A program made the translations under genes and the position numbers. DNA of 64,000 nt from Isoetes taiwanensis (Eukaryota; Streptophyta; Lycopodiopsida; Isoetales; Isoetaceae). Position 1 is the first letter of the stretch. Every line of letters begins with the position of its first letter. This document shows positions 1-64,000 of the stretch, in pieces. The DNA lies in contig JAJEKV010000505.1 of NCBI GenBank assembly GCA_021234155.1, positions 1-64,000 on the forward strand, in the 5' to 3' direction. The notes beneath the pieces are model-generated. The model made no database searches and was not told the DNA's origin. It saw only the letters and a list, made by a program, of their open reading frames with translations.

Positions 1-468
1 TTATTTGCCTATATCCATGACCTCATGTAGCACACTAGCGACTATCTTGAAAGAGATGCTCCCTGGTTTGCAACATCAAACTTTCCAAACCAATCCGGGG
101 TCACTGCGGTTCAGTTTAGTTAGCATAAATAATGAACATAATAAACATGAGAAAATCATATAATACATGAAATGTATACCTCAACATGAAGAATTTGCAG
201 ATCGTTAAGAATGAAGTCCCTAATAAAACAGATGCGAGATAAAGAATGTTGCACTCCCGCGATCTGAACCATTTTTCTTGCTCAAGACAATGCATTTCTA
301 CCAGTTGGATGTCAACCCATTCTGGGGCAGGGGTATCCCAAATAACATGGACTTCTTTGATCAACCTGCAGCCATACAGAGGTGGCTCTTGGGTTTTGGC
401 AGGAATCACCTTCCTCCAAATGGACACAGACTTGTTCATGTATAGGTCCACCAAGCCCGGTGGAAAAA
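1..468. other. Unassigned sequence, no supported gene
   Basis: An open frame of 118 codons lies on the minus strand (116-472) and an 82-codon frame lies antisense to it. Neither carries a motif I recognise. The minus frame runs into the left terminus of the foldback element that begins near 469, so it may be a fragment of older mobile DNA. I see no splice sites, poly(A) signal or promoter that would support a gene. Confidence 0.4.
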
Positions 469-1778
469 GCATTAGGGATTTTTTGAGATCATAAAAGGGC
501 CTTCTAAGAACTGCTGACTAAGCTATATGAACTACCAATCGAGAAAAGCAGGCGGTAATCGGTCAACCAAAAGCGATTATAACTAACTCACTCGATCATA
601 TTTTCTAGCATAAGTGTTGATAGAAAAGTCCAAATGAGCTTTTGTTTGGTGCAATAGATAGATCTCATTGAGATATTTGCAACTTTGGGTGGTTTGCATA
701 TCTTTTGGCCCCATATGATAGTAAAAAATGGTAAAAACCATATTTTTTGGAGTTTTGACAATCATAAGTGGTTAAAATATGTGCAAAACACCTAAAGTTG
801 GAAAGATCTCAATGAGACCTATCTATTGCACTAAATGAGATCTCATTTGGACTTTTCTATCAATAGTTATGCTTGAAAATGTGATCGATGTTTAGTTATA
901 ACGGTTTCTTTTGGACCCGTCGACTCCGATTTCGATTAGTGGTTCATTTTATCTTCATTTAGCTTAGTTGGCATGCTTTGAAGGCCCTTTCTTAATGTCG
1001 TCGATTCGCGTAGCGAAATCGGGCATTCTAACTCAAAGGCGAGCATGCATGCATTGCATCGTCGCATGCATGCATGCATGCGTTTTGGAGCCCGTTCTTC
1101 CGGATTTGCGTTTACTTATTGCGGAGTTCTTCATCGGCGTTTTCATCGAGCTTCCTCTTCTTCGGTGGTACCCTTATTCTCTTTGAATTGTTTCGGGCGG
1201 GAGGGGCTTCTTCTGCTGGTTTGGCTAATTGGCGTTGCTTTCACCGCTGTTACCCCGGCCTTTAGCCTTCATCCTGACCTTAGTCCTCGATTCTAGTTTG
1301 TTAAAGTCCTTTGGTGACCCGGGCTTTGTTGGTTTCATGCGGTCAGCGGTGCAGAATGTCGTCGATTTCAAATGTGCGAATCGGCATTCTTGCTCAAGAG
1401 CGAGCATGCATCATCATTAAGCGTACATCGTCGCGTCATCGCGTTGGGCGTTCTTGAGGGTTGGCGTTTGCTGCTTAATGCGGAGTTCTTCGCCGACATT
1501 TCATCGGGCTTCCTCTTCTCTCGCGGTACCTTATTCTCTTTGAACCCACCCTCCCCCCCCTTCTTTGTTTATTATATTTTGTACAAGTTACGTTTATCAT
1601 GTTTTCCGCCCGGTGGGTGATGCTTTTTCCACTTGAAGATGCTATTCTACGGTATGTTTCTCGTTTGTTGTGTTGGTGATGTGCGAGTGCGGGGTTGCGG
1701 CGCCATCGTTTTGACTTCTCCATCGCGGGGTTTTGGGGGCGATTCTATGCCTTCGTTTGTCTAAGCCCCCTTGAGAAG

Positions 1779-1842
1779 GCTTATCACTAGGATTTTTTCC
1801 TCGAAACCGAAGAAGAAGGGGTTTTTAAATCCGTTGATAAGC
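1779..1842 (+). repeat. LTR-like stem-loop, copy 1
   Basis: GCTTATCA (1779-1786) pairs with TGATAAGC (1835-1842). Between them lies the T-rich block TTTTTTCCTCGAAACC, followed later by GGTTTTTAAATCC. The same layout recurs at 2636-2698 and at 13,801-13,867. Resembles the GGTTTTTCC...GGTTTTTAA motifs known from plant Copia LTRs. Confidence 0.55.
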
Positions 1843-2635
1843 TTTCGGCGGTATCAACCACTCATCTATTAGCATTGTATTTGTTTTGGGGTCCAAATGA
1901 TATAATTGGATTTTCCCTTTATTCTTAATTGGGTGGATTCATGTGTGCGGCTATCCCTTGTCCCTCATGTAGAAATCTGTGAGATGAATGAGAAGCCTAT
2001 CTATCGCCCTTCTCTCGGCGGTACCTTATTCTCTTTGAATTGTTTCCGAGGCGGGGGGGGCTTCTTCACGCCTAGTTTGTCAATTTGGCGTTTACGTCAT
2101 GCTATCCTTTTTGGCCTTTGGCCTTCATCCTGTGTCCTTAGGTCCTCGATCCTGGTTTGTAAGGAAGTTCTCACGGTAGTCGGCGGTTTGTTGGTTTCTT
2201 GCGAGTCCCATTCTAGAATCGCATCGTCAGAACAGCCGGATCACCATTCTAGAATGGGGCGAGCATGCATGTATTGCATGTATGCGGCGGCGCATGCCGT
2301 TTTGGTTGGGGTTAAGCTATTTCGGTAGCGTTTTGCATCGTCTCATCTCATGGCTTCCTCTTCTCTCGGTGATTACCTTATTCTCTTTGAACCCACCCTC
2401 CCCCTTCTTTGTTTATTGTATTGTGCACAAGTTTACATTTATTATGTTTTCTTCCACCCCATTTGGGTGATGTTTTTCCACTTTGGGTGATGCTATTCTC
2501 TGGTATGTTTGTGTTGTCTCGTTTGTTGTGTTGGTGATGTGCGGTCTGAGGTTGGCGAGTGGCATCTGTTTGACTTCTCCATGCGGGGGTTTTGGGGCGA
2601 TTCTATGCCTTACGTTTGTCTAAGCCCTTGCGAAG

Positions 2636-2698
2636 GCTTATCACTAGGGGTTTTTCCTCGAAAACCGAAGAAAGTGAGTTTTTAATCCGGTGATAAGC
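2636..2698 (+). repeat. LTR-like stem-loop, copy 2
   Basis: GCTTATCAC (2636-2644) pairs with GTGATAAGC (2690-2698). Inside it GGTTTTTCCTCGAAAACC forms its own small hairpin, followed by GAGTTTTTAATCC. It is the second copy in the nested insertion. Confidence 0.55.
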
Positions 2699-3061
2699 TT
2701 TTTCGGCGGTACATCAACCACTCATCTATTAGCATTGTATTTTTGGGGTCCAAATGATATAATTGGATTTTCCGTTATTTTTAGGTGGGTAGTTAGCATG
2801 TGTGCAGCTACCCGCATCCCTCATTAGAAAATCTCTTTGAGATGAATGAGAAGCCTATCTATCGAGGCTTTGTTGGTTTCATGCGAGTCGCAGTGCAAGA
2901 ATCTAAAAAAAACCCTAATGACATGAGACCTTCTCCTCGGGACCGGTATCATATGATAAACAATCCTGTATGAATTATGAATTCACAATCAGTGCAGAAT
3001 TGAAATAAATGAGAAGGAGGGACTCTTACATGGGATAGGCTCCCACACATTGCTTATTCAG

Positions 3062-4622
3062 TTAAGACTGTCCCATCTTTTCAGGATTATCCATACCAGG
3101 ATGCTCGAAGGAGAAGGCCTCCACTATCACGAATTCACCTTTTACATCCGTGATCGTAGCCCAAAGTGCGCTCCTAAGATGGACATGCCATTGTGCATTA
3201 TATAGAAGAATGAGATTAGATTTGGTGCTCATCCCTTTTTTCTTCTTGTTAGCCCATTCTAGAGTGGTAAGGTCGTCCAGATGCATAAAAAAATCAAAAT
3301 CCAGAATAAAGTCATATGTCATAATCACCATTGTTCTCATGATTACATCGGGATCATCCTCCCCATCATCTGTCACATTGAAATATATGGATATCTGGTG
3401 CATGGGTGATGAAGCAGCACCCAATTGGTCGGATGAGGGTAAATCTTTTTCAATCCTCATTCTTGGTTTTTGAGGGGCTTTGAAGAACATCCCTGCAGCT
3501 ATAGACTTGGTTAGCTTGCTAACCGGTGTGTAAGGGGATTTCGGCTGCTACGGCTCCCGTCAAACATGCCACAATAAAGTAATTTGATCTGCAAACCCTC
3601 CTTGCATGTCTCTAGATTACTATAAGCTTCTCGGTCTGCCCACTCTTTTCTGTCCACAGAATCCAACCCATAATTTTGTGCCACATACATCTCATACTGT
3701 GCAATCTTTTTACCCTTCATTCTCTCCCTCTCAAACCTCCTCCGAGCAATATAAATGTCAGCATACTAAACCAAAGTGTACTTTTTGTCCTCATCCTCTG
3801 GAATATTTTCGAGCATAGCCCGACCACAACCCAAATCAAGCTGCCAGCATCTCTGCAAAAACCTGTACAGATTGACCTTGTACTTGTACTCGAGATCAAG
3901 GGCATGCCTCAAGTTATATTGTTCCATGTCACGCCCTTCCCTTCTTTTTTGCTTTGTAACAAGCGGCCTTTTTCTGCCCTTTGGAGCCCCTGCTACAACA
4001 ACATCCCATTCGTACTCCGTGAGCAGGTGAAGTGCTTTTTGGTAGAAGACTATACACAACCATGAAATAGACAAACATGCTTAGCCTTTTTACTACTATA
4101 GAGTAATACCTGCATTCCCAAGCTGCATCATCGATCTCAAGTCCTCCTCTGAGTAGGCTGCTACCACTTTAGAAGGTATGGGTTTCCCCCGGGTTGGGCT
4201 AACCTCTCTGTCCGCTTGATCTTCTTAATCTCCCTCAAGGAGCTCGGATGCAAAGGAGTTAACTGTTTTTCCTCCTTGGCCTTGGCTTTCACAACCCAGG
4301 CTGCTTGCATCATCTCCTTCTACTCTGGAAATAACTCCCCTTCACTACCGTGATCCTCTTCCACAATATGATCTCTGTTCTTCCTCAGGATCCACTTCCA
4401 TTCTCTTTGAAGATTCTGCTACATCCTCTTTCTCCAAGGATTCTTCCCACGGCATCTAGAAGAAGGATGAGCTCTCACTCTCATCCTCACTCTGCCATTT
4501 TTGAAATCTCGCCCCCCGAGTGCTTGCTCTGTCGCCGGAAACTGCCATAGCTTATCCTTTGTTTTCCTACTCTGTTTTTTCAAAACCCTCGACCACTGTT
4601 CTGACACGAGAAAAATTGACAA
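3062..4622 (-). pseudogene. Decayed multi-exon gene, unknown product
   Basis: Reading the minus strand from 4,622 down, several coding-like stretches follow one another: a basic segment (4,419-4,622), a Lys/Glu-rich segment ending RLAQPGG (about 4,195-4,360), a 102-residue block (3,766-4,074) that continues after one stop into 3,511-3,765, and a 142-residue block (3,062-3,490) rich in Asp/Glu. Frame changes and stops break it, although one junction near 4,110 looks like a splice donor. I recognise no domain. The Lys-rich linker followed by a conserved-looking tail resembles proteins carried by plant DNA transposons, but this is only an impression. No terminal repeats were found around it. Confidence 0.35.
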
Positions 4623-4640
4623 TTATTAGAATATTTGATA

Positions 4641-5265
4641 TCTGACAACTTTATGGGTAGATAAAACCATTGCTAGGGAAAGAGATACCACCATATTTAC
4701 CCAGAAATGTCATGGCTACAAATACAGCTGCTTTTGGCCAGAAAACCATGTTCCTGGCCGGCCAAAAATACCATGTTGTTGGCCAGGGAGAATAATACAT
4801 TGTTGAGAAAAAATAAGCTAGTGTTATTATAACACTAGAGTTGTCCGCTGGACCATCCATGGTCCATGGACTAGAATTGGTCCATCGTACCTCTGCTACT
4901 TAAACACATATATCTAGAGATGAACTTCTCCATTTTGCAATCTACCACCACCTTTTGAATCTTCACTTGATTCTTTATGATCTAGAATAATTTCATGACC
5001 AATGGATTCAACTATGTCTTGTGGTAATTGTCCAAACCTCATACAACTTAGCAGTTTTTGTACTAGTCCAGAACTGCATTCTTCATATTTTCTAGCACAA
5101 AGAGGTCCAAACCTTGCTAAAATCAAAAGCAAATGGTTTTTTATGATAAAACATATTGATTTGTATGTTCCCAAGTTTTTTCACTATTATATGACATTAG
5201 ATGAAGTCGCCATATCCAATTTTCCTCAAAAGAGCTGTTTGAGGGTATGCATTATTTCTCTCTTA
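4641..5265. other. No supported gene; GGCCAGAAA-type repeat
   Basis: 4,733-4,790 holds short repeats of the form GGCCAGAAAACCATGTT / GGCCAAAAATACCATGTTG. They resemble the minisatellite at 16,766-16,914. A 90-codon plus-strand frame (5,002-5,274) ends where the LINE inserted and has no recognisable motif. Confidence 0.35.
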
Positions 5266-5275
5266 CTATTATAAG
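5266..5275. repeat. LINE target-site duplication, left copy
   Basis: CTATTATAAG directly abuts the T tract. The identical 10 bases occur at 11,723-11,732 at the other end of the element. Confidence 0.8.
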
Positions 5276-6491
5276 TTTTTTTTTTTTTTTTTTTGAAGAA
5301 ATGGCAGATTTTTGTATTCATTAATACATGAGATACATACTTATAGCTAATAGTACTATAGCTACAAAAAAGCATAGTCATCTCCTTTATAGATAGGTAG
5401 ATGATCGATAAGATACCTATGTTACTCTATTATAAGGAGAATAAGAAAAAGTATTCAAAAATAAACAGTAAAGTTCTGGAAAGGTGGCTTCTTTTCAGAA
5501 AATGTTGTATTCAGCTTGGATGAGATCGCCAATGGAGAAATCCTCAATCCTCCTTCTGCCGAAGATTTGAAGCCATCTATCTAATTCGTTTTTGTACTCA
5601 TTTGTTTTATTGAGGGAGTTCGGTAGAATCCTCTCCTTTTGTCTCGACTAAATTACGGAATATTGGCTTTGAGTGTTTGTGCTCCCAAACTGCATCGTCT
5701 TTCAGGATCTTCTTTATAGTTTTGGCTCTAACCATAGCCATCTTCAGTTTGATCAAATTCTCCTCGGTTTCCCCTCCGTAAAGCGTCCATCCGCATCATA
5801 TACTCGTCACGTATCTTTGTGCTTTATCATCTTGTTTATTTGGGCTGCAAAACAAAAACTTTTGGAATTAGTATTTAGGTAGAGATCGGCCATGGTTCAA
5901 GCTCCTGAATGCTAAAATTAAGCATCCCCTCTTGCTCTTTCAGAATCAGGTCGAAAAAGTTATAAAGACCCTTGAAGGATCCTACTTTATCCCACTGCTT
6001 ATCATATCCCAATCCTTTATCCATTTTGTGAGCAAGAGCTGTTTTTGATTAGTCTCCCCATAAACTGTTCTTTTAACCAGTTCAAGGATGGTCCCTGGTG
6101 TTGAAAAGTCACTCTATTTACTGTGTAGCCAAATGCATCATAGAGCTATGGTTCTACTTGGTAGCCACAAATCTGTCTCCCTCCTCGAGGAATTTGAAAA
6201 ATCTCTCTCATTGACTCTGTTGAGTCATTAGTGAGTTTCTTAATCCAATTCCAAAGGGCCCAAGCGGGGGCATTGGAAAATATGCAGAGGAGTTTCATTA
6301 CTACCACATCCTAAGCTGCATGACTCATCAATGACATCTCGAAATTTTGCTGCTCTAGTGTTACAGGAAAGGCTTTGGTTCAAAATAAGCCATCTAAAAA
6401 TAACCATTTTCCTTGGACAGTAGAGTTTCCATCCAATTTTAGCTAGCTTGATAGCCTTTTTTTCATGACAATTCCATTTTAATAGCCATCT

Positions 6492-9400
6492 TCAATCTCG
6501 GTTTTCCAATAAAAGTGGGTAAATCCTTGAGACTTTGTATCGGCTTATTACGAATTGTCCATATTGGAACTTCATCGCCGGGTTTCGACATTGGAACTTT
6601 AGCCATAATGGCATTGTAAATTTTTCTATCTGTTCTGTTCCCCTTATCAATGTTTCAACTCTTCCCAAGTTATCCATTCGACCTCTTTGAAGATCATAGA
6701 GAGTTTTAGTCCCCGCTCTACACCAAGCTTTATATCTTTGGGGGGTGTTTAAGAGCCGGACACCCCTCTTCTGAGAAGCTAAGCCCATATGCCAGAAGAA
6801 GTGGCAGTTGCCATTTTCCAAATTATCTTCTTTTTCCCTGAAGAGGAGAGAGACTTCATTCCAGGCTTCTAGAATTCTTTTTACTAAAGGGGAGGTGTGG
6901 CTGCCTGTGTTGAATTGAATGAATGCTGATTCAGGAAGTTGGTGCTCCATATTCAAACTTCCAACAGGCCTAGATTGCAATATCCAATACCTCAATAATT
7001 TCATAGTTGGGAGATTTGGATCCATGAATGGCTCTCCATACTAATTTTGGTAACCCGAGCTTGGATTTTGTTTAAACATATCTTTGCAGCCCAAACCTCC
7101 CTCCTTTTTGGCCTCACCAGGTTATGCCAGGCCACTTTATGATCCTTGTTCCAAATAAAGTTCCTGATAGTAGATTCCAGCTGATTGTAGGAGGCTTTGT
7201 CTGCTATTATGACTGACGAGAAATAAACATGCGTGCTGGTGATAACATTATTGGCTATCTCAATTCTGCCAGCCATAGAAAGGGAAGTAGGATATTGTGC
7301 GACTTTTTTTAATCCTATTCACTATTGAAGACCACAGTCCATGGATATTCATGTTCAGAGCTAGGGGTAGGCCAAGAAGCTTAGTGGCTGAGTTTTTTGG
7401 GAGGACTTTAACATCTTCCATAACTGTATTATCAGTCTCCATCACCACCAAACTTTTTTCTTTGTTAAGGTGAACACACGAGGCTTTCCCAAATATGCTT
7501 AACATGTTTAAGAAGTTTTTCAAGCTATGACCATCATCCTGTAAAAAACAGAATGTGTCATCAGCATATTGCATCAAAGTTAGGGTTTTTCCTTGTTGAG
7601 GTAGTTGCAAACCCTTGAGATGGCCTTCTTGCAACATGCTCTTGGTAGCACGAAGTTACCATTTACGCTACTATAAAGGAATAAATAGGGTGCCGGGGGC
7701 AACCTTGTCCCTCCTCTTTGAATAGGAAAGAATTATTTGGATCCCCATTCACTAGAATAGAAGAACATGCTTTAAGGTTGAAACCATGTATCTTCTTAAT
7801 GAAATCTTCAACAAAAGCCCATTTTCTCCATAGCTTTATATAAAAGGGCCATTTGATTGTATCATAGGCTCGCTAAAAATCGGATTTAAGTAACATGCAA
7901 CCTTGCTTTGAAAGCTTGTTCGGTGTAATCCTTCATGAGCTCCCACAAAGTTGTCAAGGATGCTTACGTTTGGAAGAAAACCAGTTGAATTTGGAATTCG
8001 ATCACATTCATCAAAGTCCCTTTCAACCTTTCTACCATGATCTTAACAATGAGTTTGTATGTGGTGTTAGTGAGTGAAATTGGTCTCCACTCATTAAATT
8101 TCTTTGGATTCTCTGTCTTAGGGATCGTGAGCAACCAGGCCAACATTGATTGAGGGATGAAGACTCTGTGCCTCCCATGCTCCCTGCACCAAGGTGATAA
8201 TATCTTCCTTCAACATATCCCAAAATTGGACATAAAATTCAGGGGGCAGTCCATCCGGCCCTGGACTTTTACCATGGTCCATCATCTTGAGAGTATCAAA
8301 AATCTCTCTTTCAGAAGGAGTTTCAAGCAAATCTTCAGTATCAATATGAGAAGATTCAGGGATAGCCTTGAAGAAAGTGTCCATGCTGTGTAGATCCACC
8401 TGCTCCTCCTTAAATAATTCAACATATTTTTGTCTAAAGAAATTCTTAATTCCTGCTTGGGTCCTCTATAATTTCATTTTTCATTCTCAACCAACTGAAT
8501 CCCATTGTTTACAGTGCATTTTTTCTTGGCTCTAAAAAGAAGAAAGAGTTATTGCTTTTATCCATGCAATTAGTGTAAATGCATTTACTTCTCACAGCCA
8601 TGGACTTTGCCTCCTGTTCTTCTATATGCTTTACCTTGACTTCCAGTTCACTCTCCTGCTGTTGCAATGCTACATTTGCTTTATCCACAAAAAGTTTTTC
8701 TCTGACTTCTTTCATTGCCCTGTAGATAGAATTTTTTTCTTCTTTCTTTCCCATTGTCCACTTCTTTCCCCATTCCTTGATCCAAGCTTTGACTTTTTTG
8801 TACTTCTTGCTGAAATTTCCCATCGACCACTTGTTCCAGACCTAGGTAAACTTAAGAAGAAGTTCTTAAATTCTTCCACAAATTTTGCATTTGATAGATA
8901 TGAAGTATTGAGTCTAAAAGGGGTAGACATTCCTCTCGGGGCTATAGTGTTATCCTTGGATTGCAAAATCTGAGGAAAATGATCTGACAATGAGTTACCA
9001 AAATCAGAGGTAACTATTGCACCTTCCCAAGGGCTCATTCCTGGATTAGTAATATAGTATCTATCCAAGAGGCAGAAAATTCTATCCTCATTTTTCCTTT
9101 GTTGCTCCGGGAAAAGGTATTTGAGGATGAAGGGGCTGGTAGACAAAGGGGGCATCGGGAGCTCCCACTCTTCTTTTTTCTTTTCTTGTCATATTAATTT
9201 TCTTGCCCACTTTTCGATCCCAAGATGGAGTATTGTTAAAATCCCCACTTAAGATCCAATTATCGCATTTTGACTCTGGAGCCAGATCCTCATTTCTTTC
9301 CACTGATTTTCTCTTTCCCCAGGGTCTGTAGATGCATAAACATTTATTACTCCCAAGGAGCCATGCTTTGTATCCAAAACAACACATAACCATCACTTTG

Positions 9401-9620
9401 TTGGATGCACAAAGGCTGAAATCGTTTCATTCCCTTCCAAGCAATGAGAGTGCCTCCTTTTGTACCCTTTGCTACGCCTTGGATGGAGTTGTACTGGGGT
9501 CAATCCATTTTTCCTGGTGTGTTTGATGCTTCAAAACTAGGGAGCCTATGTTCTTCAAAGCATTAGAATGTCAGCTTTTCAAGTCCCTGATTGCAATAAT
9601 GGCTCTTTTTCTCTTAAGAG
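6492..9620 (-). pseudogene. LINE ORF2 (endonuclease + reverse transcriptase), broken
   Basis: The ORF begins near 9,620 with a block like KRKRAIIAIRDLKS, typical of the start of the endonuclease domain. Endonuclease motifs are GDFN (9,235-9,246) and SDHFP (about 8,972-8,990). Reverse transcriptase motifs follow: DGLPPEFY (about 8,235-8,260), NEWRPISLT (about 8,070-8,100), the catalytic YADD at 7,557-7,568, then LLGLPLAL. 6,492-7,025 matches the region after the RT in plant LINEs, with NTPQRYKAW. In intact elements this enzyme nicks the target and copies the RNA in place. At least five frame breaks or stops are present. The last 1.2 kb (5,295-6,490) holds the decayed C-terminus and 3' UTR. Confidence 0.85.
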
Positions 9621-9883
9621 GTCCCTTGATCCCTCTAAGATTTTCATTTAATTTATTTCTTGTGTTACTTGCCGGCCCATCCTTGACAAAAGTGAATTGT
9701 CTCTTCTGTCTCTTTTTGACAGACCCTGGCATAGGTGTCATAAAGACTTCCTCTTCCACAGTTAACATTTGATCAGTTGGGGCCCTAATTTCCTGTTCAG
9801 GCTCCTCACTTAATGTATTCTGATCCATGTCATTTGTCTTCTCTCTTTCTATGTCAGTTGGAGTTTGAGGCACAACTTCAATG

Positions 9884-11644
9884 TTATCCCCATAATCCTT
9901 TGGGAGATGAACTTCCACGGGAATCAGGGATAATTGTTTCCATATCTGGCTGCTTGTCAAAAAGCTTTTGAGCCAGAAGTGGTGAAACCTCAAAAAATTT
10001 TGAGCATTCTCCAATGTATTGATTCCCATTAGGTTCTTGTTCAGATTCAGTTTCAGAGTCCATCTGCTGGACATCAATCCTTTCCCTTATTGTAAGTTTA
10101 GGATTTGCATTGACATTTTCATTGAAATTTGAGTGAAGAGGATCTTGCTGATCTTCAATCTTTTTATCCTCCACCTTCCCTTTCAATTTGAGGTTTTCCA
10201 CAGGTGGGGGTTTATTTAACACTTTTACTTCCCCCATCATTTCTTTTTTTTGTTTTCTTCACCCATTCCTTATTGGCCTTTTTCTTTTCCCCCTCCTGCT
10301 GTCTCTTTTGTTGTTGTTTCTTGATCCTTCTGCTGCTACCATTCCTATTTTTATTTTGTTTGGCTCTCTTAGACACAGGAGTAATCCATTCACCACCCTG
10401 CTGAATCTGTTCCTTAAAAGCCACCTGTTTGGGATAGATCCTTTGACTAGCAACTTTGCAAATACCTCCTCCATGCAATCTGAGACCACAGTCCTCACAG
10501 ATCGGAGGTAGTCCATTTAATTGGATCTTTAAATATCGGTTGTTTCCAAAGAAATCAATGTATTCGATTTCTCCCGGGATCTTCTTTTGCAAATCAACCT
10601 GTTTCCATGCTCTCGGGGCCTTTTCAGAAACAGTTTCCATTCCAATGTATTCTCCTATCTCGGAGAAGAGAATCTTGAAAATTTCCTCGTGCCAATACAT
10701 TGGATTTAAACCCTCTGTTGACACCCAGGCTGGGTGATGCACTTGTGAGGGATTTTGTGGGTCAAAGGTCGGGGTCTATTTCTGAAAGAAAAATTGCGTG
10801 TTTGCTCTTGAAATAGTACCCTGTTTTAAAAGAAATTTTGCTGATGACTCACTCCAGCACTCCACCATGAAGTAGGGAAATTCCAGCCAATAAATCCGCG
10901 TAATTTGAACTTCCCTACTCATCTTGATGAGTTCGAGCTTGATGCTAGAAAGATTAACTCCCTCATGCCTCACGCATCCAATTAATGCCCTGGAGCTGTA
11001 GATACCCATTTTTTCTTTTGAATAGGAGTGATTTAAAACAGGTTTTTTACCTCGAAATTCTTTGGGGGCCGATTGATTCATCTTTGCTTGAACCTCCCTT
11101 TGAATCTCGTTCACCCTATCGATAATAGGCTGCACCACCGTCCCATTTTGCATCTCCACCATCGTAAGCCCTGCCTGCTTTCTTGTGCCCACCATTTTCT
11201 TGCTTTCCGGCTCCGGCTGCAGGTAAACCAAGAAATCTCCAAACGCTTAATGATCTTTCCTGGACCGGACTTCCCCTTTTCGATTAGCCTCAATAGCGGT
11301 CGAATGATGTCTTCTTTTTCCTTAGGTTCTAGCTTGTGGAGAAGCGTTTCGGATCCGATGTCTTGTAATCTCGTGGTCCCGGCCCACCTTATCATAGTTT
11401 CATCCCTGGTCTGTGGAAACTGTCACTGTTAACCCCATATTTCCCTTTCTTTGCCAAGGTGCAGGCACACATTCCATGGTTGCCCATCTTCTTTCCCTTC
11501 AAAAGATACAATCTGTTGGCTCTGTCCCTGTTGCACACTCTCCAAGGCAGATTGTTTTATCTCCCCTTCTTCCACATCTCCCAATACGACCGTAGGGGCC
11601 ACATTCCCATTTTCCTGACCTATTTCCATCTCCCTCACCTTCAT
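9884..11644 (-). pseudogene. LINE ORF1 (gag-like RNA-binding protein), broken
   Basis: The likely start is at 11,644 (MKVREMEIGQENG), about 80 bases from the element's 5' end. Following the minus strand, 10,776-11,231 resembles the N-terminal globular domain of plant LINE gag proteins (DUF4283-like), ending near FPYFMVECWSESSAKFLL. After one stop, 10,212-10,742 continues with GEIEYIDFFGNNRYLKIQLN and a zinc-knuckle-like CEDCGLRLHGGGIC. A Lys-rich tail follows, then an acidic stretch (9,884-10,240). In intact elements this protein binds the LINE RNA. Here it is spread over at least three frames, so it cannot be made as one protein. Confidence 0.7.
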
Positions 11645-11722
11645 GTCGCTAGGCGCTCATTCCCGCCGTCATCCCTTAGGCAGCCAGGGAAATTAGATCC
11701 GTACCCACAACTTCTGATAGCC

Positions 11723-11732
11723 CTATTATAAG
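11723..11732. repeat. LINE target-site duplication, right copy
   Basis: CTATTATAAG, identical to 5,266-5,275. It marks the 5' boundary of the minus-strand LINE. Confidence 0.8.
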
Positions 11733-12556
11733 TTTTGGCCTAATTCTTGTGGTCATAAGTTGTTGACTCTAAGAATTCATAAGTTATAATGATTTCAAGG
11801 TTGACTAAAGAATCTTTTATATAGAATTCAGGATAAAAAATAAATCTAAAATGATTTAATAAAACTCGTATATCATCTTTAAAAGGGTAATAAAAGATGC
11901 ATGCTATGCATTACACTTATATCTATGTAGATTATAATTTTATCGACCTGTATGTAGCAGTTAATCATGCATTCTCTACATTTAGTTGTGTTTGTTACTA
12001 CACGATATTGGAGTTTAAGTATGCTAATTGTACATATAGTTCATCTTTTAGAAAATGCTATATTTTTTATGAATGCAAGGCTTCTTTGGCAATATAGATG
12101 TCAAATTTGATGTGAAAGTGACATAGTAGTTGCAAGATTTAAATATAAATATCCATGGACCTTTAATGGTCAATACTTAGACACTGTCAAAATTTGAACT
12201 CACTCTGGTAAATGGGGATTTGTGTAATTTTGACATAAGCTTTATGCAGTATGACCTTAAACTTAGTCATAACATCACCTTTGAGAATTTCCAATTGGAC
12301 TTTCCGGAGGGCTTTGAAATTGATGAGTCACGTGCTTTGCTTCGTTTTGATGACTTGCTAAACAATTTCGAAGGTCCTTTTGCTAAAATGTATTGCTACA
12401 TAAATATCCCTTTGTTTAAGAGAGGTAAGACAATAAACTCAACCAAACATAATTTCATTCTAAGACAACTCCCACCTATGTTACACCATGCAAAACCCAT
12501 TTGTAGAGAACGTTCATTTGATTTGAAGAAGATAAAGAATTATAGAAAATGATAAG
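11733..12556. other. No firm gene; small unrecognised ORF
   Basis: AT-rich sequence. A 110-codon plus-strand frame at 12,220-12,552 encodes a protein-like sequence (FENFQLDFPEGFEIDESRAL in its middle) without a recognised domain. It stops three bases before the flank of the next MITE. It could be a fragment of an exon. Confidence 0.3.
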
Positions 12557-13172
12557 TTCTAGAACTACTATGGGAGAACACAGACAAGAATGCTGTCATT
12601 AGAACTTGAATCGCATGATTACATGAGGATATGGTTTTATTTTAAAGCATAATGTCTCCTAATGCTCATTTAAATCGAAAGCAGTGTCTTCTGTATGCTC
12701 AATTAAATCAGTTTAGGTTAGCTAATGGGCGGAGTGCATTTTATTTCAAGTGTTTTACAGAGCCTGTTATAACCGTACTGGATGGTTATTGCTACTTTAC
12801 GATGTTGTGACTTGAACGTTATATTTCTTTGGTGTTTACTCATGGTTACTTTGGTGTGCCGAAAGTAAGCAGGAAAGTTGTTTTGCCTTGAGTTTTGTAA
12901 TCTACCAACCTTATGTCCAATTGCATCTTAGATATTGTTGCCCTTTTTCTCTTTGCCATTTGTTCAACATGTGTGCTTATTCTCTATGAGCCATTTTCCT
13001 TTGAGATTTTTGGAAGTATGTGGCCTTCTATACTACCCAATTTTTTGGGCTTTTGCCATTTTTTATGAACATCCGCTAGCCCCGTACTCTTGGCCCGAGC
13101 TTTAGTGGATCTGCTTTCGTTCTGCCTCTTCTTCAGCATTCTTGTCTGTGTTCTCCCATAGTAGTTCTAGAA
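12557..13172. mobile_element. MITE with perfect 39-bp terminal inverted repeats
   Basis: 12,557-12,595 is the exact reverse complement of 13,134-13,172. The shared end begins TTCTAGAACTACTATGGGAG. The interior (about 540 bp) has no coding frame. AAATGAT occurs at 12,547-12,553 and at 13,171-13,177 and may be part of a target duplication, though it is offset from the left end by three bases. TTCTAGAACTAC appears once more at 13,211-13,222, just outside. Superfamily unknown. The perfect arms suggest a fairly recent insertion. Confidence 0.75.
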
Positions 13173-13394
13173 ATGATGTTTTCCTTCGTTTCACCGAATA
13201 GAAGGAAAACAAAGTTCTAGAACTACAATGCAGTTGGTAGTTAGTTATTTGGCAGTTTCTAGACCCCTATTTAGCTTCTTTGTCGCCCATTTCTTTCTTT
13301 ATCAGCCTCTTTGCATCTCCCCGCTTTCTTCCTTCTGCTTGGGCCCACCCCCCACCCTTCCCTGCATGTATATCTTATTGGTAAACTAATATTT

Positions 13395-13565
13395 GGTTGA
13401 GGGCCTAGTGCTGGTGGAGGCCGTGTGCCCTGGTTTGAGGACAAGGGCTTTGGTGAGGCCTTGGTGCCTGGTTGAGGCATGTGTGCCTAGTGGAGGCCTT
13501 TGTGCCTAGTTGGAAGCCTTGGTGGCTGGTTGGGAGGCTCGATGCCTGGATGGCCTTGGTGGCCT
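13395..13565. repeat. Minisatellite of GAGGCCTTGGTGCCTGGTTG type
   Basis: About seven degenerate units of 20-28 bp built on GAGGCCTTGGTGCCTGGTTG run in direct order. No coding frame is supported. Confidence 0.65.
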
Positions 13566-13800
13566 TTTAATTCACTTTTTGGTGTTTGCAGGAAATAGTT
13601 CGTGTGCGCGTTCCTTTAACAGGGCTTTTGACGAAAGTGTTGGATTCTGGGCGTAAGATCGAGATCAATAGAGAAGGAAGCTCAAACATGTTTCAGCTTT
13701 GGCAAAAGTCTTTGCTTTATTGTAGTTTCCACCCGACAAGGCTGGTCAGCATGAGGGTGTAAGGTCTTTTCTGTGTTGATTCCAGCATTGGTTAGTGGTC

Positions 13801-13867
13801 CCATTATGGTCAGGGTTTTTCCTCGAAAACCCGAAAGGGCGAGGTTTTTTAATCCCAGCCATAATGG
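13801..13867 (+). repeat. LTR-like stem-loop, isolated copy
   Basis: CCATTATGG (13,801-13,809) pairs perfectly with CCATAATGG (13,859-13,867). The loop has GGTTTTTCCTCGAAAACC (a small hairpin) and GAGGTTTTTTAATCC, nearly the same as the loops at 1,779-1,842 and 2,636-2,698. The outer stem has a different sequence. The flanking 13,590-13,900 may be a solo-LTR remnant. Confidence 0.5.
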
Positions 13868-14416
13868 TTTCACTATCTTGCTATCGATATGTATTTGGTT
13901 TGATTATCAAGGAGATGCCCAAAGAGATCATAGCATCCAAATATCAAGGTAATAATATTGCAGCTATGAGGTTTCAAACGTAGCACATACAACTACCCCA
14001 ATGTCATGTTGCTTATCTTACAATGGACTCAATATTACATTTATTGTTACATTGTCAGTCTACTGTAAGCATCCTCAAACAGATAATTTTAGTCTTATAA
14101 TTTAATTTGCAAGACCTTTAATTTGTAAAACCTAACTTCCAGTTTGTAGCTCATATTTTTTTGTAGCTCATATAATCAAGCGCAATCATCGAATTCGAAT
14201 ATCTATTATTCTGACATAAATCAGAGGCAAAACACAACCAGTATGCAGAAAGGCCTATTTTTGCTGTCCTAAGGACTGGAGTTCGAATCACAGAATAAAG
14301 TGTTTTAGCCTCTCAATATCCTTTAAACATTAACACATATGATATCATCGATTGTGATACTTGTCTCTGATATATTTGTTGACAGAACCACCTAATAACA
14401 GAAAAAGGGGAACCAT
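13868..14416. other. No supported gene
   Basis: AT-rich sequence without long frames. A GTTCGAATC-like word near 14,281 is not accompanied by a tRNA fold. Confidence 0.4.
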
Positions 14417-15050
14417 TTATACCAGGAATTGAGCAAAATCCTTATATGCTGACCAGTTTCGGCAACGTATCTTCCTCAGGCCAACATGAGAATGAGAGAA
14501 TACAATGACTTCTTGTTCTTGTGCAAAATTAAAGGGGTCTCCTTTAGAACCACCATCTCCCATCATAAAATATAAATATTTATCTCGAGGGCCAAAGATT
14601 ATAAGTCCACCATGATGTGTGGAAAACGGGAGGCCCATTGTTGTAAGTATTCTTGTTATTTCCTGTGAATTGGATAAGACTGCCTGCAGGAGAAAGGAAA
14701 TGATTAAAGCTTTGCAACTCCTTGTTAGGAAAAGCAAAATAAGAAAATCATTTAACTTCGATGATGCTTTATATTCTCGCAATAACACTAGAGTATTGGC
14801 AAAGGAGCTGGTATCCATGCCCACAAGCAATGCGGGACTACAATCCACATCGAGTTATAGGAACATCTTCCCACAACAACGACCATTTGCTTTTGTCACA
14901 ATTATATGGGACAAAGCGTCCATTTTTAAAAATTAGGATGAAAAGCCGGTGACATGAAACCAAGTTGAGCATTGTTAACAACTTGATTTCGATATTCAAA
15001 AAGAGGGAAGATTTGTTGGACTAATAGGTCCAGAACTACCCTCTTCGGCA
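14417..15050 (-). pseudogene. HIPL-like gene fragment (sorbosone dehydrogenase-like)
   Basis: On the minus strand, 14,417-14,848 contains STHHGGLIIFGPRDKYLYFM followed by MGDGGSKGDPFNFAQ. This is the signature block of plant HIPL1/HIPL2, the hedgehog-interacting-protein-like proteins with a glucose/sorbosone dehydrogenase beta-propeller. Just upstream (14,850-14,960), and shifting frames, I read GFMSPAFHPNF, then a Cys-containing stretch like the family's GRCSCN block. Both are in the family order. Family members are around 690 residues and secreted or membrane-anchored, so only a middle part is here, broken by stops and frame changes. The minus-strand frame at 15,555-15,998 could be a remnant of the N-terminus, but I cannot show that. 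Confidence 0.65.
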
Positions 15051-16765
15051 TGTTGGCTAACCAAATGACACCCGTTGATTAGCCAAGAAAACTCTGTCTC
15101 AAAAAAAAGAACAGGCAAATGCCTCATTCAGAGCCTAGGGCTGAAAAGGAAAATATTATCAGCAAATCTATGTGGGCATCAATCATCTTCCTTGTCCAAC
15201 AACATCATAAAAGCAAGACACGGAATCTTTGAGATAGTTAGTTCGTGGTCTAATTGAAGAAATGTAGAAGGTATGAGCACACAATATAGAGTAATAAGAA
15301 GTCTATGACAATTTCTTGAGAGGAGACGGTTGGGCAAATCTGGAAAGAGCTTCTAACCATTTCCTTAAACGGACGGGTAGAAATACACAACAGAACCTTC
15401 ATAGAGCCTAAGTCACGAACAGCTCAAAGGCTTCAAGATATTATTTGATATCGCCCATAGCTACTGCTGCCATCGCTCACACATGCAAGATGCCGCCTCA
15501 CCTCTACATCCAAACAACTATCGATGCTGGTAAAGCCCTCAATTTTTTTTTACCTTAATAGAAATACGACATAAAGTGGCAACATGCAAGAAAACTCAAA
15601 GCCTCAGGAGCCCCATGAGCGAGAAGAACTTCCTCAAATACGGTCAGATCCTTTGCGTGCCTCCAATGCAACAATCGAGTATGATATGCCTCCGACACTT
15701 CAAATTTAAAAATATTATACGCCTGAAACCTCATATTCATATTCTGGCTATGGAGCGAAAGAGAAGACTGTGCGGTAATGCAACTTTCGTAGATTGAGGA
15801 GCTACTTGCAGCTGCAAGGTTCTCATCTTGGCCGCACTGAAGCCAGATGCAACTGCTGCCAAACGTCGAGTAAGATTGTCCAATATAAAAGACGTGGCAG
15901 AAAAATACGAGATTGGATTGCGGCGCAGAAAAATAGGAGGGACAAAAAAGAAAAATTACAAACTGCTTTATATATGTTTTGATAACACTCTTTTTCATCT
16001 CACATATAATAATACATGTGCATAGAGGTTCTTGATGTCATATATTGCAAAAAACACAAAGAAACCTACTTTTCTCTTGCTATCATAAACTTATTACTAT
16101 GTGCCAGAAGTATTGTAGGTTAAGTATGATAATAGTGCATGTAGATCATCTTTCATGATGAGCTATATTTGTTTTATGGATGCAAGCCTTCCTTGGTAAT
16201 ATAGATCTCTAATTTCGTGTTAAAATAATTATTGGTCCACAGAAGACAGAAAATAGTTTTGACCCTGTCATGTTCGATGAACCCTACCTTCCTTCTCATA
16301 CCTTGGAACGAGGTGCAGTTTTTTGTGTTGTACTTTATAACTCGCATAGAAAAATAAAAAAATACTGAAAAAAATAAAAAAAAAATCATTTCATTAGGAC
16401 AGTTTTAACTTATGTAAAGATAAGGCAGTCTTGGCATGACCCTCTTAGATTCACCTAAGCATAACTTCCAAGAATGGAGGTAAATAGATTTTTAGATATT
16501 TTTTATATGGAATATGACTGTCATATATGAACTTCTAGGAAGGGTTTTATTGAATTTTGAGCCATTGATTTTATATGAATTTTAATGTGAACAGTGCAAA
16601 TGCACCTTTTTTGGTCCGTCGCCTGATAACTCTAGTGATAAGCCTTATAAGCTTGTTGCTAGTGAGGACTATGTTACTTTCTAACAAGTAAAGGCTTTGG
16701 TTGCACTTAAAAATTTAATAGTTGTATTGATCTAAACCAATTTATGTTGTGATAGCCTCAGTGAT
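15051..16765. other. No firm gene; possible upstream remnants of the HIPL fragment
   Basis: A 147-codon minus-strand frame (15,555-15,998) has no clear domain. The remaining sequence is AT-rich. No promoter or complete exon set can be supported. Confidence 0.3.
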
Positions 16766-16914
16766 CATGGCCAGAAATCATGTCACTCATGGCCAGAAAT
16801 ACCAAGTAGCTGGCCAGAAATGCCAAGTATATGGCCAGAAATACCAGGTATATGGCTAGAAATATCAAGTATTTGGCTAGAAATACCAAGTATTTGGCCA
16901 TAAATACAAGGTAG
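16766..16914. repeat. Minisatellite, 21-22 bp unit TGGCCAGAAATACCAAGTAT
   Basis: Seven direct units start at the TGGCCAGAAA or TGGCTAGAAA of each repeat, with spacing of 21-22 bp. Related words occur at 4,733-4,790 on the far side of the LINE. Confidence 0.8.
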
Positions 16915-17900
16915 CCCACACTCACCATAGCTGTGCTGAAAAATGTAGAAATAACATTCTCATGATATTTCTCATCGACGAATATTGTGGAATTTGGTGG
17001 AAGAGGATAGCAGGACTTGATGGTGCCATTAGTAATGGCAAGACTACCTGCAGTATTCTCAGCAGAGAGAGGCTGAAGGAAAGGCTGGTTGGCAGGCTCA
17101 TGCTTGTCACAAAACTGAAAGGATGTTTATTGGAAGAGACTGGTTGGAATAGCCCCAACCGTGGCTACAAATAGGTAACCAAGAGGTACAGACATGCCTT
17201 TTACCAAGAGACGTGACCATTGAGATATCCACATCATCGATCCAGATCTTATCTGATCAATCTATCCTCAATGCTGAAACAATTCCTTGTTACATCGTGC
17301 TTGCTCTGGAGTCAACAGCATGATAGAAGCCATTTGCAAATCGTAATGCTAGAAAAGATCGCTGAAACGATCTTATGAGACTTGATGAACAACCGGGCGC
17401 TTTATGAAAGAATTCTGTTCACAATTCTGTTCATTGCTGCGGTCATTGCTGAGGTCATTTCTGTGCACTTGGACCTCCTCTTCAGCATAGGGAGAAATTG
17501 TAGATGGCCTCCATTAGTACAGTGGTCCATGCTCTCTTTTTAGTTTACTCTACCAAAGTTGTATTATTGAGAAAGTGTATTATTGAGCAAGTATTAAGTT
17601 ACTCTACTAGAGCTGTATAGGAGAGACAAGTGTATCATTGAGCCTCCCTTACTACAGTGGTGAATCCTCTCTTTTTACTTTATTAAGTGCTGCCAGAGCT
17701 TCACATGGCACCGTACTGTACTGTAGGGAGAAATTCTTATCAATCGATAAGAATAATCCGAATAGACAATCGTATTGTATTGTAAATGAATGAATTTCCA
17801 ATGATACAGTGGTCCATCTTCTCTATGATCACACCACGTTCACGTTGCAGATAACATGGGCTGTTTCAGAGAGGTACCACCATACCATCCCTCTTGTGAA
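16915..17900. other. No supported gene; short direct repeats
   Basis: Holds short direct repeats such as GTGTATTATTGAG (about 17,560-17,640) and the GGTCCATCCTCTC / TCCTCTCTTTTTA words. Frames of 70-80 codons overlap antisense and carry no motif. Confidence 0.35.
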
Positions 17901-17924
17901 TCACGAGCAATTTCCCATGAATTT

Positions 17925-18760
17925 GTTTGGAGTATTATATTGTAGATGGTTCCGTCTTCAGCATTGCTTTCACGGTTTCACATGGCAGAGTTCCCTCTAC
18001 TTAATATATATTAATATATGGTTGGGAGATAAGGTGTTAGCCCCAAATCCATAAGCATTTCCCCATGCAGATCCTTGGAGTATTATATTGTAGATGGCTC
18101 CATCTTCAGGATCGCTTTCAATCAGCTTCACGATGAGCCTCCTTGATACAGTGAGTGGTCCATCCTCTTTTTAGACAAATCCCTTAGACAAGTCTGTCCA
18201 TCCTCTTTTAGACATAAGTAGACAGTAGTCCATCCAATTCTACACAGTTGTCAATCCAATTCTAGACAGTGGTCGTAATGTAATTGAAGATACACGTGCC
18301 ATTGCAGTCTGCATAGATGGACCATAAACCATGATGAGGAATTTCCCATGGATTTCTTTGAAGTATTATATTGTAGATGGCTCCATTTTCAGGAGTTTCC
18401 CTCTGATATGCACGCTTGGCAACGTGTTAGCCCCAAATTCATAACACATTCCCCATGCATTTTCTTGGAGTATTATATTATATTGAAATGCACCTGAATT
18501 GATTCCATGGCCTCTTCGACCTGAATTGATTCCAGAGCTTCAATTCTTCGATAAGGACAATCCTGTAGAAATAAGTGGACCTCCATTGCTACAGTGGCTG
18601 TGGTCCATCCTGATCCTCTCTTATCAGAGCTTCAAATGGAAGCGGTTCATTTACAACAGTACTCTGAGATTCCCATTTACTTGTTTGAAAAGAGCCCCAG
18701 GCACTTCCCATGGATATCCTTGGAGTATTATTATATTGGAATGGACCTAAATTGATTCCA
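17925..18760 (+). repeat. Degenerate direct repeats upstream of the 19,082 gene
   Basis: The block TTGGAGTATTATATTGTAGA, usually followed by TGGCTCCATCTTCAGG, occurs near 17,930, 18,075 and 18,357. Shortened forms occur near 18,466 and 18,715. Words such as GGTCCATCCT and TTTCCCATG recur between them. The spacing is irregular (about 100-280 bp). These may be remnants of repeated upstream duplications. I cannot show a regulatory role. Confidence 0.6.
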
Positions 18761-19081
18761 GAGCATCAATTGTTCGATAAGCATCAATTGTTCATTCATC
18801 TACAGGATTGTCCTTACTGTAGATGAATGAGAACTGCTAGTGGTCCATCCTGATCCTCTCTTGTCAGAACTTCACAGTCGGGTCGCAACTCTGTTCCGGT
18901 AGTGCAATTTGATGCTCCTCCGATTCTAGATGACACATGGACATTTGCAGCGGTTCATTTACAAGAGTAGGTTAAGTACTCTGAGATTAATTTACTTGGC
19001 AGCTATTCTGAGATTAACTTACTTGTTCAATAAGAGATAGCCAGCCATCAGCCAAAGAGTATCAAGTAGATTGCAGGCTAG

Positions 19082-19861
19082 ATGGCTCCTCTTCTTCTGA
19101 CTGCCGAGCAAGCTCGCCGTAACTTAGAATTGTTGAAATATGAAGGCAGCAAGAAGATCAAGACAGAAGATCTTCCAGGGGCGACTAGCATTGGCGAAGC
19201 CATTAGCGGAGCTAGTGCTCTCAACTTGCCCGAAAAGGCTTCCCCTCCTTCAAACGTGGAGACGTTTCAGAATCCAAAGCTTCATGCTGATGTCCTTTCT
19301 ACTTTTCTTGCCACAGCCATGGCCAGCGTCAACTATACCCCCACCAATGCAACTGGAGATCCTGCAAAGGAAGCCAAAGGGTTTGCAGATCTACTTTCCG
19401 CCCTGGTAGGCTTTGGGAGCTACATGCCTTTGGTAAGCTCCGCCAAACGAGACTTTAGTTTTGGCAAAGTATACTGTAAGGCATTGTTAGAGGAGATTGA
19501 GTCGTTTGTTGGTGAAAGTGGCATTCAGAATCCAACCATCGTGATTAGGCAGCTCCTAATTGAAGCTTCTTCTTTGACAAGCATAGAAGAGACGCAGACT
19601 ATGTTTGTTGGGTATCACTTCGAAGGTGCAGAAAGCAACCCAGCACTCTGCATATTCCATGGCATTGCCAAAATGTCACGCACAGATCTTGGTAAAAGTA
19701 TGCCAACTCCCAACCAGTCCATCGTAGTGCGATCCTACAAATATGAAATCATCAGTAAGCTTGTGAGCAGCATGGCTGAGGCATTGGCTATCACTGTAGT
19801 GCCTGCAGAGACCCTTATCAAAACCATCAACAACGCGCTCTTCCTGCTCCCCAGTAACTAA
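19082..19861 (+). CDS. Unknown 259-residue protein, intact and intronless
   Basis: This is the longest clean frame in the window. The start context CTAGATGGCT is good for plants, an in-frame alternative start is absent nearby, and the frame ends at TAA (19,859-19,861). The protein begins MAPLLLTAEQARRNLELL, with a charged N-terminus (to about residue 60). A mostly helical-looking, Ala/Ser/Leu-rich body follows, ending LIKTINNALFLLPSN. I see no signal peptide, membrane span, Cys cluster or catalytic motif, and I do not recognise the family. Codon use and unbroken length suggest selection. No intron is visible, so it may be a retrogene or a gene acquired from another source. Degenerate direct repeats lie upstream. 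Function unknown. Confidence 0.7.
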   Translation: MAPLLLTAEQARRNLELLKYEGSKKIKTEDLPGATSIGEAISGASALNLPEKASPPSNVETFQNPKLHADVLSTFLATAMASVNYTPTNATGDPAKEAKGFADLLSALVGFGSYMPLVSSAKRDFSFGKVYCKALLEEIESFVGESGIQNPTIVIRQLLIEASSLTSIEETQTMFVGYHFEGAESNPALCIFHGIAKMSRTDLGKSMPTPNQSIVVRSYKYEIISKLVSSMAEALAITVVPAETLIKTINNALFLLPSN

Positions 19862-22740
19862 GCTAGCTTATATTGAAAATGGTAGGTCTAAAAGTAGATT
19901 AGGCAATAACAAAGGATTACCTATGTGTTTATGGATTCCTCTTTATATTGTCTACCGATGGTCTTTCTTGTTATGAAAAATATAGTACAGTTTTATCAAT
20001 ACAAGAAATTGGACCATAATGCAATTCCTGCTTAGTAATATATTTATGTTTATTCGCAACTGTGCAAAACACACATAATGTCAAAGATTCCTTCATCTCT
20101 CCTCAAAGTGGACTATAGTCTATGTTTTACTCATGATACATATTTCTTCATCTCTCTTGAAAATGGACTTTAGATGTCTAACTCATGTATATATGTCTAC
20201 GACTGTTCATATTTCATGTTAATTTTGCAAAAGTAACATTATTATAACGAGAGGGGAAAAAAAAGGTCCTCTAATAAATATGTGCTTGGTGATGTATGAG
20301 AGTACCATATTTAGAGTCGTCGGATGAATTTTGATCCTATGTGGCACATAAGAGGTATGTGACACACATGCATTTATGACTCTATTCAGCACGTAACAAC
20401 AAAAGCGAGATTGTGTGCAATGAGCAACGCTTGATCTAAAATAGCTCTAAGATCTAAAGCATATGCGGCCAAATCCACGCTGACATTTGTGGAATGAGCA
20501 CCCTTGCTTATCTTATACTGCCATAAAAATCTCATAAGATCTTTATGGAAAGTATCCTAAACAAAGTATTCATCTTTATGCAAAGTATTGAACATGGGCT
20601 TGCCAACATGGATATGGGCTTCACTATTCTAAAGCATGTTATTCTAGCATGATTTATGGACTCCTATCATTCATAGGCTCTCGTGATGTTCACATTATCT
20701 CAAACCCGGCATTTGCATTATCAAATTGGGATCCCATGATGCTTATATGATCTCAAACCTATTGATTCTTGCAATTCTTTTTTTTTTTTAAAATTCACAA
20801 TATATAGCAAAATCTATAGTTTTATAGTCTTGTGAGACAATGGTTGATATAACAAGATACCACGAGTTTGTGCTCGTTTTACCAACCTTCAAAAGTCCTC
20901 TAATTTTTTATAATCTTGTGAGACATTTCTAGATCGAGCATATATATTGAACATGAGTACATCTACTAGAGCATAGGAAGAATCTAAAAGACTATCTAGT
21001 TAAAACATCTCCCTAGCTCCATATTGTTGCACAATATGCAAGCGGTAAGCACAATCATCCATAAATAAATGCCAAGTGGCATCATTCTTTTAAGAAATTC
21101 TTCTAGTTTATTGAGAAGAATCCTTTATGAGCTAGAAAAACCTACTATAGAGGTCACGAGACAAAACAATCTAGTCATTCACCTTGAATTCGAGCATTAA
21201 CTCTTGTTGGAGTAATATAATATGGTTGTTAATTTATTCATGGCTAATGAGGTGGTGTTAGCCAAGTCACTCCTTTGGTTTACACGGTGGTCATTTTTCA
21301 ATTTTCTTGTTTCTCTTCCTCAAGCCATGTGATTTATACATGACATTTGACCAAAACCATATGACTAGAATATTGTCGTTCAAATGTTACGACCTAAATA
21401 ACTTCAAAATAACTTTGAACTATTCATTGAAATTAACCATGACCACTTACAACAAATGTAGAACGAAAACCACATATAGCTAATTGATTGAACATCGCAG
21501 AATACATGTGTTATATTTACTTGAATAGCAGATCCAGGTCTATTGAGGTCTACAATAATAGTTTCTAGAATCATGATCATGCTCAATTTTGTAAATATAA
21601 TGCATCTTCATTAATAGCAACAATCATGCTTAATGAGATACTCTTGCAATGACAAACTTATGAAATACCTAAGGAGATAATCATGGAATAAATTACTACT
21701 CCTATATTTTAGTGTGCCCGAAATAGATTTAGCTAAACTACCTTCAAATTGGGGTTAGAAGTTTCTAACACATTGGCTAAAACTAAATGATTTTTTTTCT
21801 CCATTGTAGTTTCTTGCTTTTGGCTAAACTTTACAAAATGAAGAGGCAAATATTAGCCATCATGCTCCAAGCATTTTTGGCAAAGACATTCAATTCTTGT
21901 AACTCATAATAAATACAGCGTAATGCAATATAGATAAAGTAATGACAATCAACATAATATAGTATAATTGATGGAATTATTATCATTGTTATGACTTCCT
22001 TTATATGAAGAACAAATTAAAACACAAATATACATGAACATGTTCAAAAAAAAAAAAAAAAAAAGAGTACATTGTTCTTTTTTTTTTTTTCTAATGCTTC
22101 AATTTTTTACTTGGAATAAGGAAAAATGGAAAAAGAAAAGAAAAAAGATAAACCCTATTTGATAACTTCTTAAAGTTCCCTTTACATATATTGGTGTGGA
22201 TTCAGGGTAATCTATCCATTTTCCAAGCCCATTCTATCTTAGATTTAGCTAATCAATGTCCTAGTAGATATGTGCGGAGGTAAAGGTTTGGCTATTCAAC
22301 CTAAAAAGATCACTTGAAAACCAAAAAAAGTTAGGCTAAAATTTTCTTTTTAGGGGGACACCATTTTTCCATTTACTTTATTTATTTTTCTTGGAAAAAT
22401 TGCCAAAAAATAACCATTTGGCTAACCTTAGCCGTTCGTTTATTCCATGCGGATAATGAAGATTTTTTTACAAACATATAGCAACTAACTCTAAAGGATA
22501 CCCATATAATTTACTATAGTTTAACGTCAATAGCTAACCCTTGACTTTTGTGTATTTTCAATTACTTCTTGACTTTGTGTATTTCCAATTACTTTGGGAT
22601 GCACCATTTAGAGATATTTAGAGATATAGAAACATTATAGCCTCAAAATGGTTTCCTCTTCTAACAATAAGCACAAATAAACAACTGGAGGTAACTTTGG
22701 CTTATATATTCTTACCATGTCGAAGGACCTGCATTCCCAA
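19862..22740. other. Gene-free AT-rich stretch
   Basis: No coding frame above 60 codons has a motif. The first part probably holds the 3' UTR of the gene ending at 19,861. An A19 tract (near 22,047-22,065) and a T14 tract (near 22,079) lie close together in opposite sense. Confidence 0.45.
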
Positions 22741-22783
22741 AACCCTCCATTGTGACATGAGGCAAATTCCTAGACCCCGAGAA

Positions 22784-22985
22784 GCGGAGCAAGATTTGAA
22801 ACCAAGAGCAAATGGATCATGAGCGAAAAATAAAATACAAAAGTGAGTAAAAGCCATAATTGTTGCATTTCCAAAGTGTGCAAGTCTAGAAAACCCATAT
22901 GCAGAGCAAGATTTGAAACAAAAGAGCAAAGCGGATCATGCATAAAATGAAATACCTAATTCGCAAAAGCCATAAATGTTGCAAT
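22784..22985 (+). repeat. Direct duplication, offset about 117 bp
   Basis: GCGGAGCAAGATTTGAAACC at 22,784 recurs as GCAGAGCAAGATTTGAAACA at 22,901. Both are followed by GAGCAAA.GGATCATG and later AAAGCCATAA.TGTTGCA. Confidence 0.7.
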
Positions 22986-23115
22986 TCTAGAGTCCCAAAT
23001 TGGTGCAGGCTTAAAAAATACTTTGCAAGATTATGGGCCTAAACTTCAAATTAGATGCAAATGTTTTATTTTCATTCAATGTTTATCCGGGTCATGAATT
23101 AAGCGTAGGATACAA

Positions 23116-23183
23116 TGGAGAGAGAGAGAGAGGGAGGGAGGGAGGGAGGGAGAGGGAGAGGGAGAGGGAGAGAGAGGGGAGGG
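23116..23183. repeat. GA/GGGA microsatellite
   Basis: Purine-only tract of GAGAGA, then GGGA, then GAGAGG units over 68 bases. Confidence 0.9.
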
Positions 23184-23948
23184 CTTAGATGCCACAAAAT
23201 AATCAAATGCTCAAATCCCTTCATGGGTCTCAACACTTGTACAAAGAATATCAACCAAATGCAACATAGCATTTAAGAATGCAAGATAAACTTTGATCAA
23301 GATCAATAATAACAAAACATCTGGAGAAATGTATGGCAGAAGTATTTGCCCTTACCGGATAAATGCTCGCTTTGGCAAATGATACCATGTGGTTCCAAGG
23401 GTCAATCAACTAGTCTCAAAATGGGACAATAACGTCAACAAGTATGCCCCATGTCAGGCTGAACAGAATCCATGGTGGAATGTGAGAAGTTGCAAGTAGT
23501 ATGGGCATGGAGTCACGGATAGCTTTGAATACCGTTAGGGTACCAAGGAACTACTGTTGGGAATCCTTCCCATAGAATGGTGCACCACGAAAGAAGGTGG
23601 CCTTTCATATAGCTAGGGCCCGGACAATGGGTCAACATGGAAGAGGAGAAATGCCTTAGTCTTCGATGAGAATCAAGAGGACATAACACAAAATCTTCCG
23701 TGATATGGTGCTTGAAAGGAAAAAAATTCAGCGAAAGTGTTTGAGATTGAAGAAGAAGTAAAGGTTGAAATATGGGGCACCTACCTAAACTTACACTAGG
23801 TTGTACAAGAGAATAGTGCAAGAAGGAGCCAAATAGCTATCCTCATCTCACATTTGTAGATGAGTGCACCGCTATGTGGCTTTGTATCATTCTCTTTAAA
23901 GTAAATAAAGTCTATTTTTATCCTCAAAAAAAAAAAAAAAAAAAAAAA
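23184..23948 (+). mobile_element. Possible retroposed 3' end with poly(A) tail
   Basis: An A23 tract (23,926-23,948) is preceded by AATAAA at 23,904-23,909. This is the layout of a LINE, SINE or processed-transcript 3' end on the plus strand, and it resembles the LINE end at 63,309-63,348. The 5' boundary is not seen and no domain is recognisable upstream, so the type is open. Confidence 0.4.
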
Positions 23949-24570
23949 CTAACAAAACATGTTTTTGTATTATATACTGTCTACATCACGCCAAAATATC
24001 AAATATTGAAAAAACTCCCGTTCTCCTGATTCTCGGTCCTTTTTATTCAGGAGTTGGAGAATTGCCAAATATATCGATTTTATTAGGGAACGGGTTGGCA
24101 AAGGTTTATTTTTCAACTCAGGTCATTCATTAATGGACTGAAAAGGGCCTCTAATAGTTTTGCTAAATATATCTCCCTATTACATCATTGCACTCTAATC
24201 AAAGGTTAGAAAAGTCGGCATCTTTTGTAGAAAGAATCATTGATGATGCTTGCGTTGGCAATTTAATCACTATTGCGGGCATCCTATAAAGGCAAATTTC
24301 TTTGATATACATCGTTATTACGGCTAGAAGTGCCATCAATATCAAACACCTAATAAGAGGACGTTAAACTTTGTTGTATTATATGCTACAACTTTTCTAT
24401 GGCTCCTTAGCTATACCCCAACCAATAAGGCCGGGTACCATGATAAATAATAATAAAATGGGATATAGCTAAGCACACAATGGGAGGAGTCATACATGCA
24501 CCATGGAAAATACATAATATCATACAAGGGTCCGAAACAAAAAGGACACAAATGGCTCTCCCCTCCTTAA
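23949..24570. other. No supported gene
   Basis: AT-rich spacer up to the 4-bp target duplication of the next transposon. No motif found. Confidence 0.4.
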
Positions 24571-24574
24571 TCAA
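24571..24574. repeat. Target-site duplication TCAA, left
   Basis: TCAA abuts the left terminal inverted repeat; the same four bases abut the right one at 31,966. Confidence 0.65.
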
Positions 24575-25092
24575 GGGCAAAAGTATGTTGGCGGGGGTAT
24601 CAAAAGCATCGCGTCCGGACGCATGCTTATATGTGGTTTTAGCCCGCTTTTAAAGCACCCCCGCTTTTGCTTAATTTGGGTGTTGGTGGGTGTACCGCTG
24701 GTCATTTTTCACGCCCTTCATGTACCTCACGGCCGTCCACCTCGAACGAACGTTAGGAAAATGATTGTGGGATTTTGGCTACGGATTTTCACGAAGTGGT
24801 TGTACCTTGCAAATTCCGAGTGGTGAACTACCGATCTCATGGCCCATGCAAATTCTCCTCAATTCACTTATTCTCCAGTCTCAAGAATTTCATGGCGCCC
24901 TTGATGCGGCACGAAGGCAATCACCGTTTAGCATTGGATTTTCGAAACTGATGAATTCCAATCTGATGATCTAGATTTGTTGAATGTCAATGCAACAGGA
25001 AATATCGGCGTGAAGATCGGTTTTTCTCTGCAATTTACAAGAAATTGAATGCAAGAGAGAAAGAGAGAATCTGATTACAATAAGATAAGATA

Positions 25093-28000
25093 AAGCGGTG
25101 GTTGAGCGGGGGAAGATCGAGCATGAGGACTTGAGGCAAGAAATAGCCAAGCTTGTAGTTGATTACCTCAACAAGCTCACTAAAAAGCATTCACCGAACT
25201 CAAGGCCGGAAGTGTGATGAAAGAGGGTGGTTCATCACCACAGAAATGGAAATCTCGGAACACTGAATTTTGCCAAATCCAAAGGATTGCAAGATAGGGT
25301 TCTTGCCTCAACAACTTGAAACGGCACAATGGTAGCCACAAAGAGGCAAAAAGAACCATGCTTCTTCCACAAAATTGAGATGCAATTCCACTATGGCGGA
25401 AAATTAGGTACATCTAATTCTTGCTTTCATGCTTGTGCTTTTTTATGCTTTTAAGTGCTTAATTCTGAATTTTAAAATCAAGTGCAGGCTTCTTTATCCT
25501 TGAAGGTGATTGTATCTGCTTTCGGTCTTTGGTTGGGATAGGTTCATTGAATAATGTGCAATATCTCTTATGATAGGTTCCAAAAGGGCAACAATTGCAA
25601 CTGCTGCATTAAGAAAATCTAAAGCTGTCCTTGGATATGGTCCGTGGTCTTGCTTCCAAAGGAGGTTGAGGTGCGATTCTCTCACCCCTGCTTGCAAGCA
25701 AAGCATAATAGAATACGGAAACAAAATAGCAGAGTCTCTCCTTGCAAGAAAGATGTTGTGAACACTGTTGGAGAGTCAGACTTCCAAATTTCTTATCCCT
25801 TGCACCTTATGGAGGTCACACCTGGTATAAGGTTCCATACAAAAGCTCCTTGCTATTCTTGCATAAATATTTCTAACAAAAGGCCACCATTCGGTGACTT
25901 TTTCAACAATACAAAAAGGCACATCCTGAACACCCTGTTTGCTTAAAGGCTTTCGAGAAGTTGAAGCCTATTTATGTAAAAAAATATCGAAAGGAAATCT
26001 GATATTGCATATACCATATGAAGTTGGGTATGCGTGGTAGGCTGAATGCTTTAAGGTCAGTGAAAAACGGATTTCATGGTGAAGAGTGCAAAATGCTGTT
26101 AGAGGTCACGTGGACTGGTGAGAAGATGTCGACCAACCAATATCACGTTATGACTCAAGCGGCGAAGCTCACGGAGGGTCGTGGTTTGCAACAAGAGCGA
26201 GGGTGAAGAATGGTATAAACATGGCGCTTGATCGAGAAATGTCGAAAGTGTGGCATAAAAAGTCTTCCTATATGTCCAAAAAGAGAGGATCATGAGTTCT
26301 TGCTTGAATGGAAAACATTTTTAAAAGATAATACTCTCTTTATTGCATGTTGCAACATGCTTGAGATGTGTTGTCATCCATTTGAATACTGTGCTTTTTG
26401 TGCTCTGGACCTTGCCTCTGATTCGGTGGAAACAGAAGAAGCTGGTGGAGTTGCAACTATGTGTTACCAAGGAAGTACCGGTGGGCTAGAAAAAAGATCA
26501 ATGCGACCAAGAAGGGAAACAAAAGTAAGAAATCCAAGGTAGGCGGTGGGACCTGATCACAAAGGCGCAAAAAGCACAAAGGCGAGACCTCAACGGCAAG
26601 GGGAAAAAAAGAAAGAACCAAAGCGGTTCTTAGATTGTCTTACAAGAGAACGGCGGTGAAGAATTTTATTTCTATCGTGTTCCACATTGAAGATATTTGT
26701 GCCACACAATTCTGAGGGCTAGATGGCGGGGCCACAATTCGAGTTACTGGAGTTGCCCCAAGATAGCACTGTTATTTATGTAATTGATTTTGCAGAGAAT
26801 TACAACATAAAAATATAAAGGGAGGTTCAAAGCCAGCACTGGCACAATGACCAGATAACAATTCTTGTCCACATCACGTATAGGATAGACAAAAGCTCTG
26901 GGAATAGAAAGCTATTGAAGGAAACCCATTTTTACTTAAGTGATGACAAGATTCATGACACTCTTTTTTTTTTGTGCAACACTTGTCTTAGAAAGCACAA
27001 TTCATGGCTTGTATCAAATGGTGTAGAATTCTCCAAGCATATAGTTTGAATTCAGGATGGTTGTTCTAGCCAATTCAAATATGCCTTCTACCATTCTATT
27101 TCCTACCAAGATATCACTATGATGAGCTATGGGGGAAGAAAATAGTATAGAATTTCTTTGGGACAGCCCATGGTAAGGGAGAGCACGATGGACAAGGGGC
27201 AGTCCTTAAAGGGGCATTTACTAGAGAGCAGCTCAAGTATGATGGGGTGAGATTTAGGGGTGATGCTGATGCTTGTGAATTCGCAACTCGTTGGAATGAA
27301 GGTACCAACAACGGGAACATCAAAAGGTATTATGCTTTCATCTGGCAGATTACGTTGAGTAATGATGTTGGAATGAGGTGACATCCGCTATCTTATCTGC
27401 TGTATACTGGTAGTAGTGCTGTAATAACTGTGCGAATAGTATATGCCGTCTATCTGTGAACTGCTGTAATGTGATGAGTAGTGCTGTATTATGCTGTCTG
27501 TGAGCTGCAATACTTGTTGCTGTCTCTTTGCAGGTACTTCTGGTTAATTGGAAAGGATGATGTTACAGACCGGCTGGACTGTGCCAGGGTGGAAGGGACT
27601 AAGGAAATACACAGCATCCGGACATACATGTCCAAATCGACTACAAAAGTGGCTCAGAGAGGTTTAAGTTGTTTCTGTGGTAACTGTTTGAAGGGAAACT
27701 GGTCATGTTGTGTGAATAGGCACAGGTTGAAGAATTGGAAGTATGTGACACTAAAGCCTATGAAGTCTACTGGCGAAACACTTGATGACGAAATTGACGA
27801 GGCATTTTTTGAAGGTGATGGGGAATGGCTTAGTGGAAACATAGAGGAAGGTGACAACTTTGCAGTTGTAGCCAAGGAGGGCAATCAAGAGAATGCAGAC
27901 TTCTATGTGGTGAAGTGTGTGAAGCCGAGGCATATTCTTGACAAGATTGTACATGACAGTTGGGGTCAGACTTTTAATGTCGATGAACATGTGCTGGCTG

Positions 28001-28158
28001 GTGTATACTATGTTATCCAACCCGATGGTAGTTGGGAGCTACTTCAAAACAAAGGTCTTACTTATCAATACAGTCATCATGTCACATCAATCAAGTTTGA
28101 GATGAATCAAATTCCCGACACCAACAGGTTTTCCTTGGCGGGGCTGTCCCATCGATGA
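25093..28158 (+). pseudogene. Sola-like DDD/DDE transposase, decayed
   Basis: Pieces in order: KIEHEDLRQEIAKLVVDYLN (about 25,110); a block with GSKRATIATAALRKSKAVLG (25,570-25,760); FEKLKPIYVKKYRK and a Cys/His-type sequence (about 25,945-26,100); a Cys-rich block with CRKCGIKSLPICPK (26,228-26,300). Then come VIDFAENYNIK (first Asp, about 26,790), QDGCSSQFKYAFY (second Asp, about 27,050-27,090) and FFGTAHGKGEHDGQGAVLKG (about 27,155-27,215, third acidic site). After a gap, possibly an intron, a 225-codon open C-terminal part (27,481-28,158) has CFCGNCLKGNWSC. This motif order is that of an RNase-H-like transposase family seen in animals and early-diverging plants. Several stops and shifts show the copy is dead. 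Confidence 0.7.
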
Positions 28159-28359
28159 TCCTTGACCTACCATATGAAGGTTGAAAATGGTTTGACCTAG
28201 TCGTTTCATCATTTCAGCATTTATTTAAATTTTGAAGACCTTTGTCTTAAATTTTGGAGACCTTTATCTGGAATTTTTATGTTGTATTAGAGACATTACT
28301 TGGAATCAATACTCAAGATTACATAAAGTAAGTCATATATATATTACAAAAGGGTAGTG

Positions 28360-28692
28360 TCATGAGTCATTGAAGTTTTCAGAGTGGTTAGAGTCGTCAG
28401 GAATGGTGCCCAGCAACTGCCTTTGTACCTCTTCTGGAGCATTGAGGATATAATAGGCCGAGACAAGATAGTTGTTGAGACAGTAATCCAGCACATCAAC
28501 TGTCTCCTTCTGCAACCATGCATCAGTGATGTCTAGCTGTGAGATTGTTTCTTCTATGATATGAGAAGACAAATAATCCAATCTTTGGACACACAAACTT
28601 CTGCAAAAGTTGTCCTCTTCCCCGCCTTTGAAAGGCATAACAGCGGTTGTGTGCGAGTTTAGAAACCCTTTGTGTAGGTCATCATCTACCAA
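28360..28692 (-). pseudogene. Possible last exon of the transposon's minus-strand gene
   Basis: A 110-codon frame faces the transposase gene tail-to-tail, about 200 bp from its stop. It is acidic and ends LLGTIPDDSNHSENFNDS. No domain is recognised. Its position inside the element and its coding look suggest it belongs to the convergent gene that includes 29,750-31,586, but the splicing cannot be shown. Confidence 0.4.
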
Positions 28693-29749
28693 GAAAATGG
28701 CATACCATGATATTCGTGAAAATCCTCAAGTACAACCTTCAACTCCTTGAAAAAAGTTGCTTTCTTTGTGCGGTTGGATGCTCGCATGCATAACACCGCT
28801 CTTGACCATATACCTTCAAGAATTTGATCATAAATCGGGGAACAATGCATCCACCATATCCCCTTGTATTTAGCAGAGAAGCACTCAGATCACAATATCA
28901 AACCTGCGAAGGCCCACTCCACAAACTCATAATACCCCTGGTGCGCAAATGAGGTACTTACTTGAGTTTCTTTTACAACATGGTTCGATTTGAGGTGGAG
29001 GCAAGATTTTTGGTCTATTCTCCTACAGTTGTATGCGTGTCAAGACACCATTTATGTCAAGCACCATCAACTTACGCCCGGGTTCCCATCCCTCAACGTT
29101 TGCACTCATGTGTCGATGTATGCATTGATTGTGCCGGTCTTTGCGATATGTCTTGGACTCTTTTGGACTACTATGACCATCCGGATCTGTACGGGTGTCT
29201 TTGGCATCTTAGAGATGTCTTGGACATTCTTTGTGATCTCTGGACGGACTCTGCTTTAGATTTGCTACCCGATGATGGAGAGTGCCGATAGCCATAGTCG
29301 ATACATGTCGTGATTAGTACCTCCCTGCCCCAAGCGTATTTGTGTTTCTTGGCTATCGGTAACCCTTCGCGGTGGCCTTCCTTGCTTTTATCCTCCATTT
29401 CATCATTCACAACCCTGCCTTGTTCTCCCAAGATGCAAGGATGTGCTCCAATTACCTAACCGAATTTTGTAGAGAATACACAAGGTGAAATATACGGGAT
29501 AATGAGCACCTTTTGTATGTTAGAGTTTGTGAGCCGCACTCCTTTATCATCAGATTGTCTTCTTCATCCGATTCACTAAGTATAACCATTGGTGCCTTTT
29601 TTCTGCAGACAAGTTTTTTACTCAAGCCTAAGTTGAATGAATTATCCAAATAACATTTGCACATTCAAGGTGGAATAAAACAGGGGATCAAATATATTAA
29701 TTGTTTGAACAAAACCTTCCGGTTGATGGTTTGGGGTTGTCTTGAGCTA

Positions 29750-30406
29750 TCAAGATTTGCACGCTTGAAATACATATGGCAAAATTACATTAGCCTTGTT
29801 TTTTCCAAATGCTACTTCTATAGGGACGTCTTCATCAAGATCAACTTCTGACTCACCCTCACTCTCTTCTTCCACAACCTTCCTGGTCCTTGACCGTGTC
29901 AATCTATTGACCTTGGAAACGACTGCCTGAACCTGCTTGTCGACATCTTTGCCGTCGTTTTTCCTTCTGCAAAGAACCGTATTAGAGGAGGCCTTTGTAG
30001 AGGCAGCTGCAGGATTTGGAACTATAAGATAATTGGTAGCACCATCAGTACTACTTGAATCTCCCTTAGATTCTGCATGGGTTGGTGTCTTCAAACCTTT
30101 GTGATGCCAGTGTACGCAGTTGTGCTGCCAGACTAACTTGTTGTCCAATGTCTCAAAGACATCTTCTAATGTTGCCAATTCAAATTGAGACCCTAAAAAA
30201 AGGCATGTACCTTTTTTTTCCATGTCTTGGTGTGGAGTTTTCACCCTTGTAGACTTGTGCTTAGCTGATCCTGGGGTCCTTTTACTTCTTGGTGTATTGA
30301 CTTGTTTCCTTTTCCTGTTGCTATCAAGAGTTGTGGCTACATGCTCATCAACATCAATCATCTTATTCTCGGTTTTGTGAGATGCTCCAAAGATATAACA
30401 CTTCAC
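29750..30406 (-). pseudogene. Lys/Arg-rich, probably nuclear protein segment of the transposon
   Basis: An open frame of 218 codons. The N-terminal third is basic (SNRKRKQVNTPRSKRTPGSA), fitting a nuclear or DNA-binding protein. The middle has a Trp/His cluster (WQHNCVHWHHKGLKTP), then Ser/Thr-rich linker, then RLTRSRTRKVVEEESEGESE, a basic-to-acidic switch. No known fold is recognised. It lies directly downstream of the zinc-finger frame on the same strand, and both are probably parts of one gene. Confidence 0.45.
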
Positions 30407-30417
30407 GATTGATCAGA

Positions 30418-30726
30418 TTAAAGCTTCCCCAATTCACGCACTAACCCCGTGAGGAATAGTCTCGAGCACTCGAGGCAAAGATGTTTTTTCCATGAGCAAA
30501 TGAGGCAGCTCACATGGTAATGATGTCCACATTTCATCCGCAAGATGAGGGTGTAATCATCCGGAATGCAAGACCCGCAGTGGAGCATCTCCCCACATCT
30601 CCAATTGGCAATTGGAATGGTATTGAGTGATACGACCCGGTGATCATTTCTCTTGGTCATCTCCCTCAACACTTTGACGATACGTAAGTGCTGGCTTTTT
30701 TGCAAGGGAGGGACTCGTTGTTGCAA
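30418..30726 (-). pseudogene. RING-like zinc-finger segment of the transposon
   Basis: The 102-codon frame has the spaced residues CGSC, then KCGHHYHVSC about twelve residues later, then CLEC, followed by RLFLTGLVRELGKL. This Cys/His layout (CxxC...CxHxxxHxxxC...CxxC) resembles RING or PHD fingers, which bind zinc and often act in ubiquitin transfer or chromatin binding. It sits within the inverted-repeat-bounded transposon, convergent with the transposase. A captured host gene or an ordinary second ORF of the element are both possible. The residues upstream (30,730-31,110) read on as WRKYCPLPESMIQGMQDALK with a stop in between. Confidence 0.5.
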
Positions 30727-31361
30727 TCTCGGCGGTTAGTCGACCACCTTTTGTACCATGGTTTCATCTATTGTCCCACCCCCATTTCAAGGAGGGACTT
30801 CAAAACATATCTCGACATATCTTTCTCCCTCCAAAGAATGAATCTCGGAGAGGCACATGCATTAGGATATCGTGATTTTGAAGGCGTGCAATATTGTCCT
30901 TTATGGTCAGCAACTTCCCCTCTGTAGCCGAGAAGAAGGTGCCCTTTGCCTAAGATTGTGCAACTAGTTCCTTCTTGGACACTAGATCACTCTGTTGCAT
31001 TTTTAGGGCATCCTGCATACCTTGGATCATGCTTTCAGGCAAAGGGCAATATTTTCTCCATAAGTCGGAGAACGCCTTTGGGCACATTGCGGTGTTACTC
31101 GAATGACAACCTCCCCCTTCTAATTTTACAACGGTTTCTCGGCCGAGGCTAGCCTTTCTGCTATGCTTTCAGGTGCTGTTGTCTGCTGTGATTTGTTGGG
31201 CTCTCCTATGCTCACAGGGCCGTTGGTGCTGGGTTCACTCTTAATCTTGCTTTCGAATAGGTTCGCCAGCTTTTTGCCCAATTAACCTTGAAATTTTCTG
31301 GATTCTGCTTGCCACTTTGGCAGTTGTTGAATGCAAATAGATAGGAAACCGTCTTCCTTCT

Positions 31362-31586
31362 CTATTCTTCAACCCACGGGTATACCTTGCTTTCAAAGAG
31401 TTCAATTAAAGATTCTTCATGCTCGGCCTTACTTTTGTCAATTGATGTTTTGTTGGAAATGACACCATTGGTATCCCAAACCTCGTTATACTCTGCAGCA
31501 GAAATGACATCGTTCAAAATTGAGAGGGATGTACACCCTCGTTTGGTAGACCCGCATAAGCATGGAAGTCCTCCTTCGTTCGGCAA
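31362..31586 (-). pseudogene. Upstream exon-like segment of the transposon's minus-strand gene
   Basis: A 74-codon frame begins MPNEGGLPCLCGSTKRGCTS, with a Cys cluster, and ends VYPWVEE. It lies about 380 bp inside the right terminal inverted repeat and on the same strand as the zinc-finger frame. The start of the element's second gene is the likely identity; no family is recognised. Confidence 0.35.
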
Positions 31587-31965
31587 TCAGCCAGGTCCGG
31601 TCTTAGGGGCACGTTCCTTCTGGGCTGGAAGAAAGCAAGAAAAATAAATTAACAGGGCACCCTAAGCCCATTCAAAATTGGCAGTGCATTTTGCTTACCT
31701 GGCAAGATGGCATCCGTTGGAATTCTTGGTTGAGCCAATGATTAACAACCTTCTTCACCATAGTGCATTTGAGTTTTGGAATACTAGAGTGAATGTGGAA
31801 ATTCTCGAGCTTCTTCTCCACGGGCTATTTGGCCGGAGTAGCAAAAGTTGGGGAACAGGAAAACGTTCCTTCCGGGTCACATTCATTACTTACGTTATGT
31901 AAGAAGGTTATGATTAGAGCGGGTGACCCTACGTTTATTTGATACCCACCAGCATACTTTTGCCC

Positions 31966-31969
31966 TCAA
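31966..31969. repeat. Target-site duplication TCAA, right
   Basis: TCAA directly follows the right terminal inverted repeat that ends TTTTGCCC at 31,965. Confidence 0.65.
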
Positions 31970-32667
31970 GTCGAAGTGTATCTCCATCATCGAGTTGAAA
32001 CATACCTATAATGAGAACACAACCACTAACATGGGGGGACTTGTCCCTCCATCAAGTGTGAAATACATGACAAAGGGTAGGAACCCTTGACCATCTAGCC
32101 TTGGGGCATGCCCCTTAGCTATATGCCACAAAAATAATGTTGGACATCATGCTATAGAATAAAGAAGAAAGTAGCTAAGTATCAGACACAAGGAGGGACT
32201 AACCACCATGTGAAAAAACATATCTATCATAGAGCTTAAATAATCTCGAATGGCACAACCCTCAGAACACCATCCCTCCCTCTAGATGAGACCAAGCGAA
32301 CCTCATCTCCAAATAAACACGCAAGCAAACAAGGGGGACTCATACCTCCAACATGAGCTCAATACAATATGAGAATTTGAACTCTTGATCTCACATCCTA
32401 GGAAGAAATTCTAGACTTAGCATCGTGACCACGTGGTGCAAGCTCAACAACCATAAACAAATATCTTCCCATAGGAAATATCACCAACATAAGGAAGGCT
32501 CTTACTTTGCTACTTATTGAAATCAGTGTGAACCAACTCCATACAACATCAAATATTGAAACTACAGTAATAGATTTATTGGCATAGGGTGTTCTTGAAC
32601 AGTAGCAAGAAATATGTTGGCTACATCATGAAGTTTTTGTGATTTGGGTTGTGTGATATTGAGATGT
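31970..32667. other. Spacer between the Sola-like and CACTA elements, no gene
   Basis: About 700 bp without a notable frame, bounded on the left by TCAA and on the right by CAT, the two target duplications. Confidence 0.5.
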
Positions 32668-32670
32668 CAT
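32668..32670. repeat. CACTA target duplication CAT, left
   Basis: CAT directly precedes the CACTA terminus and matches 41,882-41,884. Confidence 0.75.
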
Positions 32671-32694
32671 CACTAATAGAATTTAGGGGGGTTT

Positions 32695-33005
32695 GATACG
32701 CTCTAATAGTAACGCTTTAAAACTTTGAAACGCAAAGTTAGTTGTAGCGCGTAACAAAGAACAAAATTCATTTCTTGAAATGCGTTACAAAATTTACCAT
32801 TTGTAACGCGTTACAAATATGTTTGAAATGCGTTACAATTAAATATCGTTTCAACTCTGAAACGCGCTTCAAAGTAGAAGTTTGACATGCGTTACAACTC
32901 ATCTGAAACGCGTTACAAATTAAATGCGTTACAACTTTGCAACGCTTTTTAAGTTAGATGTTGAAATGCGTTATTAACCGACCCTTTACGTTACAAAAAG
33001 CTAAC
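32695..33005. repeat. Left subterminal repeats of the CACTA element
   Basis: More than ten copies of AACGCGTTACAA, GAAATGCGTTACAA and their complements (for example TTGTAACGCGTT). The same words occur at 41,570-41,860. They are probable transposase-binding sites by analogy with EnSpm. Confidence 0.8.
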
Positions 33006-34507
33006 GTTCTAAAAACTTTGAATTATTCTATTTCTTCGTTTTTCAAAGGCGCCGCCTTCCTCTGTTGAATCCGCGATTTTTTTCTTCTTAGAATCAGCTC
33101 CAACATACAAAGCGATCCCCTGGTCGGGTTATCCGCCTTTCACGAGGAAGAGAAGGGCTCGTGAGCTACGTAAACAAGGAATAGAACAACCAATTCTTCA
33201 AGGAGAGTTATCTTGGGTCAATTCTCACCTTGTTGGTGTAGAGATTAATTTCGACATGAACGAATACCAATGATTATAGCGAGATCATCTACAAAAGTTG
33301 GTCCATCTTGGTGTGCTCGAGAGAGTTTTTGCAAAGCAAAAGCATAACCCCCTATGATCATTCCACTTCCGGACGACAAAGTTAGTATATGGTTAAGTTT
33401 ATTTGCTTTCATATTTTTATTCCCTTCAAGTTCTATGTAATGGTGTTTGACATAACACATCACATCGCAGAGTGTAACTCAATTATGTTACATTAGTTTT
33501 TCAAAAGGAGTTTGGAGAAATATCCACGAGGAAGATGATGAGGTGGACTCAAAGACAATGTCGAGTCTAGATGTCGTACTCGCATGCATACATTGTGTGC
33601 CTCTATGATGGGGAAGTATTTAATTCATCTTTAGCTTGTTCTACGTGCCTAATTTATCTATGCCTTTAGATGTTGAAAGGATGATAAAGCAAGTTGATCG
33701 GAAGGCGTCTTGGATTATATGGACGGGCCATTGCCATCTATAGGTCAAATATTCTCTTATGGGGTAATAGATACATGATTAAAGATTCTACAATTTCTCT
33801 TTGGTAGAGGCTTATTCATTCTAAATGATGTAAAAGTTCCTTACAATGGGGAGGTGTCACCGATGATATATGGAGGTCCTATTTACAAGTCACCGAGTGG
33901 GAGAAATTGACACAATACTCATTAGGTATGATGGTGTATGGGTGTAATAACAATGCAGACTTCCATGGAGATGAGTAGAGTACAAGAGGACAATTTAAGG
34001 ACCTATATTGATGGTGACCGGAGAAGAACATGGAAATATAGCAGATTAATCAATAGTTGAGGAGGGAATAAAACTCTAGTGAATTGTGTGTTTGAAGAAA
34101 GAAATAATGACAAAGAACCTTATATGGCAGGAAAATGTCATATTTTTGTCATGGTGATGGCTATAAGAAGTATTTTCAAAGGTGAAGAGTTGATTCTAGA
34201 CTATCCAATACGAACAGATGTTCCTCCACAATTTGTTAGTGATTGAAAAACCAAGATTATCAATTGTGAACTAAACTTGATTCTAAAGCTTTAGTGTAAT
34301 GAAGGACTTGTTGTCTTACATCTTGTCATGTCTTTTAAATCTTTAATACTTTGAGTTTTAGAATAATGTGTATTATGCTTGATATGTATGTTAGCTTTCA
34401 TATCGCTATGCAACATCTTAATTATCCACTATAAATTGAAAAACTTATTGGTCTTTGGGTTTCATATTATTAGTATTATGTACTAACAATCTTATTATTT
34501 TAAGAGA

Positions 34508-37167
34508 GAGGATGGGCATCGAATGTCTGCAAAACAACTTGCATCGAAGGATAAGATCATAAAGGAAAATCCGGTGATTATTCGAAGCCAAAGACCTAAT
34601 CCACCATTAATTGAGAATGCAAGGGATGAACCAGCTACTATTGACAATGCATATGATGAGACTGCACGCAACCTTATAGAAGATTTTGCAACTTTTGAGC
34701 AACTCATGGAAGATGTGAACACACACACACACATATGGAGCATCATGACAATGCAACTAATGACAATAATGACCAAGAATATCCAACACAATATGTTGAT
34801 GAATACATCATGAAGGAGGCTTCAAAGAAAAAAATTGTATGAAGGTTGTACAATATCGCAGCTTGTCGGTCCAATCTATCAATACTCAAAGATTCAAGCT
34901 CAAGACAAGATATCCAATATAGCTATTGACGCTTATACTCAAGTACATCTCTCTTCCTTTTGTGTCTATTCTCATAGTTTTGTATTATCTACTAATATAT
35001 AGAATGGGTTTATAGGGAAATTATTGCCGAAGGAAATAACATGCCTAAAAGTCGGCTAAGCGACGCATAAACTAATCAAGGCGCTTTGGTTTTGAGTACT
35101 GAAAAGCATTCACGTAGTGTCCTAATGAATGTATTTTATATTATAAAGATAAGAAGGACTATACGGTTGCCTTATATGTGGATCAGGAAGGTATAAGGAT
35201 GGATTTCAGAGTGATAAAGTCCCCGCTAAAGTATTACATTACTTTCCTATCATTCCAAAGATGAAGCACATGTTTAGAATGAAAGAAAAGGCTGCTCTCA
35301 TGACATGGCATGCACACCACCGTAGCAAGGATGGGATTATGCGTTATCCTGCAGATTCTAGGGCATGGAAATTTATAGAGGAGACATGGTCTGATTTTGC
35401 AACTGAACCTAGGCACATTCGTATGGGGTTGGCAACAGATGGCTTCAATCCATTTTCACAACGAGCGGCCTCTTGGTCAACTTGGCCAGTAATGCTTGTA
35501 AATTACAATATTCCGCCAGATGAATCCATAAAGCGTAGCCACATAATGTTGGTCATGATCATTCCAGGTATTTGCTTTAATATAAATTTAATATCTTTTT
35601 GAAATCGACTAACATTGATTGTGCATATAACAAAGGGCCTTCCCAACCAACGAATTTTGATGTGTACCTTTCTCCGTTAGTTGATGAGCTTCTACAACTA
35701 TGGGATGGAGTGCCAATGGTTGATGCTTCTAGGACAAAATTTACGGGACAAAACTTCATCTTGAGGGGTATTTTGATGTGGACAATGCATGACTACCCAG
35801 GCCTCACCGTATGTACAGGTGTGTGGTTAAATAGCCATTTACAATTTGACATGGTCGCGGATACAACATTTTAAGACCTTACATTGAAATGTAGGACTCC
35901 AAACAAAAGGCAAAATGTGCCGTGTGCGTTGTGGTGAGAAGGTTACGGCTCATTACTCCAAAGAAATGAGGAAGATGGTTTTGAGGGTCACGATAAATTT
36001 CTTCCGAACATCATCCATTGAGGTCGAGAAGAGTTGAAAGCAACGTGACACAAAAGTCAATGACCTCAAAAGATTGGTTTAAGTTGTGGAATAATGTTGA
36101 AGAGAAAGCATGGATTGATGCATTCAATGAGGGGGTGTGTGAAGGACCTGATGATATTGTGATGGATCCTCCTGATGGTATGAAGTGGCTTTCAAGATTT
36201 TATCAATTGCCATATTGGACCGAATTAAAGTTCACGAGCCTATTAGATCCCATGCACATAATAAAAATGTGTGAGAATCAATATGGAAACACATTACGGA
36301 GAGAAAGAAAGACGGAAGGAGCAAGGCAGACCAACTTCAAGTCAAGCCCCGCACAATGTGCTTGGATGAGATCAAACAAACCACCTCCATGGATTCTAAC
36401 AAAGGGTGACTATCAAAAGGTGTGTGCTTCATTAAAATCTCTACGTACTCCAACTGGTTACTCCTCTTCCATGCGCAAATGTTGGACAAAGGGACTCAAG
36501 TCACATGACTTTCACAAGTTACTAGAGGTAAGTTATGCACACTTATTATACTCATTGATGTTTGTTTTTAACTTCACTATTTCTTGCATGTAGGAGTACT
36601 TGCCAATTGTTCTACCAGGTACTCTACCTTCAAACATTTGTGAACCCATTTTCAAGCTAGCCAAACTATGCAGGTATAGCACTTGTACCTTCTCATGGTT
36701 AATAATTCACTTATGTTGATGTTATACCATGTTGTAGGTGGTTGTCATTGAGGGAGATTACCATCAATGACCTACCAGGAATGAGAGAATTAGCAGCTGA
36801 AGTATTGTGCTTATTTGAAAAACAATTTCCCACTAGCTTTTTTGACATCCAAGTGCATTTAATTGTTCATCTGGTCGATGATATCGAGTGGGTTGGTCCA
36901 GTATCATATCGATGGATGTTTTTCCTCGAACGATTTATGAAGGTGCTCAAAGATTTTGTTCGTCAATTAGCAAGACCTGAAGGGAGCATGGCCGAGGGTT
37001 GGATTGCTCAAGATTGTAGATTTGCAGTTTGTCCTTATCTGAACTCAAGAGTTAAAGAAGAATTGAAGCTTCTAGCACCTGACGAGTGTGACGGTAGGCT
37101 ATACAACAAGGGAACAACTTACACATTTGATCGATTGTCTACTTTGCAACCATGTGCCGTGGGATAA
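34508..37167 (+). pseudogene. CACTA transposase TNP2 (Transposase_21 + DUF4218), decayed
   Basis: Segments in order: a 5' exon-like stretch at 34,508-34,813; KKLYEGCTISQL (34,830); EIIAEGNNMPKSRLSDA ending in a stop (about 35,020); CGSGRYKDGFQSDKVPAKVL (about 35,180) and HYFPIIPKMKHMF; then WHAHHRSKDGIMRYPADSRA and FNPFSQRAASWSTWPVMLVN, the core of the Transposase_21 family. IIPG joins PSQPTNFDVYLSPLVDELLQ across an intron (35,570-35,632). LPYWTELKFTSLLDPMHIIK follows at about 36,210, then EYLPIVLPGTLPSN (36,595), and the DUF4218 exon (36,738-37,160) with FFDIQVHLIVHLVDDIEWVG. Frameshifts include one at an AC repeat (34,721-34,733). The protein excises and moves CACTA elements; this copy cannot be functional as it stands. 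Confidence 0.9.
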
Positions 37168-37169
37168 CT

Positions 37170-39388
37170 CTGACCTTTCGGATGCAATCCTGCAATCGAA
37201 CAGTCATTTCGAGTCGTACGATGTCCTGCTTGTTACGAGCCATCGTTGCGCGGCAAGTTTGGAACCGGCGCATGGGGAGGGTTTTTTCGTTCTCCCTCTT
37301 GAGGTCTCTCTTCAAACCCTCGAGGGAACTCTGCACGCAAGCTCTCAACAACTTCAGAGGTAGGGAAGGCTGCCAAATTCTAAACCCTACAGATTTAATA
37401 GGGTTTAGTTATCGGGGAATCAAAACAACTCCATCTGTTAATCCCACCGTTCAAATGGTAGCTTATGTCCCAAGAAATGACCCCGAAAAAAAAAATTGGC
37501 CATCCACCACATGGATGTGCCAATCCCCAAATTTCCCCTTTCTCGACATAGGGGCACGGCAGAAAAATGACTTGTTCCAACAGTTCGGCCAAACTATGGA
37601 GCTCGGAATGGGGTTCTAACTCTGGGCATAAGTCCAAAGCATCCAACTTACTGTAAGAACCAGGTATTATGACCAACAAAGCCAAACTCAAATCGCAAAT
37701 GGCCATAATGTTTGGCTCATCCTTGAATGTTTGATGGTGTAAATAACCATTTAGCCTACAACTCTACGAGAGCATGTGTTAAGAATATGGGTAAGACATG
37801 CCGTATGTTAAGTAAAAGATAAGTTGGGGCAAATCTTGCCTTGTATTTTGGCCACATGGCCTTGGCTACAAAATCCTTGAAAAAGCAATGGCCACTAAAT
37901 TTAAAATGCAAAAATATCTCTAAGGCATCTCGTGTTGTGGCATTATGGGTGATACCATGGCAAGGTATGTCTTAAAAGTAAAATATTTATGTATTTTTAT
38001 ATTTCTAAGGCAAAGCCGTTTACAAAAGAAAAATGGCAAAAAAAAGGGGCCTAAAGCACTTCCTCCTAAATAACTTTTAACACGTGAATTCTAACGAGGT
38101 AAACCTGTGAATGTCGATGATGCCTGGCTTCAGACAAAAAAAAATCGAATTGATCCGTTGCCTTTAATATGGAAAGGGCCTAATGCCGATTAAAGGTTCT
38201 GTTCTGGGATCGCTCTTTATAGATCCAGCAACACTCTCTTCACTGATGACAACATTAATTACTATTGAGTATAATACTAATATAGACCCCATTTTTAATG
38301 TCTTAAAATATACATGTCTATACATTGAATGAAACCATTGAAACGGAAGGAATGTTTTTTTTTATTATTACGTTACATGCAGGACCAACCTTCCAACCGA
38401 ATAACCATTGAACTCCTAATCAACAATTTTTTTGAACCGAATCCATTCTTGGCGGCCCAGTTGCCTGTGTTGAATGGGCAGGAAGGTAGCAGTGGTTCTA
38501 TACACAGGCATAGGCAAGGAGATTCCGGGAAATTTCAAACTTCATTTTTCTTTTAGTCGCTGACGATCCAAGTAGGGAGCAATCGATCTTCAAAGAACAG
38601 GAAGGTAAATCGTGCCATTTGTTTTTTAGAAGAGTGAGCAGCATGCAGCAGCAGACTTAGGTTTCCTTGTATTTCGTCCTCAGAACAACCAAGGAGCAAT
38701 AATCAGGTAAGATTTGCTTCAATGCTTCTAATTTTCTTGCTTTATTTTTGTTTTCCTGAGCATGTTCTGAATGGCTGCCAAAAGTGCTTGTGCTGTCCAT
38801 TTTGCAAGGTTGTTGGCATTATTTCTTAAGTCAATGCTTGTTGGCTCTTGCAGTTCAACTTCGTTACCATCCCTCAGAGCTACTTTGTTACCATCCCTCA
38901 GGCAATCGAGGTAAAACAGTCAAATCTCTTCCAATTCTGCACAAAACGCTAAAGGACTAGGAGGATTGGGTCTGTCAATCCAATTTTGCACCTTCTGCAT
39001 TTTGGATATTCCCATTAGGTCACTTGTTGGAATTGCTTAGCTATTTCGCTTGAATTTATCATAGGAGTGTTTCAGTCCGCGCGTATCTTTCTATAAACCA
39101 GATACCTTGCTGGATTTGAATGCGACTTTTTGCAGGAACATTTAGCAATTGAAGCTTTTAAAGCGGTATCCACCGTCTCACAGATTTTTGAGGGGAAACC
39201 GTTAACAGATGATTAAGGTTTTTTAATCCAAAGGACTAGAAGTTGATTTTGATAATAGTAAAACTTTGTCTTGCCCTAGGGCTCAGTTATTTATGCAAAG
39301 AGTTGAGGCCAAGGAAACAAATGGTGCTGTACACTTTAAAATAATAAAAAGTCTTGAATTACTGTAGGTCTTGGGTTGAGAAAAGCTG
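37170..39388. other. CACTA interior, no assigned gene
   Basis: Transposase similarity ends near 37,170. Frames at 37,152-37,619 (plus) and 37,395-37,706 (minus) overlap antisense and have no motif. 38,600-38,950 looks like 5' exon/intron sequence (donor-like CAG|GTAAGA at 38,703; a 22-bp near-duplicate of TTACCATCCCTCAG near 38,870-38,900) and may be the upstream part of the captured kinase gene, which is inference. Confidence 0.35.
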
Positions 39389-39471
39389 ATGTATTTATTT
39401 CTTAGCTTTCATGCATTGAAGTCAGATATCTTGTATGCTTCTTCTAATTATTCTAAGTTTTTGGGTTTCAG

Positions 39472-39922
39472 AGATCTGAAGGCAAGCAGTGTGCTTCTAG
39501 ATGCAGATTTTGAGGTAAAGTTAGGGAGCTTAAGCAAGTTAAGTGAGCAACAGGACGAGGGCTGCAGGATGTATGACTTATTCTGTTATGGTAAAGTTCT
39601 GCTAGATATATTGTCAGGATTAGATGTGAGTGACTCGCCTGATGCATACACAGATGCATGGTTCAGGAAAGCCCTGCCATTTATGGATTATCAACACCAG
39701 CATTCTTTTGTCAGATTCATAGACCCAACTCTGGTTCTAGACGAGGATCATCTTAAAGAAGTAATGGTAGTGGCTGTTCTTGCTAGGCAATGTCTTGAAC
39801 CCCATCTGGATGAAAGCTTTGGAATAGGTTTTGTGCTTGAATGCTTGAAAAATCCACAGGTTTTGCCTGAAAAGTGGACCAAGCTGGACAGATTTATGGT
39901 TGAATTTAATGGGCAGGCCTAA
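39472..39922 (+). pseudogene. Captured LRR receptor-like kinase fragment (C-terminal lobe)
   Basis: An exon starts after an acceptor (TTTCAG, ending 39,471) and runs open to a TAA at 39,920-39,922. It reads DLKASSVLLDADFEVKLGSL, then YDLFCYGKVLLDILSGLDVS, then EVMVVAVLARQCLEPHLDES, then LECLKNPQ. This is the activation-loop to C-terminal part of a plant leucine-rich-repeat receptor kinase. It looks most like the group of At2g16250, whose members also lack a normal DFG (here KLGS). The N-terminal lobe, LRRs and membrane span are absent. It lies inside the CACTA element and ends in its natural stop, so the element seems to have taken up a genomic piece with its splice site. Confidence 0.75.
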
Positions 39923-40331
39923 TTTTGTCTGTAATCTGTCTGAAGCTGGCTGGCTGTGGCATCGTTTTCGATCTGTGAGACTGCAAAAATTTGCAGGTTG
40001 CTTGTCATGTACGTAGTGTTTTCCCTTGTCTCTCCTATCCAGACGTGTATTCAGCATATTGTTGGAAGACTACGTACCATCTCTGCCAACGCTTCCCATA
40101 AAGAAAACAAATATTACACATTGCCATGGATATTTAAATCCAAATCTCGAAAAAGTTCGCCGGTGTTGATAACTTAAGAAGAATATGGCCCAACTTTTCT
40201 TATGTCTTTATCAACTTTGGAGCTGAAGATGATGTCTTTGGCTATGTCCCTAGGCATATCGCTACCTGGTTATCACTTACCCACCGTATTGATTTGAAAT
40301 TCATCCCATAGCTTTATATTGTTTTTTTATG

Positions 40332-40646
40332 TCATTTAGCTTTGATTTTGTTCTCAAGGGTGAGTCTCAACGAAATCTCCTTTTGCAATTCAGCAGATAG
40401 CTTGGCTACGCTATTTTCACCATGCTCGACCTTTTCATTTGCTGCCTTTAGGTCTCCTTCCAGAACTGCAGATTTTGATAGAGAATCTTGTAACTGTTGC
40501 TCAATCTTCTCTAAAGATTCCTTTGTGCCCTGACAAACTTGTAACAAATTAGCAGTATGATTATTGGCTGCTTCAAGTGCTGAATCACGTTCCTGCAAGG
40601 CTGTCCGAAGTTCCAGAATGTGCTCTTCAAGTGCCTTAATTTTCTG
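40332..40646 (-). pseudogene. Captured exon encoding a coiled coil
   Basis: On the minus strand an acceptor-like TTTTGTGGCAG precedes the frame, which runs open for about 100 codons: KIKALEEHILELRTALQERD, then NNHTANLLQVCQGTKESLEK, then LQDSLSKSAVLEGDLKAANE, ending in a stop after LRLTLENKIKAK. Leu and other hydrophobic residues at heptad spacing give a clear coiled coil. I do not recognise the parent gene. It lies in the opposite orientation to the kinase piece, about 410 bp away, which implies separate capture events. A normal part of the element is less likely but possible. Confidence 0.55.
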
Positions 40647-41148
40647 CCACAAAATTTAGTCGGATGTCAAAGATAAAAAATGAAAAGCGCATCTGCATAC
40701 AATATGGAACAGTTCAGATGTATGAAATGCCTGCGCAATATAGTCAAGCCAGTTGTCAGCTGAAGGATGTGTAACCAGGACTTGTAAGTGTTTGTTATGT
40801 TGTTGATGCTTACTGTTTTGGGTTCCAAATTAAGCAAAGTATGAGCAGAATATACTCCAGCAACTATAGCATTGGCATATACAAAGATGTTTTAAGTTTC
40901 TTGCAATATGGTTTGCATATAAAAATGTTATCAATGGTCATGCAATTCTAGCGGTCTTACATTCTATTACCTTACTATTATTTGTTGTTTGCCTTATCTT
41001 GCAGCCCACCTCTTCTAGACTGCAGCTGCGATTAAGAAGGTGCCAGCTTCTATACGATTTGGAATTCTTGTAAAATCACTCCCATGTGTCTATCTGTGTT
41101 GCTTATATGCCGCTATGTATGTACTTACCTTTTTTGTTCATTTACTAG

Positions 41149-41497
41149 TATGAAATGTATGATCAACCTCCGTCGGAAGAGGAATCTCGTCTTAGCAGTA
41201 CTCTCAACTTCTGTAAGATGCAAAAGCATCTAGCAAGGCATGGCATTTGGCCAGTAGAGGAGCGACATCGAAAGGTAATTTTTTCTAGATTATGAAATTA
41301 GTAACGAATTCATAATTTAATTTTATATCATTTTTCTTGTGTAGGCTATTGAGCAATTGCTTCTTCTGGATGATATGGAAGTACAAGCTGATAATGAAGG
41401 TCTACCTAATAACGTTGAACAAGATGATATTTATGCACATCAAAATTATGATGATGAGCATGATGGTAGTGGTGCAGCAGGCAGCTATGCTTGCTGA
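41149..41497 (+). CDS. 3' exons of the CACTA element's second gene
   Basis: One exon (41,149-41,274, after TTTACTAG and before GTAATT) reads YEMYDQPPSEEESRLSSTLN and ends RHGIWPVEERHRK. It joins across a 70-bp intron to 41,345-41,497, reading AIEQLLLLDDMEVQADNEGL and ending in TGA. The join keeps the frame. AATAAA follows at about 41,522. The position next to the right subterminal repeats suits the second (regulatory, TNPA-like) gene of EnSpm elements or the end of a fused product. The earlier exons were not found, so the gene is partial in what I can see. Confidence 0.5.
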
Positions 41498-41569
41498 AAC
41501 AATATTGTATTTCTTTTGAATTAATAAAATTTTTCTTTTTGTTATGTTTTACTAATTCGTCCAATTTTT

Positions 41570-41860
41570 TTTTGTAACGGTTCATGAACTTGTAACGCGT
41601 TGCAAGGATCTTTTTTTTTTTAATATTGTTATTTGCAATGCGTTTCAATATTGAAACGCGTTTCTGTTTTAATTCTTTTGAAACGCATTGCAAGTTATTG
41701 ACGCTGCTTTCAAACTTGTTATGCGTTATAAATCCGTTATGCGGCGTTTCAATTGACCCCATCATTAAGTAACTTCGATCAAATCAACATTGTAACGCTT
41801 ATTTTTAATTATATTATAATATTATTTTAGTTCAAAAAGCGTATCAAAAAGCGTTACAAG
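41570..41860. repeat. Right subterminal repeats of the CACTA element
   Basis: Same words as the left end, for example TTGTAACGCGTTGCAA and ATTGAAACGCGTTTC. About ten copies, both orientations. Confidence 0.8.
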
Positions 41861-41881
41861 CATAGGGGTTTTCTTCTAGTG

Positions 41882-41884
41882 CAT
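41882..41884. repeat. CACTA target duplication CAT, right
   Basis: CAT directly follows the TAGTG terminus at 41,877-41,881. Confidence 0.75.
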
Positions 41885-42732
41885 GCTTAAGGTAATAGCT
41901 TCTTTTAGCATAACCTATAGGTCTTGATATTCCATGGGGTCATATGTTAATCCCCCAACAACCCAAACGTGATGACATGGTGCCCAATTCCTAGTCGAAT
42001 CCGACGCTTACCTTTAGGTTTGCGCAGGTTGTCAAAAATCGCCGTTGGTGCGATTGGAATAGTGGCACACAAGGTGACATGGCAATGATATGGCACTAGA
42101 AATAATGAGGTGGCATCAAAAAGAGCAAGCTTTTTTTTTTTTTTAGGAGAAAGTGACTATATGCAATGGGAGTGACATGGCATGAGTATGATGAGGTGGC
42201 ATGAGTATGATGATGTGGTGAGGTGGCAAAATATGAAGGTGTGGAAAAATGAAGAATGTGCATAGACAATTTGACAACTTTTTTAAAAACATATTTCTCC
42301 ATGGTGACATGGCATTTTTTTTGGATGGTGTGACATGTCACATGACGACCAAGCATTTTTATGAACTTTAGATAGAAAATGACTAGGCCAATTTTTTGAA
42401 AAGGGTTTTTCTTAGTGCCCGTAAATTCCCTTGCCAATTCCTTTATGAAATGTTAAAAGTTGTCATATTTCTTGGAAAAATGCTTAGTCATCATGTTCAC
42501 ATCATCTTATCTTGCCATGTCGCCCAAACATTGCCACAACACCCCATGAAAGACCAAGACTATACTTCATTCTTGTTTGGCCTTGCTTACTTCACATGAC
42601 ACTAGAAACGTGTGCCCGGCGATGCCGGGCATTAGTCATGGATGTTTGGAATGAGTAGAAGTGGTGGAGTTTGTAGATAAAATAACCTTCTTAGGTCCTC
42701 AAATGTATCCTAGACAATAGCAACATTCTTTT
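41885..42732. other. No supported gene; GAGGTGGCATGA repeats
   Basis: Short words such as GAGGTGGCATGAGTATGATG recur between 42,100 and 42,240. No credible coding frame. Confidence 0.4.
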
Positions 42733-43008
42733 GGGTGAAAGCATGTTAGGGCCTACATAAAAAATTACCAAAAAGGTACTTTTCTGTGTACTTCTGTGCA
42801 AGTACATAATTGTATTTTAAAGTACCTAGACTACAAGATTGACTAAAAGAAATTGTGTTATGTTCAAGAGTAGTAGTACATACATGTTGTAAAGGTACTT
42901 TGTGATGTCAAGAAGATGTTAAGAACTCAAATATATCATCATCTTTGACTACCCAGAGTATTTTCCAGGTAGTTTCCAAAACATGTAGGCCCTAACATGC
43001 TCTTACCC
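42733..43008. mobile_element. 276-bp MITE with 26-bp inverted repeats
   Basis: The left end GGGTGAAAGCATGTTAGGGC (42,733) matches the reverse complement of the right end GGGTAAGAGCATGTTAGGGC (43,008). The inner 18 bases GCATGTTAGGGCCTACAT are perfect. TTTT flanks both sides, but as a homopolymer it is weak evidence for a duplication. The interior is non-coding. Confidence 0.75.
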
Positions 43009-44600
43009 TTTTATGGTTAAGTTCCAACCGTACTATTATAGTCATGTTACTATTTTAGTCTATTTGGGTTATGGCAACTTACAATTATGACTTGGGTTAA
43101 CATGAGAATGTTGCACATGAGCAAATATTCATTTTTTCTTTAAATCTAACAATAGACTATTGTTTTAAGCAAATTCCAATATGTAAATTTGACCAAGGGA
43201 GCCAAAAACTAAATATAGATTTCTACTATCTAAAGGAAAAATGTCTTCAAATATATGCTTCAATTCCTACTAAAGAAAAATGTTCAAAGTTCTTTAATGC
43301 TAAGATGTGTGACAAAACCATTGCTAACTTGTTTGTATTTTAATGCTAATGAATCAATGGTCTTGTTAACATTCATATACATTTGTGCTAACAAATATTT
43401 GCTTTATATTGCTCTCTTGAGTCTTGCTCAGTCTATCACCTTTCTATTTTACAACTCCTATACCACGTCCATGGACATGACCATGGCCCTTCTCAACATG
43501 TTATCTTTCTATGCTTAGCTTTGATGGTACACAACTTAATTGTGGTTAGGGAATCCAAAATTTCCACTTTGAACACAAATAACCAGAATCTAGTCAGTGC
43601 ATTAATGACGGTCTTGTATTTTCTGTAAGTATATTTTCCATCTTTATACTTCATCTTTTTAAAAAGAGTTGTCATAAATCTCGCTCCAAGCTTAGCTTTT
43701 GCAAATCCTACATAACATAACAATAATGAATTTATTTCAGAAAGCATTGCCTAAATATAAAAAGTTCTTGATGGTGCAAACCAGATTGAAAATGTTGTTC
43801 TCAATGTGACGTAACAACAAACGATGGCTATATATGCAAATAAGCAATCAATGCGCCATAGAACTTAAAAGAGTAATTTATTCCCATGCACATCTTTGGA
43901 AGATATATTATGCATAGATGTTGAACGCATGCAATTTCAAGAAAGATACTAAGGAAGAAGTACCTTGAACCACCAAACATATAGTCACAAAAAAGGCCAC
44001 CAAAACCCAATTCAAGAAAGATAAAAAAAAAAGAATTACTCTGAACCACAAACATATTGTCACAAAAAGGCCACCAAAACCTAGAGAAGCAAAGGTTCGC
44101 GATCACGTCAAGAGGGAAATGCTTTTATCATCCCATTTGGGAATGCGTTTGGAAGAGACTCCTTGGCAAACTCCTAAAAAATACAAAACCTGTATGAGAA
44201 ACATGTTTCCAACTACCTATTTGTAAGCATAAAATGGTAATTGCATGATTCAAAGACCCAACCTAAATGGTTGTACTTGATTTTACATGTGACTTGGACT
44301 TGATTAATTGGAAGAAATCTAGATAGACATCATGTATTATACAAATGTAGTTAGTCAAAATACGGGGTGTATATCCTCTAAGAACAAACACATCCCTGAT
44401 GGTCTTCAGAAGTATGTTGTCAAGGTTATCATTTCTGCTTACATCAACATTATGTCATTTTTGCATTTGGATTTTTGTTACCTGATCTCAACTCTTAGCA
44501 TAAGCCAAGCGATCGTGGTTGAAGCTCCTGCATCCACAATCGATGGTATCTCCATCCGGGTTTTGCAGTCGCGTGTATTGCCTAGCCTCTATAGAAAGTT
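43009..44600. other. No supported gene
   Basis: AT-rich. 43,980-44,090 holds a short direct duplication (CACAAAAAGGCCACCAAAACC, given in part). Frames of 80-90 codons carry no motif. Confidence 0.4.
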
Positions 44601-44631
44601 AGGCCACTGATCGAAGCGACGCCAAGCGGGC

Positions 44632-46040
44632 ACCATATGTCGCTTCTTCCCGCCATATCTAGCTTCGGGGGACCTTCAAGGATCCATTTTGCCATAATTT
44701 TCCTGATATCGGCTAGCTTTACACCATCAGTTCTGAAAAAGTCCCCATGCACTACAAAAATTGGTCATTCAAAACATGTGCTAGTGGCAAACAATATTTC
44801 GAGAAAATCCGTCATTGTCTGGTTGTATTTGTGATTCACTTCACCATCAAACCCATAAATCTTGTTCATGCACTTGCTCTCATGATTATCTCCGATAAGT
44901 ACAAGCATAGGGACATGAAAATAACTGAAGTATATTTGTTTGGTATTGAAAGAGCAAACTGTCATACAACAATACACCAAGGATAAAACATTTGAACGCT
45001 TAAGAGTGTCAAAATGACTTTCAGAGAAAATGATCCATGGTCTACAAAGTCCCCATTGAAGAGGTAAGGATTAGTGGTCGGATGGATAACCATTCAGCTC
45101 AAATATGTGAAGGGTAAGGATTCGTGTCGATGGATAACCATTCAGCTCAAATATGTGAAGCCAATCATAATATCGCAAAATAGTAAAAGCACGATCGTAA
45201 ACATATTTCTTATGTGAACTTCTAGAGTGTTAATATATGCGTATGTATATAAGTAACACAAGACTAAAAAAGCGTATTCTTTATTGAGAAATGTCACATG
45301 CAATGACCTGTCCATGAATATCACCACAGATAATGAAGTTGCCATTGCCATTGTCCGGTTGAAGTAGGAAGGAAGAGAAGCAATTCCTTTTCGCAATAGA
45401 ATCTAAAAAGGCATATCCGCAGAAATCCATCATCTTGATTTTTGAAGTCTTCCATCATCTTTTAATAAAATCCGGTGTCAAGTCCCCTTCAATCCGAAAG
45501 CACCAAGATAGGAATCGCGGAACCTTTGTAAAAATGTGCATATCACAATGTCAATTCCAAGAAAAGCATTAGCCAAGCAATATATTAAAATTTCGTAATA
45601 AAAGATGTACCTATTGCTTCAAGATTTATAGATTCAAGCAACAAAAATGTCTCGTGCTCTACATGATATTGCCTCCTCAAATCCCATTCTTTGGAGAGCT
45701 TTTTCACATTCTCTAAGTTTCTTGGATGCATCCTGAATCTCTTGGGACAATTCTCGCAGATCTACCAAAAATGCATGCAAGTACCGTAATTAATGTCACA
45801 ATATACAAATAAACAATTACAAAATAAAATCCCAATCGATTTTGGCATCCATTTTTCCACCAGCCATATTTACCGATCATTAGGGCAAAACCGTAGAAAT
45901 TGTATCGGCGCCATGTTGTTTTGCATGAAGAAATCCAAATACACATAAGCATCTTCGATTCCGGGATGAACTGCAGGTTGTGTAAGCCCGAAACCAATGG
46001 TCCATTTGAGCATCTTCGTATTTGAGCATCTCGAGCCCGC
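44632..46040 (-). pseudogene. Protein phosphatase 5 (TPR-PPP) pseudogene, introns retained
   Basis: Minus-strand blocks in PP5 order. RFCPNDR (about 45,875) equals the end of the third TPR. ASKKLRECEKALQRMGFEEA (about 45,650-45,750) is the helix after the TPRs. IEGDLTPDFIK (about 45,480) is the linker. PDNGNGNFIICGDIHGQ (about 45,310-45,360) contains the GDxHG metal site. [14 protein letters not shown] (about 45,030-45,070) is the GDxVDRG motif with Arg changed to His. GDNHESKCMNKIYGFDGEVN (about 44,835-44,895) is the GNHE region. FVVHGDFFRTDGVKLADIRK (about 44,690-44,765) is the HGG region with Gly changed. The C-terminal third of the catalytic domain is missing. Intron-like gaps remain between blocks, so this is a DNA-level copy, not a retrocopy. 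Intact PP5 is a Ser/Thr phosphatase working with Hsp90. Stops and lost residues make this one dead. Confidence 0.85.
45059..45165. repeat. Tandem duplication of about 55 bp in the pseudogene intron
   Basis: GGATGGATAACCATTCAGCT... at about 45,079 recurs as CGATGGATAACCATTCAGCT at about 45,128, both followed by CAAATATGTGAAG. It begins at the edge of the PYLFNGD exon of the PP5 pseudogene. Confidence 0.75.
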
Positions 46041-48390
46041 CGCTTTGCCAGAAAGAAACCTTAGAAAGGTAAGTTTGGAAGAAATAAACCTAAGAGTATG
46101 AAACGTAAGATAGAAATTAAAGAGGCTACTCACAACAAAAAATGCAAAGAGATAGTAGAGACTTAGCAACCGTGTTGAGCTCAGATCACAAGATAGCTTC
46201 CAGCTTTTTTGCATCATGGCTAGTGAGAGGCTTCCGAAAAGGAACGCCATGCCGCTAGAACTGCTAGATATGAAATGATATGAGAACTAAATTCAAGAAA
46301 AATGATAGTGATTCTTTACCCCTTTTCACTTCGCTTACAATTAATCTAACTCTGTTTGCCTCACCGCAGTCTGTCGCGGAAAAGAACCCATTCAGGTTAT
46401 GGCTATGCCATACCGAAAGCAAAACCCATATAGTCCCATTTCCGGGCCGGGGACACAAAACTTCAACTCTACACCTTTTCCCAAAAGCCGGTATATGGCT
46501 TAATCCGACATTGTCTCGGATAACATGAAAATCGATGTCACTTGGTCCGCTCTCCATCCTCTTAGTTGTGAGCGGCACACCCTCTTCCTCTATCATAAAA
46601 ATTTGAAATTCCAGATTCAATGGGCAACCAAAGATAACGCTAAGATCGAAGGGAACGCCAGATGCGGCGAAGATCGGCGTTCCTCGGCACGCCACCCAAC
46701 GCTATCACAAAATAAAAAAAGAAGATATCACCTACTTGGAGTGCCATGTCATCATATTCCATGTCAACTTTTTGTAAATTTTATTTCTACCACTTATCTT
46801 GTAGAAATTGCAAGAATAACACTTTTCCAAATCATCATGCCGCTTTTGCCATATCTTCACAACAATTTGGCAAGTCATTGGCATACATCAACCATTTCTC
46901 ATATAGGTTGCATTTGCCTTGAATCTTTTTTTTTTTTGAAAAGTCCATAAGTGCCTTCCTTCCTTCCTTCCTTTGGGATTTGACTAACATTAATTTGCTT
47001 CCTTCTAGTACTATAAGCCAAGTACTATAAGCACCTAAAGTTTAGGTATAAGTGTATCCAAAACTCAAAGCATGTAGAATTGAAGTGCAATTGAAAATTT
47101 GACTAGATGCCATAAGGTTCCCACTACACGTTTTTCATCCGCTTTTTAAAGATTGAGAAGGGTTTTAATATTCGGTAGTTTTAAAGGTTTATTTTTGGAA
47201 AGTCCATGCGTGTCACATGGGCTTCCTTTTGGCCGAACCTATTTTTCTTGCAAAGGCGACGTTGGTACAGGGGATTCCATGGCTAGAGAGGGCTTTGTTG
47301 AAGAGGAGTGATGGCGGTGAATTTGTTCTCTATAGGTTTTGGCAAATTCAATACTAGAAAAATTAAAATTTGAAAAACGAAATGATTTTTGAGCAAGCAT
47401 AAGCAATAAACATTTAAGAACTTGAATTCAAATTATCCCGCCCTCCCACGCAATGGGCGGGATAAATTTGAAATGCATGTAGCCTATATTGTCTTTATTG
47501 TTCAAACCCTTATTCGAAACGCTATTCTTCATGTTACGTCGACTCCAGCGTCCACAGTGTCCAACTCCGAACCCTTGGCGGATCCAACTCCGGCCTCCTA
47601 ATACCAGCGGCTCCCCTATCGGAAGAAGATCTGGCTTTGGATATAGGAAGAAGATTCGGATCTGCCTCCAGATCAGCACTGTACAAAATTTTTCCAGGAG
47701 CCTATTCTTGAAGAACAATCCGATATCTCCCTGTTCTATTATTTTTTTGAAGTACTTGTGCTTTTGCTTCCATATCTTTTCACTGATCTCCTTGTGCTTG
47801 TTTACGGCCTTGCCTTAATCTGAAAATAAAAACACGTAGGCTCTTGTATGCATATGGTATACTTGCTCCATTGTTTATTTTGTTGTGGAAGGGTTTCTTC
47901 CATATGTGATCTGCAAAATAGGCTATATCTGTAAAATAGGCTATATCTGCCTTACTCTTTATATCTCTATAATGAGGCGAAGGAGCTTCCCCTTTTTAAT
48001 CCCACAGATGCTTGATGTGTTGGTTTTCACATTGCACTCTTACCCATATCTCAGACACATCAATTGGTATGTAGATCTTTCTGCACTAAGAACTTTGCCC
48101 AAAGATTTATGGCTACTATCTATATATCTTAAGCTCTCGTTGACTTATTCCTGTATGCTGAGAATGTGCAAATTCTCACATCTAATGGATGATGCAATTA
48201 TTTCTTTGGAGTTGTGGTCTCGATAGCATCAACAAAGATTTACCTCCATGGAATAATTTAAGGGCTAAACTTAGCTATTTACGATTTTTAGCACATTTTC
48301 AAAAAAAAAATTTGGCTAAAGTAAATGGAAAAAATTGGGAAAAAAAGATAATAATTTTAGCTTAACTTTTTAGGGGACTGCACTAACCTA
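46041..48390. other. No firm gene
   Basis: A 143-codon minus-strand frame (46,264-46,695) and an overlapping plus frame carry no recognised motif. They might include upstream parts of the PP5 pseudogene or another fragment, but no TPR is readable. A CCTT microsatellite lies at about 46,955-46,972. 47,489-47,818 and 47,885-48,226 are small plus frames with no motif. Confidence 0.3.
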
Positions 48391-48410
48391 GGAGCTCTTT
48401 AGCCAAACGT

Positions 48411-48842
48411 TAGAAAGTAAGAGAGTGAAATTTTGTATTGTTTAGCTAAACCATAGAAACTTTTAGAATGAATTTCGGGCTAGTTTAGCTAACATCATTC
48501 TAGTTTATATGAAATATATGATTAGTAGTTTAGTTTCTAGCATTATGAATTAATTTGAGTCCTAGACTTTGCTAGTTAGCATTATTTTTAAATTGTTTTC
48601 ACAAAGAAAATGACTAAAATAGTGGAATATATTGAAAACAAGTATAAAAATTTGGCTTAATATTTTCTGTTTGCCACACCATAGAAATTTTTGGGATGAT
48701 GTTTGGGTTAGTTTAGCTAAACACTAGAAAGTATGAGAGGAAAAATGTGTAGTGTTTAGCTAAACCACAGAAAGTTTTGGGATTAATATCGAGCAAGTTT
48801 AGCTAAAGTCATTCTGGCTAATAAGAAATATGCGATTAGTAA
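48411..48842 (+). repeat. Diverged direct duplication with GTTTAGCTAAACCA words
   Basis: A block beginning TAGAAAGTAAGAGAG at 48,411 recurs at about 48,725. Both copies continue with TTTAGCTAAACCA.AGAAA and later TAGTTTAGCTAA.. and ATATATGATTAGTA or similar. Offset about 313 bp. Confidence 0.65.
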
Positions 48843-50540
48843 TATATTCCCTGTTTACCTCCAATTCTAATTTGTCATGTTCCTCAAAAGCAGCAGCCAC
48901 TCACAATGAGCCTGGAGGAAGTGATATATGGTCTCTATTTAGCCAGTATGCACTTGGAAACTTCAATGCCATGGGATCAAATATTACCCATCTTACTCAA
49001 CCACAATGGCCGCTTCACCAGAAATTATCAGTAGTCTGATCAGTTAAAAAAAGGCAAAAAAAATATATGGAACTACAAAGAAAAGAATATGTTACAACAA
49101 TTTGAAAACATACTCATCGTGATAAGAAACTTTTGCAACATGTTAGAGCTAACGCATTTACAACATCCTTTCAAGCATGAGAAAATCTATCGTTAACCTC
49201 GAAACTTACCCCAAATTGAAATCAAAATAAAAAAAGAATCATTCTTTGCAAAGTTCTATAGCCACAAATATATGCTTTAGCAGCATATATATGAGGAATA
49301 ATATATGCCACTTTCATCTCGGTTGAGAAGCCATGCCTTTGCTCACAACTATCAAATGTAAACAGAAAAGATCAGTAGAGAAGATCTGCCCATGACTCTC
49401 AAAACCATTGCTGGGCTACTGCAACTAAAGAAGACTTAAGACTTAAAGCCGGGATGTGTGCAAGAATCTTACTTTCAAATGAAGCTTCTAGTGTTGGAGC
49501 TATATGTGGATAACCTTGCTGCGAAGTATTTTGCTCCACGTTATTTGTTTTTGTGTCCTAGCCCATAACACGATGCCTCTGGTGAAGATGCTCATGAAAT
49601 CCAGACGGAATGAAAACAGACTGTTTGAGCCTGTGTAAGCCCATGTTATTGCTCGTCAATGCTATTATTCGTCTAACCCGGTCTTCAACAGACATTTTGA
49701 CAACCACAAACCTTTGTAGGCCTAATACCTTGTAACGACCATGGCTGCATGAACATAGCTCGCAGAAAAAGCTCTGATGATTTTGCAATCAATCTTTAAA
49801 AGCCCTATTATGTTCGATCCTTCTGTTTGAAAGCTCATTGCAGATTCATAAGGCCAAGGCCGAAATGGAAGATGCAAGCTGAGCTTCTTTGTGGCTCTGC
49901 CAAGACGGCCTCACCGAGAGATAGCCCGAAAATCGCGGCGTGGACACTGGAGGAGTGTAGTGGGCGCCATACCGGCCTCACAAACCCTAAAAACACCAGA
50001 ATCTGTGGTTTAGTCACAAAAAAAGAAACTTGGACAGATTTGTATTGCTGGCTGCCAAACAACTGCTTCTAAGTGTTGTCTGCCAAACAACTGATTCTAA
50101 GGCAAATCTGGCATCTTATTCGTTGTTACCAGTTCTTGTATTTTTAGCATTAGAGCTCAGGAAACCCAGACGTGCCTTTTTCTTCGTGTCCGAGAAAGCG
50201 ATGCGTGTGCGTTTTAGGGACCTAGGAAGAAGCTTGAGCGGTTTGTGCGCAGCTAGGGTTCTAAAGAAGAAGCCTGAGCCACCATTGCCAAGCAGGAGTT
50301 TCGCCAGATCTAGCCTATGAATGCCCCTGCCGTAGTCACATGGATGCTGCCGCAGTCACGAAAAGCCCTTCTTTGTTTTATTTTAGCTCTTTTCCTTTTT
50401 TTGCCCTTTTTTAACTGATCGTGATCGTCCAATGAAAGAGTCAATGTCAACCGCCCGATCTAGGGCGTGATTCAAGGCACACGGTAAAACTTTATTATAT
50501 AGGATAACATGTGGACAATTGAAGAAAAACTATGCTAAAA
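48843..50540. other. No firm gene; small frames near 49.5-50.3 kb
   Basis: Frames at 49,558-49,788 (minus) and 50,030-50,320 (plus) are 76-96 codons. The minus frame reads KMSVEDRVRRIIALTSNNMG, which looks protein-like, but I cannot place it in a family. The sequence around 50,290 is somewhat GC-richer. Confidence 0.3.
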
Positions 50541-50559
50541 ACTATGAAGATCATGCATT

Positions 50560-50860
50560 GTTTACAGGTGAATACCATACTTGAAAACCATGTTGTTTTT
50601 TAGTGAAAACTACACGTTGTTTTTCTCTAAACCACAAAATTGACACGTTATTTTTCTCTAAAAACTATGGTGAAAACTACACATAAAAACTATGCGTTGT
50701 TTTTTCCTAAAAACCGCGCATAAAAACTACAAAATCTTTTTTGTGTGAAAAACCACACAAAAAAACTACGCGTTTTTTCTAGCATTTTCGGAAGATTACT
50801 AAGTTTTTAAGTGTAGTTTTTTTGCAAAAAAGACAGCAAAAAACTACACATAAAGCAGAT
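50560..50860. repeat. Short-unit repeat AAAACTACACGTTGTTTTT
   Basis: About ten degenerate copies of AAAACTACGCGTTGTTTT or AAAACTACACATAAAAACTA run through this interval. Non-coding. Confidence 0.7.
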
Positions 50861-50880
50861 TTTGGGGTTGTTGTGTGAAT

Positions 50881-51065
50881 GAGAACTCATTTGGACTTTT
50901 CTATCAACAGTTATGCTAGAAAAATGTGATCCAGTGAGTTAGTTATAACAGTTTTGCTGACTGGACCCGTTAGGCTCTAATATCTATTTTGTTATTTCAT
51001 TTATCTTCATTTGCTTCGTTGGCATGTTTTGAAGCCCCTTATGGATCTCAAAAAAACCATAATGA
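50881..51065. mobile_element. Right arm and end of the same foldback family as 469-2,921
   Basis: CTCATTTGGACTTTTCTATC (50,886) to CTTCATTTGCTTCGTTGGCA and on to CTCAAAAAAACCATAATGAC (ends about 51,065) matches 840-985 joined to 2,898-2,921. This copy keeps the uninterrupted right end, which helps to define the family's terminus. Confidence 0.75.
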
Positions 51066-52774
51066 CTAGGTATTAAGGGTCTACAACTCTATAGTTGCCT
51101 CATAGAACCGTACTTATGCTGAAAGCTTGGTACCCGTTACTAGTGTGTAGTTAAGATTTTGAACATATGGAAAATAAAATGGACAGTAGGTATCTCATAG
51201 CTAGATTATGATTTATAGGTTCGAAAGCTATGCCCAGTATTGTTGGGCACCATCAATCTTTATATTATAATGTTATAGTGTAAGTGTTGGACCCAGCCCT
51301 AATTTGGACGCTCCAGATTTGATCAAGCCAATGGAGGAGATGATGCCATGTCATATCCTTAAGATAACTTGGGTTTTTTTTGTTGCTAGGGTTAGCGAGG
51401 GCGGCCATCGCACCTTCAAGCTGCTAGCTCCTCCTCCAGAACGCACCTTCTCCATAGGTTTCTTCCATTCTTGGTTTAGGTCATCGTCCTCCTGCTCTTA
51501 AAATTTGTGAGTCCACGTTGGGCCACATTGGCCAGATCGAGACCAGTAGTAGCTGGATGCACCAAATTATTCAAGACTTTGCTCAGGTCAATTTCGGGGC
51601 TCTGCAAGCATCCTTTGCAATTACGGGGCAAGGCGTACCTTTAGCAAAAACCGGATCCGTTTTCATTTTAGGCTTTTTTCAAATGTCGTTTCTCTCCCTT
51701 CTTTCAGCAACATAGTACGGTGTGGACCGGGGGACCCTCTGTTTATCTTCGGCTTAGATGGAAAAGAAGGAAGCAAGGAGGAGAAAGTATGGATGGAGGC
51801 CATCGGAGCTTTGAGCAAGGTAAGCCCTTTTCTTTTTTCTTTTTTTACATGTTTGATTTGGATGGTGTTATAGCTCATTCTGAGATGGTCTACAAGAATA
51901 ACTATTGTTTGTAATGCCGACAATGGATTTTTGCAATAGCTGTGGTCTGCAAGCACATCTATGGTCTGTTGCCCTGCATCCAATAACTGACATATCAAAG
52001 CATGATATAAATCTCAATGCTGCAGCGAATACAAGGATCCAAGTGGATGCACCATAATGGTTTTTAAATAGCCAAATCTAGCATGCCAATCTTCCTCTTT
52101 AGTTGTCAATTTGCCATGAGGACAGCTCTAAATGACATCCCGTCATCCAACTTTAGCATTGTCTCTAATTAGAAAGCGTAATTTCGAGTTCTAAAGCATC
52201 CGTGTCTAATTCGAAATCTCTCCATCAATATCCGGAGGCAAGTGTGCAATATGACCGAGGCAATCCCACAAGGTTTTGACGTTTCTAGAAATGAGAGTTT
52301 CGATCTTGATTTGTCTCTTCCTCCTAGCTTTTTGTACCAAGCGGTTTTCTCTAACCATTAGGGCAGATTTGGGGTCCGAAAATGGCCTCCTATCAGCCAT
52401 TCCGTCATATTTCCGCTCCTTTTTTCCCATGCCACCTAGGATACCAAAAATCTCATCATTCTGATTTACTTGGAATATTCTCCGGGAATAAGGGGGGGCG
52501 CATTCATGGCGCCATATGTATTTAATTACGTTGGTTGTCGGTGATCGATGCAACACGTGCGCTTCTAAAAGCCACTTGCATTATAGCATACCGGCAACTC
52601 ATGGCGGTGTCTCTTGATTTGTCAGATACCAAGCATGTGCGTCACCGATTCTTGCGCTATTTTCATTTAGAGGCCATAGCCATACAAGCTTCCCGCCTTC
52701 CACATTTCAAAATTTGAATGTGTAGGTTGAAGCTTTGTATCGAACTTTCATTTTGAGGTATTTGTACGTGTGCC
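51066..52774. other. No supported gene
   Basis: A 116-codon minus-strand frame (52,206-52,556), basic and Arg-rich, has no recognised motif. Small plus frames at 51,304-51,715 have none either. Confidence 0.35.
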
Positions 52775-52777
52775 TTA

Positions 52778-52978
52778 TGGGTGGTTCACATGGAGAAGTT
52801 TAGGCCCCCCTCGAAGTTTCCATGAGTTAGCACCGATTAAAAAATTCCGCATTTGCATACGCATAAGTTGGATCTTGCGAGGGCTGATTTTCCAAAACGA
52901 GGCTGAATTTTTTTGCCTCAGCCCAAGTTCAACAGGTTTTAAGCTAGCGCTTCGCAGTTCGTCCATGTGAACCCAGCA
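52778..52978. mobile_element. Tourist-like (PIF/Harbinger) MITE, 201 bp
   Basis: The left end TGGGTGGTTCACATGGA (52,778) pairs with the reverse complement of the right end TGCTGGGTTCACATGGA (52,978), 14 of 17 identical. TTA flanks both ends (52,775-52,777; 52,979-52,981), the 3-bp duplication typical of PIF/Harbinger and Tourist elements. The 66-codon frames inside are antisense shadows. Confidence 0.75.
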
Positions 52979-52981
52979 TTA

Positions 52982-53880
52982 ACCGGGATCTTTACTTCAT
53001 CCCAATACTGGCTTCCCGCCCCCTACAATTCGAAATTTGAATTTGCTTAATGTATAAAAGCATGGATTGTAGGAGAATGGACTTTCCGATTTCCATATGC
53101 ACGTTGCAAATTTCAAAAATGAGGTTAGTACGGACGTTCGCTCACACGGCGAATTGTCTTTGGGGCATAAAATTGTACACCTTCATTTTCGCGCCCGTCG
53201 CGATCCACGCATATGGAAGCTCCAAATGATATGTGGATAAGGATCCAATTGACTCACGATCGCATAAAAAGGAGGTCTTCAATCGCAAAAAAAGGAGGTC
53301 TAAAAATAAGAACTTAGACCTCGACATGTTAGCGTCTTGCGTGCTCAAAAGTGTCAACATCTAGGGCGGATGGCGGTTTATATCCATTGGATCTGTTGAG
53401 TGGCAAGAAACCGATCATTTCGGGACGTTTCAAGTTTAGTCCGATTTTGTGGTGACCGTAACTCACGGCCTCTGGGATATTGTGAGAGATTGAGAGAGGA
53501 TGAAGGCATTTAATCGAATACATTTCCTTGAGATGAGCCGCCCGATAAGGAAGGGGAAATGTCCGTGAAGATGCTAATAAATGACATTATACTTTGCAAT
53601 GCGAAGGGTTTATACATTCTTGAAGTACAAAGATTATGGTATTTGTGTTTAGATACCTCTAATACAAGAAGTCTTTGACTACTTTTCACAATAGATTCCT
53701 TTAAAATCTATTGCTATTTAAATTATAGCAAAATGAGTCTTGAAACTCTTTAAGTAGTAGAAGAACTCTTTGACTAGTTATCCATTTGATGACCATTTTT
53801 TAAGAAAATATGATATGTGACATTCTTATATGCAAACATTCATAAAATTTATGAACATTGAAGGTCAAAGCCATCCTTAT
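52982..53880. other. No supported gene
   Basis: Frames of 64-72 codons on the minus strand (53,142-53,523) have no motif. A short direct repeat, AAAAAGGAGGTCT, lies at about 53,266-53,302. Confidence 0.4.
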
Positions 53881-55535
53881 TTAAAGAGGATCATATGATG
53901 CTAAATCTTGATGGGCGTAAGTAATTCCATATAAGAAATGGGCCGGTGTGATCCTTTGCGTAAAAAAGTAAATAGAAACACAAATATTGAACTTACAACT
54001 TAGCGTAAACGAATACTATTTTAATAAACCAACACTTTACATACTAACACTTTACAATTTAAATAAGATATCTCTTTCTTTCCTTTTACTTGAAAGCTAT
54101 TTTTTTTTCAAGATGGATCACACCAAGCGAATAATACATATGCAAAAAAAGGGACACACTAAATTAGCATGGTGTGATCCACTTTCTTATTTGTTGTCAA
54201 ATTAAAATTAAACACAAGTACTCATTCCTATTTGTATCTAAAATGCTTTACCACTCTTAAGTACATAAGTCATTATCCCTTTTCAAAGAGCATATTATTT
54301 TTCAAGAAGGATCACACCAAGTGAATAGTACATATGCAACAAAAATGGAACACAATTAAATTGGCGATCGTGTGATCCACTTTCTTATTTGTTGTCAAAT
54401 TAAAATTAAACACAAGTACCTTCTCATTTAATGCTTTACCACCCTAAGTGCATAAAGTTATTAGTCCTTTCAAAGAGCATATCTTTTTTAAGAAGGATCA
54501 CATCAAGCATCCTATTTGCATCTAAAATACTTTACCAACTCTAGTAGTACATAAAGTTATTAGCTTTTTTCAAAAAGCAAACACTTTATCAATAAATGGG
54601 CACGTCACATATCCACACTTAACTTCAAATAAGACACATATATATTTCTTTTATTAAAAGATAATCAAAGTAATTTTACTATAGGAAGTCATCTTTTTTC
54701 AAAAAGATCACACCAAGCTTAATTTTGTATAAGCTAAAAGGTTGGAATATACTAAATTCGCATGGTGTGATCCACTTTCTTGTTTGTTGTCAATAGATAA
54801 TAACACCAAGTCCCTCATCAATAGTCTCCCATTTGCATATAAAATATGTATCATTCCAAGTTATATTATGTTTTATGAACTAAACTTTTTCAAAGAGGGT
54901 CCCAAAGCAAAATACAAACACTTAATCAATAAGCCAACACTTTACCAACAACCAAAGCTTTATTAAATAAGATTTTTATCTCATTTTATCAAACCTAACA
55001 ATGTTTCCATATGTGACACTTTGAGTTAACTGATCCAAAGGCTCATGAAAGCGACATTTTATACAATATATCTTTGGAGCTTTTGTGTCGTGGCATTAGT
55101 AAACACCTCTAATGGAGCAAATATTTTGTAACTCATTTTTTAAACAACCCTGGATGCACGTCTTATCATCTTCATTGCAAGGACACCATTCTCATAAGGC
55201 TTGCACAATTCGCCTAAAAGAGGTCATGAGACGACTTTCAAGCTCGGCTCCCACAAATTTACAACGTAAAACTAGATGCCCATTGCCCTGAATGTATATC
55301 TTGGAAAAGCATGTCTCTTATGTCCATATGTTGGACAACAACGATGCTAGTAATGCTTTTCCCTAGTCTCAAATCCCCGACATCTGATAAATATAGCCCA
55401 AAGAAAAATATTTGATTCAGTGAGTGAATATAAATCAAGAAGAGGGAAGAAAAAAAGAAGCAAGGATCACATGACGCGAAATCTCACTACACATTTACAA
55501 AGTGCATATGCATTTTCGCATGGTGTGATCCATGT
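53881..55535. repeat. Array of units with GGATCACACC / GGTGTGATCC inverted arms
   Basis: Units are 189-211 bp apart. GGATCACACCAAG starts at 54,115 and 54,309; variants at 54,495 (GGATCACATCAAG) and 54,706 (AGATCACACCAAG). The complementary ATGGTGTGATCC or CGTGTGATCC follows about 45-55 bp later at 54,169, 54,369 and 54,762. A further pair lies at 55,465-55,531 and a lone arm at about 53,945. Between units, CTTTCTTATTTGTTGTCAAA and TTTACCA-type words recur. Coding is not supported. Confidence 0.75.
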
Positions 55536-57265
55536 ATTATTGAGGGTGCAAATTTGCAAATATCCTCCTCTTCAAATCCCTTCCCCCCCTCCCTTCCCTT
55601 TTTTTTTTTGCAATATACTATCCATAGCATTTATTTTGAACCCTATAGTTCTACCTATTCATTGCATATGAATGTCGCTCCGACGATGTAACTCCATAGT
55701 CACCCTTCGTTAAGGATAGCATTCTCACCCACGAGCCTATGGATAGATATCCTTCCACCGTCATGCCTTTATTGTTTTGTAAGTGATGAACCGCTAGGTA
55801 GCAATGTAGGAGTACTAGGAGCAATGATGGATGCAATTAGAGATAACAGTCGTTACGTTGAATTGTAAGAATGAATGGCGTGGAGCAACGATGAATGGGG
55901 AAGATTTGAAAAGTAGGAAAACTTCAGAATGAAAATTTGGGTAGTAAAACATGGCATGTAACGTGACGCTTGCTTGTCCCAATCGCCTCGCCCGTTGTTG
56001 CTTAACTCTATGCTCCCCATAAAAACACGTATTAATTATTGGAGACTTGATTCCAAATGAAGAGAAGGATGAGAGGATGTAACGAGCGGCACTAATGTGA
56101 ACAATGGAAATCTTGGTGCCAAAATTTGATAAGGTGGTTGGTGCATGTGGGCATGTACCTGATGAGGGCTGAAAAGTAGCCATTAATTTGGTCCGCGATA
56201 CGATTTTTAAAAATGCAGGCCATTAATGTGGTTGCAATGAATGCACAAACATGTCCTATGAAATTTTCGCCATGTGGATGCCAAGTAAGCCCCGCTCCTC
56301 TTTCTACTTGCCAACTAATATCGACTTTGGAAAAAATGCCAAACATCATTGGTCGCGAAAACATGACGTGGAATTCGGCATCCAAGATATGGGCCATTTT
56401 GAGACCCCAACCGCCCTAATGGTAAATTTTAGAAGGCAACTTAGTGCCAAAGTGATTGCATCATTCTTAAAGCCTCATTTTTATTCTATAACTGGGTCAG
56501 AGTCATTTTAAGGTGTAAGTAGTTATATAATGCAGACCATAAAGATAAATGTTTGTTTTTCCCATTGGCACATGGAATTTAATGTGGCTATTTAGCAGTT
56601 GAATGAATGTAGATGCTATAGGTTTTGGATTCAAAAAAGGGTAATCGTTTCTAATAAAGATGACAATTTTTGTTGGAAGTAGCTCTGTCTAAGTTGGCTT
56701 GACAATACTGTTGTTTATGGTGCTTTCTTCTATGAATTTGGAAAAGGACAACTCATTCTGACAGTTTGCTGATTTATAACAGTTTAGATGGACGTTTTTC
56801 ATCATGCTGTAGAGCCTTGGAATGACTGTTGTTGTCTAGATTTCCTGGCAGATTTGCCATCATGCATATGAAATCCTAATATTGTGCAAAAAGTCCTCGT
56901 GTGTATTTAGAAGAATAATTAATGGCAAAGGAATGTTACTATTGGCAAATGCCAGATTTGCTGGCTTGCTGAAGTTTGAAGAATCACGAGATCAGCGATT
57001 AGTGGCCTAAGCGATTCTAAGCTTAGAGTGCATCTATAATCCTTTGCAGTTTGAGTAAGAAAGCTGTGATAATCTTTTTCAAAGGTATACTGAAAACAGT
57101 AGAGCAGTTTGCAACCTATGGGAGTTGTGGTTGTAATGCAATGTCCATAGCAATACACGTGATAAGGTTTTATATGCCTATATCAACGCAGACTTAAAAA
57201 AAAAACCATTTGGCACTTTGGGCATGCATTATTGAATATACATAGAAACTTATTATTATGGAAAC
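55536..57265. other. No supported gene
   Basis: Minus-strand frames at 55,815-56,183 and 56,092-56,397 (101-122 codons) overlap plus frames and show no known motif. The rest is AT-rich. Confidence 0.35.
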
Positions 57266-58200
57266 TAAGGCCCTTTTTCCACGACCAGAGTATCTTATTT
57301 TTTATTTGATTTGGTTGGTCCAAGTCAGCGTTTAAGACATTACAGTTTTTCCACCGCAATTTTTACGACATGTCCTAAAGTTCTTCCGTACAATGTTGCT
57401 GTCTCATTTTCTTAGGGATTCCCCCGCCACAAAATAAGATAGCATTCTTGAACCAATCATCGTTCAAGTTAGCCGCAGTAACTGTGGTGTCGCAAAAAGG
57501 GATTTCTCATCAATCGGGTTCTTGGATAGCGAGACCAAATCAGCAGAAAAGGGCGATCATCTTTTGTTCCCGTGGCTGTTGATGCATGTTTCGGGAAGAA
57601 CTCCAAAATCCGGATCGCGAAGCCCGGCAATGGCGGATGGTTTGTTGCGGCGAGAGAATAGAAGTGCTCTTTTGTTGGTAGGGAGCTTTTTGGTTGAGTC
57701 CCAGGATCTTCGCATATGGGCTTCCTCGGATGCCCGCTCGTGAGTTCGTTGGCGAGTTTATGCCCTACAATCATACCTATCACACAATGGTTTATTTTAG
57801 GAGAGAAGGGCATCTGAAATTTAAGCTTCGAATGCAAATTTTTCACGAATACAAAGAAAAAAATCCAAATTTTCGATTGAAATGAAAACAGAACCTCACA
57901 AATGTGTCGGATTCAAGCCCAAACAGTGGGATTCAAGCTCAAAAGCGGGGTCGAAAAATCGATGCTTCATAAGGATTTTGGCCCGTTCTTGAAGCCAACA
58001 GATTTTAGTGTGAATATCTTGCTCTGTCCGGTGTATATTTTTGCATAGTGGAAAACCGTCATTATAAGACATGTCTTATGTGAATAAGACATGTCTTATA
58101 TTAAAGTAGTGGAAAACCATTTTTTTAAAGACATGTCGTATAGGTGACATGGAACCCAAAAGGATGTCTTATAAGAATAAGACAGCCATAAAATAAGACT
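57266..58200. repeat. Region with TAAGACATGTCTTA palindromes
   Basis: The palindromic word AAGACATGTCTTAT occurs twice around 58,067-58,101, with variants AAAGACATGTCGTATAG at about 58,127 and TTTACGACATGTCCTAAAG at about 57,361. Phrases TTTTCCAC.. and GTGGAAAACC lie near both edges in opposite sense (57,278 and 58,048), suggesting a mobile element with degraded ends. A 125-codon minus frame inside (57,469-57,846) is unrecognised. Confidence 0.4.
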
Positions 58201-60990
58201 GTTGTGATACCTACAGCCAGTTGTTGGTGGATCCCTTTTGGGTGGCGGGCGGGATTGTCCCTTGGTCTCTTTGTCCATCCATTGACGCATCGCTTCGGTG
58301 GCGAGCAACGAGTGTGTGTGCTCCGTGATACGCATGGTATAATGAGACAAGATTGTTGACATGGAATGAGTTCAAATTGAAGTTCCTTCTTCTTAGATTT
58401 GGGACCGGGGCATTTGGGAAAAGTAGTCGCGCTACACTTCCTCCACACCCACAAGCCGTGGCTCCCCAGCTCTGGGTGGTTCATGGCAGTGTTATGGAGG
58501 AGCACTTGGTGCACTCGATGTATGTGGTCCTGCTTCATCCTGAGGTGTTGCCTCCATCACCAAAGTGGCCTTTAGTTATCCCCGAGCCTCATCGTAAAAG
58601 CACCGGCGATGGGTATGGGATAAATAAGCACAATTTCATTAATTTTGGACAATACGAATTTATGGACCATTTTTAATGCACTTGCATGAATGACTCTTTT
58701 CATACACTAATTGACATCCCCCAAAGTATTGCATATGCCTTCACAAACCGCATCGCGTATCGTGATAGTGCTCCGGTATCTTCTTCTTGTTGGACGGCCC
58801 AAACATAGTCGATAGTCTCTATCTCTATGTAGTCACTAGCGGTCATTGGCTTCCATCTCCCACGTTAGACACAAGACATCAGGCGGGCATAGGTTTATCT
58901 TTTCGCGGACCAATGCTTTCGCGGTGATGGCTTGCGGCTTTGGTGGTACATATTTGGTCACTCAAACTCAAAAACTAGAGGCCCAATGTGCCGGTCAACC
59001 TCTCATCATCATCAAAGATGTGCACATGTTATTGAAATATGTAAAATATATGAAATCACATACCTATTTCTCGCCTTGTACAAAAATGAATCGTCCGGTT
59101 GCAAGAGAGAAATCTCCAAGAAGAACTTCACGGATGGCTCGTCAAATGGACATTCATGTTCTTACACGGTGAGACGCCTTGATACTGAAACAATAGATAG
59201 TGCCAACTTCGGATGAAATTGCCTTCTTGTTAAAAGTCCAAGTAGCTCAAGTCTTGGATGGCACATATAGCTTTGTCATGTAGTAGTCCATATATAATGA
59301 AATAGTCCAAAAAGCACAATTTCATTATTTTTTGGTCGACCTGTGAACATCCGATTACGTAAGAAAATACGAGACTATTCGAAGATATTGTGATGCCATG
59401 CACCGCGATGATGTCACATTCTAATTATTCAAGGTATACCTAGTTAATGGTGTTGCCCCATTACATCTTCCACCGCCTTTCTTTAGACTTCAAGGTGTCG
59501 CTCAATGTCAACTCGATGCACAACATCATGGTTCCGAGTCTTTAGGCTCCCCCTAAAGTATCTGCACCCTCCATGGGCAACAAACCCTTTGGCAACCAGG
59601 CGTCCACCTTTGTCGGGAACCCCTTCGGTTATGGATCTTCAATCCTAGAAACCCGGTCACACGATGAAAGATATATCATTACAAATGGTCAGGCCTCATT
59701 TTCAAAGCATAATACATGAAAATCATAAAACTTGGTGAAAATGTCTTTAAAAAAGGAGAGAGAAAAATGACTCACATTAATGAGCCCAAATTGGATAGAC
59801 AAACCAACCCCAGGCCAATCAAAGGCCGTCAGCCCAATTTATGGGCTAAAAATTTTTTTTTTTTTTTTTTTTTGCCCTTAAATTTATTCGCCCAATTTGG
59901 ACCTAAAATTGGCTCTCCCTTATTTGGGCTCTCAAATTGGCCGTCCGCCTCTATTTGATTGCATAAGATTGGCCTTTATATGTGCATAAAATTAGGATCC
60001 CATTTCGTTGTAACTAGATTTGGTCTTCAAAGATGTCGCAGGCACATCCTTAATTCAAATCCCGCCACAACTAGCTATGTGATTTCGGATAAAAAGCTCT
60101 AACCTCTTCTTGAAGCCTAAGATGTGTCTCATCATCTCATCATGAGTGTCGCAATGCATAATGCAACTCTTAGCTAAGAGCATTAACCAAAGGAGATCAA
60201 CCACACGATTAAACATTTAAATTACAATAAAACTACTCTAGAATAGCAATAAGATTACAACTTCAAAAAAAAAACTACAAAGTAGTAGTGCATTACACTA
60301 GTATATGCTATGTGCGAATAAAAAGACAAAATCTACCTTGTGGTGGCAAACTACCAGTCAAGAGCCAAAGATGGATGGCAAGATGTCTAGAACATAGAAT
60401 GGGTAGTAAGAGCTTTTTGGCAATATTAAAGTCGAGGGGGAAATTCAAATTTGAATTTTGAATTTCAATAACCACACGTGGCAACTTTATTTTAAATTTT
60501 AAATAGTCATAAAAAGGGGGTTTATTTTGTGATGCATTATGGGCCCACCAAATATCCCCATGATCTTTCCTTTATGATGCCACGTGCCATCCTCCATGCA
60601 ACCTTTATCCATCGCTTTTCAAATATTAGGACATCATTTTAGAGCTGCAAGGTGGTTGTTTTCTTCCTCCTCCATTGGGTGTGTGCTCGTCGAGGAAGGT
60701 GCCCATCTTTTAGAAGACTTTTTGAAGCATTTTTGCATGTCTAAGACCATTGAAAGGTTAGTGCATTTCATTTTTATTGCTTTTAGTTCTTTTTTATATA
60801 GTTTTGTCCTCCTTACATGCTTTATATATGCACCTCAAATGTTGTTCCCCTACTTTTGACATGGATGATCCTTCCTTTTCTTGCTTTTGGTGGGGATACA
60901 TGTCCTTGCTTTTCTCTTATCTTGCTATTCGACATGCATGTTGCCCACCAGCATAGAGCCCCTCCAAGCACTCGTAACAAGCATTCCAAC
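58201..60990. other. No supported gene; one long T tract
   Basis: Frames at 58,353-58,676 and 58,846-59,172 (plus) have no motif. A T-run of more than 20 bases lies at about 59,851-59,872. Phrases such as GCCCAATTT and GGCTCTCAAATTGG near 59,780-59,945 resemble the satellite-like array at 61.0 kb. Confidence 0.35.
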
Positions 60991-61007
60991 GAGCTAATGT
61001 AACGCCC

Positions 61008-62300
61008 TAAAACAGAGTCCAAAACCAAAAAGTTATGTCGAGAAACCTACACTATACCACCCTTTGAGCCCCTCAAATTGGCGCCCGTCCAATTTAAGCC
61101 CAATTTACGAGCCAATCTCTATAAATAGTATGCTTCATTAGTGCTCTATCAAAGCCCTCTGAACAAGCTTTCCAACGAGATAAAAAAATGCCAAAATCGG
61201 AGTCGGATGCAAAAAGTTATGCCAAAAAACTATTTTGCCACCCCGAACCCTTTAAATTGGGCGCCCAATTTGAGCCCAATTTTATGAGCCCATCTCTATA
61301 AATAGTATGCTTCATTAGTGCTCTATCAAAGCCCTCTGAACAAGCTTTCCAATGAGATAAAAATGCCAAAATCTGAGGTCGGATGCAAAAGTTATGCCAA
61401 AAAATCTATTCTCGCCACCGGAACCCCTTAAATTGGGCGCCCCTTAATTTGAGCCCAATTCTACGAGCCATCTCTATAAATAGTATGCTTCATTAGTGCT
61501 CTATCAAAGCCCTCAAGAAGCTTTCCAACCAAATAAAAAATGCCAAAATGAGTCTGATGCAAAAGTTATGCCAAAAAATTTATTGATACCCCAAGGAACC
61601 CCTTAAATTGCGCCCGCCCAATTTGAGTCAATTTACGAGCCTATTTCTATAGATAGTATGCTTCATTAGTGCCTCTATCAAAGCCCTCTGAAGAAGCTTT
61701 CCAAAGAAATAAAAAATCTAAAATCGAGTCCGGATGCAAAAGTTATGCCAAAAATCTATTACGCCACCCCGAACCCCTTAAATTGGGCGCCCGCCCAATT
61801 TGAGTCAAATTTACGAGCCTATTTCTCTAAATAGTATGCTTCATTAGTGCCTCCATCAAAGCTCTTTGAAGAAGCTTCCAACGAGATAAAAATGCCAAAA
61901 TGGACTACGGATGCAAAAATTATACCAAAAATCTATTCTCGCCACCCCCGTAGCCCTTAAATTGGGCCAGCCCATTTGAGCCAAATTTGGGGACAATTTG
62001 TATAAACATTATGCCCAATTAGATATTTTATCAAAGATCTCTCGAACAAGTTTTTCAACGAGCTAAAGGGCGTCGGAACGAGTCGGGATGCAACGTCATG
62101 CCAAACAAATCTATTACGCCACCCGGAACCATTTAAGGGGTTCCGTGGTGGCGTATCAGAACTTTTGGCATAACTTTTGCATTTGGATTCCATTTTCTAT
62201 GTTCTTTAGTTGGTTAGAAAGCTTGTTTGAGGACTTTAATAAACATAATAATTAAACATAATGTTCATACAAATGGGCTCCAAATTTGGCTCTTGGTCGA
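61008..62300 (+). repeat. Satellite-like tandem array, about 177-bp unit, with inverted last copy
   Basis: The landmark ATAAATAGTATGCTTCATTA (or close variants) occurs at 61,121, 61,298, 61,476, 61,649, 61,827 and, weakly, 62,002: spacing 173-178 bp. Each unit also has CAAAGCCCTCTGAA.AAGCTTTCCAA, GATGCAAAAGTTATGCC and AATTGGGCGCC. At 62,117-62,153 a hairpin of CGCCACCCGGAACC and GGTTCCGTGGTGGCG turns the array round, and 62,139-62,290 is an inverted copy. No gene. Confidence 0.85.
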
Positions 62301-62740
62301 TCAAAGGTGCAAGGCAACACCATCTAGGGCAAATTGGGCCCGCCGGTTTGGCCCCTTTGGGGAAAAAACTTTTGCCATGCCCGCTTTGGCCCTTGGAACA
62401 TAATCTTTTGTTCTAACCGAACTTTTATTGTTGTGCAGAATCAAGGGCTATGAGAGTCTTGACAAATCGAGAAGTCTACCCACATGAGGTAGAAGAGGAG
62501 GAAAATAAGTCACCGAAGCTTCCAAGAATTCATGGAGAGGACTAAGCTTTGAATAGAAACAACGCCGCCATCTCATCTACCCCGCACGATTCGAAAATTT
62601 TGCATCATTCTAATAAAAACCCTATATTCTAAAAATTTGGGTTCATTTGAGGAGGCATATGGACTTAGGGAAAGTCCATATATAATGAAATTGTGCTTAA
62701 AATTGCTTCATCCTAAGCTATCCATTTTATGGTGGCGATC
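62301..62740. other. No supported gene
   Basis: Spacer between the satellite-like array and the truncated LINE. The LINE 5' end may lie somewhere in it. Confidence 0.35.
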
Positions 62741-63348
62741 ACTCATAGATGTGTATGGGTAAACAACATTGTTCATCGATTTCGGCCCGAAGTCTCGCGG
62801 ATCCGCCCCTCTTTGCACGCAGAGGGATGAGACAATTGAGCGTAACGCTTTTTCTTGTGTCACCATGTTCGGACCGCTTGGCGATTGGCCGAAGTCTTTT
62901 CCATTGTGACTTGAATAGTCGACAGATCCTATTGTCGATCTATCCTAGTTCTTGGGACAAGTTGGCAAAGAGGGCTTTCCACTTAGCATCCGCTTGGATC
63001 ATGGTCCATCCGAAGAGACGAAATCTCCTCATCTTCAAGGGACAGCTCTTTTTGGATGCGCGCAAGTGCTTAGCGATGCCCGTAGTCGCATTGTGAAGGC
63101 GTACAAGTGTTCTTCCTTGAAGGATGACATCAAAAGTGTCATTTGGGAGCAATATCTTTGATTCGCACCTACTCATAGCAAATAGTTGTGCTCATAGTGA
63201 TCGTGTTCCTCTTTTTCTATGTTATGTATGTGGTGGGTAGTGTTGCTCTAGTGGATATCTTCTCCAGCGGGTTTTGAGTCCCCATGTACTCTTTGTATTC
63301 TTTTGAGTAATAAAGGTCCACGCTCATCAAAAAAAAAAAAAAAAAAAA
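62740..63348 (+). mobile_element. 5'-truncated LINE, 3' end
   Basis: An A20 tract at 63,329-63,348 is preceded by AATAAA (63,309-63,314). Upstream, read across frames, a FLCHHVRTAWRLAEVF stretch (about 62,850-62,900) fits the zinc-binding region after LINE reverse transcriptases (zf-RVT). A following stretch near 62,995-63,060 fits the conserved tail of that domain. No reverse transcriptase or endonuclease motif is present, so the copy is 5'-truncated. It is on the opposite strand to the LINE at 5.3-11.7 kb and its sequence is clearly different. Confidence 0.55.
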
Positions 63349-63494
63349 CTATTTCACATGCAATCTTTAAGCAACAGGTGCAACCTTTAAGCAACTTGGG
63401 TGATGCATTTCAAAACCACCACCAAGGCTAGGCGTTTCTTACTTTTTTTATGCAGGCTCACACAACATGCATATATTTAACTTTATGCTATATA
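63349..63494. other. Spacer before second CACTA-like element
   Basis: Contains a short direct duplicate CAACCTTTAAGCAAC / GCAACAGGTGCAACC. No gene. Confidence 0.4.
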
Positions 63495-64000
63495 CACTAC
63501 AAGAGGATGAGGGTATAGTGTCAACTCTTGTGTCAAGATATAAATGTAGTGGCAATTTTGTGTCAAAGGCTAGTACCTTGACACAAAGAGCTTCTATTGT
63601 GTCAAGAATGTGTCAATGTTGCAATGTCAAATATTTTGTCAAAATAATGACATCTTTTTGTCAAACTTATATTGTAATTTATGTGCACAATTATAACAAC
63701 TTCTAAACAAACGTTATGATTAAGTTGTGCCAACCTTTTCTGAAGTCTTATAACAAAATTTCATTCAATGTTCTATAAAAAATATGACATAATGTTTATC
63801 AAGTTTACGTTGCAAAATTATGGTTTGCCAAGATTCTAAGACGATTATCAACAGTTGTATCAAGGAAAGATATTGTTATAAACACTCAAAACCTAGTCAA
63901 ATGAAGGAGAATAGATGATAGTGAAGGGTACTTGGCAATACTGAGTTGGGACCGTAAGAGCACTTAACACTGCCCATTCGATAGGGGTCAGCCGTGCCTG
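63495..64000 (+). mobile_element. Left end of a second CACTA-like element (runs off the window)
   Basis: CACTACAAGAGGATGAGGGT starts at 63,495, the classic CACTACAAGA form of plant CACTA ends. It is followed within 170 bp by at least six copies of TTGTGTCAA or its complement TTGACAC, in both orientations, like subterminal transposase-binding repeats. The word differs from that of the element at 32.7 kb, so this is another family. The right end and coding part lie outside the window, so this is a partial call. Confidence 0.55.

Follow-up and report, generated by a model that had tools for sequence, protein, structure and literature searches.

A complete but decayed DNA transposon of 7391 bp lies at positions 24575-31965 of the window, the 64,000-nucleotide stretch of Isoetes taiwanensis DNA analyzed in this study, with matching inverted ends and TCAA immediately outside each of them (Table 1). 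The sequence GGGCAAAAGTATG begins at 24575 and its reverse complement finishes at 31965; the inverted ends are perfect over 13 bp and extend over ~28 bp overall including a 2-bp gap, and the window contains two matches to a 21-bp end pattern, versus a mean of 0.00 in 100 shuffles. The preliminary description of this DNA had placed the element at 24571-31969, which is exact with the duplications included, and the inverted ends and the TCAA on both sides that it reported were borne out at 24575 and 31965. Taken by itself, the window copy could also be read as having duplicated 2 bp (CA), with inverted repeats longer by one base; the remaining copies fix the duplication at 4 bp.

Table 1. Features of the transposon in the window (labels beginning with L are our own)
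Feature	Position	Strand	Evidence
Left target-site duplication TCAA	24571..24574	none	4-bp length confirmed in 31/34 other insertions
Left terminal inverted repeat	24575..24603	+	21-bp core frequent in assembly (2023 sites vs 20 control)
Broken transposase gene: N-terminal region, DDD core (26780-27327), and probable intron to ~27537	25561..27537	+	tblastn with related intact frames; genome family
Transposase C-terminal exon, frame still open	27538..28158	+	ORF; 17 stop-free copies
Damaged NIF/FCP1 phosphatase-like domain (convergent gene, C-terminal part)	28387..29094	-	55% identical to L181 frame
Basic and acidic linker, an open frame lying between finger and NIF domain	29750..30412	-	ORF; similar stretches in L179, L203, L204, L206, L207
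RING-like zinc-finger frame of convergent gene	30418..30735	-	similar to L134, L204, L206
N-terminal part of convergent gene, no known domain	31362..31647	-	similar to L134, L147, L204, L206
Right terminal inverted repeat	31939..31965	-	inverted match to left end; assembly site counts
Right target-site duplication TCAA	31966..31969	none	TCAA directly outside right end

The plus-strand gene (gene 1) carries the DFAENY, DGCSSQFK, and HGKGEHDGQG motifs from which a decayed transposase had already been recognized; the motifs are present in the core, in frames interrupted by stops and one frame shift, and the three Asp residues are invariant across seven readable transposase cores. The probable intron is suggested by a jump in homology together with GT/AG borders. 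The dN/dS was 0.19 (median) for the C-terminal exon (17 stop-free copies) and 0.46 for the core, for which one shifted-frame control gave 0.74, not near 1. The transposase had no match in Pfam or PDB, and its pieces or a read-through version found no relatives in Pfam, PDB, plasmids, phages, or IMG/VR contigs; weak PDB matches (E 0.13 and 2) were put down to chance. Scans with a degenerate HGKG..DG pattern gave 4 loci in viral contigs and at least 118 stretches of GTDB genomes, but no true relative; the best tblastn value for the 4 viral candidates was E 0.009, over 14 residues, and that for at least 122 candidates together was 0.27. The end motif had no exact match in viral contigs. AlphaFold2 gave no usable model of the window C-terminal exon alone (mean pLDDT 30).

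The convergent minus-strand gene (gene 2) encodes a RING-like finger and a NIF/FCP1 phosphatase-like domain, possibly in one protein. The zinc-finger gene noted in the preliminary description is real, and a RING-like finger is recognizable in a better copy, L206, although below the Pfam cut-off (zf-RING_2, PF13639; 20.8 bits versus 27.3, E 4.6e-4); the window copy gave E 2.9. The NIF/FCP1-like domain, on the same strand at 29094-28387, had been overlooked. Pfam NIF (PF03031) matched the stop-free L181 over positions 1-155 of 160 (1.8e-20, 73.7 bits versus a cut-off of 21.8) and L204 with 36.9 bits, also over the curated cut-off, while the domain in the window copy is too damaged for a profile match. 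The N-terminal part of the gene had no match in Pfam. A plant NIF consensus, which served as an initial lead, matched the window weakly at two collinear places and scored better at another, and was superseded by the real copies. The usual catalytic motif of NIF/FCP1-type HAD phosphatases is DxD; the transposon-encoded domain has DxN in 22 of the 22 motifs found with a search pattern that left the second position open, and gene 2 may therefore encode a pseudophosphatase.

The element belongs to an abundant, multi-copy family in this plant genome, in which the window copy is dead. The 21-bp end occurs at 2023 sites in the host assembly versus 20 for the reversed control, and short copies have both ends in common. 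An exact 4-bp duplication flanks 31 of the 34 distinct short paired insertions, with varied sequences and a longest match of 4 in each; A or T makes up 73% of the duplication bases. At a different site lies another full-length copy, L204 (7368 bp), which is flanked by a CAAG duplication, contains both genes, and aligns collinearly with the window element over almost its entire length. Thus, two of the checks that the preliminary description had proposed, i.e., the same ends with differing 4-bp duplications in other copies and the minus-strand gene in other copies, both came out in its favor.

In 31 of 32 distinct loci the NIF domain and the transposase are convergent; L177 lacks a NIF match. 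Among the matches listed, 46 of the 47 RING matches near a transposase match are convergent to it, while 74 of 101 weaker NIF matches and 103 of 150 RING matches are not beside a listed transposase match. The NIF domain has a median dN/dS of 0.43 versus 0.90 and 1.24 in the other two frames of the same DNA, and both convergent genes show purifying selection. A second transposase family, whose core is ~50% identical, is also accompanied by a NIF gene, convergent in 14 of 14 cases among the matches listed. Over the 10 kb of L210, a member of this second family, a pattern search detected no RING, nor was there an inverted pair flanked by a 4-bp duplication, though L210 may stop short of one or both element ends.

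The element is a probable member of the Sola superfamily (Sola1, Sola2, and Sola3), to which the preliminary description had assigned it; the assignment is based on testable features. The 4-bp duplications (TCAA in the window), the inverted ends, the size (7.4 kb, inside the published range), and the series of three Asp motifs all fit the Sola description in the literature, where terminal inverted repeats of 11-1124 bp are given (PMC10741241). Annotated Sola elements are also on record from ferns, a conifer, and a moss. It is unlikely, though a competing reading, that the element represents a different superfamily, perhaps an undescribed one, that also makes 4-bp duplications and is no more than Sola-like: the link to Sola through the motifs is one of resemblance, and only 2 of the 31 duplications fit AWWT, unlike those reported for slime-mould Sola2 elements in PMC3627910. 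The same study also describes Sola2-Fanzor1 chimeric elements, which resemble the present one in adding a protein gene to a Sola-type transposon; there, however, the extra protein is Fanzor1 and the other end varies between families (PMC3627910), whereas here it is RING/NIF-like and kept in 31 of 32 loci. In titles and the openings of abstracts we found no NIF- or RING-bearing Sola element, while the original description of Sola or the Repbase entries may record one.

As for the origin of gene 2, a gene that had inserted separately into the transposon would look no different in a single copy, and in one NIF group (L209) the 3.7 kb examined contain no transposase; but L204, elsewhere in the genome and flanked by a different duplication, is collinear, and the gene order is repeated in 31 of 32 loci, so that nesting is rejected for the family of the window element on account of its collinear copies and is highly improbable altogether. 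The minus-strand gene belongs to the element because it recurs in other copies. Pack-MULEs carry captured host genes passively, and gene 2 could likewise be a captured host gene without any role for the element, as host-type NIF matches in the genome (up to 3.5e-55) and its altered catalytic motif might suggest. We regard such passive capture as unlikely, since gene 2 persists in 31 of 32 distinct loci, is under purifying selection with the frame controls included, and has a NIF counterpart beside the second transposase family. The earlier view of the minus-strand genes as the own cargo of the element thus holds as to ownership, while "cargo" is too weak a word for genes kept with the transposase under purifying selection.

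We favor, as the probable reading, a Sola-like two-gene cut-and-paste transposon, present here as a dead copy, in which gene 1 is a DDD transposase and gene 2 likely a helper. The transposase would recognize the GGGCAAAAGTATG ends, excise the element and reinsert it with a 4-bp stagger, and would also mobilize the derivatives of 190-935 bp. Gene 2 would couple a RING-like finger to a NIF/FCP1-like domain without the second catalytic Asp, and most likely binds host chromatin or transcription proteins; such binding may keep the element expressed or assist transposition, making gene 2 a putative anti-silencing protein or transposition helper. MuDR (mudrB) and VANDAL (VANC) elements similarly combine a transposase with a second gene that keeps the element expressed or assists transposition, and the layout of MuDR is convergent as here, but they belong to another superfamily with another duplication length and unrelated accessory domains. 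With some reserve, as a possible rather than a probable extension, we propose that these Sola-like elements own an ancient second gene, a NIF-type pseudophosphatase with a RING-like finger in one branch, co-inherited with the transposase across ~50% identical families as a specialized helper acting against host silencing or linking transposition to the host transcription machinery, i.e., a counterpart of MudrB/VANC built from wholly different domains.

The new point is the minus-strand RING/NIF-like gene as a conserved partner of the transposase. The known accessory proteins of plant transposons are few, to our knowledge, and have revealed anti-silencing mechanisms. Plant proteins served as a filter for the repeat library of the Isoetes assembly (PMC8566536), so that transposon NIF/RING genes may remain unmasked; the NIF and RING counts of the host genome are inflated through transposon copies. 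As a conserved companion of the transposase in an abundant but little-studied family, the RING/phosphatase-like protein offers a new, testable accessory-protein candidate in lycophytes, where functional studies of transposons are few.

The element in the window is immediately flanked on either side by TCAA and bounded by inverted ends that match perfectly over 13 bp; with a 2-bp gap allowed, the match extends to about 28 bp. The 21-bp end pattern has two sites in the window, compared with 0.00 on average over 100 shuffled versions. Both these ends and the DFAENY, DGCSSQFK and HGKGEHDGQG motifs, which the preliminary description had reported from decayed frames, were confirmed, the plus-strand transposase frames being interrupted by stops and a frame shift. 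Since the window copy alone fits a 4-bp TCAA duplication as well as a 2-bp CA duplication, the genomic copies have to decide.

Features of the window and of related loci in the genome assembly containing it (G000; C-numbers are its contigs)
Feature	Position	Strand	Details
Inverted repeat	592-888		146-nt arms, 82% complementary, 5 nt between
LINE-like remains	6492-11246	-	RVT_1 and DUF4283 matches weak, below cut-offs
Open frame	19082-19861	+	259 codons, ATG start; no Pfam match
Window element	24575-31965		7391 bp; inverted ends, TCAA outside both
CACTA-type element remains	35153-37167	+	Transposase_21 9.7e-30, DUF4218 5.4e-28
Tandem array	61069-62130		~177-bp units, 5-6 copies, ~80-84% matches
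Second transposase family, Sola-like (L208/L210)	G000:C1007:8787500-8797499		Convergent NIF gene
Third NIF-like group (L209)	G000:C1027:14500000-14503700, about 2751-3242	-	8.5e-21, DxN motif

In the whole assembly (1,658,258,908 bases, 1110 contigs), the end pattern with up to three mismatches was found at 1007 + 1016 sites, against 9 + 11 sites for the same pattern read backwards. Among the 34 distinct end pairs less than 1.2 kb apart within the fetched loci, the flanking repeat is exactly 4 bp in 31 and 0 or 1 bp in the remaining three. These duplications vary (GAAT, GGCT, TACG, TGAG, GCTT and others), with A and T making up 73% of their bases. The short copies measure 190-261 and 926-935 bp and share their ends with the window element, most of those listed matching ~53-58 bp of its left end and ~33-35 bp of its right. 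When 20 copies of 244-261 bp are compared, pairwise identity has a median of 93.3% and reaches 99.6% in the best pair, so some of the amplification is recent. The 10-kb stretch L204 holds a full copy of 7368 bp with the duplication CAAG, which aligns with the window element over almost its whole length at 82-84% identity and also carries the minus-strand gene. In other 10-kb stretches, some of which cut elements off, the left end only (L205, L206) or neither end (L203, L207) was found. The genome search proposed in the preliminary description thus returned what it had anticipated, namely the same ends with different 4-bp duplications and a recurring minus-strand gene. The plastid gene chlB is also represented in this assembly by fragments (11 matches, best 3.8e-26, none reaching the family cut-off), which points to a host plant whose plastids retain chlB and hence not a flowering plant.

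The read-through transposase has at least 152 matches in the assembly, many of them stop-free; out of 10,052 loose candidates, 102 were scored. In an alignment of seven readable cores, Asp is invariant at DFAENY, SD..SSQFK and HGKG..DG, and the three residues are spaced by 86 and 40 residues in locus L181. No convincing match was obtained in Pfam or PDB, and no prokaryotic or viral relatives were present among the matches listed. The motifs presumably resemble those of Sola transposases. Because the family agrees with the published description (PMC10741241) in its size, its type of motif, its inverted ends and the 4-bp length of its duplications, we consider membership of the Sola superfamily quite probable. 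The family differs from the slime-mould Sola2 elements, whose duplications are AWWT (PMC3627910), a pattern fitted by two of the 31 duplications here. Published records of Sola elements come from Physcomitrella and Capsicum (PMC9033089), Azolla (PMC6786969) and Ceratopteris (PMC6890710); in Cryptomeria, 56.7 Mb (0.6%) is annotated as Sola (PMC11539532).

The convergent gene of the window is too damaged to match Pfam. In L181, where the frame is free of stops, PF03031 (NIF, NLI-interacting-factor-like phosphatase) is matched over positions 1-155 of 160 with an E-value of 1.8e-20 and a score of 73.7 bits (cut-off 21.8); L204 also matches, at 3.6e-9. Upstream on the same strand lies a RING-like finger, whose zf-RING_2 match in L206 (4.6e-4) is below the curated cut-off. 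The NIF domain is convergent to the transposase, 98-1149 bp away, in 31 of 32 distinct loci: L204, L205 and 29 of the 30 from L153 to L182, among which L156 is the window itself and L177, the sole exception, has no NIF match. The set comprises the top-scoring transposase matches and two further loci picked for fetching; L203, L206 and L207, which duplicate L157, L160 and L167, are not counted. Judging from coordinates only, at least 13 of 101 weaker NIF matches listed have a transposase match no more than 4 kb away, all 13 convergent; none of the 49 strongest has a listed one at that distance. At least 47 of 150 RING matches listed have one of the 101 transposase matches at a distance of up to 8 kb (46 convergent, 37 at 2.0-3.2 kb). 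What is new is this conserved RING/NIF-like gene in a Sola-like element, of which our literature searches found no report.

The gene might be a mere passenger of the element, and a passenger would not be maintained. Pairwise dN/dS (Nei-Gojobori; stop-free copies, those with stops left out), in pairs that are not independent of one another, had a median of 0.43 for NIF (14 copies, 86 of 87 pairs below 1), 0.46 for the transposase core (10 copies, all 44 pairs) and 0.19 for its C-terminal exon (17 copies, all 133 pairs). The two other frames of the same alignments gave 0.90 and 1.24, 1.15 and 0.74, and 1.10 and 1.20, respectively, the 0.74 of the core meaning that this control is not uniformly near 1. 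Both genes therefore seem to have been maintained during the spread of the family, which argues against a passenger.

The NIF search also led to a second family (L208), with a transposase core ~50% identical to that of the window family, at least 151 matches in the assembly (10,674 loose candidates, 150 scored) and a NIF gene (5.4e-21) ~30% identical to that of L181. At least 14 of the 101 NIF matches listed adjoin a transposase of this type, all 14 convergently. Neither a RING (pattern search) nor clear element ends were found in L210. Because NIF is convergent to the transposase in both families, the pairing probably predates their split. At L209, no transposase of either family is recognisable in the 3.7 kb fetched; several listed NIF matches have the same 465-bp length, and this group is perhaps part of another mobile element.

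The transposase would cut at the element ends and join with a 4-bp stagger. Because the second catalytic Asp is replaced by Asn in all 22 motifs found, the convergent gene is unlikely to encode a classical phosphatase, and its product is predicted to act by binding rather than catalysis; the RING-like finger hints at a connection with ubiquitin. MuDR and VANDAL elements likewise carry a second gene beside the transposase, which serves insertion or counters silencing. By analogy, a role in insertion or against silencing would be the likeliest for the convergent gene of this family.
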